Source: Pseudoclavibacter terrae (lineage in GTDB: Bacteria > Actinomycetota > Actinomycetes > Actinomycetales > Microbacteriaceae). From it: a stretch of 64,000 nucleotides of DNA. Shown here piece after piece: positions 1 to 64,000 of this stretch; positions within the stretch are counted from its first letter, which is position 1; the number at the start of each line of letters is the position of its first letter. A program made the position numbers and the translations under genes. The stretch is taken from positions 62,001 to 126,000 of the forward strand of contig NZ_WBJX01000001.1 in assembly GCF_008831075.1 (NCBI RefSeq), in the 5' to 3' direction. The notes below the pieces were generated by a model that did no database searches, was not told the DNA's origin, and saw only the letters and a list, made by a program, of their open reading frames with translations.

Positions 1-3000
1 CCGATGGCGCCGTTCCAGAGCAGGTCGACGGGTGCCAGGGGCACGGCCTTCTTCAGCTCGAGCGGGGTGAGGCGCTGCACGTCGGCCTCGAGGCCGAGCG
101 CCTCCCGCATCTGCGGGGTCACGGGGATGGATTTCTGCGTGAGCGGGAAGATCCCGCCGCCCTCCGACATGACGCTGCGGTCGAAGTCGTCCCAGGAGGA
201 GCCGGGGAGGTCGAAGAGCCGCTGGCGCTCGGCGAACGTGGCCGCGGCATCCGGGTTCGGGTCGATGAACACGTGCCGGTGGTCGAACGCCGCGACGAGG
301 CGGATGTGCTCCGAGCGCAGCATGCCGTTGCCGAAGACGTCGCCCGACATGTCGCCGACCCCGACGACCGTGAAGTCCTGGGTCTGCGTGTCGTGCCCCA
401 TCTCCCGGAAGTGACGCTTGACCGACTCCCACGCGCCGCGCGCGGTGATGCCCATGCCCTTGTGGTCGTACCCGGCCGAACCGCCGGACGCGAACGCATC
501 GGCCAGCCAGAAGTCGTAGCTCTCGGAGATGCCGTTGGCGATGTCAGAGAACGAGGCGGTGCCCTTGTCGGCGGCGACGACGAGGTACGGGTCGTCGCCG
601 TCGTGGCGGACGACGTCGGTCGGCGGCACGATGTCGGTGCCGACGCGGTTGTCGGTGATGTCGAGGAGGCCGCGGATGAAGGTGCGGTAGGCCGACTTGC
701 CGGCCTCGAGCCACGCGCCTCGGTCGCTCGGGGAGGGCAGCTGCTTCGCGAAGAAACCGCCCTTCGACCCGGTCGGCACGATGACGGCGTTCTTCACCAT
801 CTGCGCCTTCACGAGGCCGAGCACCTCGGTGCGGAAGTCCTCGCGTCGGTCGCTCCAGCGCAACCCGCCTCGTGCGACGCGGCCGAAGCGCAGGTGCACG
901 CCCTCGACCTCGGGCGAGTACACCCAGATCTCCGCCATCGGATGCGGCTTCGGGAGCCCGGGGACGCGTGTGCAGTCAAGCTTCATGGAGACCCAGTGCT
1001 TCGGCTTGCCCTCCGCATCCACCTGGTAGAAGTTCGTGCGCCAGGTGGCATCGACGATGCCGATCATCGAGCGCAGGATGCGGTCCTGGTCCAGGCTCGC
1101 GACGTCGTCGAGCGCGGCCTCGAGCCGTGCCGCCACCGCGCCGAGCTGGGCGTCTCGGTCGCCGCCCAGCTGAGGGTCGAACTTCGTCTCGAAGAGCCGC
1201 ACGATGTCGGCGGCGATGGCGGGGTTCCCGGTGAGCGCCTGCTCGATGTACTCGACGGAGAAGGTCGCGCCGATCTGGCGCAGGTACATGCTGATGGCGC
1301 GGAGGATCACGATCTGGCGCCAGCGGAGCCCACCCAGCAGCACGAGCGAGTTCAGCCGGTCGGTCTCGGATTCTCCCGACCAGACGGCGCTGAAGACCGA
1401 CTCGAGCTCGGCGCCCCAGTCGGCGTCGTTCCAGACCTCCGCGGCTGGCGCGGTGAGCCCGAAGTCCGAGATGTGCAGGTTCGTGCCGTCCGGCAGGGTG
1501 ATGACGTACGGATGCTCGTCGACGACGTCGACCCCGAGGTCGGTGAGCGCGGGGAGGACTCTCGTGATGGGGTACACGTGGTGGGACGCGAACGTGAAGT
1601 AGCGCTTCCCGGGTTCGTCGTGCTCGGGGGCGTAGAGGTGCACGGCGAAGGGCGTCTCCTCGTCGAGCTGCTCGAGCAGCGCGATGTCGTGCACCGCATC
1701 CTCGGGTGGGATGTTCTCCTTGTACCCCTCGGGGAACGCGGACGCGTACCGGCCGAGGATCTCCGCCGCACGCTCCTCGTCGTAGATGCGGTGCAGGCCA
1801 TCCACGAGCTCCTCGTCCCAGCCGCGGATGGCGCGCTCGATGCGCGGCTGCAGGTCCTGCTCGCTGACCTCGGGCAGCGGGACGCCCTTCGGGGCGCGCA
1901 CCACGAAGTGCAGCTGGGCGAGCGGGGATTCGCCGACCCTCGTTGCGTGGTCGACCTGGCTGGCGTCGAAGGTCGTGCGCAGAAGCTCCTCGATGCGGAG
2001 GCGAACCGTCGTGTTGTAGCGGTCGCGTGGCAGGTAGATGAGGGCTGAGACGAAGCGGCCGAACTCGTCGCGGCGCAGGAAGATGCGGTAGCGGCGCCGC
2101 TCGCGCAGGCGGCTCACTTCGGAGGCCACGGCGTGGAGGTGCTCGACGCTGTCCTGGAAGAGCTCGTCGCGCGGGTACTGCTCGAGGGTCTGCAGCAGGT
2201 CTTTGCCGGAGTGGGAGTTCGGGGCGTGGCCGGATGCCTGCAGCACGGCGCGCACCTTCGCGCCGACGATCGGCAGCGTGAGGACGGACGCCGCGTAGGC
2301 GACCGACGTGAACATCCCGAGGAAGCGCAGCTCGCCCGTGACGTTGCCCGCCTCGTCGAAGCTGCGGATGCCGATGTAGTCGAGGTACACGTCGCGGTGC
2401 ACGGTGGCTCGCGAGTTGGCCTTCGTGATCGTGAGGAGTCGCGGTTCCCGCGCGGTGCGCTGCGCTTCGGGGGTGAGGCGGGTGCTGGCGGTGGACGGCC
2501 TGCGCAGGATGCCGAGCCCGGTGTGGGGGAGCGGGCGCAGCACCTCCTGGCCTTCCTCGTCCGTCTCGAGGGCGTATTCGCGGTAGCCGAGGAACGTGAA
2601 GTTGTCTTCGGCGAGCCAGGTCAGGAACTCGACGGCGGAGGCGATCTCCTCCTGCGTGACGCTCGTGGGCGGTTCGGTGCGCAGGTCGGTGACGAGGTCG
2701 AGGCAGGCGCGGCGCATGGGGCGCCAGTCGGCGACGGCGGCGTGCACGTCGGCGAGCACGTTGCGAAGCCGGTCGGCGAGCTCCTCGCGGCCTTCGTCTG
2801 TGGCGACGCGGTCGACTTCGAGGTGGATCCACGACTCGAGCTCGCCGCCGTGCGTGTGCATCTCGAGCAGCTCGCCGTCGTCGTCGCGGCGCACGGAGAC
2901 GACGGGATGCGCGAGGAGGTGAACGGCGAGCCCCTGCCGCGCGACGGCGGCCGTGACGGAGTCGACGAGGAAGGGTGCGTCGGCCGTGCAGATGTCGACG

Positions 3001-3251
3001 ATCGTGCGCCGCGAGCTCCAGCCGTCCTCCTTGAGGGTGGGCGTGAAGACGGCGATGAGGGTCTCGTCGCTGCGCCGGCGCGAGGCGAGTCGTCGCATGG
3101 TGGCGGCGGCTCCGACGATGTCGCGTGGCTCGCGAGTCGCGATGTCGTCGGCATCGACGTCGTCGATCAGCCGCTCGAGGCCTGCCCGGATGCTCGGCTC
3201 GACGTCGTCGAGCGCTTCGCGCAGTCCGGTGAATTCAGTTCCGTGGATCAT
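1..3251 (-). CDS. gdhB: NAD-glutamate dehydrogenase, large bacterial type (3' end cut by window)
   Basis: This is the N-terminal 1083 codons of a large (normally about 1600 aa) NAD-dependent glutamate dehydrogenase, which oxidatively deaminates glutamate to 2-oxoglutarate and ammonium in the cytosol. The minus-strand reading is continuous from ATG 3251 to the window edge. It carries the family signatures: PFLVDSV and ESWIHLEVDR near the N-terminus, then FGRVARGGLRWSDRREDF and SKGGFFAK (catalytic lysine region) at roughly residues 790-835. VVGVGDMSGDVFGNGML, LVAAFDHRHVFIDP and PVDLLWNGAIG follow towards the edge. There is a weak GGG-rich ribosome binding site. The symbol follows common use for this family (gdh2 is also used). 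All long plus-strand reading frames here are antisense shadows. Confidence 0.95.
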   Translation of the reverse strand, partial: MIHGTEFTGLREALDDVEPSIRAGLERLIDDVDADDIATREPRDIVGAAATMRRLASRRRSDETLIAVFTPTLKEDGWSSRRTIVDICTADAPFLVDSVTAAVARQGLAVHLLAHPVVSVRRDDDGELLEMHTHGGELESWIHLEVDRVATDEGREELADRLRNVLADVHAAVADWRPMRRACLDLVTDLRTEPPTSVTQEEIASAVEFLTWLAEDNFTFLGYREYALETDEEGQEVLRPLPHTGLGILRRPSTASTRLTPEAQRTAREPRLLTITKANSRATVHRDVYLDYIGIRSFDEAGNVTGELRFLGMFTSVAYAASVLTLPIVGAKVRAVLQASGHAPNSHSGKDLLQTLEQYPRDELFQDSVEHLHAVASEVSRLRERRRYRIFLRRDEFGRFVSALIYLPRDRYNTTVRLRIEELLRTTFDASQVDHATRVGESPLAQLHFVVRAPKGVPLPEVSEQDLQPRIERAIRGWDEELVDGLHRIYDEERAAEILGRYASAFPEGYKENIPPEDAVHDIALLEQLDEETPFAVHLYAPEHDEPGKRYFTFASHHVYPITRVLPALTDLGVDVVDEHPYVITLPDGTNLHISDFGLTAPAAEVWNDADWGAELESVFSAVWSGESETDRLNSLVLLGGLRWRQIVILRAISMYLRQIGATFSVEYIEQALTGNPAIAADIVRLFETKFDPQLGGDRDAQLGAVAARLEAALDDVASLDQDRILRSMIGIVDATWRTNFYQVDAEGKPKHWVSMKLDCTRVPGLPKPHPMAEIWVYSPEVEGVHLRFGRVARGGLRWSDRREDFRTEVLGLVKAQMVKNAVIVPTGSKGGFFAKQLPSPSDRGAWLEAGKSAYRTFIRGLLDITDNRVGTDIVPPTDVVRHDGDDPYLVVAADKGTASFSDIANGISESYDFWLADAFASGGSAGYDHKGMGITARGAWESVKRHFREMGHDTQTQDFTVVGVGDMSGDVFGNGMLRSEHIRLVAAFDHRHVFIDPNPDAAATFAERQRLFDLPGSSWDDFDRSVMSEGGGIFPLTQKSIPVTPQMREALGLEADVQRLTPLELKKAVPLAPVDLLWNGAI

Positions 3252-3340
3252 GCCCTACCCCTTTACAGGCGGGCCCTCATTGGCCCGCCGTCGCACCCCG
3301 TGCCTCGATGGTAGCCGGGGCGGGAGGGCTCGGGTGCCGC

Positions 3341-4387
3341 TCAGAGGGTGACGGTGCGTCTCGTGCGGGCGCTCTCGCGGGCCGCATCCAGGATCTCGAC
3401 CGTGTGCACGGCCTGCTCGAGTGGCACCGGCGCAGGTCCCTCTCCTCGGACTGCGGCGAGGAACTGGCGGTAGAACTCCGAGTAGTGGCCGCGCGCGGAG
3501 GGCACGGCGGTGCTGCCGGCCGCGGTGTGCAGGATGCCCCAGCGCCCCTCGGCTTCGATGCCCCAGTCCGTGGCGGCCGCGGCGGATGCGGGGCGCAGGC
3601 CGGCGTCGATCTGCGCGGTCTGCACGTCGTCCATGTGCGACTCGTACGAGCCGAGGTCGCCGTAGGCGATGAGCTCGCGGCCTTCGAGGTGGTTGATCTT
3701 GCTGGACGCGACACGGGAGAAGACGCCGTTCGCGTGGTGAAGGGCGACGTCGAAGCCGCAGTCGACGTCGACGCCGTCGACGGTCGCGGTGTCGAGGTGG
3801 GCGCTCACGCGCTCGACGCGGCCGAAGAGGAACGCCATCTGGTCGACGAGGTGGCTGCCGAGGTCGCGCAGCAGGCCGTGGGCCGGCCCGGTCTCGAGGG
3901 TGCCCGAGTCGTCCTGGTCCATGCGCGAGGAGACGCGCCAGATCTCGCCGAGGCTGCCCGCGTCGATGGTCTGCTTGAGCGTGACGAGGTCGGTGTCCCA
4001 GCGGCGGTTCTGGTAGGCGGTGAGGATGCGCCCGCTGCGCGCGGCGGCGGCCTGCAGCTCGCGTGCGCCTTCGGCCGTCGGAGCGAAGGGCTTGTCGGCG
4101 ACGACGTGGACGCCCCGCTCGAGGGCTTGGAGCACGAGCTCGCGGCGTGTATCCGGAGGCGTGGTGATGACAACCGCGTCCACTCCGGAGTCGAGGAGGG
4201 CATCCAGGGAGTCGAACGCCGCAACTCCCGGAGCCTCGGTCGCGAGGATCGCGCGCCGCTGGGGCGAGCGGGTGACGACCCCGGCCAGCTCCCAGCCCTC
4301 GACGGCCTGGATGTAGGGCACGTGGAAGCGGTGGCCTCCGGCTCCGTATCCGACGACGCCGATGCGAGATGGGGTGGATGCGCTCAT
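3341..4387 (-). CDS. Gfo/Idh/MocA family oxidoreductase
   Basis: A 348-aa NAD(P)-dependent oxidoreductase of the Gfo/Idh/MocA family, which usually acts on sugars, inositols or related polyols; the substrate cannot be told. The N-terminal Rossmann fold begins with GVVGYGAGGHRFH at residues 8-20, and the family lysine is in DKPFAPT near residue 96. The C-terminal alpha/beta domain ends in a canonical SARTRRTVTL tail. I chose ATG 4387 because AGAGAGAG precedes it and homology starts there; the frame remains open upstream but codes for nothing family-like. It lies alone between convergent or divergent neighbours. Confidence 0.9.
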   Translation of the reverse strand: MSASTPSRIGVVGYGAGGHRFHVPYIQAVEGWELAGVVTRSPQRRAILATEAPGVAAFDSLDALLDSGVDAVVITTPPDTRRELVLQALERGVHVVADKPFAPTAEGARELQAAAARSGRILTAYQNRRWDTDLVTLKQTIDAGSLGEIWRVSSRMDQDDSGTLETGPAHGLLRDLGSHLVDQMAFLFGRVERVSAHLDTATVDGVDVDCGFDVALHHANGVFSRVASSKINHLEGRELIAYGDLGSYESHMDDVQTAQIDAGLRPASAAAATDWGIEAEGRWGILHTAAGSTAVPSARGHYSEFYRQFLAAVRGEGPAPVPLEQAVHTVEILDAARESARTRRTVTL

Positions 4388-4522
4388 GGGGCTCTCTCTG
4401 TTGCACCGACGGCTGGTTCTAATGACAGGACAAGGGTAGGTCAGGGGTGGTCGGGCGGCAACGGCTCGAGTGTCGGAGGTGTGGTGTTGAATGAGCGCAG
4501 ACAGGAAACAAGGGGTGCGACC

Positions 4523-6001
4523 GTGGTTGAAGGCAGGAACGGGTATACGCCGCCCGCGGACTACCGGGCACCCGACTTCGTGCGGCAGTGGTCGGACTCC
4601 GCGACCCGGGGTGCCGATCGCATCGAGCAGGAGCGCGAGCAGCGCACGAGAGACGGCGAGCGCGACGCCGCTCAGCGCGCCCAGGACGGGCAGCGCGCGC
4701 TCGAGCAGAGCTCGCAGGACGCGCAGCGGGCCGCCGGTCAGGTTGCTCGGGATGCGCAGCGCGCGGCCGAGCAGCTCGCGCGCGACGAGGGTCGGGCCGC
4801 GACGAGCACCGCCGCGCGTGCCTCCTACGACCTCGACCGCAGCGGGGAAGGCGTGCAGCGTGGCCTCGCCTACTCGCACGGCTCAGCGAACGATGCGCTG
4901 CTCCGTCGGCGCGCGCAGCCGCCGACGCAGGCACCGTCGTCGGCCCCGACTCCGCATCCGGGCCAGGCCCCCAGCGCAGGCCAGGCGCCGGTTCCCCCTC
5001 CCGCTCCGCAGCAGGCCACACCGGGTGTGCACCCGACGCCCGCCGTTCCCAAGAGCCGCGCTGCTAAAGGGCCGGCCGCGAAGAACGCCGCCCATCTGGG
5101 GCAGCCGGGTCTCGGGCCCGGGTTCGCAGTGTTCGCCGGGCTCGCGGCTGTCGTCTCGGCGTTCCTCGGGTACTGGATCCCGGTGGTCATCGCGATCATG
5201 TTCTCCGCCGGCCCCATCAAGCGCGGCTTCACGTCCGGGGCGAAGGGCATCGCCGTGTCGATCCTCGCCATCCTGCTGCTGGCGGCGGGCGCCGCTGTCC
5301 AGATCCTGCAGGTGCTTCCCGGCGCCTCAGGCACCGACGAGACCGAGGCCGTCACCGAGTCGACACCGGTCGGGTTGGAGGGCGACCCCATCGAGTCGGG
5401 CACCCTCCCCGAGTTCACCTTGCAGGCCGGGAGCCCCGTCGGAGGATTCGGCGAAGCCAACCTCGATGTCGTGCTGCCGGAGGGCGCCGGACAGCTGGCT
5501 GTGCTGCAGGTCGACGACAAGGTCGGTGGCCTCAGCGCCTCCATGTACAGCGGCGATCAGGTGGTCGAGTTCCAGTACCTGGAGCGGGCGACCGGCGGCA
5601 CGGCGCAATGGCTCATCAACACCCAGGCGGCCTTCGAGCAGTCGTTCGGCGACGACCTGACGTCGCTGGTCGTCGACCGCATCACGATCATGAGCGAGGG
5701 GGAGTGGACGGCCGAGATCCTGCCGGTCTCGGTGCTCCCTCCGTTCGACGTGGCGCTCGACGGGGTCGGCCCGGGGCTCTACCTCTACACGGGTGCTGGC
5801 GGAGAGGCATCGATCACATCAAGCGACTACGGCAACTTCGCGATGACGGTGCACAGCTCGGAGTTCGACTACATCACCGCGGAGATCCCGGAGGTCCAGG
5901 CGAGGACCTGGCCGGCAGGCCCCTTCGTCATCGAGGTCGTCGAGGCGAACAAGATCGACGGCACACCCCTGCCCTGGAGCATCCAGGTCGCGAGCCCCTA
6001 G
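4523..6001 (+). CDS. Coiled-coil, two-TM membrane protein with large C-terminal extracellular domain
   Basis: I do not recognise this protein. About 492 aa: a charged N-terminal heptad-like stretch with repeated DAQRA/ARDAQRA units (residues about 25-100), then a Pro/Ala/Gln-rich linker. Two hydrophobic segments follow (around FAVFAGLAAVVSAFLGYW and GIAVSILAILLLAAGAAV), and a roughly 215-residue Gly/Asp-rich C-terminal domain is probably outside the cell. Start is uncertain: GTG 4523 has AAGGGG eight bases upstream; TTG 4487, six bases after GGAGGT at 4475-4480, would add 12 residues. The earlier part of the open frame is antisense to the oxidoreductase. Single gene followed by the amino-acid transporter leader. 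Confidence 0.7.
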   Translation: MVEGRNGYTPPADYRAPDFVRQWSDSATRGADRIEQEREQRTRDGERDAAQRAQDGQRALEQSSQDAQRAAGQVARDAQRAAEQLARDEGRAATSTAARASYDLDRSGEGVQRGLAYSHGSANDALLRRRAQPPTQAPSSAPTPHPGQAPSAGQAPVPPPAPQQATPGVHPTPAVPKSRAAKGPAAKNAAHLGQPGLGPGFAVFAGLAAVVSAFLGYWIPVVIAIMFSAGPIKRGFTSGAKGIAVSILAILLLAAGAAVQILQVLPGASGTDETEAVTESTPVGLEGDPIESGTLPEFTLQAGSPVGGFGEANLDVVLPEGAGQLAVLQVDDKVGGLSASMYSGDQVVEFQYLERATGGTAQWLINTQAAFEQSFGDDLTSLVVDRITIMSEGEWTAEILPVSVLPPFDVALDGVGPGLYLYTGAGGEASITSSDYGNFAMTVHSSEFDYITAEIPEVQARTWPAGPFVIEVVEANKIDGTPLPWSIQVASP

Positions 6002-6110
6002 CTCCCGCGAGCCGCCTGCTCGCTGACCGTCCACCTGGCGACGGCGTGACCGCGTGTGACGCAGCACTGCGCCGCGCGACCCTCTCGGAACTCCCGCGTA
6101 CCGGCCGCTA

Positions 6111-6138
6111 CTGACGGGCATCCGCTCGCCAATACCTT
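6111..6138 (+). promoter_or_regulatory. Candidate promoter of amino acid ABC operon
   Basis: CTGACG (6111-6116) and TACCTT (6133-6138) are separated by 16 bp and resemble -35 and -10 elements upstream of the transporter operon. Inference from sequence only. Confidence 0.4.
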
Positions 6139-6146
6139 CTCGACAT

Positions 6147-6184
6147 GCCCTCGAATCCGAGGGCCAGCCCCTCCGCCCGGAGGG
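6147..6184 (+). promoter_or_regulatory. Two tandem hairpins in the 5' leader of the ABC operon
   Basis: GCCCTCG-AATC-CGAGGGC (6147-6164) is followed by CCCTCCG-CC-CGGAGGG (6169-6184), immediately upstream of the GAGAGGAG ribosome binding site (6191-6198). The stems are perfect. A regulatory role is inferred. Confidence 0.45.
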
Positions 6185-6204
6185 TCCGCCGAGAGGAGAA
6201 CGCG

Positions 6205-7308
6205 ATGTCACAGATCGACACCGCACCGACCACCGACAACCCGCCGTCGACACCGCCGGACGACGCCACACCATTGGCGAGCCGCCGGATGCAGACGCTC
6301 GGGCCCGGTGAGCACCTCAAGGTCGTGCACCCGAAGCACTGGGTGCTGTGGATCCTCTCCGCCGTCGCCGTGTTCGCGGTCGCCCAGTTCGCGTGGTCGC
6401 TCGTCACGAACCAGCGCTACGAGTGGAACGTCTTCGGCGAGTACTTCTTCAGCCCGATCGTCGTCAACGCGCTCATCCTGACCCTGCAGCTGACGGTGCT
6501 CTCCGGCGCGATCGGGTTCATCCTCGGCGCCCTCCTCGCCGTCGCCCGCCTCTCGAAGTCGCCACTGCTGAACTCCCTCTCGTGGAGCTTCATCTGGTTC
6601 TTCCGCTCCGTGCCGCTCGTCGTGCAGCTCGTCGTCTGGTACAACCTCGGCTACCTGTACCCGACGCTCGGGCTCGGGACGCCGTTCACGACCGACTTCT
6701 GGCTCGTCGAGTTCCCGACGGTGCAGCTCATCTCCTCGTTCGCCGCCGCGACGCTCGGCCTCTCCCTGCACCAGGCGGCCTACTCGGCGGAGATCATCCG
6801 CGCAGGGATCCTCTCGGTCGACCAGGGCCAGCTGGAAGCATCCGCTGCGCTCGGCCTCCCCCGCCGGTACCGCTTCTTCCGCATCATCCTGCCGCAGGCG
6901 GCACGCGCCATCACGCCGAACGCCTTCAACGAGATCATCGGCCTCGTCAAGGGCACCTCCGTGGTGTTCGTCGTCGCGCTGCCCGAGCTGTTCTACACGG
7001 TGCAGGTCATCTACAACCGCAACCAGCGCATCATCCCGCTGCTGCTCGTCGCGGTCGTCTGGTACGCCATCATCACGACGCTCCTCTCGATCGCCCAGTA
7101 CTACATCGAGCGGCACTTCTCGAAGGGCGCGCACCGCGAGCTGCCGCCGACGCCCATCCAGAAGGCCAGGGCCTGGATCTCCGAGAAGTGGGCGCTGCTC
7201 GACGACGGTGAGCAAAGCGGAGGCAGAGAGAACCAGCGCGAGGGCCCGGAGAAGCCGGACGGGGACGTGCGGACCGCGGAGATCAAGAAGGACGTGAGCG
7301 AAGCATGA
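6205..7308 (+). CDS. Polar amino acid ABC transporter permease (HisMQ type)
   Basis: Inner-membrane permease of 367 aa for a polar amino-acid importer. Hydrophobic segments start at WVLWILSAVAVFAVAQFAW. The ABC-binding EAA loop reads EASAALGLPRRYRFFRIILPQA (first 20 residues identify it), the normal family signature. It is longer than the usual 220-250 aa because of a hydrophilic N-terminal 35 residues and a charged C-terminal 50 residues. Start ATG 6205 follows GAGAGGAG by six bases; an upstream in-frame ATG would begin inside the leader hairpins. Its stop overlaps the ATPase start (ATGA, 7305-7308), so the two are translationally coupled. Confidence 0.92.
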   Translation: MSQIDTAPTTDNPPSTPPDDATPLASRRMQTLGPGEHLKVVHPKHWVLWILSAVAVFAVAQFAWSLVTNQRYEWNVFGEYFFSPIVVNALILTLQLTVLSGAIGFILGALLAVARLSKSPLLNSLSWSFIWFFRSVPLVVQLVVWYNLGYLYPTLGLGTPFTTDFWLVEFPTVQLISSFAAATLGLSLHQAAYSAEIIRAGILSVDQGQLEASAALGLPRRYRFFRIILPQAARAITPNAFNEIIGLVKGTSVVFVVALPELFYTVQVIYNRNQRIIPLLLVAVVWYAIITTLLSIAQYYIERHFSKGAHRELPPTPIQKARAWISEKWALLDDGEQSGGRENQREGPEKPDGDVRTAEIKKDVSEA

Positions 7309-8123
7309 GCCAGGCAACCATCAACCGGAACGTTGAAGCCGAACTCGAGCGCAGCAGCGCAGCATCCGGGCAGGTCAGCGTGTGCGGCGTGAGCAAGTCG
7401 TACGGCACCCATGAGGTGCTGCACGACATTGACCTCGAGATCGAGCCTGGCGAAGTCGTCGCCCTCCTCGGCCCCTCGGGCTCGGGCAAGTCGACGCTGT
7501 TGCGCACCATCAACCACCTCGAATCCGTCGACGGCGGATCGATCCTCATCGATGGCGAGTACATCGGCTACGTCAGGAAGGGAGACCGCCTCTTCGAGCT
7601 GCGCGAAGCAGAAACGCTTCGCCGCCGTACGAGGGTTGGCATGGTCTTCCAGAACTTCAACCTGTTCCCGCACCTCACGGCCCTGCAGAACATCACGGCG
7701 GCCCCGGTCGCGCTGCAGCGGGCGTCGAAGACGGATGCGGATGCGCAGGCCCGGGCACTGCTCAAGCGGGTGGGACTCGAGGGCAAGGAGCAACACTACC
7801 CGCGTCAGCTCTCCGGCGGGCAGCAGCAGCGCGTCGCGATCGCGAGGGCGCTTGCCCTCAAGCCTGACGTGCTCCTCTTCGACGAGCCGACGAGCGCGCT
7901 CGACCCGGAACTGGTCGGCGAGGTGCTCGACGTGATCCGCGAGCTCGCCCACGGCGGCACGACGCTCGTCATCGTGACGCACGAGATCGGCTTCGCACGC
8001 GAGGTCGCCGACCGCATCGTGTTCCTCGACGCGGGTCGCATCATCGAGCAGGGCACGCCGGAGCAGGTGCTCACGAACCCGCGGCACCCCCGGACGCAGG
8101 ACTTCATCCGCAAGGTGCTCTAG
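7305..8123 (+). CDS. Polar amino acid ABC transporter ATP-binding protein
   Basis: 272-aa cytoplasmic ATPase that powers uptake with the preceding permease. It has Walker A GPSGSGKST near residue 58, Q-loop VFQNFNLFPH, signature LSGGQQQRVAIARAL near residue 167, Walker B VLLFDEPTSALDPE and the H-loop in VIVTHEIGF. This is the standard GlnQ/HisP-like set. About 25 non-homologous residues precede the domain. Coupled to the permease by a 4-bp overlap; the binding protein follows after 75 bp. Confidence 0.95.
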   Translation: MSQATINRNVEAELERSSAASGQVSVCGVSKSYGTHEVLHDIDLEIEPGEVVALLGPSGSGKSTLLRTINHLESVDGGSILIDGEYIGYVRKGDRLFELREAETLRRRTRVGMVFQNFNLFPHLTALQNITAAPVALQRASKTDADAQARALLKRVGLEGKEQHYPRQLSGGQQQRVAIARALALKPDVLLFDEPTSALDPELVGEVLDVIRELAHGGTTLVIVTHEIGFAREVADRIVFLDAGRIIEQGTPEQVLTNPRHPRTQDFIRKVL

Positions 8124-8198
8124 CTCGCAGCGGGCGCACCTCTTCCCTCATTCCTCTTCAGAACTTCAGCAACGCATCCACCCCGAAAGGTGCCTCTC

Positions 8199-9221
8199 AT
8201 GGCAAAGCTCAACAAGAAGAAGGTCGGCGTCATCGCCGGCGGTGTGGCGGCACTCGCCGTCATCGGCGTCGTCGCCACGACCCTCATCGTCAATGGCCAG
8301 TCGGCCCCGGTCACGGCAGCCGAGCCCGACGGGGCCCAGCCGGCAAGCGGACTCATCGAGTTCGACCTGACCAGCGCCAACGTCGACGGCCGCCCGCAGA
8401 TCGACCCGGTGCCCGAGGCCATCGCCGCGCTCGAGGCGTCCGGCTGGCAGCCCGCGGAGGCCGGCAAGCTCACGGTCGTCGGCAGCGCGTACATCCCGCC
8501 GCTCAGCTTCCTCGCCGAGGACGACAACGTGACGCGCCTGGGCAGCGAGGCCGACTTCGCGCAGCTCATCGCCGACGGGCTCGGCCTCGAGCTCAAGGGC
8601 GAGGTCGCGGCGTGGGCCGACTGGCCGCTCGGCGTGCAGTCGGGCAAGTACGACCTGATCACGTCGAACGTCACCGTCACGGAGGAGCGCAAGGACCTCT
8701 TCGACTTCGCCACGTACCGCGAGGACGTGCTGGGCTTCTACGTGAAGGCCGACAGCGAGATCGAGTCGATCACCGAGGCCAAGGACGTCGCGGGTCTCTC
8801 GGTCATCGTCGGCGCAGGGACGAACCAGGAGAAGATCCTCGTCGCCTGGGATGAGGAGAACAAGGCCGCCGGGCTCGAGCCGGTCGACTTCCAGTACTAC
8901 GAGGACGACGCTGCGGGCACCCTCGCGCTGCAGTCGGGTCGGGTGGATGCGACCTTCGGCCCCAACGCGACCGCTGCGTTCAAGGCGGCGAGCGACGGCG
9001 AGACGAAGCTCGTCGGCACCATCAACGGCGGCTTCCCCGCGAACGCGCAGATCGCCGCAGGAACCGCGAAGGGCAACGGTCTCATCGAAGCCGTCGAGAT
9101 CGTCCTCGACCATGCCATCGAGAACGGCCAGTACGACGCCATCCTCGACCGCTGGGGCCTGCAGGACGAGCGCATCGACACCTCCGAGGTGAACCCGGCG
9201 GGTCTCCCGCGCGAGGAGTAG
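8199..9221 (+). CDS. Amino acid ABC transporter substrate-binding protein
   Basis: 340-aa extracytoplasmic binding protein (SBP family 3) of the preceding transporter. The N-terminus MAKLNKKKVG followed by a hydrophobic stretch to about residue 30 is a Sec signal or anchor without a lipobox cysteine. Family motifs include WPLGVQSGKYDLI, VTVTEERKDLFDF (the usual T-x-ER-F region) and ESITEAKDVAGLSVIVGAGT. I chose ATG 8199, eight bases after CGAAAGG, over GTG 8190, which lies inside that ribosome binding site. The operon ends here, followed by a terminator hairpin. The ligand is not predictable beyond a polar amino acid. Confidence 0.9.
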   Translation: MAKLNKKKVGVIAGGVAALAVIGVVATTLIVNGQSAPVTAAEPDGAQPASGLIEFDLTSANVDGRPQIDPVPEAIAALEASGWQPAEAGKLTVVGSAYIPPLSFLAEDDNVTRLGSEADFAQLIADGLGLELKGEVAAWADWPLGVQSGKYDLITSNVTVTEERKDLFDFATYREDVLGFYVKADSEIESITEAKDVAGLSVIVGAGTNQEKILVAWDEENKAAGLEPVDFQYYEDDAAGTLALQSGRVDATFGPNATAAFKAASDGETKLVGTINGGFPANAQIAAGTAKGNGLIEAVEIVLDHAIENGQYDAILDRWGLQDERIDTSEVNPAGLPREE

Positions 9222-9245
9222 CCACCTCGCACCCGTCAGTGACGG

Positions 9246-9284
9246 AACCCGCCGTGTCCTCGGAGCCCGAGGGGCGGCGGGTTT
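9246..9284 (+). terminator. Intrinsic terminator of amino acid ABC operon
   Basis: AACCCGCCG (9246-9254) pairs perfectly with CGGCGGGTT (9275-9283) and is followed by TT. It lies between the transporter operon and the convergent esterase gene, so it may serve both strands. Confidence 0.75.
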
Positions 9285-9290
9285 CCGCGA

Positions 9291-10337
9291 TCAGTCGGAA
9301 GACGTGACCGACTTCAGGAAGTCGATGGTCGACGCGAGCGCGTTCTGCGCATCCGTCCCCTCGAGCTTGAACTGGTACTCGTGCTGCAGCGCCGGCTCGT
9401 GATCCTCCGGGTAGAAGACCGTCGTGACCGGCACGCCGAGGCCCTGCAGCTTCTCGGCGAACGGCTGCGACTGGTTCGCGGTCAGCGGGTCATCGTTGCC
9501 GCCCGAGATCCACGTCTGCGGGAAGTCGGCGGTCACCGAGTCGAGGGTCGACATCTCCTGCCCGGCGGGAGTGTCCGACCAGTCCTTGTCGCCCTGGTAG
9601 GCCCACAGCGCGATCCGGAAGCCGTAGCCGCCGAGGCCGGGCGCGTTCGGGATGCCGCTCACGTCGTAGATGCCGCAGTTCAGCACCATCCCGGCGAGCT
9701 GGTCTTGGGCGAGCGCTGGCGTGATGCCGACGAGCTCCGCGTATGCGGGGTTGGTGGACATCGTCGCGAGCTGGCTCGCGAGCTGCGCGCCCGCGGAATC
9801 GCCGGCGAGGATGATGCGGTTCGGGTCGATGTTGTACTCCGCGGCGTGTTCCGTGAGGTGCGCGAGGGCATCGTTGAGCTGCGTGAGCGCCGTCGGGTAC
9901 GTCGCCTCCGGCGCCACGGTGTAGTTGACAGCGACCGTCGTGAAGCCCTCCGCGGCGAGGATCTGCACGTAGGGGTCGACGTTCTGCTTGCCACCCGAGA
10001 TCCACGCGCCCCCGTGAATCCACACCACGGTCGGCAGCGGCTCCGTCGTGCCCGCAGGCGAGTAGAGGTCGAAGGTCGTGTCCGAACCGCCATCGCCGTA
10101 CGGCACGTCGAGCTGCGACTGCAGGCTGTCAGCGGTTGGCGCGAAGGCCTCCATCTCGGTCACGGTGCGCTTCGCGTCCAGCTCGAACAGCGCACGGATC
10201 ACCATGGCGGCCGGCCAGGGCGTCGACACCCAGATGATCGCGCCGACGAGACCGGCCGACAGCACGCCGAGGGGCACCGTCCTGCTCTTGCGGCGGTACC
10301 AGGGCTTCTTCGGCGTGACACTGCGGGGGATGCTCAC
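9291..10337 (-). CDS. Membrane-anchored alpha/beta hydrolase (HSL/carboxylesterase-like)
   Basis: 348-aa predicted esterase. Basic N-terminus (KKPWYRRKSR) then one hydrophobic segment around residues 20-40 suggests an anchored or exported enzyme. The oxyanion-hole motif WIHGGAW is near residue 107, the nucleophile elbow GDSAG near residue 178, an acid in GGNDDPLT and the final histidine in EDHEP, giving a complete Ser-Asp-His triad. Start is GTG 10337 because homology and the basic signal begin there. Monocistronic; the divergent membrane gene lies 170 bp away across an AT-rich palindrome. Substrate unknown. Confidence 0.85.
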   Translation of the reverse strand: MSIPRSVTPKKPWYRRKSRTVPLGVLSAGLVGAIIWVSTPWPAAMVIRALFELDAKRTVTEMEAFAPTADSLQSQLDVPYGDGGSDTTFDLYSPAGTTEPLPTVVWIHGGAWISGGKQNVDPYVQILAAEGFTTVAVNYTVAPEATYPTALTQLNDALAHLTEHAAEYNIDPNRIILAGDSAGAQLASQLATMSTNPAYAELVGITPALAQDQLAGMVLNCGIYDVSGIPNAPGLGGYGFRIALWAYQGDKDWSDTPAGQEMSTLDSVTADFPQTWISGGNDDPLTANQSQPFAEKLQGLGVPVTTVFYPEDHEPALQHEYQFKLEGTDAQNALASTIDFLKSVTSSD

Positions 10338-10403
10338 GCGGCCATTCTTCCAGTACGCGTTCCATGCAGACGCACACCGCCGTGTTGTCCGCGAGCCTGG
10401 GAA

Positions 10404-10417
10404 TGCAATATGTTGCA
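10404..10417. promoter_or_regulatory. AT-rich 14-bp palindrome, candidate operator
   Basis: TGCAATATGTTGCA has perfect 5-bp arms (TGCAA/TTGCA) around TATG. It lies between the divergent esterase and membrane-protein genes and stands out in GC-rich sequence. The regulator is not known. Confidence 0.4.
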
Positions 10418-10507
10418 GATCACCCCCCTCCCCGATGCACTGACGCCGCGCCGACCGCCCAGATCGGTGGCGTTCCGGCGAGCATCCCGACGCCGAACGG
10501 CCCAGAC

Positions 10508-11050
10508 ATGTACGCCCTCCTCGTGATCCTCCAGACGGTGGTGCTCCCGTTGCTCTTCGGGGGTGTGCACCTGGGCGTCGCGGGCGGCAACCCCGCGCTC
10601 GTCTTCGGGATCTGGTTCGCGTTCTGGGGTGTCGGGTCGCGTCTCATCGTCGCGGGCATCAGCCAGCTCACGAACCCGCTCCGCACCACGCAGACCATCC
10701 TCGGGGCCGCAGGCGAGGAACACGACGAGCCCGAGGAGCACGCGGTCGGGGCGGGCCCGCAGACGCTCACCGAGACCGGCCCTGCGACCGGCACTGCGAC
10801 CGCGCAGGTCGTGCAGGAGCTCGGGCTCGCGAACCTCAGCCTGGGCGCCGTCGCGCTGGTCTCCTCACTGGTCCCCGGCTGGGGACTCATCGGCGCGCTG
10901 CCCGGCGCGATCTACCTGGGCCTCGCGGGCATCAGGCACCTCGCGAAGCGCGACAAGAGCAGCAACGAGCTCGTCGCGACCTGGACCGACCTGCTGGTCT
11001 TCGTGATCGTCGTGGGTGGCGTCGTCGCGGCCGCCCTCCGCGGCTGGTGA
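10508..11050 (+). CDS. Small multi-spanning membrane protein
   Basis: I do not recognise this 180-aa protein. It has about four hydrophobic segments: residues 2-20 (YALLVILQTVVLPLLFGGV), 25-45, 115-145 and a C-terminal helix ending FVIVVGGVVAAALRGW. A polar loop rich in Glu, Thr and Gly lies in the middle. ATG 10508 is preferred because it opens directly onto the first membrane helix; an upstream ATG would add 48 residues without homology features. There is no strong ribosome binding site. Unlinked to the following acyltransferase (54-bp gap). Confidence 0.65.
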   Translation: MYALLVILQTVVLPLLFGGVHLGVAGGNPALVFGIWFAFWGVGSRLIVAGISQLTNPLRTTQTILGAAGEEHDEPEEHAVGAGPQTLTETGPATGTATAQVVQELGLANLSLGAVALVSSLVPGWGLIGALPGAIYLGLAGIRHLAKRDKSSNELVATWTDLLVFVIVVGGVVAAALRGW

Positions 11051-11104
11051 GCGACCCGCTTCCCGGCTCGTCGCATCGCGCGCTGCGATAGCGTCGAGCA
11101 CACC

Positions 11105-11875
11105 ATGATGCTTCGCCTGGCTCGCGCGCTGCTCGTGCGCAGCGCCGTGCGCGACGTGCGGACGGGGCTCCTGTCGATCGCCGTCACCGGCCAGCCGCCA
11201 GGAGGCGGAGCGGTGCTCGCCGCCAACCACGGCTCGTGGTGGGACGCCTATCTCATCGGGCTCTACGCCAGGAACACCGGGTTCGACGTGGCCGTCATGA
11301 TGGGCGATGAGCAGCTGCGCCGCTTCCCGTTCCTGCGGCTCGTCGGGGCAGTGCCCCCACGGGCGGTTCGCACGCTCGCCGACCGTGCACGCTCCGGCGA
11401 CTGGGCCCTGATCTTCCCGGAAGGCGAGCTGCGGGCGGGCCGCGGGCTCGCGTCGCTGCATCCGGGAGCCGAGTGGGTCGCGAGGCGCGCCGAGGTTCCG
11501 CTTGTCCCCGTCGCCATCCGGGTCGTCATGCGCGGGGCGGCCAAGCCCGAGGCGTTCATCCGCTTCGGCGCTCCCGTGCGCCCCGAGCAGCTCGCAGTCG
11601 CGCTCGGGTCGATGCTGGAGGAGCTCGACAGAGCCCTCGACGCCGCCGACCCCGCACGACCCCTGCCGGGGTACCGCATCGTGTTCGACGCGCAGCGATT
11701 CCGTCGCGACAGAGTCGGCTTCGCCGGGCGGATGCTCGCGTTCCTGACCAGGCCGGAGGGCTTCCGAGCGAGACCGGCGGGCCTGGGGATGAAGCCCCGG
11801 AGCGGCGGGGCTCGACGGGGTCGACGGGGTCGACGGGGTCGCCGGGCGTATCCGGGCGAGCGGGGCGGCCAGTGA
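11105..11875 (+). CDS. 1-acyl-sn-glycerol-3-phosphate acyltransferase (PlsC family)
   Basis: 256-aa member of the PlsC acyltransferase family, which moves acyl groups onto lysophosphatidate or a related acceptor at the membrane face. It has the catalytic NHGSWWD (HX4D) near residue 40, the FPEGELRAG motif near residue 99 and PLVPVAIR further on. The C-terminal 30 residues are Gly/Arg-rich low-complexity sequence from repeated TCGACGGGG units. It overlaps the glycosyltransferase start by 4 bp (GTGA), so both probably act in one pathway, such as glycolipid or carotenoid-glycoside acylation (inference). A TAGCGT hexamer lies 10 bp upstream of the ATG. Confidence 0.85.
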   Translation: MMLRLARALLVRSAVRDVRTGLLSIAVTGQPPGGGAVLAANHGSWWDAYLIGLYARNTGFDVAVMMGDEQLRRFPFLRLVGAVPPRAVRTLADRARSGDWALIFPEGELRAGRGLASLHPGAEWVARRAEVPLVPVAIRVVMRGAAKPEAFIRFGAPVRPEQLAVALGSMLEELDRALDAADPARPLPGYRIVFDAQRFRRDRVGFAGRMLAFLTRPEGFRARPAGLGMKPRSGGARRGRRGRRGRRAYPGERGGQ

Positions 11876-13317
11876 ACCGGTCGCGCCTGAGCAGTGCCGT
11901 CGCGGGAATCTCGGCCGCGTACCTCGGCGCGCGGGCTGTCGTGCTGCTCGCGAACGCGCTGACGCAGCCGAGCCTGCGGGCGGCGGCCGGGACGGCAACC
12001 GACCGTGCCCGTGCCCGTGCCCGTGCCAGTGCTGGGGCCGGGCGTGGATCGTCGGTCTCGCCTGCTTCGGCTGAGCGCTCGGGCCGTGCATCCACTCCGC
12101 GGGTCCTGCTGCTGATTCCCGCCCGCGACGAGGAATCGACGCTACGGGAGACGCTGCCCGGATTCCTGGGTCAGGGAGCCGACGAGGTGGTGGTGCTCGA
12201 CGACGACTCGGCCGACGCGACCCGTGCGGTCGCCGAGGCCGCTGGGGCCCGCGTGCTTCGGGGTACGCCGCGTCCGGAGGGGTGGACGGGCAAGAACTGG
12301 GCGTGCGCGCAGCTCGCCGCCGCCGCTGGACACCCCGAGTCCGCCGATCGGTGTCCAACATCAGTGCACATCGAGCCCTTCCCGGCGCTTTCGGCCCAGA
12401 ATCGGGCAGAAGTGCACTCAAGTTGGTCAGGCTCGCGCGAGCCCCACCCGACGCCAGGAGCGCCAGAGACGCCAGGAGCGCCAGAGACGCCAGAAGTGCC
12501 AGAGTCGCCAGAGACGCCCGCGCTCGCAGAGCCGTCCGGGATCGCCGAACCGCCCGAGTCGCCGAGCCCCGACGATGTGCTCGTCTTCACGGACGCCGAT
12601 GTGCGCTGGAATCCCGGTGCGTTGGATGCGCTGCTGGCGACACTGCGCGCGACCCGAGCTGACCTCCTCACGGTCTTCCCGCGCCAGGAGACGCGGACCC
12701 TCGGCGAGCGACTCATCACGCCCTTGAATGACGCGGTCGTGCTCGGCTCGGTGCCCGTGGCCCTGCACGGGCGCCGTGCGCCGGTCGTTGCGAACGGCCA
12801 GGTCATGGCGTTCACTCGCGCCGCCTACGCCCGCATCGGTGGGCACGCGGCGGTGAGCGGTGAGCTCGTCGAGGACATGCGCCTCGCCGAACGGATGCGC
12901 GCCGCTGGCGGCCGAGTTGTGACGGCCCGGGGTGGGAGCGCGATCGGGGTGCGCATGTACGACGGGTACCGGAGCTCGGTGCGTGGTTTCGCGAAGTCGC
13001 TCCTCGGCCTCCATCACGGGTCGCGGGCCCTGATGTTGGCGACGAGCCTCCTGACGGTCTGCGTCTACACGCTGCCGTGGCTGCTGCGGGTCTGGCCCGG
13101 CGCGGGGGAGTCCAGCACGACCGGGCGCATCCTGCGGCTCGTGCGGATCGTGGGCCTGCTCGATCGCACGGTTTCGAACCTCATCGTGGGACGGCGACGC
13201 CCTCTGGACCTGGCCGAGGGGCTGCTCGGCCCGCTCAGCCCGCTGCTGGTGCTGCCCGTATACGCGTTGGCGGGGCGCCGCCGCGTCGCGTGGAAGGGCC
13301 GCGCCTACGAGGCGTGA
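11872..13317 (+). CDS. Glycosyltransferase family 2 with inserted repeat element
   Basis: 481-aa inverting glycosyltransferase of family GT2, membrane associated. The nucleotide-sugar domain starts at LLLIPARDEESTLRE, with VLDDDSAD and the metal-binding DXD in VFTDADVRWN; GELVEDMRLAERM and hydrophobic C-terminal segments (ALMLATSLLTVCVYTLPWL) follow. Between VLDDDS and DXD lies an abnormal insertion of about 80 residues, made of the peptide encoded by a 79-bp palindromic element (12352-12430) and a Pro/Glu-rich PETPGAPETP repeat. It starts at GTG 11872, overlapping plsC, since the frame further upstream is antisense or out of phase. RARARARAS near residue 45 is encoded by a hexanucleotide repeat. 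Confidence 0.85.
   Translation: MNRSRLSSAVAGISAAYLGARAVVLLANALTQPSLRAAAGTATDRARARARASAGAGRGSSVSPASAERSGRASTPRVLLLIPARDEESTLRETLPGFLGQGADEVVVLDDDSADATRAVAEAAGARVLRGTPRPEGWTGKNWACAQLAAAAGHPESADRCPTSVHIEPFPALSAQNRAEVHSSWSGSREPHPTPGAPETPGAPETPEVPESPETPALAEPSGIAEPPESPSPDDVLVFTDADVRWNPGALDALLATLRATRADLLTVFPRQETRTLGERLITPLNDAVVLGSVPVALHGRRAPVVANGQVMAFTRAAYARIGGHAAVSGELVEDMRLAERMRAAGGRVVTARGGSAIGVRMYDGYRSSVRGFAKSLLGLHHGSRALMLATSLLTVCVYTLPWLLRVWPGAGESSTTGRILRLVRIVGLLDRTVSNLIVGRRRPLDLAEGLLGPLSPLLVLPVYALAGRRRVAWKGRAYEA
12352..12430 (+). repeat. 79-bp palindromic element, copy 1 (inside glycosyltransferase gene)
   Basis: Ends are imperfect inverted repeats: TGTCCAACATCAGTGC at the left and GTGCACTCAAGTTGGTCAG at the right. 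The reverse complement of copy 2 (43936-44014) has the same length, the same ends and a similar core (GCGCTTTCGGCC here, GCGTTTCGGCC there). Both copies lie in the coding orientation of their host genes and leave the frame open. Confidence 0.85.
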
Positions 13318-13329
13318 CCCATCTGCCGC

Positions 13330-13360
13330 GTCTACGAGCAGTAGAAGACGTGCGTAGACT
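13330..13360 (+). promoter_or_regulatory. Operator-promoter of the copper/heme cluster
   Basis: TCTACGAGCAGTAGA (13331-13345) is a perfect 5-bp-arm palindrome, and GTCTACG (13330-13336) also pairs with CGTAGAC (13353-13359). The second arm overlaps TAGACT (13355-13360), a -10 element exactly six bases before the GTG start, implying a leaderless transcript. The layout suits a repressor such as a CopY/BlaI-type protein (inference). Confidence 0.55.
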
Positions 13361-13366
13361 TCTGGG

Positions 13367-14188
13367 GTGACCTCCGCCGGCCTGCTGACCCCCGCCGTGG
13401 GGGAAGTGGACCCGCTCGACCTCGACCTCGACCTCGACCTCGACCTCGACCTCGACAGGGACCCCGGCCTCGCAGCGCCGGTCGATGCGCGGCCTCGAGA
13501 CGCCGCGCGGGTGCGCCGCGTTCGGCTCGCGTTCGTCGCGGCTTCGGTCTCCACCTTCATCGCGTTGGCCTCGCACGTCTTCGCCGGCGGCGGCATGCCC
13601 GGCCCGCTCGGTGTCGCTCTGCCGTTTGCGCTGGCCGTGCTCGCCTGCCTGCTGCTGGCGCGCATCCGCACCGACTCGCTCCGCCTCGCGCTCTCAGTCG
13701 GCGCGAGCCAGTTCCTCTTCCACACGCTGTTCGTGCTCGGCACGCCGCCAGCTGCCGGCGGTTCGGCCAGCGCTGCGGATGCGCACGTCGGGCACGCCGG
13801 CCACGGCCAGCTCGCCGCCTCGTCGGCGATGGCGGACTTCGCGGCGGGCGCTGGCGTCGGCTCCTCGACCTCCGCGCCGCACCTGGGACATGACGGCCCG
13901 CTCATGTGGGCGATGCACGCGTTCGCCGCGGTGCTCACGGCGCTTGCCCTGTACTTCGGGGAGGCCCTCCTCGCGAGCGTGAGCCGCGCCGCCGTCGAGC
14001 TGCTGCGGCCGCTCGTTCGCAGCATCTCCCTGTTCCTCGTTCGCGCTGTGCGCCCCGCCGCGGTGACCGATTCGGCGCCGCTCGACTTGCCCTGGGTGCC
14101 CGCGCTGCCGGTGCGCGCTGAGCGCACCCTGCGGCGCCGAGGCCCGCCCGCGGTCGCGATGCTCCCAGCATTCGCGACCTCGAACTAG
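13367..14188 (+). CDS. Histidine-rich multi-spanning membrane protein of copper cluster
   Basis: 273-aa membrane protein not assigned to a named family. N-terminal (Leu-Asp)7 run, then about five hydrophobic segments (e.g. LAFVAASVSTFIALA, GVALPFALAVLACLLLA, MWAMHAFAAVLTALAL). A loop with HVGHAGHGQ and HLGHDGP could bind metal. GTG 13367 is the likely start because a -10 element places transcription start on it. The context, upstream of CopC and a PCu(A)C chaperone, suggests copper handling (inference). The (CTCGAC)7 microsatellite in codons 17-30 is an obvious slippage site. Confidence 0.65.
   Translation: MTSAGLLTPAVGEVDPLDLDLDLDLDLDLDRDPGLAAPVDARPRDAARVRRVRLAFVAASVSTFIALASHVFAGGGMPGPLGVALPFALAVLACLLLARIRTDSLRLALSVGASQFLFHTLFVLGTPPAAGGSASAADAHVGHAGHGQLAASSAMADFAAGAGVGSSTSAPHLGHDGPLMWAMHAFAAVLTALALYFGEALLASVSRAAVELLRPLVRSISLFLVRAVRPAAVTDSAPLDLPWVPALPVRAERTLRRRGPPAVAMLPAFATSN
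13415..13456 (+). repeat. (CTCGAC)7 hexanucleotide microsatellite in coding sequence
   Basis: Seven perfect copies encode an Asp-Leu alternation near the N-terminus of the membrane protein. Length changes would keep the frame. Confidence 0.9.
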
Positions 14189-14204
14189 CGCCGCAGCTCT
14201 CTTC

Positions 14205-14222
14205 TCAGCTTCCCTGCTGAGC
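14205..14222 (+). terminator. Short hairpin between membrane protein and copC
   Basis: CTCAGC-TTCCCT-GCTGAG forms a 6-bp stem shortly after the stop codon at 14188. There is no clear T tract, so it may only attenuate or protect the message. Confidence 0.35.
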
Positions 14223-14328
14223 CGCTGTCTGGTGCCGGTCGGCGTCGATCATTCTCCGTCCGCGACGCTCGCGCGCCTTCCGCGCGCCGTCTTCGTGCGC
14301 GGGCGGACAGACCCGAGGAACACTCGAG

Positions 14329-15082
14329 ATGTCTTTCGACTCAGCACCAACATCTACAACCTCACCTCTCACGACAGCACACCCCACGCGACCCACTACA
14401 ACGTCGACCATCCGACTTCACCGCACCACGGCCCCGTGGCGCCGTCCCGGGGCCGCAGCCTCCGCAGTGATCGCACTGCTGATGGCCTGTCTCCTGGGCT
14501 TCGCGGGCGCCGCGCCCGCGCAGGCGCACGACCAGCTCATCGAGCTCGCCATCGCCGGACGCGTCGCTCGACACGTCACCGCCTGACATCACGCTCAGCT
14601 ACTCCGCGAACATCATGGAGATCGGCCCGATGATCGTGCTCCAGGACGCCGCGGGCCGCGACTGGGCGACCGGCGAGCCCGTCATCGACGGGACGACGGT
14701 CACGAGCACCATCGACGATGCCCTGCCCGACGGCGCGTACACCGTCAACTGGCGGGTCGTCTCCTCGGATGGGCACCCGATCACGGGCACGATCCAGTTC
14801 ACGGTCGGCGACCCGACGGACGCGGATGCGTCCGCGGAGCCGGCATCCTCGGACCCGGCCGCCACCGTGGAGGCACCCTCCGCGTCCGGGTCGCCCTCGG
14901 GGGCGACGACCCAGCCGACGGCCGAGATCACCTCCCAAGACGCGTTCGACGTGCCGCGGATGCTGCTCATCGGCGGGCTCGGCGCGATCGTCGCGCTCGG
15001 CGTCGCCTGGCTGATCGTCCGGGCACGCAAGGGCGGTCGGCCGCAGCCCGAATCGGCTGAGGCCGATACCGATGCGCGCTGA
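14329..15082 (+). pseudogene. copC: CopC-domain copper resistance protein, frameshifted
   Basis: A CopC/YcnJ-type copper-binding exported protein split over two frames. Frame 1 starts at ATG 14329 and encodes a long N-terminus, a signal peptide (SAVIALLMACLLGFAGAAPAQA) and the mature start HDQLIE, whose first His is a copper ligand. After the GAG codon at 14542-14544 homology moves to frame 2: SPSPDASLDTSPPDITLSYSANIMEIG, then SSDGHPITG (copper-site Asp/His). An Ala/Ser/Pro stalk and a C-terminal membrane helix (MLLIGGLGAIVALGVAWLIV) end at 15082. Frame 1 stops at 14586. The change is a net +1 base (two lost or one gained). It could be a real mutation, a sequencing error or recoding. Confidence 0.8.
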
Positions 15083-15131
15083 CACCGCCGCCACTCCTCC
15101 TCTCTTCTCTCTCCGCAAAGGAACCACGCTC

Positions 15132-15725
15132 ATGACCCGCACCACCACGACCCTCCATCGGCCCCTCGCGGCTGCAGCCTTCCTCGCCGCTGCGGCGCTC
15201 GCCCTCACCGGATGCGCGGCCGCGAGCTCGACGGCCACCCCCGACGCCGCCTCGGCGGGGCTCGCCGCCGACTCCGTCACCGTCGAGAACGCCTGGGTCA
15301 AGGCCGCCGACTCCGGCATGTCCGCGGCGTTCGGCGAGATCGAGAACACGGGTGCGGGGGACGTGACGATCGTGTCGGTCGCGAGCCCAGCATCCACTGC
15401 CCTGGAGCTGCACGAGACCGTCGAGAACGAGACGGGCGAGATGACGATGCGTGAGAAGGGCGGCGGGTTCACGATCGCCCCCGGTGAGACGCTGACGCTC
15501 GAACCAGGGGACAACCACATCATGCTCATGGACCTGCCCGAGCCCGTTGTCGCGGGGGACGAGCTGAGCTTCACGCTCACGTTCTCGGACGAGTCGACGC
15601 TCGACTTCACGGCTCCGGCGAAGGACTACGCCGGCGCCAACGAGAACTACGAAGACGGCGACATGGAGATGGACCACTCCGAGATGGACCACTCCGAGCA
15701 CGGCGACGACGCGGACAACAGCTAG
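15132..15725 (+). CDS. PCu(A)C-type periplasmic copper chaperone lipoprotein
   Basis: 197-aa lipoprotein; lipobox ALTGC near residue 26. The copper-binding pattern H-x-n-M-x-n-H-x-M is present: LELHETVENETGEMTMREK followed by DNHIMLM. The C-tail MEMDHSEMDHSEH is Met/His-rich and encoded by a 15-bp duplication, adding potential copper ligands. The family delivers Cu(I) to cytochrome oxidase CuA/CuB sites outside the membrane. ATG 15132 follows AAAGGAA by nine bases; an upstream in-frame ATG at 15072 would put 20 residues before the signal peptide. Its TAG overlaps the next GTG by one base. Confidence 0.9.
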   Translation: MTRTTTTLHRPLAAAAFLAAAALALTGCAAASSTATPDAASAGLAADSVTVENAWVKAADSGMSAAFGEIENTGAGDVTIVSVASPASTALELHETVENETGEMTMREKGGGFTIAPGETLTLEPGDNHIMLMDLPEPVVAGDELSFTLTFSDESTLDFTAPAKDYAGANENYEDGDMEMDHSEMDHSEHGDDADNS

Positions 15726-16990
15726 TGCCCGGCGACCAGAGCCCTGGTCGCCCCCGCCCGACTCGGCGACAGCTCCTCTTCGGGGGTGCTGTCGCCGGGT
15801 TCGGCGCGGCCGCGGCCGTCGGCGCCGACCAGGCGATCCGCCTGGCGGGACGCCCGGGGCCAGCGGGAGCGGCGGATGCGGCTGCCGACGCGAGCCCGGC
15901 CGGTGACGGTGAGCTGACCGGTTCAGGCGTCGTCCCGTTCTACGGGCCGCACCAGGCGGGCATCGCGACGCTGCCGCAGGCGCACGCGACGCTCGTCGCC
16001 CTCGATCTGCGCGACGGCATCAACCGCGACGGACTGCGGCGACTCATGCAGCTCCTGACCGACGACGCGGCGCGCCTCACCCGCGGTGAGCCGGCGCTGG
16101 CCGACTCAGAACCCGAACTCGCGCACGTTCCGGCCAGCCTGACGGTGACGTTCGCGTTCGGTCCCGAGTTCGTGCGGCGTGCATCCACCGCTGCAGTGCA
16201 GGCGCCCGCGTGGCTGCGCCCATTGCCGGCGTTCGGCATCGACCGGCTGGAGGCGGCGTGGAGCGACGGCGACCTGCTGCTGCAGGTCGCGGCCGACGAC
16301 CCGTTCACGGTCGCCCACGCGGTGCGGATGCTGCTGAAGGACACGCGCAGCTTCGCGACGGTGCGGTGGACGCAGCCCGGGTTCCGGCGTGCGCGCGGAT
16401 CGGAGGCCCCGGGCACCACGATGCGGAACCTGTTCGGGCAGGTCGACGGCACCGTCAACCCGGCGCCTCCGACGCTCGACTTCGAGCAGCTCGTGTGGAT
16501 TCGCGAGGGCGCGTTCGCCGGCGGGACGGGCATGGTCGTGCGGCGCATCCGCATGGACCTCGACAAGTGGGACAGGCTCGACCGCAGCGGACGCGAGCAG
16601 TCGGTTGGCCGCACCCTCGCGAACGGTGCCCCGCTGACCGGCGCCGAGGAGCGCGACGAGCCCGACTTCGCGGCCAAGAACGCGGCCGGGTTTCCCGTCA
16701 TCGCGGAGTTCTCGCACCTGCGGCGGGCGCGCTCGGAGAACACGTCGGAGCGGTTCTTCCGCCGCGCCTACAACTACGATGACGCGCCGAGCAGGGAGCA
16801 GATCTCGAACTCGGGGCTGCTCTTCATCGCCTTCCAGGCGGACGTGGACGCGCAGTTCGTGCCCATCCAGCAGCGCCTCGACGAGCTCGACCTGCTCAAC
16901 GAGTGGACGACCCCGATCGGGTCTGCGGTGTTCGTCGTGCCGCCCGGATGCGCGGAAGGCGGTTACGTCGGCGAGGGGATCCTCGGATGA
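15725..16990 (+). CDS. Tat-exported DyP-type peroxidase (EfeB-like)
   Basis: 421-aa dye-decolourising peroxidase with a twin-arginine signal (TRRQLLFGGAVAGFGAAAAV), exported folded with heme. The family motif GxxDG reads FGQVDGTVN near residue 238, the proximal heme histidine is in FSHLRRAR near residue 330, and the end matches EfeB (GLLFIAFQADVDAQFVPIQ; NEWTTPIGSAVFVVPPG). EfeB works with the EfeUO iron system, but no EfeU/EfeO is present, so here it probably serves the copper/heme cluster. Starts at GTG 15725, sharing one base with the chaperone's stop; overlaps the PepSY gene by 4 bp. Confidence 0.9.
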   Translation: MPGDQSPGRPRPTRRQLLFGGAVAGFGAAAAVGADQAIRLAGRPGPAGAADAAADASPAGDGELTGSGVVPFYGPHQAGIATLPQAHATLVALDLRDGINRDGLRRLMQLLTDDAARLTRGEPALADSEPELAHVPASLTVTFAFGPEFVRRASTAAVQAPAWLRPLPAFGIDRLEAAWSDGDLLLQVAADDPFTVAHAVRMLLKDTRSFATVRWTQPGFRRARGSEAPGTTMRNLFGQVDGTVNPAPPTLDFEQLVWIREGAFAGGTGMVVRRIRMDLDKWDRLDRSGREQSVGRTLANGAPLTGAEERDEPDFAAKNAAGFPVIAEFSHLRRARSENTSERFFRRAYNYDDAPSREQISNSGLLFIAFQADVDAQFVPIQQRLDELDLLNEWTTPIGSAVFVVPPGCAEGGYVGEGILG

Positions 16991-18537
16991 GCGGACCGCG
17001 ACCGCGCGCCCGCCGCGTCTCGAGCACGGGGTGGCTCGGGCAGCTGCTGATGCGCCTCCACTTCCTCGCGGGCGTCTTCGTCGGCCCGTTCATCCTCGTG
17101 GCGGCGCTGAGCGGTGCGCTCTACGCGCTGACCCCGCAACTCGAGCAGCTCGTCTACGACCACGAGCTGCATGCGCCCGTGGCCGAGAGCTCTCTGCCGC
17201 TGGCGGAGCAGATCGAGGCGGCCGATGCCTACGTCGGGCAGGGCGAGACGATCGTCGCCGTCCGTCCGGCCCCGAATCCGGGTGACACGACGAGGGTCAT
17301 GTATGCGGATGCAGCGCTCGGGGAGAGCACGACGCGGGCGGTCTTCGTCGATCCCGCGACGGCGGAGATCCGCGGGGACCTGCCCGCGTACGGCACCTCG
17401 GGTTCGCTGCCGCTGCGCACCTGGATCTCGGACCTGCACCGCAGCCTCCACCTCGGCGACGCGGGCCGCCTCTACAGTGAGCTCGCGGCGTCCTGGCTCT
17501 GGGTCGTCGCGCTCGCCGGGGCCGGACTCTGGGCGACCAGGTATCGGCGCGCGCGACGGGCGAGACGCGCCTCGCAGCGACGCGACCTGCTGCGGCCCAA
17601 CCTCAAAGCAGCGGGGTTCGCGCGCACCCGAAGCCTGCACGCATCCACCGGCATCTGGGTGCTGGCCGGGGCACTCTTCCTCTCAGCGACGGGCATCACC
17701 TGGTCCCAGTACGGGGGCGCGAACTTCACGGAGCTGCGCGCGGCCGTGGGATGGACGACCCCCGCGCTGAGCACGAGCCTCGACGGAGCGAGCGACGCGG
17801 CCGCAGATGAGCACGCAGAGCATGCCGGCCACGGCCACGGGGGTGGGGCGCCGAGCACCAGAGTCGGCGAGCTGAGCCCGGGCGCCTACGACTCGGTGCT
17901 GTCTGTCGCCCGCGAGGTGAACGTCGACACCGGGCTCGTCGAGATCCGGCCCCCGGCGCAGCCCGGGGCGGCCTGGGTCGTGCAGGAGATACAGCGCAGC
18001 TTCCCGACGGAGGTGGATGCGGTCGCCGTCGACGGCAGGACGATGCAGGTGGTCGACCGGGTCGACTTCGCCGAGTTCGGGCTGGTCGCGAAGCTCAGCC
18101 GCTGGGGCATCGACCTGCACATGGGCTCGCTGTTCGGCCTCGTCAACCAGCTGGCGCTCTTCGCGGTGGCGGTGGGTATCGCGGCGATGGTCGTGTGGGG
18201 CTACGCGATGTGGTGGCAGCGTCGGCCGAGGCGCGACCCGTCGCGGCTCGTCGGCGCCGCTCCTCCTCGCGGAGCGCTGCGGCGCGCCCCGTGGTGGGGT
18301 GCGCTGATCGCGCTCGCCGCGGCCGTGGCACTCGGCATGTTCCTGCCGCTGATGGGGGTGAGCCTGATCGTCTTCCTGGCCGTCGACGTCACGGTCGGGC
18401 TGCTCGCTCGTCGGCGATCGCGTTCCGGGGCGCGGCCGTCCGACCTGCCGCGCGGTCAGCGGGCCGTCGGGGTCAGTCCTGCGAGCGATGGCTCGAGAGC
18501 GGGTCGGAGCGTGGGTTCGAGCTCGGACTCGAGGTGA
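16987..18537 (+). CDS. PepSY-associated transmembrane protein
   Basis: 516-aa protein with the PepSY_TM layout: first membrane helix within LHFLAGVFVGPFILVAALSGALYAL, an extracytoplasmic PepSY region, helices around SWLWVVALAGAGLWATRY and GIWVLAGALFLSATGITW, and three more near the C-terminus. A His-rich loop HAEHAGHGHGGG may bind metal, and LHRSLHLGDAGR resembles family heme/metal segments. Related proteins reduce or transport metals or heme. ATG 16987 overlaps the DyP stop (ATGA). Its last 65 bases overlap the convergent gene at 18473-18973. Confidence 0.85.
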   Translation: MSGPRPRARRVSSTGWLGQLLMRLHFLAGVFVGPFILVAALSGALYALTPQLEQLVYDHELHAPVAESSLPLAEQIEAADAYVGQGETIVAVRPAPNPGDTTRVMYADAALGESTTRAVFVDPATAEIRGDLPAYGTSGSLPLRTWISDLHRSLHLGDAGRLYSELAASWLWVVALAGAGLWATRYRRARRARRASQRRDLLRPNLKAAGFARTRSLHASTGIWVLAGALFLSATGITWSQYGGANFTELRAAVGWTTPALSTSLDGASDAAADEHAEHAGHGHGGGAPSTRVGELSPGAYDSVLSVAREVNVDTGLVEIRPPAQPGAAWVVQEIQRSFPTEVDAVAVDGRTMQVVDRVDFAEFGLVAKLSRWGIDLHMGSLFGLVNQLALFAVAVGIAAMVVWGYAMWWQRRPRRDPSRLVGAAPPRGALRRAPWWGALIALAAAVALGMFLPLMGVSLIVFLAVDVTVGLLARRRSRSGARPSDLPRGQRAVGVSPASDGSRAGRSVGSSSDSR

Positions 18538-18973
18538 CGCCGGGCCACACGTAGTCGAGGCCGCGTTCCGCGTCGGGGAACAAAGCGCCGTAGAACTCCT
18601 CGTCCTTGGCGATGAGCTTCGAGCGGTGCGACTCGTGGAGTGCCTCGTCGCCCAGCCAAGGTGGAGGGCCGGACACCCTGAAGTCCGGCCCTCTGCTGGC
18701 CGCCGCCTCCTCGAAGACGGCAAGCGTCTTCTCGGCGCAGGTGTCGGCGTAGCCGCGTCCAACCCATTCCGCGCAGAACGCGCCCTGGTAGTCGAGGAGG
18801 GCCCGTTCGTAGCCGATCCACATCTTCACGACGGGATGCTGCTGCCACCCGTAACCGGGCACGGTCAGCGCCTTCATGACCTGCAGGGTCTCGACGCGCT
18901 GCTTGCCGAGGCGCTGCCGGTCGAGCACCCGCGCGGACTCGCCGAAGTCTGCGTAAGGGAGGAACGTCTGCAT
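18473..18973 (-). CDS. MSMEG_6728-like protein, pyrimidine-dimer glycosylase (Pyr_excise) fold
   Basis: 166-aa protein resembling the actinobacterial MSMEG_6728 family, distantly related to T4 endonuclease V. Features are MQTFLPYADFGESARVLDRQRLGKQRVE at the start (first 20 residues are diagnostic), HPVVKMWIGYE, and WLGDEALHESHRSKL near residue 110. A DNA-repair role is inferred from the fold; activity in this family is not established to my knowledge. The start ATG 18973 begins exactly with the family motif. The C-terminal Ser/Pro-rich tail overlaps the PepSY gene end by 65 bp. Confidence 0.8.
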   Translation of the reverse strand: MQTFLPYADFGESARVLDRQRLGKQRVETLQVMKALTVPGYGWQQHPVVKMWIGYERALLDYQGAFCAEWVGRGYADTCAEKTLAVFEEAAASRGPDFRVSGPPPWLGDEALHESHRSKLIAKDEEFYGALFPDAERGLDYVWPGVTSSPSSNPRSDPLSSHRSQD

Positions 18974-19120
18974 CGACCTGTTGTATCGCGCGAGCATCAG
19001 CGGATGCGGGGAGCTGGGTGGCAGGTCCGTGCGAAGGCCCCGCGCGCTTGTTCGTATGGATTCCTCGGGGGCCTCTCGGACCGGGCCAAGAATGTCGGTG
19101 GTCGGGTGGAGGCTGATCGC

Positions 19121-20596
<1,476 letters not shown>

Positions 20597-20964
20597 TCGG
20601 CTCCGATTCGTTCCCCGGCTCCCGTGAACGCCCGCAGCTCCCCGCCGCAGTTCCTTGTCGCCGCCGCACGGAGCGGCGACAAGAGCTGCGGAGCGAAGAA
20701 CCTGCAGCGGAGAACCTGCGGAGCGGAAAAGCTGCAGAGCGGAAAAGCCGCAGAGCGGAGGAGTTGCGGTGAGGAGGAGTTGCGGTGCGGAGGAGTTGCG
20801 GTGCGGAGGAGTTGCGGTGCGGAGGAGCTGCGGTGAGGAGTGCGCTGGTCAGCCCCAGCCCCAGCCTCTGCCTGCGGTGAGGAGTGGGGCTGGTCTGCTC
20901 TGCCCGGCCTCTGCAGCTGGTCTGCTCTGCCCGGCCTCTGCTCTGCCCGGCCTCTGCCCTGGAC
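20597..20964. repeat. Gene-free tandem-repeat field
   Basis: No credible gene. It opens with a strong hairpin, CTTGTCGCCGC (20654-20664) pairing with GCGGCGACAAG (20673-20683), which may end the HNH transcript. Purine-rich AGCGGA/GAGCGGAAAAGC units follow, then four 16-bp tandem copies of GCGGAGGAGTTGCGGT (20771-20834, slightly varied). Last come copies of CTGCTCTGCCCGGCCTCTG (about 20893-20955), running up to the catalase stop codon. Confidence 0.8.
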
Positions 20965-21918
20965 TTATGTCGTCGTCGGCCCGTAGAACCCGTTGATCTC
21001 GGAGAGCTCGAGCTCGGCGGTCGCCTGGATGAGGGCGAGCAGGTCGGTGTCGAGGCCGGGCGCGAACTCCTCCAGGCGCTCGTGGGCGATGAACGACGGG
21101 GCTCCGGCGGGGGCCTGCTCCGAAGCGTCCAACGTCGTGCCGTCCTTCGAGGGTGAGTCGCCCTGGAAGATCTTCCCAGCTTCCGACTTGCCGTCGAGGT
21201 CGAACGAGTACTGCTTGCTCTGCAGGCCCAGGTCGAGCAGCTCCTTCACCTCGGGGAACGACTCGGCGTTCGTCTTCGGGATGGGCAGCAGCGACTTCCA
21301 GTTCACGCCGAGCGTCTCGAGGGCTTTCGCGTACGCGTTCTCGTGTGCCTGGTCGCGCACGATGAGGTACGCGATCGTGCCGCGCGCCGTCGGGTTGTCG
21401 GTCATCTCGTAGATGCGGCACTTCTGGAGGCGCCCCGTCGATTCGAGCATGAGGTTGTAAAGCAGGTCGAGGGGCAGGTTGCCGGAGTTGTAGACGTAGC
21501 TGCCGCTCCACGGGTTGCCCGCCGCATCCACGGGCAGAGCGCCCTGCGCGCCGACCAGGTAGTGGTGGATGTTGCTCGTGTCGAGGGCGATCTTCAAGGG
21601 CGTCGCGCCGCCGGCACCAGGCTTGTCGAGCGGGTCGGTGAGCTTGCCCGTGTACTCGGGTGACCCGTCGAGGAGCCGCGAGATGGTCGTGCCGATCAGC
21701 TCGACGTGGCTGATCTCCTCGGTGCCGATGCCCTGGATGAGGTCGCGGTACGGCTTCGCCGTCGGGCCGCGGAAGTTCATCGCCTGGAAGAGGTACTGCA
21801 TCATGGTGCGCATCTCACCGAACTGCCCGCCGAGCCCCTCCTGCAGGGCGTTCGCGGCTGCGGGGTCTGGCTCCCCGTCGGCGATGTCGTTGATCCAGGT
21901 CTGTGCGTGGAAGTACAT
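20965..21918 (-). CDS. katN: Manganese catalase
   Basis: 317-aa non-heme catalase that disproportionates hydrogen peroxide with a dimanganese centre in the cytosol. Ferritin-like four-helix core: GGQFGEMRTMMQYLFQAMNF gives the first Glu; GTEEISHVELIGT gives Glu/His ligands near residue 70; ESTGRLQKCRIYEMTD and VRDQAHENAYAKALE supply the second pair. Length and start (ATG 21918 after GAGGAGA) fit the family. Monocistronic; the repeat field lies directly downstream. Confidence 0.95.
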   Translation of the reverse strand: MYFHAQTWINDIADGEPDPAAANALQEGLGGQFGEMRTMMQYLFQAMNFRGPTAKPYRDLIQGIGTEEISHVELIGTTISRLLDGSPEYTGKLTDPLDKPGAGGATPLKIALDTSNIHHYLVGAQGALPVDAAGNPWSGSYVYNSGNLPLDLLYNLMLESTGRLQKCRIYEMTDNPTARGTIAYLIVRDQAHENAYAKALETLGVNWKSLLPIPKTNAESFPEVKELLDLGLQSKQYSFDLDGKSEAGKIFQGDSPSKDGTTLDASEQAPAGAPSFIAHERLEEFAPGLDTDLLALIQATAELELSEINGFYGPTTT

Positions 21919-22047
21919 GGGGGAGTCTCCTCGTCATCGTTCCAGTTCGACGCGGATGCGCCGGTATCGAGAGACCATCAACCGCGCCTGTGTTTTCAAG
22001 AGGGGTACCGCGAACCGGGGCTGAAGGTGTAGAACGCGCGAAACCGC

Positions 22048-23388
22048 CTATTCCGCGGGCGTCACCTCGCGCGAGGACTTCGAGCGGCGGGTGACGCGCA
22101 GCACGAAGTACGTGGCGACGCCGACGGCGACGATGATGCCGCCGCGCAGCCACACCTCGCCGCTCTGCTGGGTGAGGAGCACGATGCAGGAGATGATCGC
22201 GAGCACGGGCAGCACGGTCCAGGCTTTGAAGTGCGCGTGCTCGACCTTGTCGCGGCGCAGCACGAGCACGGCGAGGTTCGTGCTGAGGAACACGATGAGC
22301 AGCAGGATGACGACGGTCTCGGCGAGCACGGCGATGCCGCCCGTCGCGGTGAGGACGATCGCGAACACCGTCGTGGCGATGATCGCGACCCACGGGGTCC
22401 GGCGTCCGGGGAGGACACGCCCGAGGGCTCGAGGGAGGAGGCCCTGTTCCGCCATGCCGTAGGTGAGGCGGCTCGCCATGATCATCGTGAGCAGGGCGCC
22501 GTTGGCGACCGCGATGAGGGCGATCGCGCTGAACAGCCAGGCCGGCACGGGCGCGCCGGTCGCCTCGATGACGTTGAGCAGCGGACCGGTGGACTCGGCG
22601 AGCTCGTCGGAGGGGACGGCGATCGAGGCGGCGGTTCCCACGAGCATGTACATGACGCCGGCCGTGAGGAGCGAGAAGAACAGCGCCTTCGGGTAGACCT
22701 TGGAGGGCTCACGCACCTCCTCGATGAGGTTCGCGGATGTCTCGAAGCCGACGTAGGAGTAGTAGGCGAGGAGGGCCGCGCCGAGCACCGCGGGGAACGG
22801 GTTGATGTCGTCGCCGAACGACACTGCCCGGCTGATGTCGCCGCCGCCGTTGCCCACGAGCACCCCGACGAGCACAACCACGAGGACGAGGCCAGTCAGC
22901 TCGATGCAGGTCATGATGATGTTCGAGCGGAGGGACTCCTTGATGCCGCGCAGGTTGACGAGCGCGATGAGCACGAGCAGCAGGGATGCGCCGACGACCG
23001 GCGGCAGGTCGATGAACGTGGCGAGGTAGTCGCCGCTGAACGCGAGAGCCAGGCTCGCCGCGCTGACGACTCCCGCCGCGAGCATGCAGAATCCCACCAT
23101 GAACGACAAGAACTCGGAACGGTACGCGCGCTGCGCGAACACCGCCGAACCGCCGGCCTTGGGGTACTTCGTGACGAGCTCGGCGTAGGACGCGGCCGTC
23201 AGCAGCGCCATGCCGAGCGCGACCAGCAGGGGCAGCCAGGTGACGCCGCCCACTTCGCCAGAGATGGTGCCGACGAGCGCGTAGATGCCAGCCCCGAGCA
23301 CGTCGCCGAGGATGAAGACGAACAGGAGCAGCCCGGTGACGTCGCGCTTGAGGGCCGGGGTCGACGACGGGGAAGGTGTGGGGGACAT
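22048..23388 (-). CDS. APC family amino acid permease
   Basis: 446-aa transporter of the amino acid-polyamine-organocation superfamily with about 12 membrane helices. The first helix carries the substrate-backbone motif VLGAGIYALVG, and the sequence YSYVGFETSANLIEEVREP matches the conserved helix-6/loop region. Substrate cannot be deduced. ATG 23388 starts just before a Ser/Pro-rich cytoplasmic N-terminus. It diverges from the riboswitch-controlled SMR operon; the 250-bp intergenic region holds both promoters. Confidence 0.88.
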   Translation of the reverse strand: MSPTPSPSSTPALKRDVTGLLLFVFILGDVLGAGIYALVGTISGEVGGVTWLPLLVALGMALLTAASYAELVTKYPKAGGSAVFAQRAYRSEFLSFMVGFCMLAAGVVSAASLALAFSGDYLATFIDLPPVVGASLLLVLIALVNLRGIKESLRSNIIMTCIELTGLVLVVVLVGVLVGNGGGDISRAVSFGDDINPFPAVLGAALLAYYSYVGFETSANLIEEVREPSKVYPKALFFSLLTAGVMYMLVGTAASIAVPSDELAESTGPLLNVIEATGAPVPAWLFSAIALIAVANGALLTMIMASRLTYGMAEQGLLPRALGRVLPGRRTPWVAIIATTVFAIVLTATGGIAVLAETVVILLLIVFLSTNLAVLVLRRDKVEHAHFKAWTVLPVLAIISCIVLLTQQSGEVWLRGGIIVAVGVATYFVLRVTRRSKSSREVTPAE

Positions 23389-23547
23389 GCCCCGATTGTT
23401 GCCCGCATCCGCAGGGCAGTCCTCGCCCTTGTCAGGTGCGCCACCGTATGCAACCGTGCCGGGCGTGCACCCGCAGCCCTGTGCATCCGAGCCCTGTGCA
23501 TCCGCAGTGCACGCGACTCCGGCCTGGCCAATGGGCGGGCCTGTTGC

Positions 23548-23553
23548 TACCGT
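23548..23553 (+). promoter_or_regulatory. Candidate -10 element before guanidine riboswitch
   Basis: TACCGT fits TANNNT and would start transcription near 23560, just before an AAGCCC/GGGCTT hairpin and the aptamer. Confidence 0.4.
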
Positions 23554-23579
23554 TGGACCTCGAAGCCCCGGAATCGGGC

Positions 23580-23623
23580 TTGCGGACGAGGGAGCAGTAC
23601 CCGCACCACGACAAGACTGACTC
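23580..23623 (+). ncRNA. Guanidine-III riboswitch (ykkC-III)
   Basis: The conserved blocks GGACGAGG (23584-23591), GTACCCG (23597-23603) and CGACAAGAC (23609-23617) are in the class order and spacing. Stem 1 is TGCGG/CCGCA. The pseudoknot pairs GAGCAGT (23592-23598) with ACTG-A-CTC (23616-23623). Its 3' strand directly abuts the AGAAGGA Shine-Dalgarno (23624-23630), so guanidine binding probably changes ribosome access to the exporter genes. Confidence 0.9.
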
Positions 23624-23636
23624 AGAAGGAGCCGTC

Positions 23637-23951
23637 GTGGCTTGGTTCGTGTTGATTCTGTCCGGGATGCTGGAGGCCGTCTGGGCCTCAGCCCTATCCG
23701 CCTCGAAGGGCTTCAAGAAGCCCGTCCCCGTCGTCGTGTTCCTGGTGTCGCTCACCATCAGCATGGCCGGCCTCGCGTGGGCGATGACGCAGCTGCCGAC
23801 CGGCACCGCGTACGCCGTCTGGGTCGGCATCGGGGCGACGCTCACCGTCGTCTGGGCGATGTTCACCAAGCAGGAGCGGGTCTCCGTCGCACGGGTCCTG
23901 CTGCTGGTGCTGCTCGTCGGCTCGGTTATCGGCCTCAAGGTGGTGAGCTGA
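23637..23951 (+). CDS. SMR family guanidinium exporter subunit 1 (Gdx/SugE-like)
   Basis: 104-aa four-helix small multidrug resistance protein. The essential membrane glutamate is in SGMLEAVWASAL, and GTAYAVWVGIGA is the conserved helix-3/4 motif. A guanidinium-exporter assignment rests on the guanidine-III riboswitch immediately upstream together with the SugE-like E-A/V-x-W-A motif. GTG 23637 is six bases from AGAAGGA; earlier in-frame codons fall inside the aptamer. Two bases separate it from the second subunit, indicating an obligate heterodimer. Confidence 0.92.
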   Translation: MAWFVLILSGMLEAVWASALSASKGFKKPVPVVVFLVSLTISMAGLAWAMTQLPTGTAYAVWVGIGATLTVVWAMFTKQERVSVARVLLLVLLVGSVIGLKVVS

Positions 23952-23953
23952 CC

Positions 23954-24316
23954 ATGGCTTGGATCGCACTCGTCATCAGCGGCATCCTCGAAGCCGTCTG
24001 GGCCACCGCCCTCGGCCAGTCGGAGGGATTCACGCAGCCCATCCCCACGATCGTCTTCTTCGTCGGGGTCGTGCTCAGCATGCTCGGGCTCGGCTGGGCG
24101 GCGGCGCGCATCCCGATCGGCACCGCGTACGCCGTCTGGGTCGGCATCGGGGCGGCCCTCACCGTCATCTACGCGATGGCGACGGGTGACGAAGCGTTCT
24201 CGCCGTGGAAGGCCGTCTTCATCTCCGGCATCATCCTCGCCGTCATCGGGCTGAAGCTCGTGCCCGACAAGAAGAAGGAAGCGGACGCCGAGCCCGCGGG
24301 GCCTCCGATGCTCTGA
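23954..24316 (+). CDS. SMR family guanidinium exporter subunit 2 (Gdx/SugE-like)
   Basis: 120-aa partner of the preceding SMR protein: glutamate in SGILEAVWATAL, and RIPIGTAYAVWVGIGA conserved. The charged tail PDKKKEADAEPAG extends beyond the usual 105 residues. ATG 23954 follows the first subunit's TGA by two bases, so translation is coupled. SMR heterodimers normally insert with opposite topologies; the Lys-rich tail here could fix orientation (inference). A 72-bp perfect-ended palindrome follows 32 bp after the stop. Confidence 0.92.
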   Translation: MAWIALVISGILEAVWATALGQSEGFTQPIPTIVFFVGVVLSMLGLGWAAARIPIGTAYAVWVGIGAALTVIYAMATGDEAFSPWKAVFISGIILAVIGLKLVPDKKKEADAEPAGPPML

Positions 24317-24348
24317 CCTGGGCCGCTCAACCGAGCCAGGCTACGCAG

Positions 24349-24420
24349 CAAACTTCGGTGACAACTCGCGTCTGACGGAAGCTCAACGGACGTCGACGGC
24401 CCCGTTGTCACCGAAGTTTG
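24349..24420. repeat. 72-bp palindromic element with perfect 17-bp ends
   Basis: CAAACTTCGGTGACAAC (24349-24365) is the exact reverse complement of GTTGTCACCGAAGTTTG (24404-24420). The 38-nt interior is not self-complementary along its length and there is no T tract, so it looks like a palindromic repeat rather than a simple terminator. Its ends share C-x-AACTTC-x-GTG with the 79-bp element. Confidence 0.8.
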
Positions 24421-24486
24421 ATGGCTGCGCCGTCGACCGGAGTCGTGAACTGTGATCGTGGCGGCCCTCGGCGCGCATCCAGTGGA

Positions 24487-25407
24487 GTGTCCGCCGTCGC
24501 ACGTACGCTGTGGTCTTCGGACTCAGGCGTTCCCACCCGCCGAACCCGCCCGCCGACCCCAGCGCCGACCCCAGGAAGGGCCAGCATCATCGTCTCGCCT
24601 GCAAGCTCCTCCGCTCGCACCCGTCTCCTCGTGGCTCTCGGCGCCGGTGTCGCGTCGGCGTCGTTGCTGACGGGATGCGCCGGGTCGTTCTTCTCGCCCG
24701 CGTACGGCGAGGACGAGGTCGGCAGCGGGGTGCAGGAGCCGCAGGTGCAGACGGAGCCCTACCTCGACCCTGCCGCTGAGGGCTACCCGGTGGCGCCGCC
24801 GCAGCAGCTGCCCGAGTCGGCCGGGTTCGGCATCTGGGATGTGCCGGTCGCGGAGCTCGCTTCGCCCGCCTGGGTGCAGGCGACGTCCGAGGCGACCGGT
24901 ATCCCGGCCCGCGCCCTCTCTGCGTACGCGGGGGCCGCGATCCGCGTCTCGGAGACGCGCCCGGAGTGCGGCATCGGCTGGAACACGCTCGCCGGCATTG
25001 GCGCGGTCGAGTCCAAGCACGGCACCTACGGTGGGTCGCAGGTGGTGGACTCCGGCCAGGTCGAGCCGCCCATCATCGGGGTGCCGCTGGACGGCAGCGA
25101 GGGGTTCCTCGCGATCCCTGACACCGACGGCGGCGCCCTCGACAATGACACGGAATGGGATCGGGCGGTCGGCCCCATGCAGTTCATCCCGGAGACGTGG
25201 GCGAAGCACGGGCAGGACGCGAACTTCGACGGAGCCGCCGACCCCCACCACATCGACGACGCCGTGCAGACGGCGGCCGCCTACCTGTGCGAGCGGGGCG
25301 GCGACCTGACGACGGACGACGGCTGGAACACCGCGATCTCGGCGTACAACCTGCCTGCCGAGTACGCCCGCGAAGTCGCGGGGTACGCGGAGCTCTACGC
25401 GAGCTAG
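24487..25407 (+). CDS. Lytic murein transglycosylase lipoprotein
   Basis: About 306 aa. Lipoprotein signal ARTRLLVALGAGVASASLLTGC followed by an acidic linker and a SLT/MltB-like domain: catalytic-region AGIGAVESKHGTYGG, then WDRAVGPMQFIPETWAKHG and AISAYNLPAEYAREV. It cleaves peptidoglycan glycan strands at the cell surface. Start is unclear: GTG 24487 is a default. TTG 24418 lies in the end of the palindromic repeat. The best ribosome binding site, AGGAAGGG (24573-24580), is followed only by ATC codons at 24586 and 24589, which would give an ideal lipoprotein N-terminus. Confidence 0.85.
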   Translation: MSAVARTLWSSDSGVPTRRTRPPTPAPTPGRASIIVSPASSSARTRLLVALGAGVASASLLTGCAGSFFSPAYGEDEVGSGVQEPQVQTEPYLDPAAEGYPVAPPQQLPESAGFGIWDVPVAELASPAWVQATSEATGIPARALSAYAGAAIRVSETRPECGIGWNTLAGIGAVESKHGTYGGSQVVDSGQVEPPIIGVPLDGSEGFLAIPDTDGGALDNDTEWDRAVGPMQFIPETWAKHGQDANFDGAADPHHIDDAVQTAAAYLCERGGDLTTDDGWNTAISAYNLPAEYAREVAGYAELYAS

Positions 25408-25457
25408 GACCCGGGGAGGTCGACCTTGACCTCGGTGCCCTGTTCGCGCCGACGCGC

Positions 25458-25754
25458 CTACAGCTCCTCGGGGGTGGGCGCGACGACCCCGCCGGGGCTG
25501 TTCGCCATGCGCAGGAGACGCTCGACGACGCGGCGGTCGAGGTCGCTGGGGCGCTTGCCCCGGTAGTTGAATAGGACGGGGACGTTCGCGCTCATCCACA
25601 CCGTGTCGCGGCCGCCGCCGGTGAGCGCGTCGTTGCGCCAGGTCAGGAGGAAGGGTTCTCCTCGTCTGAGCTTCGCGGCGACGACGGCCTCGATGTGCGC
25701 GAGTACCCGGTCGTCGAACTCGGCTGGCGTGTTGTCATAGATGAAGGTGCCCAT
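25458..25754 (-). CDS. DUF7882 family protein
   Basis: 98-aa protein like the small DUF7882 proteins frequent in Microbacteriaceae: MGTFIYD at the start, a middle segment LAHIEAVVAAKLRRGEPFLLTW, VWMSANVPVLFNYRGKRPSDLD, and a short variable tail. Members are sometimes mislabelled as ligase fragments; function is unknown. ATG 25754 begins the family motif, but no good Shine-Dalgarno precedes it. A long inverted repeat lies four bases upstream of the start. Confidence 0.7.
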   Translation of the reverse strand: MGTFIYDNTPAEFDDRVLAHIEAVVAAKLRRGEPFLLTWRNDALTGGGRDTVWMSANVPVLFNYRGKRPSDLDRRVVERLLRMANSPGGVVAPTPEEL

Positions 25755-25757
25755 AGT

Positions 25758-25801
25758 GTTGTCTGGCGCGGCATGCGATGAGCATTGGCGCGCCAGACGA
25801 C
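25758..25801. promoter_or_regulatory. 13-bp inverted repeat upstream of DUF7882 gene
   Basis: GTTGTCTGGCGCG (25758-25770) and CGCGCCAGACGAC (25789-25801) pair at 12 of 13 positions around an 18-bp spacer. It could be an operator or an RNA hairpin in the leader. Confidence 0.5.
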
Positions 25802-25855
25802 GCTATTGAACCTGGCAGTTAGAGCTGAATCTCTTGACAAGTCATGGAGTTTGTC

Positions 25856-26434
25856 CTAGGCGGTCTCCGCTTCAGCGCAGGGGATCGCCATGGTCGCGAC
25901 GAACGCGCCGTCTGAGTGCATGACCGGAGGGGCTGTCTCGTCGAAGATCGCGGCCTCGCCCTCGGCGAGCTCGGTGCCGCCGAGGCTCAGGCGGCCGCTG
26001 ATGAGGTAGATGGCGCGAACGTCGGGGTCGAACTCGATGGGGTCGCTCACGAAGACCCGGCCGAGGATGATGGGCTGCATCTCCGACTTGCGGGTCACCC
26101 GCAGCAGCCTGGTGCTCTTCGCGCGCCCGATTGAGCTGCGCAGGAGGAGGAGTGGCGACGTCGACTCGACGACGATCTGGTGGTCGGCCCGCACCTTCTC
26201 CTGCCGGGTGCCGTCCACGAGCCGCAGCTGCGGGCCGCTGATGCCGAGCCAGTGGTCGACGGTTCCCTCTGGCCGGTGCAGGGACTTCACGTTGCGCTTC
26301 ACGTCGACGAGCGACAGGCTCCACCTCGGGTCGACCTCGTCGTCTGGGTCGCGCCAGATCTCGTGCACGCTTCCGGAGCGAAGGTCAGTGCCGAGCCGTT
26401 CCCGTGGCAGCGACTGCGGCGTGACGATCTTCAT
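25856..26434 (-). CDS. Cupin-like protein, possibly HutD/Ves-related
   Basis: 192-aa cytosolic protein, all-beta in appearance, with no signal or membrane segment. Two halves each look like a cupin strand set: RWSLSLVDVKRNVKSLHRPEGTVDHWLGISGPQ and FDPDVRAIYLISGRLSLGGTELAEGEAAIFDE (stretches quoted in part). The N-terminal MKIVTPQSLP...SVHEIWRDP is reminiscent of HutD/Ves proteins, but the usual W-K-N-G-G motif is absent, so this assignment is weak. No hut genes are nearby. A strong terminator separates it from the ammonium transporter upstream. Confidence 0.5.
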   Translation of the reverse strand: MKIVTPQSLPRERLGTDLRSGSVHEIWRDPDDEVDPRWSLSLVDVKRNVKSLHRPEGTVDHWLGISGPQLRLVDGTRQEKVRADHQIVVESTSPLLLLRSSIGRAKSTRLLRVTRKSEMQPIILGRVFVSDPIEFDPDVRAIYLISGRLSLGGTELAEGEAAIFDETAPPVMHSDGAFVATMAIPCAEAETA

Positions 26435-26496
26435 CGAACGGCATCCAATCTACGAAGCTCAGGTGCTGGGGAACCCGGTTGTCGGGGGAGAGGCCA

Positions 26497-26535
26497 GAAG
26501 GTGGCGGCCAGTCTGCAGACTGTGCCGCCACCTTC
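26497..26535 (-). terminator. Strong bidirectional terminator-like hairpin after amt
   Basis: GAAGGTGGCGGC (26497-26508) pairs exactly with GCCGCCACCTTC (26524-26535), and the loop CAGTCTGCAGACTG is itself palindromic. It lies just downstream of the ammonium transporter stop. Confidence 0.8.
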
Positions 26536-26573
26536 ATGGTCAGTGAGCGGATGCTCGTCGTGCGGGGCGGATG

Positions 26574-27842
26574 CTAGACGCGGGCATCCTCGAGCACGTA
26601 GCCGGCCTCACCGTGCGAGACGGTGTCGAGGCCAGCGATCTCGTCCTCGTCCTTGACGCGGAAGCCGATCGTCTTGTGGATGACGAACCCGATGATGAAT
26701 GCGCCGACGAAGGAGTAGGCCATGACCGCGAAGGCTGCGATGGCCTGCACGAGGAGCTGCGTGCCGTCGCCCCCGAGGAAGAGGCCGGTGCCGTTGGCGA
26801 AGAAGCCCAGGTAGAGGGTTCCGATGAGGCCGCCGACGAGGTGGATGCCGACGACGTCGAGCGAGTCGTCGAGGCCCAGCTTGAACTTGAAGTCGATCGC
26901 GAGGGCGCAGACCACGCCGGCGATGACGCCGAGGAGGATCGCCCAGACCGGGTCGAGGGATGCGCAGGCCGGGGTGATGGCGACGAGGCCTGCGACGGCA
27001 CCGGACGCGGCACCGACCGAGGTCGGCTTGCCGTCGCGGATCTTCTCGACGACGAGCCAGGCGAGGAGCGCCGCGGCGGGGGCTGCGATGGTGTTGACGA
27101 CGGCGAGGGCGGCGACGCCGTCGGCGGCGAGCTCGGAGCCGGCGTTGAAGCCGAACCAGCCGAACCAGAGGAGGCCTGCGCCCAGGAGCACGAAGGGCGG
27201 GTTGTGGGGGACGTGCGCTCCCTTGCCGAAGCCGACGCGACGCCCGAGGACGAGGGCGAGAGCGAGAGCCGCCGCACCTGCGCAGATGTGCACTGCGGTG
27301 CCACCGGCGAAGTCGATGACGCCAACGCCGAAGGTCTCCTGCAGGCCGTAGGTGATCCAGCCGCCGTAGGCGAAGCTTCCGTCGTCGGCGAGGCCGAAGT
27401 TGAAGACCCAGCTGGCGACGGGGAAGTAGACGACGGTCGCCCAGATTCCGGCGAAGATCATCCACGAGCCGAACTTCGCGCGGTCGGCGATGGCGCCGGA
27501 CACGAGGGCGACGGTGATGATCGCGAAGGTCGCCTGGAAGGCGGCGAATGCGAGCGGCGGGTAGGCGGCGTCTTCCGGAACCTCGAGGAGGCTGGAGAGC
27601 CCCATCGCGGACGGGTCGATCGCGAAGAGCGGGCTCAGGCCGTCAGCCGCCGGGAAGGCGATCGAGTAGCCGTAGAGCACCCACAGCACGCCGATCAGGC
27701 CGATAGCGCCGAAGCTCATCATCATCATGCTGATCACGCTCTTCGCCTTCACGAGGCCGCCGTAGAAGAAGGCGAGTCCAGGTGTCATCAGCAGCACGAG
27801 CGCCGCCGCGAAGAGGATGAATGCGGTATTTCCTTGATCCAT
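26574..27842 (-). CDS. amt: Ammonium transporter
   Basis: 422-aa Amt/Rh-family channel importing ammonium, with 11 membrane helices. Diagnostic pieces: TPGLAFFYGGLVKAKSV near residue 22, the twin pore histidines in FAGGTAVHICAG and DVVGIHLVGGLIG, and NPPFVLLGAGLLWFGWFGFNAGS. The C-tail GFRVKDEDEIAGLDTVSHGE matches the P-II-responsive terminus. No glnK follows here, unlike many actinobacteria. ATG 27842 has AGAGAGG upstream. GlnR-like boxes occur upstream, consistent with nitrogen-starvation control. Confidence 0.95.
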   Translation of the reverse strand: MDQGNTAFILFAAALVLLMTPGLAFFYGGLVKAKSVISMMMMSFGAIGLIGVLWVLYGYSIAFPAADGLSPLFAIDPSAMGLSSLLEVPEDAAYPPLAFAAFQATFAIITVALVSGAIADRAKFGSWMIFAGIWATVVYFPVASWVFNFGLADDGSFAYGGWITYGLQETFGVGVIDFAGGTAVHICAGAAALALALVLGRRVGFGKGAHVPHNPPFVLLGAGLLWFGWFGFNAGSELAADGVAALAVVNTIAAPAAALLAWLVVEKIRDGKPTSVGAASGAVAGLVAITPACASLDPVWAILLGVIAGVVCALAIDFKFKLGLDDSLDVVGIHLVGGLIGTLYLGFFANGTGLFLGGDGTQLLVQAIAAFAVMAYSFVGAFIIGFVIHKTIGFRVKDEDEIAGLDTVSHGEAGYVLEDARV

Positions 27843-27906
27843 CGTTGTAGACCTCTCTGCAAGGGACGCCGTGGGCGTCGGGGTGCACTCAGCTTGCGCT
27901 CAGGCT

Positions 27907-27977
27907 GTTTCGCCTGTGCGACCGTGGTGTTACGCGAACGAATGAAGTTCATGTCCGGCGTGTTTCCGCGGTGTCGC
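27907..27977 (-). promoter_or_regulatory. GlnR-like boxes upstream of amt
   Basis: On the minus strand GCGAC-N6-GAAAC (27977-27962) approaches the GTnAC-N6-GAAAC consensus. Further toward amt, GTAAC (27933-27929) and GAAAC (27911-27907) occur 22 bp apart with GTCGC between. All elements fall on an 11-bp period. Confidence 0.55.
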
Positions 27978-28062
27978 ACGAACCGCGGCCTCGCCTTGCG
28001 CAATGTGACGCCCTGAGTAGTCCGGCGTAGTCGCCGTCTTACGGTTGCGGGCGGGGTCTGCC

Positions 28063-28068
28063 TACCAT
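28063..28068 (+). promoter_or_regulatory. -10 element, leaderless DUF1684 gene
   Basis: TACCAT ends six bases before ATG 28075, so transcription would start on the initiation codon. Confidence 0.6.
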
Positions 28069-28074
28069 CCCCGC

Positions 28075-28941
28075 ATGAGCACCTCGGCCTCCCTCGTCCA
28101 AGACGCATCCGTCGATCGCGCCCAGTTCAATCGAGACTGGGAGGCGTGGCACGTCGAGCACGAGAAGCGGCGCACCGACGGGCACGGCTTCCTCGCGGTG
28201 ACGAGCCTCACGTTCCTCTCGGAGGAGCCGCAGGCCATCGTGGGCATCCCGGGTGCCTGGTCGCTCGAGGACGGTCAGGCCGTTGTCGACCTCGCGGACG
28301 GCGAGACGCTGGAGGCCGACGGGCTGCTCCTGCAGGGGCCGCGCCTTCACCGCTTCCCGTGCATCGCCGAGCGCGACGGGGTCAGCGCCCGAGCCGGGAA
28401 GGTGCTCATCGAGATCGCCAAGCGCGGCGGCTTCACCATCGTGCGCCCCCGCGACCCCGACTACGGCTATCTGGCCTCCTACTCGGGCACCCCCACCTAC
28501 CTGCCCAACCTGCGCTGGCGCGCCGAGGGCACTTTCGAGGCGTTCGACGAGCCCCGCGACGTCACGGTCGGCGCGGCCGTCGAGGGGCTCGAGCACGTGT
28601 ACTCCTCTCCGGGCAAAGTCACCTTCGAGCTTCGCGGGGAGCGGTTCTCGCTCACGGCCTTCAACGGCCACGAGTCTGGCTCACTGCTCGTGCTGTTCAC
28701 GGATGCGACGAGCGGGATCACGACGTACGCCGCGAACCGCGCCCTGTCCCTGTCGGCCCCGGATGCGGACGGCCGCGTCACGGTCGACTTCAACCGCGCC
28801 GTGAACCTGCCGTGCGCGTACACGGTCTTCGCGACGTGCCCGCTGCCGCCCGCCGAGAACCGGCTGCCGGTGGGCATCGAGGCTGGCGAGAAGACCCCGC
28901 TGTCCAAGGCCGGCGACGACGCGGGGAGTGAGCCCGCGTGA
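28075..28941 (+). CDS. DUF1684 family protein
   Basis: 288-aa cytosolic protein of the DUF1684 family, whose function is unknown. Typical features: FNRDWEAWHVEHEKRRTDGHGFLAVTSLTFL near the start (the WxxxHE/R and DGFL-like core), a central beta-rich region with YLPNLRWRAEGTF, and the C-terminal VDFNRAVNLPCAYTVFATCPLPPAENRLPVGIEAGEK (conserved NP-x-C...P...N-L). The motifs are quoted in part. ATG 28075 is supported by the -10 element six bases upstream. The GTGA overlap with the luciferase-like oxidoreductase suggests a shared process, perhaps modification of a fatty or flavin-linked substrate (speculative). Confidence 0.85.
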   Translation: MSTSASLVQDASVDRAQFNRDWEAWHVEHEKRRTDGHGFLAVTSLTFLSEEPQAIVGIPGAWSLEDGQAVVDLADGETLEADGLLLQGPRLHRFPCIAERDGVSARAGKVLIEIAKRGGFTIVRPRDPDYGYLASYSGTPTYLPNLRWRAEGTFEAFDEPRDVTVGAAVEGLEHVYSSPGKVTFELRGERFSLTAFNGHESGSLLVLFTDATSGITTYAANRALSLSAPDADGRVTVDFNRAVNLPCAYTVFATCPLPPAENRLPVGIEAGEKTPLSKAGDDAGSEPA

Positions 28942-30038
28942 AGTTCCAGGTCCTCGACATCGTCCCGCACGTCCCGAACCCGGTCACGGGGGAGCAGCTG
29001 ACACCGTCGGAGCGCCTCCACGAGACGCTCGAGTTCGCGCTCAGGGCCGAGGAGCTCGGCTTCGACGCCTTCTCGGTGGGGGAGCGCCACGCCGGCCGCT
29101 TCCTGTCGTCGTCGCCGAGTGTGCTCCTGGGGGCCATCGCCGCGCAGACGTCGACCATCCGCCTGCAGACGGGGGTGACGGTGCTGTCGATCCTCGACCC
29201 CGTCCGGGTGGCCGAGGATTTCGCCACCATCGACCAGCTCTCCCGCGGCCGCCTGGAGATCACGATCGGCAAGGGCAACGAGGTCGCCCAGTTCCCGCTG
29301 TTCGGCCTCGAGATCGACGACCAGTGGGAGCTGCTCGCTGAGAAGTACGCGCTCCTGCGGCACCTGTGGCGCGAGACCGAGCTCGACTGGCCTGGCACCG
29401 AGTTCACGCGCCCGCTCACGAAGGTCACGACCCTGCCCCGGCCATACGCAGGACCGCCCCGCGTGTGGCACGGCTCGGCGACCACGCTCGCATCCGCCGC
29501 CCTCGCCGCGAAGTGGGGCGACCCGCTCTTCTCGGCGAACGCCATCCAGCCGCTGCGCAACTACGAGGTACTCGTGCGGCACTACCGCGACGAGTTCGAG
29601 CGACACGGCCACGACCCGCGCACGGCGTACGTGGGCGCCGGGGCCGGATCTCTGTTCATCGCGGAGACCAGCCAGGCGGCGAAAGAGCAGTACGGCCCCG
29701 TCTACGAGGCCCTCGTCGCCGCGACGAACGTGCCCGGCAACAACTCCGTCTTCCGCGACATCGACCACGCCATCGCCGAAGGGCCCGCGCTCGTCGGCAG
29801 CCCGCAGCAGGTGATCGACAAGATCGGACGCTTCCACGGAGCCTTCGGCCACGACCTGCAGTCGATCAGCCTGCCGACGACGCTCCCGCACGAGCAGCAG
29901 CTGGAGCAGCTCGAGTACTTCGCGACGGCCGTCATCCCCGCGCTCCGCGAGGAGTTCCCCACGACGCTCTGGGGCGACGGTGACGCGCAGCTCGGTCGGG
30001 CCTGCAGTGCAGAGCCCGTTGGAGCATCCGCCGCATGA
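28938..30038 (+). CDS. LLM class flavin-dependent oxidoreductase
   Basis: 366-aa luciferase-like monooxygenase-family protein using F420 or FMN. N-terminal MKFQVLDIVPHVPNPVTGE; EELGFDAFSVGERHAGRFL (substrate/flavin side); TGVTVLSILDPVRVAEDFATIDQLSRGR is the conserved core segment near residues 80-108; GSPQQVIDKIGRF occurs near the end. Begins at GTG 28938 within the DUF1684 stop and overlaps the acetyltransferase by 4 bp, so three genes form one coupled operon. Substrate unknown. Confidence 0.9.
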   Translation: MKFQVLDIVPHVPNPVTGEQLTPSERLHETLEFALRAEELGFDAFSVGERHAGRFLSSSPSVLLGAIAAQTSTIRLQTGVTVLSILDPVRVAEDFATIDQLSRGRLEITIGKGNEVAQFPLFGLEIDDQWELLAEKYALLRHLWRETELDWPGTEFTRPLTKVTTLPRPYAGPPRVWHGSATTLASAALAAKWGDPLFSANAIQPLRNYEVLVRHYRDEFERHGHDPRTAYVGAGAGSLFIAETSQAAKEQYGPVYEALVAATNVPGNNSVFRDIDHAIAEGPALVGSPQQVIDKIGRFHGAFGHDLQSISLPTTLPHEQQLEQLEYFATAVIPALREEFPTTLWGDGDAQLGRACSAEPVGASAA

Positions 30039-31138
30039 CGCAGACCGCACCCGTCGCGACCCAGGACGCGCACGCGACGCCACCCGCCCCGCTCCGGGTT
30101 CGCGAAGCGCAGCCAACGGACTGGCCGGAGGTGGTCAGGGTCAGCGAGGCTGCCTTCGCCGCCGGCCCATACGGGCATCTGCCCGTCGGCGAGGAGCGGA
30201 GGCGCTTCGTGCGGGACGTCGAAGGCCGGGCCGCGGCGGGCAGCGTGCTCGTGGCGGAGCGCGCGGGCGAGGTCCTCGGAACGCTCAGCATCGCCCGGGC
30301 GGGCACGGGCCCGTCGCGGCTGGCGGTCGCCGACGAGGCCGAGGTTCGGCTCCTCGCCGTCTCACCCACCGCCCAGCGGCTCGGCATCGCGAGGCGCCTC
30401 ATGCTCGCGGCGAGCGAGACCGCCCTCGGCTGGGGTGCATCCGCGCTTGTGCTCGACACGGGAGACCGCAACGTCGCGGCGCAGGCGCTCTACGAGGGCC
30501 TCGGGTACCGGCGCACCAACGAGCCCAGCCAGCCCAGCCAGCCCGGCCAGCCCGGCCAGCCCGGCGGGCCCGGCGTTGCGAGCGAGGGACGCATCCCGCA
30601 CGTCGACTACGGGCTGCAGCTGCAGCCCGCCCCGGGCGTCGTCGTGCGGCTCGTGCGACCCAGCGAGGTCGACGCCGTCGCCGAGCTGTCGTTGCGCGCC
30701 TACGAGCTCGAGTACACCATCTCCGGCAACTACCGCGACGACATCATCTCCGTCGGCGAGCGGGCGGCGGCCCACCAGGTGTGGGTGGCGGTGGATGCGC
30801 AGAGCGGTGCGCTGCTCGGATCCGTCGCGACGCCGAAGCCGGGCGAACACCTCACCTCGCTGCCGCAGAGTGATGACGAGCTCGACTTCCGGCTGCTCGC
30901 GGTCGACCCGGGTGCCCGCGGGCGCGGTGTCGGGGCCGCGCTCACGACGCTCGTGATCGAGCTCGCACGGCTGCGCGGACTCCGTCGAGTCGTCATGAAC
31001 AGCGGACCGCAGATGGTGCGCGCCCACCGGCTGTACGAGCGCCTCGGGTTCTCGATCCTCGAGTCGCGCGTGCGCACCGTCGATCCGGGTGACGGCCGCG
31101 CGCCGTTCCAGCTGCTCGCGTTCTCGATCGACGTCTGA
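30035..31138 (+). CDS. Tandem GNAT acetyltransferase
   Basis: 367-aa protein with two GNAT domains (about residues 20-160 and 190-365). Each has the acetyl-CoA pyrophosphate loop: AVSPTAQRLGIARRLM in the first, AVDPGARGRGVGAALT in the second, and each ends with LYE-LG(Y/F). This resembles the mycothiol synthase (MshD) architecture, but no mycothiol gene is adjacent, so the acceptor is uncertain. The domains are joined by a low-complexity linker SQPSQPGQPGQPGGPG encoded by 9-bp repeats. ATG 30035 overlaps the previous stop (ATGA). Confidence 0.85.
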   Translation: MTQTAPVATQDAHATPPAPLRVREAQPTDWPEVVRVSEAAFAAGPYGHLPVGEERRRFVRDVEGRAAAGSVLVAERAGEVLGTLSIARAGTGPSRLAVADEAEVRLLAVSPTAQRLGIARRLMLAASETALGWGASALVLDTGDRNVAAQALYEGLGYRRTNEPSQPSQPGQPGQPGGPGVASEGRIPHVDYGLQLQPAPGVVVRLVRPSEVDAVAELSLRAYELEYTISGNYRDDIISVGERAAAHQVWVAVDAQSGALLGSVATPKPGEHLTSLPQSDDELDFRLLAVDPGARGRGVGAALTTLVIELARLRGLRRVVMNSGPQMVRAHRLYERLGFSILESRVRTVDPGDGRAPFQLLAFSIDV

Positions 31139-31335
31139 GGGGCATTCGGCTCTCTGCTGAGGACGAGCTCAGGAGTCTCACAACTCACTTCCTGCGGAAA
31201 CGTGGCAATCCATGCAGGGGTCGGCTCCGAAACATCTGCGAGTGCACGCGTGTGCCCTTCTTCCTCGGTGATGACGTGCGGCTCCCCGGCGCACCAGCGG
31301 GGACGTCATGCAGGGCCGAACCCCCAAGGATCCGT

Positions 31336-32547
31336 GTGTCCGAGCACCTCCCCTCCCCAGACCCATCATCTTCCCCGACCAGCCGCCGCAGGGTCCTGCA
31401 GGGCGCCGCGTGGAGCGTGCCGGTGCTCGCCATGGCAGTGGCGGCCCCCTCGTTCGCCGCATCCGCCGCCTGCACGGGTGCCATCGCCACGTACACGAAT
31501 ACGACGAACTTCACGACGATCACCGTGCCAGCGGGAACTCGGGCCTTCACTTACGTGGTCCGCGGCGCGGGCGGCGGGCGCGGCTCGAGCGCTGGGAGCT
31601 CGACCATCCCAGGCAGCCAGGGCGGCATCGCCACGGGACGAGTGGTGTTCGGCGCTGCGCTCACGGTTCCGCTCCCGCTGCGCGTCTACGTCGGTCAAGG
31701 CGGCCAGATGGGCTCCAACACCACGGGCACGGTCGCCCTCGGCGGCACCGGCTACGGCGCGGGCGGCAGCTCGACCCCCACGCGTCCAGCGCAGACCAAC
31801 CAGGCCGTCATCTACACCGGTGGCGGCGGGGGCGGGAGCGCGATCACCCTTTCATCCGGAGCGCCGCTCGTCGTCGCCGGCGGCGGTGGTGGTGGCGGGA
31901 TCTCCGAGTTCATCACCAACAGCACCAAGCAGCAGGCCGTGCTCTCGGCCCCCTTCCAGGGGCTGCAGTACGGCACGGCGAGTGCCATCGCGGCCCCGAA
32001 CGGTCGCGGATCCGGCCTTGCCGGGTTCACGGAGAACGTGACCACCTTCTCCGTCTCACCCGGACTCGCACCCAGCGGAGCCGCCGCCGCGACCGGCGGC
32101 GTCGCCGGGGGAGCGCAGACCTACTCCACACCTCCCGCCCCGGCCGGCAACCCGAGCAGCGGATGGTCGCAGGTCTCCTCGATCGCCGGCACGGCCGGCG
32201 GCAGCTTCAGCACGACCAGTGGCGGCAACGGCGGCAACGGCGCGGCGGTCCTCGGCGCCATCAGCGGCAGCCGCAACCTGAGCGCCTCCGCCGGTGGTGG
32301 CGGCGGCGGATACGCGGGTGGCGGCGGTGGCGGCATCGCGCGCGGCCGCTTCGGCGCGCAGACGAACACCTCCGCGGCCGTGTCGACGGGCGCAGCCGGG
32401 TCCTCGTTCGTGGCGTCGACCGCCATCAACCAGGGGGCCGTCTCGCTGCGGGTCAACGTCAACGCGTACTCGACCTCCGCGCTCACCCCGAACGTGCAAG
32501 CCCTCCGCGGGCACGCCGGGCAGGTGGAGATCCGATACTGCAGTTGA
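31336..32547 (+). CDS. Tat-exported glycine-rich surface protein
   Basis: 403 aa. The N-terminus has SRRRVLQGAAWSVPVLAMAVAAPSFA, a twin-arginine-like signal ending in a signal peptidase site before the mature start. The mature part has repeated Gly clusters (GGGGGGS, GGGGGGG, GGGGGGYAGGGGGG) alternating with Ser/Thr/Ala strands, like bacterial Gly_rich (ALK/LTK-ligand-like) surface proteins. Cys pairs are few: one near the mature start, one at the end. GTG 31336 follows AAGGA by five bases and gives a short n-region; the track upstream lacks homology. Function unknown; likely cell-surface. Confidence 0.75.
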   Translation: MSEHLPSPDPSSSPTSRRRVLQGAAWSVPVLAMAVAAPSFAASAACTGAIATYTNTTNFTTITVPAGTRAFTYVVRGAGGGRGSSAGSSTIPGSQGGIATGRVVFGAALTVPLPLRVYVGQGGQMGSNTTGTVALGGTGYGAGGSSTPTRPAQTNQAVIYTGGGGGGSAITLSSGAPLVVAGGGGGGGISEFITNSTKQQAVLSAPFQGLQYGTASAIAAPNGRGSGLAGFTENVTTFSVSPGLAPSGAAAATGGVAGGAQTYSTPPAPAGNPSSGWSQVSSIAGTAGGSFSTTSGGNGGNGAAVLGAISGSRNLSASAGGGGGGYAGGGGGGIARGRFGAQTNTSAAVSTGAAGSSFVASTAINQGAVSLRVNVNAYSTSALTPNVQALRGHAGQVEIRYCS

Positions 32548-32651
32548 CGCTCGCGGCTCCTGGACGTTGCCCAGGAGCCACCGATCCGACGCGGAGGTCG
32601 GTTCCGAATGATGGTGGAAGCGTCGCAGGGTGCGGCGCGGGAAGGCAACCA

Positions 32652-33488
32652 ATGACTGAGATCCTCGCTCACCACGGCCTGCTCACCGACACGAAGCTCC
32701 ACGTCGACGACACGGGCGGAACGGGCCGCCCTGTTGTCCTCATCCACGGCTGGCCCCTCTCGGGAGAGGCCTGGAATCACCAGGTGCCGGCATTCGAAGC
32801 GGCAGGCCACCGCGTCGTGACCTACGACCGTCGCGGCTTCGGCCGCAGCGACAAGCCGCTGACCGGATACAGCTACGACGACTTCGCGGACGACCTGCAG
32901 GCCGTCCTCGAGGCCCTCGACCTGCGCGACGTGACGCTCGTCGGGTTCTCCATGGGAGGCGGCGAGGTCGCACGCTACCTCGCCAAGTTCGGTGACGAGC
33001 GCGTGCACAGCGTGGTCTTCGCATCCGCCGTGCCGCCGTACCTGCTGAAGACGCCCGCCAACCCCGACGGTCCCCTCGAGGCCGGGGAAGCCGCGAAGAT
33101 GACGGCGGCGCTCACCGCGAACCAGGAGTCGTTCTACGACGACTTCATCACCACGTTCTACTCGGTCGACGGCACCCTCGTCGTCTCCGAGGCGGAGCGG
33201 CGGGCAGCTATCGAGCTCACGGAGCAGGCGTTCAAGCCAGCCGCGCTGCAGGCCATGGCGGCGTTCGCGAACACCGACTTCCGCGACGACCTGCAGGCAG
33301 TGAAGGTGCCGACGCTCGTCATCCACGGCGATAGCGACGCGACCGTCCCGTTCGAGGGTTCGGGCCTGCGCACGCACGAGGCCATCGCCGATTCAGAGCT
33401 GCACGTCGTGGCGGATGCGCCCCACGGCGTCAACGTCAGTCACGCCGAAGAGTGGAATCGGGTCGTGCTGGAGTTCCTGAACCGCTGA
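32652..33488 (+). CDS. Alpha/beta hydrolase, cofactor-free haloperoxidase-like
   Basis: 278-aa cytosolic hydrolase. Oxyanion motif VVLIHGWPLSG near residue 30, VTYDRRGFGRSDKP, nucleophile elbow GFSMGGGEVARY near residue 99, acid in IHGDSDATVP, and final His in DAPHGVN. The pattern GFSMGGGEV and DRRGFGRS is typical of non-heme chloroperoxidases and arylesterases. ATG 32652 starts the family N-terminus. It is preceded by about 100 bp without a gene and followed by a terminator. Confidence 0.9.
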   Translation: MTEILAHHGLLTDTKLHVDDTGGTGRPVVLIHGWPLSGEAWNHQVPAFEAAGHRVVTYDRRGFGRSDKPLTGYSYDDFADDLQAVLEALDLRDVTLVGFSMGGGEVARYLAKFGDERVHSVVFASAVPPYLLKTPANPDGPLEAGEAAKMTAALTANQESFYDDFITTFYSVDGTLVVSEAERRAAIELTEQAFKPAALQAMAAFANTDFRDDLQAVKVPTLVIHGDSDATVPFEGSGLRTHEAIADSELHVVADAPHGVNVSHAEEWNRVVLEFLNR

Positions 33489-33511
33489 GCCTCGCCCCCG
33501 TGCTGACCCCG

Positions 33512-33546
33512 AGACCCGCTCGCCACCTCCTGGCAGGCGGGTCTTC
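33512..33546 (+). terminator. Intrinsic terminator after hydrolase
   Basis: AGACCCGC (33512-33519) pairs with GCGGGTCT (33537-33544), followed by TC. Confidence 0.65.
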
Positions 33547-33791
33547 GGCGTCTCACGGGCACCTCACAGAGGGCGTGCGCCCGGTGACAGCGAATGCACC
33601 GACATCGCCGTCATCGCAGGGCTCGCAGGATTCGCTGGGAATCGCGGATCGTGCCCCGCAGACGCCGATGAGCCCCCGGTCCGTTTGACAGCAGGTCGAC
33701 CGGCTTGCTGGGCTGGCCTCAGATCGACTCGCAGGACCGGAAGCATCCCGAGACAACGAAGGCCAGCCAGGCGCCGGCCGGAGGAGGCGTG
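33547..33791. other. Intergenic region without visible gene
   Basis: With the terminator this makes about 300 bp lacking a credible coding frame. I see only the Shine-Dalgarno GGAGGAGG at its right edge. Confidence 0.6.
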
Positions 33792-33995
33792 ATGAAGACG
33801 AACAGCGTGATTGAGACCAGCGACCTCGACGCGACCGCGTCAACCGCAGTGGAAGGCGCCCGCCCTGCCGCGGCACCCAGCGGCGGCGGGAGCCCGAGCC
33901 GCGACGCTCATGGCCTGCCCACGGGGGCCGCCCTCCTGGAGTGGCGCCGCGCGCATCCGGGGGCGACGATCGCCGACGCCATCGCCGCGCACTGA
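33792..33995 (+). CDS. Small hypothetical protein (67 aa)
   Basis: I do not recognise this protein. The first half is disordered, rich in Ser, Ala, Thr and Gly. The second half, HGLPTGAALLEWRRAHPGATIADAIAAH, looks like a short helical module and is the only ordered part. ATG 33792 is supported by a near-perfect GGAGGAGG four to five bases upstream, which makes expression credible. It lies 30 bp before the leaderless pyrE and reads in the same direction, but has its own start signals. Confidence 0.65.
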   Translation: MKTNSVIETSDLDATASTAVEGARPAAAPSGGGSPSRDAHGLPTGAALLEWRRAHPGATIADAIAAH

Positions 33996-34012
33996 CGGGC
34001 GCGGCGGGCGAT

Positions 34013-34018
34013 TAGGCT
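34013..34018 (+). promoter_or_regulatory. -10 element, leaderless pyrE
   Basis: TAGGCT ends seven bases before GTG 34026. Confidence 0.6.
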
Positions 34019-34025
34019 TGGCCCC

Positions 34026-34574
34026 GTGACGACAGACCGCGACGCCCTCATCGAACTCATCCGCGACGAAGCCGTGTTCCACGGTGACTTCACCCTCACG
34101 AGCGGGAAGAAGGCGACGTACTACATCGACCTCCGCAAGCTGAGCCTCGACCACCGCGCGTCTCCGCTCATGGGCCGCGTGCTGCTCGACCTCATCGAGG
34201 AGTTCGGGCCCGTGGACGCTGTGGGTGGCCTCACGATGGGCGCCGACCCGCTCGCGAGCGCCGTCATGCACCAGGGGCTCGCGCAGGGCAAGGTCGTCGA
34301 CGCGTTCGTCGTGCGCAAGGAGCCGAAGGACCACGGCCGCGGCCGCCAGGTCGAGGGCCCCGACCTCCAGGGCAAGCGGGTCGTCGTGCTCGAGGACACC
34401 TCCACGACCGGCGGCTCGCCGCTGAAAGCCATCGAGGCGCTCGAGAAGGTCGGCGCGAACGTCGTCGGCGTCGCCGTCATCGTCGACCGCGCCACGGAAG
34501 CGCAGGGCATCATCGAGGCCGCGGGCTACCCGTACCGCGCCGCCATCGGCCTCGAGGACCTGGGCCTCGCCTAG
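34026..34574 (+). CDS. pyrE: Orotate phosphoribosyltransferase
   Basis: 182-aa enzyme converting orotate and PRPP to orotidine 5'-phosphate in de novo pyrimidine synthesis. The PRPP-binding signature VVVLEDTSTTGGS is at residues 119-131; FTLTSGKKATYYIDLRK near the N-terminus is the orotate-side motif, and GLTMGADPLASAV follows. Length is normal for actinobacterial PyrE. GTG 34026 has no Shine-Dalgarno but lies seven bases after TAGGCT. Not clustered with other pyr genes; the downstream gene starts 10 bp after its stop. Confidence 0.95.
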   Translation: MTTDRDALIELIRDEAVFHGDFTLTSGKKATYYIDLRKLSLDHRASPLMGRVLLDLIEEFGPVDAVGGLTMGADPLASAVMHQGLAQGKVVDAFVVRKEPKDHGRGRQVEGPDLQGKRVVVLEDTSTTGGSPLKAIEALEKVGANVVGVAVIVDRATEAQGIIEAAGYPYRAAIGLEDLGLA

Positions 34575-34584
34575 GCGCTCACGC

Positions 34585-35127
34585 GTGACCAACATCCGCG
34601 GAGCTGCTGGGCGCCGCAACCGGGGCGTGCTGGCGGCGCTGCTCGGCGTGCTCGTCCTCGGCGGGGTCGCGCTCGGCGTCTGGCTCCAGCCGTTCGGCGA
34701 CGGGACCGTGCCGCCGGAAGAGACCGCCGGCCCGCCCACGACCACGGTTCCGCTCGCCGGCGTCGATGGCTCCCTGTTGGAGCCGGGCCAGTGCATCCAG
34801 GACTTCGTGTCGGCGTGGGAGCCTCGCTTCGAGGTCGTCGACTGCGCCGTCGAGCACTCCGGTGAGCTGCTCGCCGAAGTCGAGGCGACGCCCCTCTCCG
34901 AGAGCGACGAGTACCCGGGTGAGGACGCGCTGCGCGATCGCGCCCAGATCACCTGCCAGTCCAAGGATGTCCTCGACACGACCGCCGCGGCAGCAGTCCC
35001 CGGACTCGTCATCGAGGCCAGCTACCCGCTGAGCCAGGACGACTGGGACGCTGGACAGCGCAGCTACCGCTGCTTCGCGGCCACGCCCGGGGCCTCCACC
35101 ACCGGTTCTCTCGCCGCGAGCCAGTAG
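34585..35127 (+). CDS. Single-TM exported protein with septum-formation-like domain
   Basis: 180 aa. Basic N-terminus (GAAGRRNRG), one membrane helix (VLAALLGVLVLGGVALGVWL), a Pro/Thr linker, then an extracellular domain. The domain pattern G-x-C...W...F-x-V-V-x-C-x-x-x-H-x-G-E is the core of septum-formation/DUF4190-associated domains seen in actinobacteria. Four cysteines (in GQCIQDF, VDCAVEH, ITCQSKD and YRCFAA) probably form two disulfides. GTG 34585 opens just before the basic stretch. Possible role at the cell envelope; not established. Confidence 0.65.
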   Translation: MTNIRGAAGRRNRGVLAALLGVLVLGGVALGVWLQPFGDGTVPPEETAGPPTTTVPLAGVDGSLLEPGQCIQDFVSAWEPRFEVVDCAVEHSGELLAEVEATPLSESDEYPGEDALRDRAQITCQSKDVLDTTAAAAVPGLVIEASYPLSQDDWDAGQRSYRCFAATPGASTTGSLAASQ

Positions 35128-35154
35128 TCCGGCGGCAGCCCAGGGCGCGACGAC

Positions 35155-35160
35155 TACCCT
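35155..35160 (+). promoter_or_regulatory. -10 element, leaderless SRPBCC gene
   Basis: TACCCT ends six bases before ATG 35167. Confidence 0.6.
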
Positions 35161-35166
35161 GATCGC

Positions 35167-35592
35167 ATGACCTTCGTGAGTGAATCCATCGACATCGACG
35201 TCCCTGTCGACGTGCTCTTCAGCCTGTACGCGGAGCCGGAGTCGCTCCCCAGCGTGCTCAGCATCGTGAAGCACGTCGAAGTGCTTGGCCCCGACCTCAT
35301 CCGCTGGGATGTTGAGCTCGTCGGCCAGCGCCGGTCCATCGACGCGAAGGTCGTCGTCAACGAGCCGGGCGAGCGCCTGCGCTGGGAGTCGGTCGAGGGG
35401 CGCGCGTCGTTCGCCGCCGAGGTGCGCACCGAGGCGATCACGCCAGCGAGCACCCGCGTGACCGTGGACGCCGAGTTCGACGCCGGTGGTATCGCCGAAC
35501 GCCTCGGCCTCGCGAAGCCCATCGCCGCGGCCGCCATCGCCAGCGAGCTCCGCAACGCGAAGAAGAGCGCGGAGGCGCAGGCCGCGCAGTAG
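35167..35592 (+). CDS. SRPBCC (START-like) family protein
   Basis: 141-aa small-ligand-binding helix-grip protein of the polyketide-cyclase type. Conserved points: SIDIDVPVDVLFSLYAEPESLPSV at the start, VKHVEVLGPDLIRWDVELVG, and ERLRWESVEGR, then a C-terminal long helix ending in KKSAEAQAAQ. No signal peptide. Ligand unknown. ATG 35167 matches the -10 element. Confidence 0.85.
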   Translation: MTFVSESIDIDVPVDVLFSLYAEPESLPSVLSIVKHVEVLGPDLIRWDVELVGQRRSIDAKVVVNEPGERLRWESVEGRASFAAEVRTEAITPASTRVTVDAEFDAGGIAERLGLAKPIAAAAIASELRNAKKSAEAQAAQ

Positions 35593-35684
35593 CGCGTGCG
35601 GGAAGCTGGACGGGAGCGGATAGCCCGGTGAGCCTCCGCTGAAGACCCTTGAAGGGCCGCGCGTCATCTGCCCACGATGGACGC

Positions 35685-35879
35685 ATGTCCATGGCAGAAC
35701 CATTCATCCCCCGCCCCCACGAACAGCGCGAGGTGCCCGCTGCCTTCGAGCCCGGCCCAGGTGCGCCAGGTGCCGCCGGAGCCGAGTCTCCAGCCCAGCA
35801 GCCCGACGTCTCGCCGCCGCCCGACCCGGAGGAGCAGGCCATCGAAGACGCGGGCCTCGACGACGACATCAACCGCTGA
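35685..35879 (+). CDS. Small proline-rich acidic protein (64 aa)
   Basis: Disordered Pro/Ala/Glu/Asp-rich protein ending in EEQAIEDAGLDDDINR. ATG 35685 is followed by a second ATG at 35691 (Met-Ser-Met-Ala). The sequence CACGAT lies six bases before 35685, one mismatch from the -10 pattern used by neighbours. No family recognised; similar small acidic ORFs recur in this window (35906, 59966, 60286, 63079). Confidence 0.55.
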   Translation: MSMAEPFIPRPHEQREVPAAFEPGPGAPGAAGAESPAQQPDVSPPPDPEEQAIEDAGLDDDINR

Positions 35880-35905
35880 GCGACCGCAGCCGAGACGGAG
35901 GAATC

Positions 35906-36103
35906 ATGAGCGACACCAACGAGTTCTCGAACCCGAGCACCATGCCTGACCGAAACGACCCCGAGCCCGCAGAGCCGGACGCGGTCAACTCGGACACGGT
36001 CATCGACGACAAGCCGGACTCCGCTGAGGGCGTCGACGCGCCGGACAGCCCCGTCGACTACGCCATCAAGGTGGCGCGGGGCGACCACTCCACTGAAGCC
36101 TGA
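35906..36103 (+). CDS. Small acidic protein (65 aa)
   Basis: Highly acidic, disordered protein (MSDTNEFSNPS...DSPVDYAIKVARGDHSTEA). A good ribosome binding site, ACGGAGGAA, sits three bases before ATG 35906. Only the last 18 residues look structured. No family recognised. It follows the similar small protein by 26 bp and may share its transcript. Confidence 0.65.
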   Translation: MSDTNEFSNPSTMPDRNDPEPAEPDAVNSDTVIDDKPDSAEGVDAPDSPVDYAIKVARGDHSTEA

Positions 36104-36159
36104 CCCTGCTGTTCGCTCGTCGCGGAGCGTCATGATGTCGCACTTCCCGGAGACCTGTC

Positions 36160-36165
36160 GTACGC
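36160..36165 (+). promoter_or_regulatory. Candidate -10 element before FMN riboswitch
   Basis: TACGCT lies about 15 bp upstream of the first aptamer stem and fits TANNNT. Confidence 0.4.
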
Positions 36166-36179
36166 TGACAGCAGAGTCC

Positions 36180-36304
36180 ACGTGCTCCGGGGTCGGTGTA
36201 ATTCCGAGCCGGCGGTTATAGTCCGCGACCTGCTCCCGCAAGGGAGTGGCTGATCTGGTGAAATTCCGGAACCGACGGTGAAAGTCCGGAAGGGAGGCGC
36301 ACGT
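36180..36304 (+). ncRNA. FMN riboswitch (RFN element)
   Basis: P1 is ACGTGC (36180-36185) with GCACGT (36299-36304). The conserved RFN pieces follow in order: GGTGTAATTCCGAGCCGGCGG, AGTCCGCGACC, TGATCTGGTGAAATTCCGGAACCGACGG and AAAGTCCGGA, each quoted in part. It controls the riboflavin-type importer downstream. Confidence 0.95.
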
Positions 36305-36378
36305 GACGGCACGCCTCGGCGTACCGTCAGCTCGTGGAATCCGCTGACCCGTTCGGCGAACCCACGCGCCTCGTCATC

Positions 36379-36403
36379 CCCGGAGCTTTCCACGAAAGCC
36401 GGG
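36379..36403 (+). promoter_or_regulatory. Hairpin sequestering the ribX ribosome binding region
   Basis: CCCG + GCTTTC pair with GAAAGC + CGGG around CAC, ending three bases before ATG 36407. It probably couples the riboswitch to translation (inference). A second hairpin TGACGG/CCGTCA lies between it and the aptamer. Confidence 0.5.
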
Positions 36404-36406
36404 TAG

Positions 36407-37216
36407 ATGAACACGACGTCAGCACGCATCTCCGCACCGATCTCGGTGGCGGTCGCGGTGCTCGCTGTGTGGTGGGCCGTCACGGCCGCCGGTCTCATCT
36501 CGCCGCAGTTCCTGCCCGCGCCGGGCCAGCTCGCCGAGCGCTTCTGGCTCGACGTGACGCAGGGGCCCATGCTGTCCCATGCCTGGGTGACGCTGTCTGC
36601 GGCCCTGCTGGGCAGCCTCCTCGCGATCCTCGTCGCTGTCCCGCTCGGCTACCTCATCGCTCGCCTGCCCTGGGTCGACGTCGCGATCACCCCGTACGTC
36701 GCCGCGTCGCAGGCCGTGCCGGCCATCGCGCTGGCCCCGCTCCTCGTGCTGTGGATCGGCTACGGCCTCGCGCCCACGGTCGTGCTGTGCGCCATCATGT
36801 CGTTCTTCCCCATGATCGTCACCACGGTGCTCGGGGTGCGGCAGCTGCCGCAGGATGTCATCGAGGCCGGCCGCATCGACGGCGCCAACTGGTACCAGCT
36901 GCTGTGGTGGGTCGAGGGCCCGCTCGCGCTGCCAAGCGTGCTCGCCGGCATCCGCGCCGGCGTGACGCTCTCGATCACGGGCGCCGTCGTCGGCGAGTTC
37001 ACGATGGGGGGCCGGGGCCTCGGGATGCTCCTCACGCTCAACCGCGACGCCAACGACATTCCGGGCATCTTCTCCACGCTCCTCATGCTCGTGGTCCTCG
37101 CCGTCGCCCTGTACATCCTCATGCGCCTGTTCCAGAACGCGGTCACCTGGAACGACGACGAGCCCAAGACGAGGCGACGCGCCCGCGTGCTCGCCGACGA
37201 ACCCCTCCCAGCCTGA
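36407..37216 (+). CDS. ribX: Riboflavin/precursor ABC transporter permease (RibX-like)
   Basis: 269-aa SsuC/TauC-type permease with about six helices. The EAA loop is QDVIEAGRIDGANWYQLLWW near residue 146. Control by an FMN riboswitch plus an adjoining NMT1/THI5-like binding protein is the arrangement described for RibXY riboflavin importers, so transport of riboflavin or a flavin precursor is inferred. ATG 36407 directly follows the sequestering hairpin. No ATPase gene is adjacent. Confidence 0.85.
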   Translation: MNTTSARISAPISVAVAVLAVWWAVTAAGLISPQFLPAPGQLAERFWLDVTQGPMLSHAWVTLSAALLGSLLAILVAVPLGYLIARLPWVDVAITPYVAASQAVPAIALAPLLVLWIGYGLAPTVVLCAIMSFFPMIVTTVLGVRQLPQDVIEAGRIDGANWYQLLWWVEGPLALPSVLAGIRAGVTLSITGAVVGEFTMGGRGLGMLLTLNRDANDIPGIFSTLLMLVVLAVALYILMRLFQNAVTWNDDEPKTRRRARVLADEPLPA

Positions 37217-37272
37217 CCCAGACCCGCTGACCAAAACCGCCTGACCCTGCCCATCTCGACCAGGAGACGCTC

Positions 37273-38340
37273 ATGAACCTTCACCTCACCACCCCGGGCC
37301 GCGCTGCTCTCGGCCCTCGGGTACTGCGCTCCCTGGTCGCTGCCGGTGCTGTGGCGGCTGTGGCCGTGCTCGCCGGATGCTCGCCATCGTCCGATGGCAA
37401 CGCCGCGAACGCGACGGCCGAGCCCGCGGGGGCCGCCACCATCGGTCTCACGTACACCCCGAACATCCAGTTCGTGCCGTTCTACGTGGCCGAGGCGAAG
37501 GGTTTCTTCGAGGATGAGGGCGTCGATGTCGAGCTGCGCCATCACGGTGAAGGTGAGGACCTCTTCGGGGCTCTCGCGAACGGCACCGAGGACTTCGTGT
37601 ACGCGGGCGGCGACGAGATCACGCAGGCACGGGCCGCCGACATCCCGGTCACCTCGGTCGCGACGCTCTACAACACGTACCCGGCGACGCTCATCGTGCC
37701 GGAGGACTCCGACATCAAGACGGCCGCGGATGCGCGCGGGAAGACGATCGGCACGCCAGGCCCCTACGGGCAGACGTACTTCGCGCTGCTGTCGCTGCTG
37801 CAGAGCAACGGGCTGACGGCGGACGACGTGAAGATCGAGCACATCGGCTACACGCAGCAGGCGGCGCTCACGACCGGCGCCGTCGACGGGGTCATGGGCT
37901 ACGTCAACAACGACGCGGTGCAGTTCGAGAAGGCCGGCTTCCCGGTGCGCACGATCGAGATCGCGCCCGCCGACGCGCCGACCCTCGTCGGGCCGTCGCT
38001 CGGAGTCGCCGACTCGATCATCGAAGGCGACGACGCGACGATCACGCCCGTGCTCGAGGCGCTGGCCCTGGCGACGCAGTATGTGATCGACAACCCGGAC
38101 GAGTCCATCGACATCGCCGCCGAATACATCCCGACCCTCTACACGGACGAGGCGAAGAGCGACGCGCTTGCGACGCTCGAGGCCACCATCCCGTTCCTGT
38201 CCGCGCAGGACGGGCAGCCGCTCTTCACGAACGACGCCGAGGTGTGGGCCACGATGGCGACGTTCATGAGCGAACAGGATCTGCTCGAGAAGCCCCTCGA
38301 AGGCGACGCGTTCACGAACGCGTACGTGCCGCAGGGCTAG
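37273..38340 (+). CDS. ribY: Riboflavin/precursor-binding lipoprotein (RibY-like)
   Basis: 355-aa lipoprotein (lipobox VLAGC near residue 37) of the NMT1/THI5-like binding protein family. LTYTPNIQFVPFYVAEAKGFFEDEGVDVELR is the conserved opening, quoted in part; DFVYAGGDEI and GPYGQTYFALL follow. It captures the ligand for RibX outside the membrane. ATG 37273 follows AGGAGA by six bases. The operon probably ends here; the next gene converges. Confidence 0.88.
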   Translation: MNLHLTTPGRAALGPRVLRSLVAAGAVAAVAVLAGCSPSSDGNAANATAEPAGAATIGLTYTPNIQFVPFYVAEAKGFFEDEGVDVELRHHGEGEDLFGALANGTEDFVYAGGDEITQARAADIPVTSVATLYNTYPATLIVPEDSDIKTAADARGKTIGTPGPYGQTYFALLSLLQSNGLTADDVKIEHIGYTQQAALTTGAVDGVMGYVNNDAVQFEKAGFPVRTIEIAPADAPTLVGPSLGVADSIIEGDDATITPVLEALALATQYVIDNPDESIDIAAEYIPTLYTDEAKSDALATLEATIPFLSAQDGQPLFTNDAEVWATMATFMSEQDLLEKPLEGDAFTNAYVPQG

Positions 38341-38425
38341 GAGAGGCGCTGCTCCCGGTCCTGGTGCCGTTCGGTGACGCGGGTGAGCCGGATGCATCGT
38401 CCTGCCGGTAGGGGGTGCACCTCGC

Positions 38426-39103
38426 TCACTCTGACGCCGCCGTCGCACCGTGCTGGGCTTCGTCGTCGGGCTCCCCGTCGCGTTCCGCCATCCGCTTCTG
38501 GACGGCGGACGTGACGGGGCCGGTGAGGAGCAGCAGCAGCCACGTGTAGCGGGCCGGGTCTGGCCCGAAGAGGAACGCGACCGGGATGGACAGGGCGAAC
38601 ACGGCCGGCACCACGAACGTGAAGGCCGAGCGGCGGCGCGCCGCCGCAGTGTCCTCCGTCAACCCGCGGCGCACCGCGATGACCCAGATCACGTGCTGCG
38701 CGAGGGACGCGCAGATGATGCTCAGGGCGTAGACCACGACGGGCAACGGCTGCGAGTCCAACGTCGACTCGCTCATCGACGCCGTCGTGAACGGCAGCAC
38801 CACGATGAAGAACATGGCAACGATGTTGGCGTTCAGCACCGCGCCGTCGAGCGCATCCACCTGCCCCATGAGGCGGTGGTTGACCTTCCAGAAGTTCGCG
38901 ATCACGAAGAAGCTGATCGTGAACGCCAGCAGCTGATCGAGCACACCGGAGCCGGCGAACGCATCCCAGCTCGCCCAATGCTCCGCCGTCGGCGGCTTGA
39001 TGTCGACGATCAACAGGGTGATCGCGACCGCGTAGATGGCGTCGAAGAAGGTCAGCCCTCGGTCGAACTCGATGGTGCCGCGTGCGTAGCTGCGTGAAGC
39101 CAT
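38426..39103 (-). CDS. TMEM175 family (DUF1211) membrane protein
   Basis: 225-aa protein with six hydrophobic segments. The family motif R-x-x-x-F-(S/F)-D-A-I-x-A-x-x-x-T-L-L appears as RGLTFFDAIYAVAITLLIVDI in helix 1 (20 residues suffice), followed by FFVIANFWKVNHRLMG. Bacterial TMEM175 proteins are potassium channels; selectivity here is not shown. The C-tail is acidic. It converges with ribY. Confidence 0.85.
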   Translation of the reverse strand: MASRSYARGTIEFDRGLTFFDAIYAVAITLLIVDIKPPTAEHWASWDAFAGSGVLDQLLAFTISFFVIANFWKVNHRLMGQVDALDGAVLNANIVAMFFIVVLPFTTASMSESTLDSQPLPVVVYALSIICASLAQHVIWVIAVRRGLTEDTAAARRRSAFTFVVPAVFALSIPVAFLFGPDPARYTWLLLLLTGPVTSAVQKRMAERDGEPDDEAQHGATAASE

Positions 39104-39145
39104 GTGGGGATGCTCCGTGCTCGGTGAGGACGCTAGCTCAGGCCG

Positions 39146-39724
39146 CTAGTCGAGGGTGCGGATGACCCGCGCCGGGTTCCCGACGGCGACGACGTTCGGC
39201 GGCAGATCCTTCGTGACGACCGCTCCGGCACCCACGACCGTGTTCTCGCCGATCGTGACGCCGGGGCAGACGATGACGCCCCCGCCGAGCCACACGTTGT
39301 CACCCAGCGTGATCGGCTCGCCGGCCTCAAAGCCCTCGCGTCGAGGCTCAGGGTCGAGCGGATGCGTCGGCGTGAGCAGCTGCACGTTCGGACCGATCTG
39401 GCAGTGCGCCCCGATCGTGATCGGCGTCACATCCAGGGCGACGAGACCCACGTTCACGAACGTGCCATCGCCGATCGTGATGTTCGAGCCGTAGTCGACA
39501 TACAGGGGCGCCTTCACGGCGACCCCCTCGCCGAGGCTGCCGATCAGCTCCGCCAGGATCGCGGACGCGCGCTCCCCGTCCACCGGGAACGTCGCGTTGT
39601 ACTCCGCCTGCAGCCGGGTGGCGCGCTCCGCACCCGCTGCCAGCTCCGGGTCGTCCGCGTGGTACAGCTCGCCTGCGAGCATCCGCTGCTTCATCGTGCG
39701 GCCGTCGTCGAGGTTCACCATCAT
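39146..39724 (-). CDS. Sugar O-acetyltransferase (Maa/LacA-like, hexapeptide repeat)
   Basis: 192-aa left-handed beta-helix acetyltransferase. N-terminal Mac domain KQRMLAGELYHADDPEL, then hexapeptide repeats (VDYGSNITIGDGTFVNVG, ITLGDNVWLGGGVIVCPGVTIG) and catalytic His in LLTPTHPLDP. It acetylates maltose or galactoside-type sugars using acetyl-CoA. Start at 39724 places TAGTGT seven bases upstream, consistent with a leaderless transcript; the neighbouring ATG 39721 is an alternative. Confidence 0.92.
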   Translation of the reverse strand: MMVNLDDGRTMKQRMLAGELYHADDPELAAGAERATRLQAEYNATFPVDGERASAILAELIGSLGEGVAVKAPLYVDYGSNITIGDGTFVNVGLVALDVTPITIGAHCQIGPNVQLLTPTHPLDPEPRREGFEAGEPITLGDNVWLGGGVIVCPGVTIGENTVVGAGAVVTKDLPPNVVAVGNPARVIRTLD

Positions 39725-39731
39725 GGCGAGA

Positions 39732-39737
39732 ACACTA
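39732..39737 (-). promoter_or_regulatory. -10 element, leaderless acetyltransferase gene
   Basis: TAGTGT on the minus strand ends seven bases before ATG 39724. Confidence 0.5.
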
Positions 39738-39766
39738 GCGTGCGCGCTCAGCGCAACGAATCACGT

Positions 39767-39772
39767 TAATCT
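39767..39772 (+). promoter_or_regulatory. -10 element, leaderless methyltransferase gene
   Basis: TAATCT ends six bases before GTG 39779. Confidence 0.6.
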
Positions 39773-39778
39773 CGACAG

Positions 39779-40765
39779 GTGACCTCGCTGTGGAACGCCG
39801 CCGGCCCCGACCTCGTGGTGCACGGCGACAACCTCGACGCCATGCGCCGCCTCCCCGACGGCGCCTTCCAGGTCATCTACCTCGACCCGCCCTTCAACAC
39901 CGGCAAACAGCAGAAGCGCCAGTCGATCAAGGTGAAGCGGCAGTCCCCGGCTGAGGAAGCCGTCGAGGCCGCCGAACTCGGCGAGGCGCTCGCACACGAC
40001 GAGGCCCCAGCATCCACCCCGCTGACCCGCACCGGATTCCAGGGGCGCAGCTACGAGCACACCCTCGGCGAGCTGTCGGCATTCAACGACGAGTTCGCCG
40101 ACTACTGGGGCTTCCTCGAACCGCGTCTCGTGGAGGCATGGCGGCTCCTCGACGAGACCGGCACCCTCTACCTGCACCTCGACTTCCGCGAGTCGCACTA
40201 CGCGAAGGTCGTGCTCGACGCGCTCGTCGGGCGCGACAAGTTCCTCAACGAGATCATCTGGGCCTACGACTACGGGGCGCGCACCTCGAAGCGCTGGCCC
40301 GCGAAGCACGACACGATCCTCGTGTACGTGAAGAACCCGAAGCGGTACCACTTCGACGCCGCCGAGGTCGACCGGGAACCCTACATGGCACCAGGCCTCG
40401 TGACCGAGGCGAAGCGTGAGCGCGGCAAGCTGCCCACCGACGTGTGGTGGCACACCATCGTGTCGCCGACCGGCAAGGAGCGCACCGGCTACGCCACACA
40501 GAAACCGGCCGGACTGCTGCGGCGCATGATCCGAGCATCCAGCCGCGAGGGCGACTGGGTGGCCGACTTCTTCGGCGGATCCGGCACGACGGCAGCCGTC
40601 GCCCGGGAGTGCGGCCGCCGGGTCGTGACCGTCGACGCCTCAGCGGATGCGCTCCGCACGATGCGAACACGCCTCGGCCCAGAGCGCGTCGAGTACCGCA
40701 AGCTCACGAAAGACGGCTCGCGCCTGCTGTCGGCCGCACCCAAGCGGGCCAAGCGGAGCCGCTGA
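39779..40765 (+). CDS. DNA methyltransferase, beta-type (amino-methyltransferase), orphan
   Basis: 328-aa site-specific DNA N6-adenine or N4-cytosine methyltransferase. Catalytic motif IV DPPF is at residues 36-39 (YLDPPFNTGKQ), and the SAM-binding motif I DFFGGSGTT follows at about 263, the beta-class order. KPAGLLRRMIRASSREGDWV precedes motif I. GTG 39779 is set by the -10 element six bases upstream. No restriction enzyme or specificity subunit lies nearby, so it may be a solitary epigenetic methylase. The 45 residues after the catalytic motif are highly charged and possibly disordered. Confidence 0.88.
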   Translation: MTSLWNAAGPDLVVHGDNLDAMRRLPDGAFQVIYLDPPFNTGKQQKRQSIKVKRQSPAEEAVEAAELGEALAHDEAPASTPLTRTGFQGRSYEHTLGELSAFNDEFADYWGFLEPRLVEAWRLLDETGTLYLHLDFRESHYAKVVLDALVGRDKFLNEIIWAYDYGARTSKRWPAKHDTILVYVKNPKRYHFDAAEVDREPYMAPGLVTEAKRERGKLPTDVWWHTIVSPTGKERTGYATQKPAGLLRRMIRASSREGDWVADFFGGSGTTAAVARECGRRVVTVDASADALRTMRTRLGPERVEYRKLTKDGSRLLSAAPKRAKRSR

Positions 40766-40808
40766 GTCGCTGAGTCGCTGAGTCGCTGGGCTGCTGAGCC
40801 GCTGAGGC
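40763..40808 (+). repeat. 9-bp tandem repeat after methyltransferase
   Basis: Units of GAGTCGCTG repeat about five times with divergence (GGCTGCTGA, GCCGCTGA), starting in the stop codon. Confidence 0.75.
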
Positions 40809-40833
40809 TGGCAGGTTGGCCCAGTTTGCGGGG

Positions 40834-41487
40834 CTAGCGTGTCTGGCCGGGGTCCGTTGAGGACGGGCCGTTCCAGGCGTCCGGAGCTGAGTACGGGTCA
40901 GACTGCGGCGCTGACGGGTACTGGTTCGGTGCGTAGTACTGGCCCGGTGCCTGGGGCTGTGTCGGGGGCTGGCCGTACCCCTGCACCGGAGCCTGGTACG
41001 GCTGGCCCTGGTAGTACCCCTGGTTGGGCGCGGGGTACTGGCCGGTCCCGTCGAAGCGCGCACCGGCGGGCACGGACGGCAGGCAGGCGAACACGACGAG
41101 CGCGATCGGGCCGAAGAAGGGGACGAGGCCGAGGAACGCGAAGAAGCCCGAGAAGTTCGCGTCGTGGAGTCGGCGCACCTGCATGGAGATCGTGGGCAGG
41201 AGCAGTGCGAGGTTGACGAGGAGGCTGAACAGGCCGAACAGGCCACCGCCGATCGCAACCCAGGTGGGGGTCGAACCGCTTCTGAAGTCCAAGCCCATGG
41301 CGATCACGTTGAAGACCATGGTGAGCCCCGCGAGGGCAAGCGCCACCCACCAGTACTCGCTGCGACTCGCTCGGCCGCGGTAGACGAACGTCTTCTTCAC
41401 GAAGCGAACGATCGCCTCGGGGAACGGAGCCCCGTAGTAGGGCTGCTCAAGGGTCGGCCGGCCGGCCGGAGCGTGTCCGTAGGTCAT
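40834..41487 (-). CDS. DUF805 family membrane protein
   Basis: 217 aa. The DUF805 signature FVYRGRASRSEYWWVALAL is near residue 35, followed by three further helices and QVRRLHDANFSGFFAFL, the family R-R-L-H-D motif. The C-terminal 75 residues are a Tyr/Gln/Pro-rich tail (NQGYYQGQPYQAP). Inner-membrane protein of unknown role. ATG 41487 follows ACGGAGGAACG, a strong ribosome binding site. Confidence 0.85.
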   Translation of the reverse strand: MTYGHAPAGRPTLEQPYYGAPFPEAIVRFVKKTFVYRGRASRSEYWWVALALAGLTMVFNVIAMGLDFRSGSTPTWVAIGGGLFGLFSLLVNLALLLPTISMQVRRLHDANFSGFFAFLGLVPFFGPIALVVFACLPSVPAGARFDGTGQYPAPNQGYYQGQPYQAPVQGYGQPPTQPQAPGQYYAPNQYPSAPQSDPYSAPDAWNGPSSTDPGQTR

Positions 41488-41528
41488 GTCGTTCCTCCGT
41501 GGTCGCGCGAATGCTGCAACGCCACACC

Positions 41529-42713
41529 CTAGTGCAGGGTGGAAGAGCGGCTCAGGGCGGTGACCGTCTCGAACACGTCGGCCAGGGTTTCGGCGACACC
41601 GCCGAGGTCGAGGGAGGTCGTGGATGCTCCCCACGTGAACCGCAGGGCGGTGCGGGCGTCGTCCTCGGGGATCCCCAACGCGAGCAGCACGTGCGATGGC
41701 TCGTCGTGGCCGGCCGCGCACGCCGCCCCCGCAGACGCGAGCACGCCTCGCCGCTCGAGCTCCAGCAGCACCGTCTCCCCGTTCACCCCCGGAAGCACAA
41801 ACGACGCGTGGCGGGGGAGGCGAGCCGACGCGTGGCCCGTGAGCCGCGCATCCGGGATGCGCGAGAGCACGTCGGCGACGAACACGTCGCGCGGGCTCGA
41901 GGGCAGGTCGCCGATGCTCGCAGGCGGCCGATGCTCAGCTTCCGCGCGCCGGTCAGCATCCGCGAGCCGCAGCGCGACCGCGAACGCCACCGCGAACGCC
42001 ACATTCTCCGTGCCGGATCGGCGCCCACGCTCCTGCCCGCCGCCATGGATGAGGGGCTCGAGCGGACGCCGCGAGCGCACCGCGAGCACCCCGACACCCT
42101 TCGGAGCGCCCAGCTTGTGACCCGACAGGCTCACCGCATCCACCCCCGTCGCTGTCATCGAGACGTCGAGCGAGCCAGCCGCTTGGATCGCGTCGGTGTG
42201 GAACGGCACCCCGCGCGCCTGGGCGACGGCGACCAGTGCCGTGATGTCCTGCACCGTGCCGACCTCGTTGTTCGCCGTCGCGAGCGACACCAGGGTCGTG
42301 TCCTCACGGAGGGCCGCGGCCAGGGACTCCTCGCTGACCAAGCCAGCCGCATCCACGTCGACGAACGTCACCTCGAAGCCGTGGAGACGCGCGAGGTAGT
42401 CGGCGGATGCGAGCACCGACTCGTGCTCGACGCGGCTCGTCACGAGGTGCCGCCCGCGCGGTTTCCCGAGGGCGATGCCCTTGATCGCGAGGTTGTTCGC
42501 CTCGGTGCCTCCCGACGTGAAGACCACCTCGGACGACCGGCAGCCGAGGACAGCCGCCACTGCCGTGCGGGCATCGGCGAGGGCGGCGGAGGCCTGCTCG
42601 CCGAGCCCGTGCGTGCTCGACGGATTGCCGAACGACGCGGTCAGGAACGGCCACGCCGCGGCGAGTGCCTCCTCCCGGACGGGAGACGTCGCGGCGGCAT
42701 CGAGGTGAAGCAT
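41529..42713 (-). CDS. nifS: Cysteine desulfurase (NifS/IscS-like) of NAD operon
   Basis: 394-aa PLP-dependent enzyme transferring sulfur from cysteine. TSGGTEANNLAIKG near residue 77, NNEVGTVQD near residue 150 and the PLP lysine in SLSGHKLGAPKG near residue 200 are present; the catalytic-loop Cys is in ASAGAACAAG. Last gene of the nrtR-nadABC-nifS operon, starting one base after the nadC stop. In this position NifS-type enzymes are thought to build the 4Fe-4S cluster of NadA. An interior insert DADRRAEAEHRPPASIGD is not family-typical. Confidence 0.92.
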   Translation of the reverse strand: MLHLDAAATSPVREEALAAAWPFLTASFGNPSSTHGLGEQASAALADARTAVAAVLGCRSSEVVFTSGGTEANNLAIKGIALGKPRGRHLVTSRVEHESVLASADYLARLHGFEVTFVDVDAAGLVSEESLAAALREDTTLVSLATANNEVGTVQDITALVAVAQARGVPFHTDAIQAAGSLDVSMTATGVDAVSLSGHKLGAPKGVGVLAVRSRRPLEPLIHGGGQERGRRSGTENVAFAVAFAVALRLADADRRAEAEHRPPASIGDLPSSPRDVFVADVLSRIPDARLTGHASARLPRHASFVLPGVNGETVLLELERRGVLASAGAACAAGHDEPSHVLLALGIPEDDARTALRFTWGASTTSLDLGGVAETLADVFETVTALSRSSTLH

Positions 42714-42714
42714 G

Positions 42715-43602
42715 TCAGCGCCCGGCCTCTGGTCTGGGCTCGGCCGCGGCCTCGAGCGCCATGTCGAGGCCCAGGTCGATGGCTCGCGCGCTGTGAGTGA
42801 GGGCGCCGACCGAGATGACGTCGACACCCGTCTCCGCGATCGACGCGACCGTGTCGAGGTTCACTCCGCCACTCGCCTCGACGACCGCCCGCCCGTTGAT
42901 GAGCGCGACGCCCTCACGCAGCTCGGCCAGCGAGAAGTTGTCGAGCATGATCGTGTCCACGCCGGCCGCGAGGACCGGGCCGACCTGGTCGAGCCGGTCG
43001 ACCTCCACCTCGACGTGCGTCGTGTGGCCCAGCTTGTCCTTCGCCGCGAGCAGCGCCTCCGTCAGACTGAGGCCCGACTGCTGCAGGAGCACGGCGAGGT
43101 GATTGTCCTTCGCCATGACGGCGTCCGACAGCGAGAAGCGGTGATTGCGGCCGCCACCGCTCGCCACGGCGTGCCGTTCGAAGGCCCGCAGCCCGGGGGT
43201 CGTCTTGCGCGTGTCCGTGATGCGCGCTGACGTGTGCGCGACCGCGTCGACGTAGCTGCGAGTGAGCGTCGCGACGCCGCTCATGCGCTGCGCGAAGTTC
43301 AACGCCACCCGCTCCGCCGTGAGCACCGAACGCGCGGGGCCCGCGACGGTCGCCAGCACGTCCCCTGCGGCGAACTCGTCACCGTCGTCGGCGTGCAGAT
43401 CGACCTGGATGCGCGCATCCGTGAGCCGGAAGGACCCCGCGAACACCTCGATCCCCGAGAGCACGCCGGCCTCGCGCGCGACGAGGGTGGCACTCGCGGT
43501 GGCGTCGTGCGGGATGAGCGCCGAGGCCGTGACGTCACCCCAGGGGGCGTCCTCGAGCAGAGCGGCGCTCACGGTCGTCACGATGTGGGCAGGGGTGAGC
43601 AT
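42715..43602 (-). CDS. nadC: Nicotinate-nucleotide pyrophosphorylase (carboxylating)
   Basis: 295-aa quinolinate phosphoribosyltransferase making nicotinate mononucleotide from quinolinate and PRPP. Motifs: NFAQRMSGVATLTR, ITDTRKTTPGLRAFERHAV near residue 135, MAKDNHL, THVEVEVDRL, DTIMLDNFS and ASGGVNLDTV, all expected. ATG 43602 overlaps the nadB stop by one base (TGATG). Third step gene of the NAD operon. Confidence 0.96.
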   Translation of the reverse strand: MLTPAHIVTTVSAALLEDAPWGDVTASALIPHDATASATLVAREAGVLSGIEVFAGSFRLTDARIQVDLHADDGDEFAAGDVLATVAGPARSVLTAERVALNFAQRMSGVATLTRSYVDAVAHTSARITDTRKTTPGLRAFERHAVASGGGRNHRFSLSDAVMAKDNHLAVLLQQSGLSLTEALLAAKDKLGHTTHVEVEVDRLDQVGPVLAAGVDTIMLDNFSLAELREGVALINGRAVVEASGGVNLDTVASIAETGVDVISVGALTHSARAIDLGLDMALEAAAEPRPEAGR

Positions 43603-45665
43603 CAGCGCGCCATGGCTCTCTCTAGATGGGGAAGATGGGTGTGGGTGTGGGGCTCACGAGCGGAGGGGTGGTCTGCCCGGAAGTGCGCGCCGGCTGACGC
43701 CCGACGGGTCAGCGCGGCCTCCACCGTGAGGCGAGCGAGCAGGAGCAGGTTGCTGTCCTCACGGTCGGCGACCGACGAGTCCGGTCCGGCGGCGTCTCGG
43801 TCGCCCGCCCAGGCGGTGATGACCCGCTTGGCATCTTCGAGTGCGGCGCCGCTGCGGTGCAGGCCCGAGTTCGCCCACATGAGCGTCTGCAGCGCGGCCC
43901 GCGAGAAGGCAGGAGCCGCATCGCTGGCCGTCCGCTGTCCAACATCAGTGCGATTCTGCTCAGAACTCGGCCGAAACGCTCGAATCGAGGCGTTCGAGCA
44001 CTGAAGTTGGTCAGGGGACGGGGAGTCCGCGACGTCCGAGACGCGGCCGAGACCGCGGGCGGGTTCGTGAGCAAGGCCGTGAGCGGAACCTGGGTCGGCC
44101 CGCGGCGCCTGGCCGAGCTGCGCCTGGCCGAGCTGGGCCTGGCCGAGCGTTCGCTGGCCGAGCCGGGCCTGCTCGCGCAGCGCCTCCGCGACGCGGTGCC
44201 CGAAGACGGCACCCTCAAGGAGTGAATTCGATGCAAGACGGTTCGCGCCGTGCACGCCCGTGCGGGCCGTCTCGCCCGCCGCGTAGAGGCCCGGGATGCT
44301 CGTCCTCCCGAACAGGTCGGTGACGACACCGCCCATCAGGTAGTGCGCTGCGGGCGTGACCGGCACCGTCTCGAGCGACCAGTCCAACCCGGACCCGTCG
44401 ATGCGCGCCGTGATGCTCGGGAAGCGGCGCTCGAGGAACTCCCGGCCCAGATGCGTCGCGTCGAGACGCACGGGGCGTCCGCCTTGCTTCGCCATCTCGT
44501 CGGCAATGCCGCGCGCAACGATGTCGCGCGGGGCGAGCTCGGCATCGGGGTGCACGCCGACCAGAAACCGTTCGCCCGCATCGTTGAGCAGCACGGCGCC
44601 TTCGCCGCGCACGGCCTCCGAGATGAGTGCGCCCCCGGATCCGGCGAGCACGGTCGGGTGGAACTGCACGAACTCGAGGTCAGAGATCTCGGCTCCGGCC
44701 CGCGCGGCGACTGCGATGCCGTCGCCCGTCGCGACCCCGGGGTTGCTCGTGTGCGCGAAGAGCTGGCCGGCGCCGCCTGTCGCGAGCACGATCGCATCCG
44801 CCGGGAACGGGCGTGGGGCGTCATCCTGGCGGCCGTCTGCGCGGCCTGTGCCGCTTGCGCCGTCCGCACAGCCTGCACCGCCCGCGCTCTGCAGCCACGC
44901 GCCGACCACGCGCGGTGCTGCGGAAGCCGCGTCGCTCGCGGAAGCCGCGGTGTCGGGCTTCGGCGTGGTCGCCGTCGGAACCCCGTCCAGCATCAGGTCC
45001 ACAAGGAACGTGTGCTCGAGCAGCCGGAGTTTCCCGCGCACGGCCGCCGCGCGGACGGCGTCGCTCAGCGCTCGCTGGATCTCGCGCCCGGTGCCGTCTC
45101 CGAAGGCGTGCAGGATGCGCGGATGCGAGTGCGCCGCCTCGAGCCCGCGCGCGAGCTGCCGCAGATGGTCGCCTTCTGGGACGGGAAGCGGCCCTTCAGG
45201 GCGACTCGTCGATGCGGGCGAGGAAGAAGGTGCTGCGCTGTCGCTCGCGGCGGCGGCGGCCTCAGCGACGGGAACCCGGTCGAAGCGCGTGCCGAGGGCG
45301 ATCAGGCCGCGGATGCGCGCATCCGCCGACTCGCAGAGCACCTGGGTCGCTCGCCGGTCGCCGAGCCCGGCACCAGCTGCGAGCGTGTCGCGCACGTGCG
45401 ACTCGACGCTGTCACCAGCGCGAGCATCAGCACCAGCCGCGAGTACTGCCGCGATCCCGCCCTGCGCATGGGAGGTGGCGGTGTCGCCGATCGTCGACTT
45501 CGTGGCGACCACCACGTCGTGCCCGTCGGCGGCCGCCGCCAGCGCCGCGGTCAGACCCGCGATGCCGGTGCCCACGACAAGCACCCGCAAGCGCCCGCCC
45601 GCCTGAGGCGAGGGGGCAGCCTCGGACGCGTCTGCGCCTCCCGGCAGCCCAGCATCCCCGACCAC
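43602..45665 (-). CDS. nadB: L-aspartate oxidase with expanded low-complexity insertions
   Basis: 687-aa flavoenzyme (family usually about 540 aa) oxidising aspartate to iminoaspartate for NadA. FAD-binding VVGTGIAGLTAAL near residue 30, ATSHAQGGIAAVL, EFVQFHPT, and the HGANRLASNSLLEGAVFGHR motif are intact. The extra length comes from three insertions: an Ala/Ser/Pro run near residue 140, an Ala/Asp/Ser plus Gly run near residues 240-280, and the linker before the C-terminal helical domain. That linker contains LGQAQ repeats and a 79-bp palindromic element encoding DQLQCSNASIRAFRPSSEQN and the next few residues. GTG 45665 starts two bases before the end of the nadA stop codon region. Confidence 0.93.
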   Translation of the reverse strand: MVGDAGLPGGADASEAAPSPQAGGRLRVLVVGTGIAGLTAALAAAADGHDVVVATKSTIGDTATSHAQGGIAAVLAAGADARAGDSVESHVRDTLAAGAGLGDRRATQVLCESADARIRGLIALGTRFDRVPVAEAAAAASDSAAPSSSPASTSRPEGPLPVPEGDHLRQLARGLEAAHSHPRILHAFGDGTGREIQRALSDAVRAAAVRGKLRLLEHTFLVDLMLDGVPTATTPKPDTAASASDAASAAPRVVGAWLQSAGGAGCADGASGTGRADGRQDDAPRPFPADAIVLATGGAGQLFAHTSNPGVATGDGIAVAARAGAEISDLEFVQFHPTVLAGSGGALISEAVRGEGAVLLNDAGERFLVGVHPDAELAPRDIVARGIADEMAKQGGRPVRLDATHLGREFLERRFPSITARIDGSGLDWSLETVPVTPAAHYLMGGVVTDLFGRTSIPGLYAAGETARTGVHGANRLASNSLLEGAVFGHRVAEALREQARLGQRTLGQAQLGQAQLGQAPRADPGSAHGLAHEPARGLGRVSDVADSPSPDQLQCSNASIRAFRPSSEQNRTDVGQRTASDAAPAFSRAALQTLMWANSGLHRSGAALEDAKRVITAWAGDRDAAGPDSSVADREDSNLLLLARLTVEAALTRRASAGAHFRADHPSAREPHTHTHLPHLERAMAR
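43936..44014 (-). repeat. 79-bp palindromic element, copy 2 (inside nadB)
   Basis: The plus strand starts TGTCCAACATCAGTGC and ends GCACTGAAGTTGGTCAG; the ends are imperfect inverted repeats. Same length and core as the copy at 12352-12430 when read on the minus strand, which is the nadB coding strand. Encodes about 26 in-frame residues. Confidence 0.85.
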
Positions 45666-45666
45666 G

Positions 45667-46965
45667 TCAGGACGCCATCGTCGTGTCCGGCCGGGCCGCG
45701 AGCATCCGCTCGACCGCGACCCTGGCCGGCTCGGCGACGCTCGCCGGCACGCTGATCTGGTTGCGCACCTCGCCGGCCACGAGCCCCTCGAGCACCCAGG
45801 CGATGTAGCTGGGGTGGATGCGGTACATCGTCGAGCAGGGGCACACGACCGGGTCGAGGCAGAAGATCGTGTGCTGCGGGTACTCGGCGGCGAGGCGCTG
45901 CACGAGGTTGATCTCGGTGCCGATCGCGAAGACAGAGCCGTCGGGGGCGGCCGCGATGGCCTTCGTGATGTAGTCGGTGGAGCCGTACTCGTCGGCGGCG
46001 TCGACGATCGCCATGGGGCACTCGGGGTGCACGATGACGCGCACCTCGGGGTACTCCGCGCGGGCCTTCTCGATCTGGGCGACGGTGAAGCGCTTGTGCA
46101 CCGAGCAGAAGCCGTTCCAGAGAATGACCTTGGCGGCGTCGAGCGTCTCGGGGGTCTGCCCGCCGAGCGGGCGGCGCGAGTTCCAGAGCGGCATCTCCTC
46201 GAGCGGCACGCCCATGGCCTTCGCGGTGTTGCGGCCGAGGTGCTGGTCGGGGAAGAACAGCACCCGCTGCCCGCGCTCGAACGCCCACTTCAGCACGGTC
46301 TCGGCGTTCGATGAGGTGCAGACGATGCCCCCGTTGCGCCCGCAGAACGCCTTGAGTTCGGCGGAGGAGTTCATGTAGGTGACGGGGATGACGGGCACGC
46401 GGCCATCGGCGCCCGGCTGCGTCCCGTAGAGGTCGGCGAGCTGCTCCCAGCACTCTTCGACGGAGTCGCTGTCGGCCATGTCTGCCATGGAGCATCCGGC
46501 CGCGAGGTTCGGGAGGATCACGACCTGCTCCGGCGCCGACACGATGTCTGCCGTCTCGGCCATGAAGTGCACGCCGCAGAACACGATGGCCTCTGCCTCC
46601 GGCTTGGCTTTCGCGGCATTGGCGAGCTGGAAGGAGTCGCCGATGAAGTCGGCGTACTGCACGACCTCGTCGCGCTGGTAGAAGTGGCCGAGGGTCACGA
46701 CGCGGTCGCCGAGGGCCGCCTTGGCGGTGAGGATGCGGGCGTGGATCTCCGCGTCACTCGCGGTCCGGTACTCCTCGGGCAGCAGCTCCTGCCTTGGTGC
46801 CGTCGGCGGGAGCCGGTCGGCCATTGACGCCCCAGGCCCGTAGGACGGCGCTTGCAGGTCGAACGCCCACGGCGACTTCACGAGCTCCGGTGAGCAGCTC
46901 TCGCCGGTCTGCTTGCCGCTCTGGATGCGCGTGATCGTGGTGTGCACTGAGGCGGTTGTGGTCAT
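45667..46965 (-). CDS. nadA: Quinolinate synthase
   Basis: 432-aa enzyme condensing iminoaspartate with dihydroxyacetone phosphate, using a 4Fe-4S cluster. Cluster cysteines are visible in AAGCSMADMAD, HPECPMAI and DPVVCPCSTM; LGHFYQRDEVVQYADFIGDS and CGVHFMAETADI are conserved. ATG 46965 overlaps, within its own frame, the extended 3' end of the nudix regulator gene by 212 bp; a TGA in a third reading frame also overlaps this ATG (ATGA). First biosynthetic gene of the operon. Confidence 0.95.
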   Translation of the reverse strand: MTTTASVHTTITRIQSGKQTGESCSPELVKSPWAFDLQAPSYGPGASMADRLPPTAPRQELLPEEYRTASDAEIHARILTAKAALGDRVVTLGHFYQRDEVVQYADFIGDSFQLANAAKAKPEAEAIVFCGVHFMAETADIVSAPEQVVILPNLAAGCSMADMADSDSVEECWEQLADLYGTQPGADGRVPVIPVTYMNSSAELKAFCGRNGGIVCTSSNAETVLKWAFERGQRVLFFPDQHLGRNTAKAMGVPLEEMPLWNSRRPLGGQTPETLDAAKVILWNGFCSVHKRFTVAQIEKARAEYPEVRVIVHPECPMAIVDAADEYGSTDYITKAIAAAPDGSVFAIGTEINLVQRLAAEYPQHTIFCLDPVVCPCSTMYRIHPSYIAWVLEGLVAGEVRNQISVPASVAEPARVAVERMLAARPDTTMAS

Positions 46966-47686
46966 GGGGTCTGCCCTTCGCGGCGGGGGAGGTCTTGAGG
47001 AGGGGGCTCTGCTCGGACGGGGCGGGTGCCTCGATATACCTGTAGAGCTTCGGGGGCCGGTGCCTGGTGCCGGCGAGGGTCTCGCCGGTCTCGGCGAGCG
47101 AGTTCGAGGCGAGCAGGTCGCGGCGGAAGTTGGCGGCGTCGATGGGGCGGTCGAGGACGGCTTCGTAGACCTCCCGCAGCTGGGCGATGGTGAAGGATTC
47201 GCCGAGGAAGCTGTGCGCGATGGAGCTGTACTCGACCTTGTTGCGGAGTCGCCAGAGGGCGTAGTCGATGATGCGTCTGTGGTCGAAGGCGAGGGGCGGG
47301 AGGTCGTCGACGGGGTGCCAGCGCACGTTGTCTCCGAGGCGGGCCGAGCTCGCCTCGTCGTTGCCGACGAGCGCCCAGTAGACGACGGACACGACCCGTG
47401 GGTCGGCACCGAAGACGCGGTCGGCGTCGCCGAAGGCGTAGAGCTGCTCGAGGTACTTGGGGGCGAGGCGCATCGTCTCGAAGAGGGTGCGCGATGCGGC
47501 GGCGGCGAGGTCCTCGTCGCCGAGGGGCCCTCCTGGCAGGGCGAGGAGGTCGATGAACGGCTGTCGCTGCCGCCGGACGAGCGGCACCCAGATCGTGGGC
47601 GCGGAGGCGCGGTGGGATGAGGGAGGTGACGGGCGCAGCGCGAAGATCACCGTGGAGACGGCGAGGGTCGCGTTGGTGGGTGGCAT
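46754..47686 (-). CDS. nrtR: NrtR-type Nudix transcriptional regulator of NAD synthesis
   Basis: 310-aa open frame; homologous part is about the first 230. The Nudix-like N-domain has LPGGPLGDEDLAAAASRTLFET with a degenerate catalytic box, as in regulatory NrtR proteins, then YLEQLYAFGDADR and the C-terminal winged helix (IAHSFLGESFTIAQLREVYEAVL; RRDLLASNSLAETGE; RPPKLYRY). The last 75 residues read through the nadA start region and are unlike NrtR, suggesting a lost stop or a 1-base frameshift. ATG 47686 follows AGGAGG. A palindromic operator lies just upstream. Confidence 0.82.
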   Translation of the reverse strand: MPPTNATLAVSTVIFALRPSPPSSHRASAPTIWVPLVRRQRQPFIDLLALPGGPLGDEDLAAAASRTLFETMRLAPKYLEQLYAFGDADRVFGADPRVVSVVYWALVGNDEASSARLGDNVRWHPVDDLPPLAFDHRRIIDYALWRLRNKVEYSSIAHSFLGESFTIAQLREVYEAVLDRPIDAANFRRDLLASNSLAETGETLAGTRHRPPKLYRYIEAPAPSEQSPLLKTSPAAKGRPHDHNRLSAHHDHAHPERQADRRELLTGAREVAVGVRPASAVLRAWGVNGRPAPADGTKAGAAARGVPDRE

Positions 47687-47702
47687 CCTCCACCTCCTCT
47701 CT

Positions 47703-47727
47703 ACTTAGAGTCAGTTCGACTCTAAGT
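47703..47727. promoter_or_regulatory. NrtR operator
   Basis: ACTTAGAGTC (47703-47712) and GACTCTAAGT (47718-47727) are perfect 10-bp arms around AGTTC. The site lies 17 bp upstream of the nudix regulator start and before the divergent trmH, so it should autoregulate the nad operon. Confidence 0.8.
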
Positions 47728-47748
47728 GCAGTGTACGCCACGCCCGCC

Positions 47749-47754
47749 TAGGCT
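47749..47754 (+). promoter_or_regulatory. -10 element, leaderless trmH-family gene
   Basis: TAGGCT ends six bases before GTG 47761, favouring that start over GTG 47755. Confidence 0.65.
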
Positions 47755-47760
47755 GTGGCG

Positions 47761-48408
47761 GTGAGCGATCAGCAGCAGTTCGGCAGCGAAGACGACGCCC
47801 CGCACGGGGTCGGCCCCTGGCCCGGCGGCCGCGAGGAGTGGCCGGAAGGGCCCTGGTATGACGCGGAGCTGCTCGAGCACGGCGACCGGCGCAACGTCAT
47901 CGACCGCTACCGGTACTGGTCAATGGCCGCGATCGTCGCCGATCTCGACACGAAGCGCCACGCGTTCCACGTCGCCATCGAGAACTGGCAGCACGACATG
48001 AACATCGGTTCGATCGTGCGCAGCGCCAACGCGTTCGCGGCGGACACTGTGCACATCGTCGGCAAGCGCCGCTGGAACAAGCGCGGCGCGATGGTCACCG
48101 ATCGGTATCAGCACGTCGTGCACCACGAGAGTGTCGCCGCGTTCATCGACTGGGCGAGGAGCGAGGAGATGCCGGTCCTCGCCATCGACAACGTGCCTGG
48201 CTGCGTTCCCATCGAGACGTACGAGCTGCCGGAGCGGTGCGTGCTGCTGTTCGGGCAGGAGGGGCCCGGGGTCTCGGATGAGGCGGTCGAGGTCTCGGAT
48301 GCGGTGCTCGAGATCTCGCAGTTCGGCTCGACCCGCTCGATCAACGCCTCAGCTGCGGCGGCTGTCGCGATGCACACCTGGGTGCTGCAGCACGTCGACT
48401 TCGCCTAG
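47761..48408 (+). CDS. TrmH/SpoU family RNA methyltransferase
   Basis: 215-aa SAM-dependent 2'-O-ribose methyltransferase with a trefoil-knot fold. Motif 1 NIGSIVRSANAFAADTVHIVG, motif 2 VLLFGQEGPGVSDEA and motif 3 ISQFGSTRSINASAAAAVAMH are all present (each quoted up to 20 residues). RNA target (tRNA or rRNA) is unknown. GTG 47761 chosen because of the -10 spacing. It overlaps the convergent bioQ by 4 bp. Confidence 0.92.
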   Translation: MSDQQQFGSEDDAPHGVGPWPGGREEWPEGPWYDAELLEHGDRRNVIDRYRYWSMAAIVADLDTKRHAFHVAIENWQHDMNIGSIVRSANAFAADTVHIVGKRRWNKRGAMVTDRYQHVVHHESVAAFIDWARSEEMPVLAIDNVPGCVPIETYELPERCVLLFGQEGPGVSDEAVEVSDAVLEISQFGSTRSINASAAAAVAMHTWVLQHVDFA

Positions 48409-49055
48409 GGGGCGGTGCTCGGCTCGCTCGTCGCCAGCCCCGCGGCGCCTGCGAGGATCAGTGCCAGGCCTGCCGTGAAGCGATCCGTCGGATCCTGCGG
48501 GCCGAGCGGGTCAGGGGTGCGGGTCTGGAGTGCGCCGACCGCGGCGGCGTGGGCTTGCTGCTGCTCGTGGAACACCTGCCCGATCGTGTAGTGCACGACC
48601 GCGTCCGCACAGGTGCGGCTGCCTGCCCTGCCGAGCCCGAAGTCGCTGCGGGCCGCACCGGCGATCATCCGCAGGAGGTCGACCGTCAGCAGGTCGAGGG
48701 CGAATGAGCTCGAGACGAGTTCAGCGCCATCCCTGCGGGAGAGGAGCGCTGTGCGGAGCTGTATCGCGAGGGTGCGCGTCTGCTGCGTGCCTGGCTCGCC
48801 CCCTGCCCCCGGGAAGATCCACGTCTCGGCGGTGAGGGGATGCAGGATGCGGTCGCTCACGGCAGCGAGCAGCGACTGCTTGTTGGGGAAGTGCCAGTAG
48901 AGCGCGCTCGGCTGCACCTCGAGGTAGTCGCTGATGCGTCGCATCGAGAGGTTCGGCAGGCCGTGCTCGTCGAGCACCTCGAGAGCGGTGGTCACGATCT
49001 CCGAACGGCTGAGCTTCTCGAGGCCGGAGCCTCCGGCTGGACCGCGGGGTGTCAT
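48405..49055 (-). CDS. bioQ: TetR-family biotin regulator BioQ
   Basis: 216-aa repressor. N-terminal helix-turn-helix LSRSEIVTTALEVLDEHGLP...MRRISDYLEVQPSALYWHFPNK (residues 15-60, quoted in part) and a TetR C-terminal ligand domain. The assignment to BioQ rests on the divergent bioY gene and two TGAAC-N3-GTTCA operators between them, the motif known from corynebacterial BioQ. ATG 49055 lies six bases after TAGATT, so the message is probably leaderless and shares the operator region. Confidence 0.85.
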   Translation of the reverse strand: MTPRGPAGGSGLEKLSRSEIVTTALEVLDEHGLPNLSMRRISDYLEVQPSALYWHFPNKQSLLAAVSDRILHPLTAETWIFPGAGGEPGTQQTRTLAIQLRTALLSRRDGAELVSSSFALDLLTVDLLRMIAGAARSDFGLGRAGSRTCADAVVHYTIGQVFHEQQQAHAAAVGALQTRTPDPLGPQDPTDRFTAGLALILAGAAGLATSEPSTAP

Positions 49056-49061
49056 GGGGCT

Positions 49062-49067
49062 AATCTA
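49062..49067 (-). promoter_or_regulatory. -10 element, leaderless bioQ
   Basis: TAGATT on the minus strand, six bases before ATG 49055, adjacent to the BioQ operators. Confidence 0.6.
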
Positions 49068-49068
49068 C

Positions 49069-49095
49069 TGAACACTGTTCACTGAACACCGTTCA
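49069..49095. promoter_or_regulatory. Tandem BioQ operators
   Basis: TGAACACTGTTCA (49069-49081) and TGAACACCGTTCA (49083-49095) are two adjacent 13-bp palindromes matching TGAAC-N3-GTTCA, 14 bp centre to centre, in the 68-bp bioQ-bioY spacer. Confidence 0.9.
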
Positions 49096-49123
49096 GGAGA
49101 TCTGAGAGAAAGGTCCCACCCCT

Positions 49124-49768
49124 ATGAGTGTCGAATCGATCAGCCCCGCCGGGCGTCCCACCAGCGGCGCCGTGCCGCGCGTTCTTGCCGACCTCGTGGC
49201 AGGTGCTGGTGCCGGTGTGGGTGCCGGTTTCCGTGCCCGAGCTCGAAAGGAAGCCCTGCTGAACGTCGCGCTCGTGCTCGGCGGCACCCTCTTCCTCGTC
49301 GCCGCGGGCTTCATCGTCATCCCGCTGCCGTTCACGCCAGTGCCCGTCTCGCTGGCGACCTTCGCGGTGCTGCTGACCGGCGCTTCCCTCGGCCCGGTCC
49401 GCGCCGCCGCGAGCGCCGGCCTGTACCTCGCGGTGGGGGCGCTGGGCGCGCCGATCTTCGCCGACGGCGCATCCGGGGTCCTGTTCCCGTCGTTCGGCTA
49501 CATCGTCGGATACGTGCTCGCCGCGATCGCGGTCGGCGCGCTCGCGCGTCGCCGAGCCGACCGCCACGTCGCTTCCACGGTCGGCGCCTCGGTGCTCGGC
49601 ACGCTCCTCGTCTACGCGGCCGGCGTCCCCTGGCTCGCGGTCTCGCTCGGCGTCGACCTCGGCACCGCCCTCGCGCTCGGTGTCCTGCCGTTCCTCCTCG
49701 GTGACGCCATCAAGATCGCTGCCGTCAGCGCGCTGCTGCCCTCCGCCTGGAAGCTGCTCAACCGCTGA
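49124..49768 (+). CDS. bioY: Biotin transporter S component
   Basis: 214-aa BioY with six helices: LNVALVLGGTLFLVAAGFIVIPLPFTPVPVSLATFAVLL is the conserved opening (PLPFTPVPVS is diagnostic), then GLYLAVGALGAPIFADG and FPSFGYIVGYVLAA. It binds biotin with high affinity and usually works with an ECF ATPase/T module (BioMN), which is not adjacent here. The N-terminal Gly/Ala-rich 40 residues (GAGAGVGAGFRARA) are repeat-encoded. ATG 49124 follows GAGAAAGG. Confidence 0.94.
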   Translation: MSVESISPAGRPTSGAVPRVLADLVAGAGAGVGAGFRARARKEALLNVALVLGGTLFLVAAGFIVIPLPFTPVPVSLATFAVLLTGASLGPVRAAASAGLYLAVGALGAPIFADGASGVLFPSFGYIVGYVLAAIAVGALARRRADRHVASTVGASVLGTLLVYAAGVPWLAVSLGVDLGTALALGVLPFLLGDAIKIAAVSALLPSAWKLLNR

Positions 49769-49782
49769 GCGCTGGTGGATCG

Positions 49783-50373
49783 CTAGGCGTCTGGGTTCGC
49801 GGCCGTGTGCTCGCGGAGGAGTGTGGCCGCGATGCGCCGGGCTGATGCGGTTGTGTGTCTCGGGTCGCGGAGTCGCATCGCGAGATCGCCGGAGACGACC
49901 AGCAGCAGCTCGTCGGCGAGCTCTCGGTCGCGGGTGGTCGCGTTCATCGCGTCGCCGGCGATGGATGCCGTCAGCCGCCGTCGGAGCGTGTCCGTGTCCG
50001 TGTCGATGGCCTCGCGAACCTCGGCCGGCGCGTCCGCGTACTCGGCGGCGGAGCCCAGGAACGCGCACCATTGAGCGCGCACCGGATGCTCGCGGAACGC
50101 GTCGAGGGCGTCGAACACGGCGAGGACGCGTCCGTCCCGCGAGTCCTGGCGGGCGATGGCCGCATCCCAGGTCGCGAGCCACTCCGTGTGCCGACGAGCC
50201 AGCGTTGCCGCGAGGAGTGCCTCCTTGCTCGCATACCCGCGGTACATCGTCGCCGCTGAGACCCCCGCGCGCTCGATGACGGCATCCACCGGGGTCGCGT
50301 GGATGCCCTGCGTGAAGAAGAGCTCCTCGGCGGCATCGAGGAGCTTCGTCGCGCTCGATGTGCGGATGCTCAT
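49783..50373 (-). CDS. TetR-family regulator
   Basis: 196-aa repressor: helix-turn-helix KLLDAAEELFFTQGIHATPVDAVIERAGVSAATMYRGYASKEALL (residues 10-54, quoted in part), then an unclassified ligand domain. ATG 50373 is favoured over GTG 50379 because the -10 TAGGGT lies exactly six bases upstream. Divergent from the MFS gene it probably controls, with overlapping promoters. Confidence 0.85.
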   Translation of the reverse strand: MSIRTSSATKLLDAAEELFFTQGIHATPVDAVIERAGVSAATMYRGYASKEALLAATLARRHTEWLATWDAAIARQDSRDGRVLAVFDALDAFREHPVRAQWCAFLGSAAEYADAPAEVREAIDTDTDTLRRRLTASIAGDAMNATTRDRELADELLLVVSGDLAMRLRDPRHTTASARRIAATLLREHTAANPDA

Positions 50374-50379
50374 GTACAC

Positions 50380-50389
50380 ACCCTAAGCT
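50380..50389. promoter_or_regulatory. Overlapping divergent -10 elements of TetR and MFS genes
   Basis: ACCCTA (50380-50385; TAGGGT on the minus strand) and TAAGCT (50384-50389) overlap by two bases. Each is exactly six bases from its ATG, so the two leaderless promoters exclude each other sterically. Confidence 0.7.
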
Positions 50390-50395
50390 CCAAAT

Positions 50396-51571
50396 ATGAA
50401 ACGTACGTTTTCGTTTGGTGATGGAGTCCAGCGGCTCCTCGTGGTGGGCGGCGTCGGTCTCATCGCCGCCTGCTACGGCTTGGTCCGCCTCGCCTACGGG
50501 CTCTACCTGCCGGACATCGAGGCCGATCTCGGCCTCGACCCCTCGATGGCTGGGGCGGTCTCGGGCGGAGCGTCTGCGATGTACTGCGTCGCCGCGATCG
50601 TGGGGTTCTTCCTGGCGGGCCGTCTTCCGCGCACCCTCGTGGCGGGCGCGGCATCAACGGCCGGTGGCGGCGCCCTCGGCATGGCAGTCGCGTCGCAGGT
50701 CGAGGGCTTCGCGGCCTTCGCCATCGTCAGCTCAGCGGGGGCCGGCCTTGCCTCCCCTGCCCTGGTCGAGCTCCTCAGGCGGGCCGTGAGCGGTGACCGC
50801 GGGCAGCGCTTCCAGGTCGTCGTCAACGCGGGCACCGGGCCGGGCCTCGTGCTCGCCGGAGCACTCGCCCTGCTCCTGCTGCCCGACTGGCGACTGGGGT
50901 GGGCGGCCGCGGCGATCGTCACAGTCCTCTCCGCGGTCGCCGTGCTCATCTCGACCGCGAGGTCTTCGATCGGTCGAGTGCAGCGCCATGGCGCGTCGGC
51001 AGCCGTTCCTCCGCGGGCCTGGTTCGGGCAGCACGTGCGGGTGATCTGCGCCGCGCTGCTCCTCGGAGCTGGCTCGGCGGCCGTGTGGACGTTCGGGCGC
51101 ACGGTGCTCGTGGAAGGGGGAGCCTCCGGTGACTTCTCGGCGCTCGCATGGATGTGCCTGGGGCTCGGCGGGGCCCTGGTGCTTCCGCTCTCCGCCGCCC
51201 TTCGCCGTCTTGGGTCCACGCGGGCGTGGATGCTCACCGCGCTCGTCGTCGCAGCGTCCACGGCACTGATCGGCCTCTTCCCGGGCGTGCGTCCACTCGC
51301 TCTCCTCGTGTGCGTCGCGTTCGGCTGGGGGTACACGGCCGCCACGGGGGCCCTCATCACCTGGACCTCCGAGATCGACGAGCAGCGCGCATCCGCTGGC
51401 ACCGCGATGCTCTTCGTCGTCCTGGTGCTCGGGCAGGGGCTCGGGGCCGCCCTGGCGGGGTGGGGGCTCGACGCTGGGACACCGGGACTGGTGTTCGGGA
51501 TCGCGGCCGCACTGTCGGCAGCGGCGATCGCTCCGGCCCGACCCGTGGCCTCGATCGTTCGCGTTCCGTGA
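50396..51571 (+). CDS. MFS transporter
   Basis: 391-aa major facilitator with about 12 helices. The loop between helices 2 and 3 reads GRLPRTLVAG, a weak form of the G-x-x-x-D-R motif. Helix 1 starts LLVVGGVGLIAACYGLVRLAYGLYLP. Substrate unknown; control by the divergent TetR protein suggests a drug or metabolite exporter. ATG 50396 is set by the -10 spacing; codons 2-5 contain the 12-bp palindrome AAACGTACGTTT. Confidence 0.85.
   Translation: MKRTFSFGDGVQRLLVVGGVGLIAACYGLVRLAYGLYLPDIEADLGLDPSMAGAVSGGASAMYCVAAIVGFFLAGRLPRTLVAGAASTAGGGALGMAVASQVEGFAAFAIVSSAGAGLASPALVELLRRAVSGDRGQRFQVVVNAGTGPGLVLAGALALLLLPDWRLGWAAAAIVTVLSAVAVLISTARSSIGRVQRHGASAAVPPRAWFGQHVRVICAALLLGAGSAAVWTFGRTVLVEGGASGDFSALAWMCLGLGGALVLPLSAALRRLGSTRAWMLTALVVAASTALIGLFPGVRPLALLVCVAFGWGYTAATGALITWTSEIDEQRASAGTAMLFVVLVLGQGLGAALAGWGLDAGTPGLVFGIAAALSAAAIAPARPVASIVRVP
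50399..50410. promoter_or_regulatory. Candidate TetR operator inside MFS codons 2-5
   Basis: AAACGTACGTTT is a perfect 12-bp palindrome starting one base after the MFS ATG and 14 bp from the TetR -10 element. AT-rich ends stand out locally. Confidence 0.65.
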
Positions 51572-51661
51572 GGACTCGCACGCCGCCCGTATGGGTTCCG
51601 TGAGGGCGAGCACAGAGGCGCCCCGTGAGGAGTTGTATCGGGGACTGCGCCTGAACGGCGC

Positions 51662-51685
51662 GCAGCCACGCTCACCGCTGGCTGC
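51662..51685 (+). promoter_or_regulatory. Leader hairpin before the kdp operon
   Basis: GCAGCCA and TGGCTGC form a perfect 7-bp stem with a 10-nt loop, 12 bp before the GGAG of the first small ORF. It may end the MFS transcript or act in the kdp leader. Confidence 0.4.
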
Positions 51686-51706
51686 ACACCTCCGAACGGA
51701 GTCTCC

Positions 51707-51790
51707 GTGCTTGACCTCGTCTTCGTCGCGGGCGCCATCGCCCTCTTCACCGCCATCGGCCTTCTCGGCAAGGCGGTCGACAAGCTGTGA
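51707..51790 (+). CDS. 27-aa single-helix membrane ORF upstream of kdpF
   Basis: GTG 51707 preceded by CGGAG seven bases upstream; encodes a peptide starting MLDLVFVAGAIALFTAIGLL and ending GKAVDKL. One hydrophobic helix with a cytoplasmic-type basic end, like KdpF but distinct in sequence. Its TGA overlaps the kdpF GTG (GTGA), so translation is coupled into the kdp operon. No family assigned. Too short to be caught by usual ORF cut-offs. Confidence 0.65.
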   Translation: MLDLVFVAGAIALFTAIGLLGKAVDKL

Positions 51791-51876
51791 TCGTCTTCGA
51801 GTTCATCGCCGTCGCCCTCGGCGTCGCCGCGATCGCCTACCTCGTGGTGGCCCTCGTGGCCCCTGATCGCTTCTGA
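51787..51876 (+). CDS. kdpF: KdpF, stabilising subunit of K+-transporting ATPase
   Basis: 29-aa single-helix peptide [20 protein letters not shown] and a tail ending APDRF, matching the KdpF pattern of a membrane helix plus (R/P)-x-(R/D)-F end. It stabilises the KdpABC complex. GTG 51787 overlaps the previous ORF stop; its TGA overlaps the kdpA ATG (TGATG). Confidence 0.88.
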
Positions 51877-53558
51877 TGGACGCACCCACCATGCTCCACG
51901 CCAGCCTCGCGTTCCTCACGGTCGCGCTCATCCTCGCCGCCCTCCACCGCCCGCTCGGCGACTGGATCGCTCGTGTCTACTCATCCACCGACGACTGGAA
52001 GATCGAACGGGGCGCCTACCGGCTCATCGGCGTCGACCCGTCGTCGGCGCAGACCTGGCAGGCCTACCTGCGCGGAGTGCTCGTGTTCTCCACCGTCGGG
52101 GTGCTGCTCGTCTACCTCCTGCAGCGCACGCAGCAGTGGCTGCCGTACTCGCTCGGACTCCCAGCCCCATCGGAGCACCTCTCGTTCAACACGGCCGCCT
52201 CGTTCGTCGCGAACACCAACTGGCAGTCCTACTCGCCAGAGGTGACCCTCGGGTACGCCGTCCAGCTCTCGGCGCTCACCGTCCAGAACTTCGTCTCCGC
52301 GGCGGTGGGGCTCGCCGTCGCGATCGCCCTCGTGCGGGGCCTCGCAGCCCGCCGCTCGGGCACGCTCGGCAACTTCTGGGTCGACCTCACGAGAGGCACC
52401 CTCCGCCTGCTGCTGCCCCTCTCCACGATCGCGGCCATCGCGCTCCTCGCGGGCGGCGTCATCCAGAACTTCAACGGCTTCACCGAGGTGAGCACCCTCG
52501 CCGGGGCGACGCAGTCGATACCGGGCGGGCCCGTCGCCTCGCAGGAGGCGATCAAACTCGTCGGCACCAACGGCGGCGGCTTCTTCAACACGAACTCCGC
52601 GCACCCCTTCGAGAACCCCAGCGCCGTCACGAACCTCCTCGAGGTCATCCTCATGCTGGCGATCCCGTTCTCCCTGCCCCGCGCCTTCGGGGTCATGGTG
52701 GGAGACCGCCGCCAGGGCTACGCGGTGCTCGCCGTCATGGCGACGCTCTTCACGGTGTCGTTCGCCATCCTCACCGCCGTCGAGTCCGCCGGCATGGGCT
52801 CGGCACCGGATGCGGCGGGCGGCGCCATGGAAGGCAAGGAGCAGCGCTTCGGCATCATCGGGTCGACGCTCTTCGCGACGACGAGCACCGGCACGTCCAC
52901 CGGCGCCGTCAACTCCATGCACGACTCGTACACCGCGCTCGGCGGGCTCCTGCCGATGCTCAACATGATGCTCGGCGAGATCACCCCGGGCGGGGTCGGC
53001 TCCGGCCTGTACGCCATGCTGGTGCTCGCGATCATCGCCGTCTTCATCGCGGGCCTCCTCATCGGGCGCACTCCCGAGTACCTGGGCAAGAAGATCGGGC
53101 CGCGGGAGATCAAGCTCGCCAGCCTCTTCATCCTCGTCACCCCGGCGCTCGTGCTCACGGGCGTCGCCCTCAGCTTCGCGATCCCCGGCGTCCGCGACGA
53201 GCTGGAGGCGACCTCCATCTGGAACCCGGGCGTGCACGGCCTCTCCGAGGTGCTCTACGCCTTCACCTCCGCCGCGAACAACAACGGCTCGGCGTTCGCC
53301 GGACTCACCGCGAACACGCCGTGGCTGAACACCTCGCTCGGGGTCGCCATGCTGCTCGGCAGATTCGTCCCCATCGTGCTCGTGCTGGCCCTCGCCGGAT
53401 CGCTCGCAGCTCAGGACAAGGTGCCGTCGACGGTCGGCACGCTCCCCACCCACCGGCCGCAGTTCGTCGCGCTCCTCGCCGGCGTCAGCGTGCTCATCAC
53501 CGCGCTCACCTACTTCCCCGTGCTCGCACTGGGCCCCCTCGCAGAAGGACTCTCCTGA
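51876..53558 (+). CDS. kdpA: Potassium-transporting ATPase subunit KdpA
   Basis: 560-aa K+-channel-like subunit giving selectivity to the high-affinity Kdp pump. Conserved pieces: [20 protein letters not shown], the selectivity-filter region [39 protein letters not shown] and [16 protein letters not shown]. Ten helices. Start at ATG 51876 overlapping kdpF. Second structural gene of kdpFABC. Confidence 0.97.
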
Positions 53559-53560
53559 CC

Positions 53561-55678
53561 ATGCAGAGCATCCCATTCGCCGCCTCGATGACCGGCGCGA
53601 TCCGCAAGCTCGACCCGCGTCAGCAGTGGCGGAACCCCGTCATGTTCATCGTGTGGGTCGGCGCGGCGTTCACGACCGCGCTTGCCATCGCCGAGCCGTT
53701 CCTCGGCGGGCCCGCCGACTCGGGCGGCACGGTCATCCCCGCCTCCTTCACGTGGGCCATCGCGGTCTGGCTCTGGCTGACGGTGCTGTTCGCGAACCTC
53801 GCAGAGGCGGTCGCCGAGGGCCGCGGGAAGGCGCAGGCGGAGACGCTCCGCCAGACGCGCACGAGCACGGTCGCGCACCGCATCGACGCCTACGACGCCG
53901 GGACCGACCCCGCGGCCGAGCGCGTCGGCACCACCGACGTCTCCTCGGCCGACCTGACCCTCGGCGACGTCGTCACGGTGGCGGCCGGCGAGCTCATCCC
54001 CGGCGACGGTGACATCGTCTCGGGTATCGCCTCCGTCGACGAGTCGGCCATCACCGGCGAATCAGCCCCCGTCATCCGCGAGTCCGGCGGCGACCGCAGC
54101 GCCGTCACGGGCGGCACGCGCGTGCTCTCCGATCGCATCGTCGTGCGCATCACCTCGAAGCCGGGGGAGACGTTCGTCGACCGGATGATCGCGCTCGTCG
54201 AGGGGGCGTCGAGGCAGAAGACGCCGAATGAGATCGCGCTCTCGATCCTCCTCGCGTCGCTCTCGATCGTGTTCGTCGTGGTCGCGCTCACCCTCAACCC
54301 GATCGCCTCCTACGCGGCGAAGCCGGTCAGCATCACCGTGCTCATCGCGCTGCTCGTGTGCCTCATCCCGACCACCATCGGGGCGCTGCTGTCGGCCATC
54401 GGCATCGCGGGCATGGACCGCCTCGTGCAGCACAACGTGCTCGCCATGTCCGGCCGCGCGGTCGAGGCCGCCGGTGACGTGACGACGCTGCTGCTCGACA
54501 AGACCGGCACCATCACGTACGGCAACCGTCGGGCGTCCGAGTTCGTGCGGATGGCCGGGGTGCGCGACCAGGACCTGGTCCGTGCTGCCGCGCTGTCGTC
54601 GCTCGCCGACCCGACTCCAGAGGGGGTCTCGATCGTCGAGCTCGCGCGTCTCGAGGGCGTCGACGTCGAAGCCCAGGCGGCCGACTCGACGCGCGGTGAG
54701 ATCGTGCCGTTCACGGCGCAGACCCGCATGTCCGGGCTCGACCTGCCGGACGGTGCACGCATCCGCAAGGGGGCAGGCTCGGCGGTCACCGCCTGGCTCG
54801 GCGACCAGGGGGCACCCGTGAGCCCAGCCCAGCTCGCCGAGCTGGAGGAGGCGACGAGTCGCGTCTCGCAGAGCGGCGGCACCCCGCTCGTCGTGGCGGT
54901 GATGGATGCGCCCGACCGCGAGCAGGGACGGCAGGCGGGCCGCGTGCTCGGGGTCGTGCACCTCAAGGACGTCGTCAAGGAGGGCCTCAGCGACCGCTTC
55001 GCCGAGCTGCGCGCCATGGGCATCCGCACCGTCATGGTGACGGGCGACAACCCGCTCACGGCCGCCGCGATCGCGAGGGAGGCCGGGGTCGACGACTTCC
55101 TCGCCGAGGCGACGCCGGAACAGAAGCTCGCCTACATCCGCCGCGAGCAGGAGGGTGGCAACCTCGTCGCGATGACGGGGGATGGCACCAACGACGCTCC
55201 GGCGCTCGCGCAGGCCGACGTGGGTGTCGCCATGAACACGGGCACGTCGGCGGCGAAGGAGGCGGGCAACATGGTCGACCTCGACTCCGACCCGACGAAG
55301 CTCATCGACGTGGTGCGCATCGGTAAGCAGCTCCTCATCACGAGGGGTGCGCTGACCACGTTCTCCATCTCGAACGACATCGCCAAGTACTTCGCGATCA
55401 TCCCGGCCATGTTCATGGGCGTCTTCCCGGGGCTCGGCGTCCTCAACATCATGGGGCTGCACTCCCCGGCGTCTGCGGTGCTGTCGGCGATCGTCTTCAA
55501 CGCCGTCGTCATCGTGCTGCTCGTCCCGCTCGCGCTCCGCGGCGTGAAGTACCGGCCCGCGAACGCCTCGAGCACGCTCGGCCGCAACCTCCTCGTCTAT
55601 GGACTCGGCGGCATCGTCGCCCCGTTCGTGGGGATCTGGCTCATCGACCTCGTCGTCCGCCTCATCCCAGGCTTCTGA
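53561..55678 (+). CDS. kdpB: Potassium-transporting ATPase ATP-binding subunit KdpB
   Basis: 705-aa P-type ATPase. The phosphorylation motif DKTGTITYG is near residue 313, the actuator TGES in [12 protein letters not shown], and the hinge [18 protein letters not shown] near residue 540. Seven or so helices, with [20 protein letters not shown] in the transport region. ATG 53561 is two bases after the kdpA stop; the much longer upstream open frame is a shadow of kdpA. Confidence 0.97.
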
Positions 55679-55717
55679 ACCCCGACCCGACACCTGCCCC
55701 AGAAAGGGACACCCACC

Positions 55718-56392
55718 ATGAACTCCGCAACCCGCGCCGCGGCGCGCACCGCCTGGGTCGCCGTCCGCGCGATGCTCCTCTTCACCATCGTCCTCGGCGT
55801 CGGGTACACGCTGGTCATCACCGGCCTCGGCCAGGCGGCCTTCGGCGCGCAGGCCAACGGCTCGGCGGTGCGGGACGGCACGGGCGCGGTCGTCGGCTCG
55901 AGCCTCATCGGGCAGTCGTTCGTCGACGCCGACGGCAACCCGCTGCCCGAGTACTTCCAGTCACGCCCATCGGCAGCGGGGGACGGCTACGACTCCGGCG
56001 CCTCCTCCGGCTCGAACCTCGGGCCGGAGAACCCCGATCTCGTGACCGCCATCGAGGACCGTCGAGCACAGGTCGCCGAGTTCAACGGGGTTGCGCCTAA
56101 CGCGGTGCCGGCGGATGCGGTGACGGCGTCGGCGTCGGGACTCGACCCGCACATCAGCCCCGCCTACGCGGACCTGCAGGTCGAACGAGTCGCGGCGACG
56201 CGCGCCCTCGACGCCGCCCAGGTCCGTACGCTGGTCGCAGCGCACACCGTCGCCCCTCCGCTCGGGTTCCTCGGGGAACCCACCGTCAACGTGCTGGAGC
56301 TCAACCTGGCGCTCGAGGAAGTGCAGGCGAACCCCTCGGCGTCCCTCTCAACGTCCACCCCTCCCTCCACCCAGGAAAGCAAGGAGCTCTGA
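55718..56392 (+). CDS. kdpC: Potassium-transporting ATPase subunit KdpC
   Basis: 224-aa subunit with one N-terminal helix (AMLLFTIVLGVGYTLVITGLGQ). Extracytoplasmic motifs: GSSLIGQSF, PEYFQSRPSAAGDGYDSGASSGSNLGPENPDL (conserved, quoted in part) and SASGLDPHISPAYA. It assists K+ affinity and complex assembly. RBS AGAAAGGG nine bases upstream of ATG 55718. The Ser/Pro/Thr-rich C-tail is an extension. Confidence 0.96.
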   Translation: MNSATRAAARTAWVAVRAMLLFTIVLGVGYTLVITGLGQAAFGAQANGSAVRDGTGAVVGSSLIGQSFVDADGNPLPEYFQSRPSAAGDGYDSGASSGSNLGPENPDLVTAIEDRRAQVAEFNGVAPNAVPADAVTASASGLDPHISPAYADLQVERVAATRALDAAQVRTLVAAHTVAPPLGFLGEPTVNVLELNLALEEVQANPSASLSTSTPPSTQESKEL

Positions 56393-56395
56393 CCC

Positions 56396-58966
56396 ATGGC
56401 GAAGCGCGGACGGCTGCGGGTGCTGCTCGGCGCCGCCCCGGGCGTCGGGAAGACGTTCGCGATGCTCCACGAGGGCACGAGGATGCGCGAGGCGGGCACA
56501 GACGTGGTCGTCGCCGTCGTCGAGACCCACGGCCGGGCCGCGACGGCCGAGGCGGCCGCCGGGCTCGAGGTCCTCGAACGCGCGACGCACCTCCACCGCG
56601 GCATCGAGCTCACGGACATGGACCTCGATGCGGTGATCGGGCGCCGTGCTGAGGTCGCGCTGGTCGACGAGCTCGCGCACACGAACGCCCCCGGCGCCCG
56701 CAACCGGAAGCGCTGGGAGGACGTCGAGGAGCTGCTCGCCGCCGGCATCGACGTGATCTCGACCGTGAACATCCAGCACATCGAATCGCTGAACGACGTG
56801 GTCGAGCAGATCACGGGGGTGCCGCAGCGCGAGACGATCCCTGACGACGTGCTGCGGCGAGCCGACCAGGTCGAGGTCGTCGACCTGTCCCCGCAGGCGC
56901 TCCGGGATCGCCTCGCCGGCGGGCTCGTGTACCCGGCTGAACGCATCGACGCGGCGCTCTCCAACTACTTCCGCCTCGGCAACCTCACGGCACTGCGAGA
57001 GCTGGCGCTGCTGTGGCTCGCCGACGACGTCGATCAGTCCCTCAAACGCTACCGGGATGAGCACGGCATCGACGCGACGTGGGAGGCGCGCGAGCGGGTC
57101 GTCGTCGCGCTGACCGGGGGAGCGGAGGGAGAGACGCTGCTGCGGCGCGGCGCCCGTATCGCCGCGAGGTCCGGCAGCGGCGAGCTGCTGGCGCTCCACG
57201 TGACGAGCCAGGACGGCTTGCGGGTCGGGGATCCTGCGCATCTCGCGCGGCAGCGGGCGCTCGCCGAGCAGCTGGGCGGCACCTACCACCAGGTGGTCGG
57301 CGAGGACGTCCCGGTGGCGCTCATCGAGTTCGCGAGGTCGGTGAACGCGACGCAGCTCGTCATCGGGGTGAGTCGTCGCAATCGGCTCGCCGCGCTGCTC
57401 ACCGGCGCGAGCGTGGGCAGCGCCGTCACTCGGGACGCGGGCACCATCGACGTGCACATCGTGAACCATGCGGATGCCGGCGGCCGGCTCAGGCTGCCGA
57501 GGCTCGGCGGCGCGCTGACCCCGCGTCGCCGGATCGCCGGCTTCGTGCTGGCCCTCGGCGCGGGTCCGCTGCTCACCTGGCTGCTCGCATCCCTCGGCAG
57601 CGTCGACTCGTTCACGACGCACGCCCTCAGCTACCAGGTGCTGGTCGTGGCCGTCGCCCTGGTCGGCGGACTCTGGCCGGCGCTCTTCGCGGCAGTGCTG
57701 TCTGGCGTCACCCTCGACTTCTTCTTCGTCGCCCCGTTCGGCACCGTCCTCATCACCGACCCGAGCCATGTCACCGCGATCGTGCTCTATCTCGTCATCG
57801 CAGCCCTCGTGAGCTTCGTCGTCGACCGGGCGGCGAGAAGGGCGCGCGAAGCCCGTCGGGCGGCCGCGGAGTCCCAGCTGCTGCAGACCGTCGCCGGCAG
57901 CGTGCTCCGTGGGCAGAACGCGATGCAGGCGCTCGTCGAGCGGACGCGCGAGGCGTTCGGCCTCGCGGGCGTGCGGCTCGTGGATGCGCGGGGCGACGAT
58001 GCCCGGGGCGACGAGACCGAACCGCGCGTGCTCGCGAGCTGCGGTGAGCCGCTGCGCGGGGACCGGCATGCCTCGATCCCGGTCACCTCGGCGTCATCCG
58101 GTGGCTCGGGGGTCGCCCTCGAGCTGCACGGCCGCGAGCTCGACGCCTCGGAGCGCCGACTGCTGACCGTCATCGTCGCGCAGCTCGGCGCGGCCGTCGA
58201 GCACCGCGAGCTGCGGGAGGCGGCCGACGAGGTCGCCCCGCTCGCCGCCTCTGACAAGGTCAGACGGGCGCTGCTGTCCGCGCTCAGTCACGACCTCCGG
58301 CGTCCCCTGGCATCCGCGACAGCTGCGGTCACCGGCCTTCGCGTCGCGGGCGACGAACTCGACGGCCACGACCGCGACGAGCTCCTGGAGACCGCGGACG
58401 AGAGCCTCGGCACGCTCGCCGCGCTCGTGACCGACCTCCTCGACGTGAGCCGCCTCCAGTCGGGGGCGCTCGCCGTCTCCGTCATGAGCATCGACCCGGC
58501 CGATGCGATCCTCCCGTCCCTGGACGAGCTGGGGCTCGGCCCCGCCGACGTGGAGCTCGCGCTCGACCCGGAGGTCGCATCCGTCGCCGCCGACCCGGCC
58601 CTGCTCCAGCGGGTGCTGGTCAATCTCCTCGCCAACGCGGTCCGCCACTCGCCGCCGGGTCGGCCGGTCCGGCTCGCGACCAGTCAGTTCGGGGGCGACG
58701 TGCAGATCCGGGTCGTCGATCACGGGCCAGGGATCCCCGTCGAGCGCCGCGGTGAGGTCTTCGAGCCGTTCCAGCGCCTCGGCGACACCGACAACACGAC
58801 CGGCCTCGGGCTGGGTCTCGCCATCTCGAAGGGGTTCGTGGAGGGGATGCGCGGCACACTGGTTCCAGAAGACACGCCCGGGGGCGGCGTCACGATGGTC
58901 GTGACGCTGCCGATCGAGGCGGCGGCACCCGCCGGGCCGCAGCCGAAGGATGGAGGGAGCGCATGA
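56396..58966 (+). CDS. kdpD: Sensor histidine kinase KdpD
   Basis: 856-aa sensor of potassium limitation. N-terminal KdpD domain with Walker A GAAPGVGKT at residues 12-20, USP-like domain (ARSGSGELLALHVTSQDGL), four membrane helices (residues about 380-480), GAF-like region, phospho-acceptor His in ALLSALSHDLRRPLAS near residue 633, and the ATPase lid LLANAVRHSPPGRPVRL near 743 with GLGLGLAISKGFVEGM. Begins three bases after kdpC and overlaps kdpE by 4 bp. Confidence 0.96.
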   Translation: MAKRGRLRVLLGAAPGVGKTFAMLHEGTRMREAGTDVVVAVVETHGRAATAEAAAGLEVLERATHLHRGIELTDMDLDAVIGRRAEVALVDELAHTNAPGARNRKRWEDVEELLAAGIDVISTVNIQHIESLNDVVEQITGVPQRETIPDDVLRRADQVEVVDLSPQALRDRLAGGLVYPAERIDAALSNYFRLGNLTALRELALLWLADDVDQSLKRYRDEHGIDATWEARERVVVALTGGAEGETLLRRGARIAARSGSGELLALHVTSQDGLRVGDPAHLARQRALAEQLGGTYHQVVGEDVPVALIEFARSVNATQLVIGVSRRNRLAALLTGASVGSAVTRDAGTIDVHIVNHADAGGRLRLPRLGGALTPRRRIAGFVLALGAGPLLTWLLASLGSVDSFTTHALSYQVLVVAVALVGGLWPALFAAVLSGVTLDFFFVAPFGTVLITDPSHVTAIVLYLVIAALVSFVVDRAARRAREARRAAAESQLLQTVAGSVLRGQNAMQALVERTREAFGLAGVRLVDARGDDARGDETEPRVLASCGEPLRGDRHASIPVTSASSGGSGVALELHGRELDASERRLLTVIVAQLGAAVEHRELREAADEVAPLAASDKVRRALLSALSHDLRRPLASATAAVTGLRVAGDELDGHDRDELLETADESLGTLAALVTDLLDVSRLQSGALAVSVMSIDPADAILPSLDELGLGPADVELALDPEVASVAADPALLQRVLVNLLANAVRHSPPGRPVRLATSQFGGDVQIRVVDHGPGIPVERRGEVFEPFQRLGDTDNTTGLGLGLAISKGFVEGMRGTLVPEDTPGGGVTMVVTLPIEAAAPAGPQPKDGGSA

Positions 58967-59664
58967 AGATCCTCATCGCCGACGACGACCCGCAGCTGCT
59001 TCGCGCCCTGCGCATCACCCTCACCGCCAAGGGATACAAGGTGCTGATCGCCCGCAACGGGGCGGAAGCCATCTCGGTCGCGATCGACCATCGCCCGGAC
59101 CTGTACCTCCTCGACCTCGGCATGCCGGAGCTCGACGGGCTCGAGGTCATCGAGGCCATCCGGGGTTGGTCGGAGGCGCCGATCCTCGTCGTCTCGGGGC
59201 GCAGCGGGGCCGGTGACAAGGTGGATGCGCTCGACGCCGGAGCCGACGACTACGTCACGAAGCCGTTCTCCATCGACGAGCTTCTCGCGCGCATCCGAGC
59301 GTTGTCGCGCCGAGTCCCGCAGGCTGGCGGTGAGCCGGTCGTCGTGTTCGGCGACGTGTCCGTCGATCTGGCGGCGAAGAGCGTCGTTCGCACCGTCGGC
59401 GGGGAGTTGGCGCACGTGCGCCTCACGCCCACGGAGTGGCAGGTGCTCGAGCTGCTCGTGCGCAACGCCGGGCGGCTCGTGACCCGGCAGATGCTGCTCA
59501 CCAGCATCTGGGGGTCGGAGCACGTCAACGACACCGGCTACCTGAGGCTGTACCTGTCGCAGCTGCGCAGGAAGCTCGAGCCGGTGCCCTCGGAGCCGCG
59601 CCACCTGCTGACGGAGGCCGGCATGGGATACCGGCTCGTGCTCCAGCCGAACGCCGCCGCTTAG
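58963..59664 (+). CDS. kdpE: Response regulator KdpE
   Basis: 233-aa OmpR-type regulator: receiver with acidic pocket IADDDPQ, phospho-Asp in LYLLDLGMPELDG near residue 52 and VTKPFSIDELLAR; winged-helix DNA-binding end HVRLTPTEWQVLELLVRNAGRLVTRQ and GYLRLYLSQLRRKLE. It activates the kdp operon under K+ limitation. ATG 58963 overlaps kdpD (ATGA). Its stop overlaps the convergent small gene by 4 bp. Confidence 0.97.
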   Translation: MKILIADDDPQLLRALRITLTAKGYKVLIARNGAEAISVAIDHRPDLYLLDLGMPELDGLEVIEAIRGWSEAPILVVSGRSGAGDKVDALDAGADDYVTKPFSIDELLARIRALSRRVPQAGGEPVVVFGDVSVDLAAKSVVRTVGGELAHVRLTPTEWQVLELLVRNAGRLVTRQMLLTSIWGSEHVNDTGYLRLYLSQLRRKLEPVPSEPRHLLTEAGMGYRLVLQPNAAA

Positions 59665-59966
59665 TTCGTCGCAGCGTCGTCCGCAGGGGCTGCCCTGCTC
59701 GCCTCCTCGGCGCTCGGGAAGTTGATGTCGTCCACGTCGACATCGATGTCGCCCACGTCGTCCGGGCCGCCCGTGCCGGGGCGCACATTCACCTGGTCGG
59801 CGTCGATGTCGTGGTCGACGTGGCCGTCGACCTCATCCACGCGTTCCGTGCTCGTCTCCTGCTTCTCCTGCGTCTCGGTCTCGCTGCCGGGGGAGTAGCT
59901 GGTGTCCTTCTCGAGCTGGTCGCTTTCGGGGAGGCTGTCTTCGCTATCGTGCATCTGGTGGCTCAT
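59661..59966 (-). CDS. Acidic disordered protein (101 aa)
   Basis: I do not recognise this protein. MSHQMHDSEDSLPESDQLEK start, then Glu/Thr/Asp-rich sequence with DEVDGHVDHDIDADQVNV and DVGDIDVDVDDINFP. No membrane segment or signal. It converges on kdpE, sharing four bases. It is one of several small acidic proteins in the window. Confidence 0.6.
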   Translation of the reverse strand: MSHQMHDSEDSLPESDQLEKDTSYSPGSETETQEKQETSTERVDEVDGHVDHDIDADQVNVRPGTGGPDDVGDIDVDVDDINFPSAEEASRAAPADDAATN

Positions 59967-60080
59967 CGCGCGAGCTTGCGGTCTCGTCCTGGGTGCGCGC
60001 GCAATTGTGCGTGTGCGGAGGCCGTGAACCGCTGAGGGTCCCGGGGTAGGCGTGCCCGCGTCAGGCGCCCGCGCAGGCGA

Positions 60081-60115
60081 AAGGGCCGGGCCGCAGTTTG
60101 CTGCGCCCGGCCCTT
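60081..60115 (-). terminator. Strong terminator downstream of the 48-aa gene
   Basis: AAGGGCCGGGC (60081-60091) pairs perfectly with GCCCGGCCCTT (60105-60115) around CGCAGTTTGCTGC; a short T run follows on the minus strand. Confidence 0.85.
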
Positions 60116-60139
60116 CGTCGCGAGTCGACCTCGCTCTCG

Positions 60140-60286
60140 TCAGTCCTCTTCCGGCTCGAACGTGGAGGCGTCCGGGTCGTAGCCGACCGCGACCCCGTCA
60201 TCGGAGTCGGGGATCGTGCCGTCTTCGCCGAGGCCGTTCGGCTTCTCGTCGCCGTCGCTGTCGTGGGAGATGTTCTGGTCGCTCAT
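60140..60286 (-). CDS. Small acidic protein (48 aa)
   Basis: MSDQNISHDSDGDEKPNGLG followed by an acidic tail ending STFEPEED. GGAAGG lies eight bases before ATG 60286 and a strong terminator follows, so this looks like a real small gene despite its length. Resembles the 65-aa protein at 35906 in starting MSD and being Asp/Glu/Pro-rich. Function unknown. Confidence 0.7.
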   Translation of the reverse strand: MSDQNISHDSDGDEKPNGLGEDGTIPDSDDGVAVGYDPDASTFEPEED

Positions 60287-60379
60287 CGTGGGCCTTCCGT
60301 TCGGGGTCTGCTCTGACTTGTGGCGACGATAGCGCTCGACGCTGAAGGGTTTTCCGGATCCGCGCGTGCGTCACCGTCC

Positions 60380-60385
60380 TACGAT
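60380..60385 (+). promoter_or_regulatory. -10 element, leaderless GNAT gene
   Basis: TACGAT ends five bases before GTG 60391. Confidence 0.5.
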
Positions 60386-60390
60386 GAAGT

Positions 60391-60852
60391 GTGATCTCGA
60401 TTCGGCGAGCTGTACCCGCGGATGTGCAGGATCTGCTCGGCATCTGGCGGCGCTCGGTCGAGGCGACGCATGCGTTCCTCTCCGCCGCAGACGTCGACGC
60501 GATAGCGCTGGATGTCGAGAGCTACCTGCCTCGCATGTCGGACCTGCGCGTCGCCGAACGCGGTGGGCGGCTCGTCGGATTCGTGGCACTCGAGGGTGAC
60601 GTCATCGAGATGCTGTTCGTGGATGCGGATGCGCAGGGCACCGGTGTCGGGAGCACGCTGCTCGACGCCGTGCTCGCGGGGCGAGCTCTCACCCGGGTCG
60701 ACGTGAACGAACAGAACTCGGCGGGGCGTGCGTTCTACGCGCGCCGGGGGTTCGTCGAGGTCGGTCGCTCCGAGACCGATGGCGAGGGGCGGCCCTTCCC
60801 GATCCTCCACCTCACAGCCCAAGCAGCAGCGACGCCGCGATACCGACCATGA
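60391..60852 (+). CDS. GNAT family N-acetyltransferase
   Basis: 153-aa acetyltransferase like YjaB/YafP: IRRAVPADVQDLLGIWRRSVEATHAFL at the start, acetyl-CoA loop FVDADAQGTGVGSTLLDAVL near residue 77, and NEQNSAGRAFYARRGFVEVGR. Substrate unknown. GTG 60391 matches the -10 element. Its 3' end overlaps the convergent LysE gene by 41 bp. Confidence 0.9.
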   Translation: MISIRRAVPADVQDLLGIWRRSVEATHAFLSAADVDAIALDVESYLPRMSDLRVAERGGRLVGFVALEGDVIEMLFVDADAQGTGVGSTLLDAVLAGRALTRVDVNEQNSAGRAFYARRGFVEVGRSETDGEGRPFPILHLTAQAAATPRYRP

Positions 60853-61426
60853 CGACGGCGATGATGGCGTCGAGGACGCGCCAGGCGACGGGCTTCGCGA
60901 ACACCGGCTGCAGCAGGCGCGCGCCGTAGCCGAGGGCGGCGAACCAGACGACGCTTCCGACAGCCGCGCCCGCACCGAACAGCCAGCGCGCCTCGCCGTG
61001 CGTGTTCGCGACCGACCCGAGCAGCACCACGGTGTCGAGGTACACGTGCGGGTTCAGCCACGTGAGCGCGAGGCACGTGAGCAGGGTCGGGAGCAGGGCA
61101 GAGGATGCCGCGGGGCTGTCCGCATCCATCGCCTTCGGTGTCATCGCCCGGCGGGCCGCGAGCACCGCGTAGCCGAGCAGGAATGCTGCCCCAGCGATGC
61201 GCACGACGGTGGTCAGCCAGGGGAGCGCCGTGAAGACGATGCCGGCTCCGCCCACGCCGAGCAGGATCAGGAGCGCGTCGGAGAGCGCGCAGACGGCGAC
61301 GACGGCGAGCACGTGCTTCCGCAGGAGCCCCTGCCGAAGCACGAACGCGTTCTGCGCGCCGATCGCGACGATGAGCGACAGGCCGAAGCCGAAGCCGGCG
61401 AGAGGGGTGAGCAGGTCCAAGGTCAT
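60812..61426 (-). CDS. LysE/ArgO family amino acid exporter
   Basis: 204-aa exporter of basic amino acids, six helices: LTPLAGFGFGLSLIVAIGAQNAFVLRQGL is the classic start (GAQNAFVLRQG diagnostic), then LTWLNPHVYLDTVVLLGS. Divergent LysR-type regulator at 61497 completes the LysE/LysG-type arrangement. ATG 61426 lies six bases after TATCGT. The first residues MTLDLL before helix 1 match the family start. Confidence 0.95.
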   Translation of the reverse strand: MTLDLLTPLAGFGFGLSLIVAIGAQNAFVLRQGLLRKHVLAVVAVCALSDALLILLGVGGAGIVFTALPWLTTVVRIAGAAFLLGYAVLAARRAMTPKAMDADSPAASSALLPTLLTCLALTWLNPHVYLDTVVLLGSVANTHGEARWLFGAGAAVGSVVWFAALGYGARLLQPVFAKPVAWRVLDAIIAVVMVGIAASLLLGL

Positions 61427-61432
61427 GCCGAG

Positions 61433-61438
61433 ACGATA
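61433..61438 (-). promoter_or_regulatory. -10 element, leaderless lysE-family gene
   Basis: TATCGT on the minus strand, six bases before ATG 61426. Confidence 0.6.
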
Positions 61439-61484
61439 TGGCGCACCGCATTGCCGGGTCCAGCTCATTTTCCTTGGCGATCAT

Positions 61485-61490
61485 TAGCAT
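61485..61490 (+). promoter_or_regulatory. -10 element, leaderless lysR-family gene
   Basis: TAGCAT ends six bases before ATG 61497, in the 70-bp divergent spacer. Confidence 0.65.
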
Positions 61491-61496
61491 GGCTTC

Positions 61497-62435
61497 ATGT
61501 CAGCCACGTCGTCCGGGTTCGACCCCCAACGCCTCGCCGCGCTCCGCGCCGCCGTCGAGACGGGCACCTTCGAAGCCGCCGCCCGCGAACTGCGCGTGAC
61601 CCCGTCCGCGATCAGCCAGCGCATCAAGGCGCTCGAGAGCGAGACGGGCCGGGTGCTGCTGCAGCGCAGCAAACCCGTCGCGCCGACCGAGTCCGGTGAA
61701 GTGCTGCTGCGCCTCGCCCGCCAGCTGGATGCGCTCGGACGGGAAGCATCCAGCATCCTCGGCCGTGTCGGTGCAGGTTACGGAAACGGCACGGTCGCGG
61801 ACCACGCAAGACCCGCCCTCGAGCGCCTCCCCATCGCCGTCAACGCCGACTCCCTCGCCACGTGGCTGCTCCCCGCGATCGCACCGCTCGCCGACGAGAT
61901 CGCATTCGAACTGCGACGGGCCGACGAGACGCAGACCACGGAACTGCTGCGAAGAGGAACGGTGACGGCCGCCATCACCGCCGACCCGGCCCCAGTCCAA
62001 GGCTGCACCTCGGTGCTGCTCGGGGCCATGCGCTACGTGCCCATGGCATCTCCCGGCTTCGCCGCGCGCTGGTTCGAAGTTCCAGGGGAGACGCTGACGG
62101 ACGCCCTCCGACACGCACCGGTCGTGGTCTTCGACCGAGCCGACACGCTGCAGGACCGCTACCTGCAGGCCGTGGGGGTCGACCCCGGGAGCCCGCCCTG
62201 CCACTACGTGCCGTCGTCCGCCGACTTCGTCGCGGCGATCCGCCTCGGATTCGGGTGGGGGCTCGTCCCGGAGCAGCAGCTCGACGACGAACCTTCGTTG
62301 GTGCGGATCGACCCGCGGGGCTGGGTCGACGTGCCCCTGTTCTGGCAGCAGTGGCAGCTGCACACGCAAGCGCTCGCGCGGACGGCCGCGACCGTGTCCG
62401 ACGCCGCACGCGTGGCCCTACGGGCATCCGCCTGA
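61497..62435 (+). CDS. LysR-family regulator ArgP/LysG
   Basis: 312-aa activator. DNA-binding LRAAVETGTFEAAARELRVTPSAISQRIKALESETGRVLLQR (residues 14-55, quoted in part) has the ArgP-specific SAISQRIKALE recognition helix; the C-terminal domain senses basic amino acids. Expected to activate the divergent exporter when lysine or arginine accumulates. Start confirmed by the -10 element. Confidence 0.93.
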   Translation: MSATSSGFDPQRLAALRAAVETGTFEAAARELRVTPSAISQRIKALESETGRVLLQRSKPVAPTESGEVLLRLARQLDALGREASSILGRVGAGYGNGTVADHARPALERLPIAVNADSLATWLLPAIAPLADEIAFELRRADETQTTELLRRGTVTAAITADPAPVQGCTSVLLGAMRYVPMASPGFAARWFEVPGETLTDALRHAPVVVFDRADTLQDRYLQAVGVDPGSPPCHYVPSSADFVAAIRLGFGWGLVPEQQLDDEPSLVRIDPRGWVDVPLFWQQWQLHTQALARTAATVSDAARVALRASA

Positions 62436-62455
62436 CACCTCACGGGCTGCGCACG

Positions 62456-62953
62456 TCAGCGGCCCGCTGCGACCGCCGCGAGCACCACCTGGTCCTCGCA
62501 TCCTCGGGCGAATCCGCGGATGCGACGGTCGATGTCGCGTTGCAGGATCGCCCCGCCGATGCGCTCGGCGAGCGGGGCAAGCCATTTCGGCCTGCAGGCG
62601 AAGTTGTACCGCCAGACGGCGAGCGTCGCGGATCTGCCGTCGCCGGACTCGTCCTCTGCGGGGCTGAAGCGCCAGCCGCCGCCGAGACGTTCGAAGAACC
62701 AGGACCCTTCTGTCATCTTCATGCCGACGTTCGACGGCGGCTTGTAGGAGACGTACTCGCTGACCATGCGGAACCCGAGACGGTGCACCGTGAAGGTGCG
62801 CACCCCTTTCGCCGGCCGTTCGGCTCCGTCGAGGAAGCGCTGGCGGCGGATGAACGGGTCCCATCGAAGCCGCACGTCGCCGGTGGTCTGGGACACGGCG
62901 AACGCTGTCGCGGGGTCGACGGGGACAACGCAGCGGGACTCGACGACGGGCAT
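62456..62953 (-). CDS. SRPBCC family protein
   Basis: 165-aa helix-grip protein: MPVVESRCVVPVDPATAFAV start, RLRWDPFIRRQRFLDGAE, SEYVSYKPPSNVGMKM and a long C-terminal helix IGGAILQRDIDRRIRGFARG. Such proteins bind lipids or polyketide-like ligands; ligand unknown. Converges on the LysR-type regulator gene, 20 bp apart. Confidence 0.85.
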   Translation of the reverse strand: MPVVESRCVVPVDPATAFAVSQTTGDVRLRWDPFIRRQRFLDGAERPAKGVRTFTVHRLGFRMVSEYVSYKPPSNVGMKMTEGSWFFERLGGGWRFSPAEDESGDGRSATLAVWRYNFACRPKWLAPLAERIGGAILQRDIDRRIRGFARGCEDQVVLAAVAAGR

Positions 62954-63078
62954 GCCCCATCGTCACACGGGGCCATCCCGGAACGTGCGGAGGCGCTCGC
63001 GGTTGCGCGGCCTTGTCAGGTTCGCGGAGGATGACGTGCTTGCCTGGTGGCTGACGGAAGCCAACGGCGGGAGCAGCC

Positions 63079-63363
63079 ATGAAGGACAACCAGCACAGCG
63101 ATGAGCGACTCGGGGACTCGATCCCGGGCGACCCGATCGGTGACCCCGCGGACCTGACTGCGAGCGAGGAGAAGTCCGGGGCGGAACCGGCCGGGGAGAG
63201 GGGCGACGTGCTCGGGGCTGCTGGCAAGCTCGCGAACGTCTTCGCGTTCGGGAAGCTCTCCGACGCCTCGACCGCGACCGCGACCGCCGACGGGACGTTG
63301 CCGTCTGACCCCGACGATGACGGCACCGGTGGCACTGGCGGCGCGCGCCGCGCCGGGGCTTGA
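63079..63363 (+). CDS. Small hydrophilic protein (94 aa)
   Basis: Not recognised. MKDNQHSDERLGDSIPGDPI start, acidic and Gly/Thr-rich, with one possible amphipathic helix DVLGAAGKLANVFAFGKLSDA in the middle. GGGAG is five bases before ATG 63079. Another member of the small acidic group of this window by composition only. Confidence 0.6.
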   Translation: MKDNQHSDERLGDSIPGDPIGDPADLTASEEKSGAEPAGERGDVLGAAGKLANVFAFGKLSDASTATATADGTLPSDPDDDGTGGTGGARRAGA

Positions 63364-63396
63364 CGGGTCGCACCGGCTGAGCCCGGCCCTCTCCGA

Positions 63397-63726
63397 TCAG
63401 TCGACGATGAACAACCGGGCGCCGGCCTCCGTGCGCGAGCGGTGGGCCTCCATGCCGGTTCCGACCTGGTAGCTCTGTCCGGCGCTCAGCGTGACCAGGC
63501 GGCCGTCGTCGAGCTCGGTCTCGAGCGTGCCGTCGAGCACGAACAGCACGTGCCCGCGTGAGCACCAGTGGTCGGCGAGGTAGCCGGGCGTGTAGTCGAC
63601 CATCCGGATGCGAGTGTCACCGATCTGCTGGGTCCGCCACCGCGCCTCGCCCGTGGTGCCGGTGTGGATGGTCGGCTCCAGCGAGGCCCAGTCGGTGGTG
63701 GTGAAGGCGTGCCCGAGGAGATCCAT
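63397..63726 (-). CDS. DHCW motif cupin fold protein
   Basis: 109-aa single-domain cupin. The name-giving region reads LADHWCSRGHVLFVLDG near residues 50-66, a permuted D-H-W-C version of the family motif, with His residues suited to metal binding; GTLETELDDGRLVTLSAG and YQVGTGMEAHRSRTE form the second cupin motif. Enzymatic role unknown. ATG 63726 lies six bases after TAGCGT. Confidence 0.85.
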   Translation of the reverse strand: MDLLGHAFTTTDWASLEPTIHTGTTGEARWRTQQIGDTRIRMVDYTPGYLADHWCSRGHVLFVLDGTLETELDDGRLVTLSAGQSYQVGTGMEAHRSRTEAGARLFIVD

Positions 63727-63732
63727 GGCTCG

Positions 63733-63738
63733 ACGCTA
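63733..63738 (-). promoter_or_regulatory. -10 element, leaderless cupin gene
   Basis: TAGCGT on the minus strand, six bases before ATG 63726. Confidence 0.6.
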
Positions 63739-63785
63739 CCGCCCTGCGCGGTCGCCTCGCACCAGTGGTCGCGCTACTGGTCGGG

Positions 63786-64000
63786 CTACCTGTCGGCGTT
63801 CTCGAGCGGTTGGGACGCGCGCATCGCCTCGGCGGTGATCTCGAGCGACCGGACGCGGTCGGCGCTCTGCAGCGCGCCGTGTCCGATGATCAGCTCGTCG
63901 GCGCCGGTGGTCTCGGCGAACTCGGTGAGGTAGTCCCGCACCTCCGGTCCGGTGCCGACGGCCGTGTAGCGCATCATGTTCGCGATCTGCTGCCCCTGGG
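63786..64000 (-). CDS. LLM class flavin-dependent oxidoreductase, C-terminal fragment (start beyond window)
   Basis: The minus-strand frame is open from the window edge (QGQQIANMMRYTAVGTGPEV) to the stop at 63786. GTGPEVRDYLTEFAETTGADELIIGHGA and RVRSLEITAEAM match the C-terminus of MsnO8-like luciferase-family proteins (quoted in part). About 71 codons lie in the window. It reads toward the DHCW cupin gene, 47 bp beyond its stop on the promoter side. Confidence 0.85.
   Translation of the reverse strand, partial: QGQQIANMMRYTAVGTGPEVRDYLTEFAETTGADELIIGHGALQSADRVRSLEITAEAMRASQPLENADR

Follow-up and report, generated by a model that had tools for sequence, protein, structure and literature searches.

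The window analysed here comprises 64,000 bp of a Pseudoclavibacter genome (G000:C1:62001-126000), the letters of which were confirmed. A glycosyltransferase-2-like (GT2-like) ORF lies at 11473..13317 on the + strand; its true start is uncertain and its name is that given in a first-pass annotation, as is the name of the nadB-like ORF at 43602..45665 (- strand). That annotation had proposed a 79-bp palindromic element in frame within the first ORF and a homologous copy of equal length within the second. Both elements are real and 80 bp long, one base more than proposed, occupying 12351..12430 in the GT2-like ORF and 43935..44014 in nadB (both given without strand), and both are of the type that we call A. 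According to the arm consensus, the GT2 element has 17-bp arms, the left one at 12351..12367 (+), whose base 1 differs from the consensus, and the right, inverted one at 12414..12430 (-). The right-arm pattern, with up to 3 mismatches, occurred twice in the window and was absent from every one of 100 shuffled sequences. Both host frames are open through the element and differ from each other, as had been read (the codon offset at the element start is 2 in the GT2-like ORF and 1 in nadB), and the GT2 frame across the element was open between fixed anchors in all 5 species compared; our home-made gene finder made no GT2 call that spans the element. A divergent relative at 24344..24424 (without strand), recognised with a covariance model and by type comparison, counts among the members of a C-type with the core ACTTCGGTGAC...GTCACCGAAGT. 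The window also holds an array of 16-bp tandem repeats at 20693-20836.

Both intragenic copies are old and common to four or five species, and a recent insertion is not supported. The nadB site is filled, in frame, in all 5 genomes of the genus that carry the family, with A-type elements in G000, G006 and G007, a mixed one in G004 and a B-like, decayed one in G005, and nadB of the outgroup G003 is without the element. The GT2 site is filled, in frame, in G000, G004, G005 and G006 (4/5 carriers), and cross-species comparison showed that the element and its low-complexity linker (12326..12542, + strand) have no counterpart in G007, where the frame is preserved. The annotation had held that orthologues from distant genera with the segment in both proteins would speak against it; orthologues of both proteins do carry the segment, but only within one clade of the genus. 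Low-complexity, fast-changing linkers adjoin both intragenic copies (window 12431-12542, and in nadB), their length varying by species and always in frame.

Copies and distribution of the family

A search of the genome for further copies, as the first-pass annotation had recommended, located 43 places in G000 with the covariance model (86 matches over two strands at E <= 0.01, the weakest few being marginal and one partial). With one arm as the query, the same genome gave 35 matches as compared with 1 for the reversed control pattern, and 30 loci retrieved from arm matches contained 22 distinct elements. The layout of the family consists of 17-bp inverted arms on either side of a variable 46-bp centre. 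Among 129 distinct copies (loci L001-L121), in a count that permitted lengths of 72-89, 124 were 80 bp long, three 79 and two 81. The arm consensus is CTGwCCAACwTsAGTGC in the A-type and CTGgCCAACTTsCGTGATsrA in the B-type, which has the same total length; a few copies are mixed, pairing an A-type with a B-type arm (L006, L101 and L116 2356).

Exact arms were found in 5/10 genomes of the genus, with 47-54 in each, and 0 in the remaining five. A scan of a contig collection gave 46 stretches, all of them from Pseudoclavibacter (P. helvolus DSM 20419, AY1F1, AY1H1 and RFBB5), and under stricter filters matches occurred in 3/299 family genomes sampled, all in the same genus. The viral contigs scanned gave 0 matches to the 80-bp family. 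Along contig C1 of G000, about 295 kb (415-710 kb) is without an 80-bp element, and the elements are dense on both sides of it. Local duplications of element plus spacer were noticed in G005 (L085 6142/6324, L094 1499/1639, L037 1497/1661 and L075/L077) and, for the 60-bp family described below, at G000:C6:75698/75952; spaced 140-254 bp, they resemble the local REPIN amplification described in the available portion of PMC8049555.

Location relative to genes was surveyed with home-made gene models over 1.59 Mb, made up of G007:C7 and a part of G000:C1. Of 46 copies, 41 lay between called genes and 5 overlapped genes, the GT2 copy being among the 41; if it is counted as intragenic, the figures become 40 and 6. 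Convergent gaps were enriched (20 copies vs 7.1 expected by length, P 4e-6), divergent gaps were depleted (2 vs 11.6, P 2e-4), and tandem gaps held 19 copies vs 22.3 expected. Thirteen of the 129 copies overlapped the 3'-end of a called gene; in 12/129 the overlap measured exactly 4 bp, and the TGA of the arm was the stop codon of the overlapped gene. The first-pass annotation had compared the element with Rickettsia palindromic elements and had read its open frames as if selected to be tolerated. There is indeed a family of repeated palindromes, read in frame within two proteins that are unrelated. Neither a preference for genes nor a selection for open frames is supported, the location being mainly intergenic and some copies supplying stop codons.

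Constraint on arms and length

The arms are conserved at the DNA level. In 104 orthologous or same-site pairs, divergence was 0.080 in the arms, 0.272 in the centre, 0.220 in flanking intergenic DNA and 0.136 in coding DNA, so that the arms change 2.7 times less than the flanking intergenic DNA. Gap columns per aligned column were 0.024 in the arms, 0.085 in the centre and 0.502 in intergenic DNA; length was equal in 100/104 pairs, often because an insertion was balanced by a deletion, as in L018/L096. Since the copies had been found by their arms, the comparison was repeated with copies located by their flanks (G000:C1 vs G007:C7), in which off-consensus changes numbered 26 over 822 arm sites, half the intergenic divergence of this pair predicting 51 (P 9e-5). 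Several copies in the latter comparison were deleted or had lost one arm in the sister species. The low rate of arm change together with these losses indicates that sites turn over, yet standing copies are constrained. At some shared sites (L005/L048/L064/L068/L080 and nadB) the arms are conserved between species and the centres are unrelated, which suggests replacement of the centre or repeated insertion, and some of the 104 pairs may thus be replacements and not strict orthologues. A clean empty site marking a new solo insertion was not found.

We compared pairing within the centre before and after swapping right halves between elements. It was 0.416 vs 0.400 (sd 0.013) in the A set and 0.362 vs 0.364 in the B set; as swapping does not reduce pairing, the centre is not a compensating hairpin. 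The 46-nt centres folded slightly better than shuffles (mean z -0.77), as expected from a palindromic consensus, and arm position 10/71 paired beyond expectation (0.73 vs 0.54). An RNA hairpin as the chief constraint was rejected because swapping revealed no extra pairing in the centre, although strong folds were present; Rfam gave 0 matches in 6 loci. Inversion of the centre between the arms was also considered, and reverse-complement comparison gave no consistent signal.

The A set showed A/T phasing with a period of 10.25 bp (power 68 vs <=4.05 in 2000 rotations) and maxima in the centre at about 20-22, 30-31 and 40-41, and the B set a period of 10.0 (power 15.9 vs <=4.05). In the A/T columns, which were picked from the same copies and for which the pairs are not independent, A-T exchanges made up 21/45 of the changes involving A/T, as compared with 61/817 in the flanks and 5/112 in other centre columns. 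Over the whole centre, recent changes showed no enrichment of those keeping the W/S class (137/517 vs 285/1041, P 0.76). We infer from the phasing and the A-T exchanges a bent or wrapped double-stranded site.

The nuclease gene bracketed by elements

In 5/5 carriers a gene for a protein of 298-323 residues, flanked by elements, is found between purU-like and trpE-like genes, so named by eye. The G005 protein matched DUF559 with 29.6 bits (cut-off 20.6) and, below the curated cut-offs, the MTES_1575 REase (36.1, cut-off 38.2) and AbiEi_4 (21.1, cut-off 25) models; a PADLOC AbiEi match had E 0.001. Residues E202, Q219, D229, E239, D241, H246, D255 and R271 were invariant in 48 homologues. A sequence search of the PDB gave one weak match (3hrl, E 0.011), and a single-sequence AlphaFold model had a mean pLDDT of 38.5 and was unusable. 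The first-pass annotation had suggested looking for a parent transposase such as RAYT/Tnp. It was right as to the kind of partner, since an enzyme gene of the DUF559 nuclease type is associated with the elements; a RAYT parent is not supported, Y1_Tnp (PF01797) being found in 0/10 genomes of the genus in a search whose control was positive in 5/14 known genomes.

The bracketing copies start 1066-1069 bp apart in all five carriers, the upstream one finishing 22-94 bp ahead of the assumed start codon and the downstream one providing, with its TGA, the stop of the gene; in G000 and G007 a third copy lies beyond the pair. The type of the bracket matches the class of the protein in 5/5 carriers. 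A-type brackets flank the gene of class I, whose proteins in G005 and G006 are 83% identical, and B-type brackets that of class II (G000, G004 and G007, 84-98% identical). Between the classes the proteins were 52-57% identical; the nuclease part was the more similar (0.66-0.67) and the first two thirds the less so (0.45-0.49). Among the rows listed, G000 and G007 had no class I gene at the shared locus, yet their A-type solo copies are conserved, so a strict one-to-one recognition fails to account for the constraint on the A-type in these genomes.

Related nuclease genes and a second family

Relatives of the bracketed protein occurred in 140/199 family genomes sampled (66/85 genera). Within the genus, PF04480 genes were found in 9/10 genomes, carriers or not, and DUF559 genes occur also in members without the 80-bp family. 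Three criteria of bracketing were devised one after another within the analysis. Palindromes of equal length with matching arms flanked the gene in 33/60 loci vs 1/120 random pieces, the sole positive piece being the nuclease locus itself and L311-L313 being duplicates of L285-L287; the second criterion gave 28/56 vs 4/744 control genes, the 28 including two repeats and one chance k-mer; and the third gave 27/49 related genes vs 0/187 controls (every fourth control gene). By these criteria a bracket is missing from about half of the nuclease homologues, and among Tsukamurella plasmid genes 1/3 was bracketed. The matched palindromes of related genes elsewhere have their own sequence, and across units the palindromes measure 47-87 bp by detection window. 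Similarity of arms rose weakly with similarity of proteins across 27 units (rho 0.18, P 0.003), and across 24 units when orthologues of the carrier locus were left out (rho 0.16, P 0.011).

The carriers also contain a second solo family, GGGATGGGTT-N40-AACCCATCCC, whose exact copies number 8 in G000, 13 in G004, 4 in G005, 9 in G006 and 6 in G007, and 0 in the five non-carriers; 38/40 copies are 60 bp long, and in G006 a DUF559 gene lies between two of them. A C-type copy adjoins a further DUF559 gene in G007 (C7, near 479 kb). At L299 140-700, a palindrome of about 50 bp (GGGTCACTTTGCCC...GGGCCCAAAGTGACC) occurs in four tandem copies upstream of a DUF559 gene of a different type. The nuclease unit of L300 (G007) is absent at G000:C1 near 920377 and has the 7-bp repeat GCTCAGG at both its ends, which could be a target duplication or the footprint of a deletion; L299 (G005) lies at the same site without the left repeat. 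This presence and absence suggests movement of the unit, although its occurrence in both G005 and G007 makes a loss from G000 and a gain equally likely.

Discussion

The segment in the GT2-like gene belongs to a genome-wide family of fixed length, in which arms and total length are held while the centre drifts, and whose copies bracket a nuclease gene in every carrier. It is probably a solo copy of the palindromic site of a nuclease-palindrome system that resembles REPIN/RAYT and has an unrelated enzyme, with binding, cleavage and mobilisation as its presumed activities. According to the available part of PMC7319586, two inverted repeats of 23 bp are bound by AbiEi monomers, which bend the DNA, and by analogy this protein may bind the arms. 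Two monomers, each through its N-terminal AbiEi-type domain, would recognise the arms as double-stranded DNA, unlike REPIN/RAYT, and would bend or wrap the DNA between them; under this proposal the bending or wrapping would account for the 10.25-bp phasing and for the constant length. The nuclease gene would have its operator in the upstream bracket copy. The nuclease may nick or cut at the palindromes and may so have helped to copy them elsewhere, where they would be tolerated mainly behind genes, and solo copies might persist since bound sites are useful or broken sites are lost.

An alternative is that the palindromes are solely regulatory sites of AbiEi-like repressors, serving autoregulation of the nuclease, with the solo copies as old regulatory or transcription-end sites devoid of mobility. 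Autoregulation of the AbiEi type does act through paired inverted repeats (PMC7319586, in its available part), the upstream bracket copies lie shortly before the assumed start codons, and the surplus in convergent gaps and deficit in divergent ones could suit terminators. However, regulators of initiation would be expected in divergent, promoter-bearing regions, which the copies avoid; as, moreover, two window copies lie within coding sequence, each genome holds dozens of copies and Rfam gave no match in the 6 loci, we regard this alternative as unlikely. The same location at gene ends would agree with a site of chromosome architecture, with the 80 bp wound around gyrase or a nucleoid protein and the nuclease gene only incidentally among the copies, and the phasing is similar to that in the periodic segments of the gyrase motif of E. 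coli (period 10.75 bp, 130 bp long; available part of PMC6379681); sequence-specific arms, restriction to one clade and brackets of other sequence at related genes make such a site highly improbable.

Those brackets in other genera likewise speak against a MITE of a DDE insertion sequence that flanks the nuclease genes by chance. Its TG...CA near the ends, short inverted arms and dispersed copies would fit, but arms are conserved while centres are unrelated between copies, and an autonomous transposon with the same ends was not noticed among the arm matches listed, so that this origin is very unlikely. A Rickettsia-type element making new peptide segments, the reading of the first-pass annotation, draws on the two proteins that hold it in frame in four and five species, and is hardly credible for a family that lies mostly between genes and supplies stop codons. 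Two further ideas were dropped: for a binding protein coded beside the element clusters in divergent promoters (L036/L116), the neighbours were ordinary-looking, and for marks of origin or terminus, the genome parts examined had no match to parS-like or dif-like motifs and a GC skew without a clear trend.

REPINs are, to the knowledge of the authors of PMC8049555 (available part), the only sequence population stably maintained in prokaryotic genomes. We consider the chances evenly balanced that AbiEi-DUF559 nucleases each maintain and propagate palindromes of their own, of a fixed length that differs between units (about 47 to 87 bp), as a second, independently evolved and stably maintained palindrome population, several of which would coexist in one genome. 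If true, this population would rest on a nuclease domain linked to a DNA-binding domain of the antitoxin type, the question of why such populations persist would become testable by comparison, and DUF559-type genes would be offered a role. In the open-licence literature, we found no report of a palindromic element in Microbacteriaceae, absence from print not being thereby established; by title, none of the matches for Pseudoclavibacter helvolus repeats concerned repeats, and those for DUF559 with palindromes were unrelated. DUF559 occurred in none of the matches listed for DUF559/AbiEi/transposable and inverted repeat/mobile/homing. Judged against this literature, we rate the nuclease-palindrome system as categorically new and nearest to REPIN/RAYT in its working principle.

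Compared with the REPIN/REPtron and its RAYT (TnpA-REP), as presented in the available parts of PMC8049555 and PMC8266576, the family shares inverted conserved ends with a highly diverse spacer, a mostly intergenic dispersal, local tandem copies and long vertical inheritance, as well as, in form, a cognate enzyme gene with its palindromes on either side. The enzyme differs, being AbiEi-like with DUF559 and not Y1; the length is fixed at 60 or 80 bp, and the arms would act as double-stranded sites and not as compensating hairpins. Judged by eye from the column counts of the A- and B-types, the foot of the palindrome lacks the GTAG tetranucleotide of the REPIN foot. With the AbiE type IV toxin-antitoxin systems (AbiEi, Rv2827c) the family would share the binding of paired inverted repeats, 23 bp long and bent in the case of AbiEi (PMC7319586, available part); it differs from AbiE operators in the fusion of the AbiEi-like domain to a nuclease domain, in arms 46 bp apart, in a second copy 3' of the gene and in dozens of solo copies. 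Rickettsia palindromic elements are also palindromic and in frame within unrelated proteins, but they measure about 150 bp (PMC10969869, available part) as against 80 bp here, where copies are mainly intergenic, associated with a nuclease gene and conserved in their arms at the DNA level. The BIME/gyrase sites of E. coli are likewise intergenic with helically phased composition (PMC6379681, available part), and differ from the present family in its sequence-specific inverted arms and its restriction to one clade.
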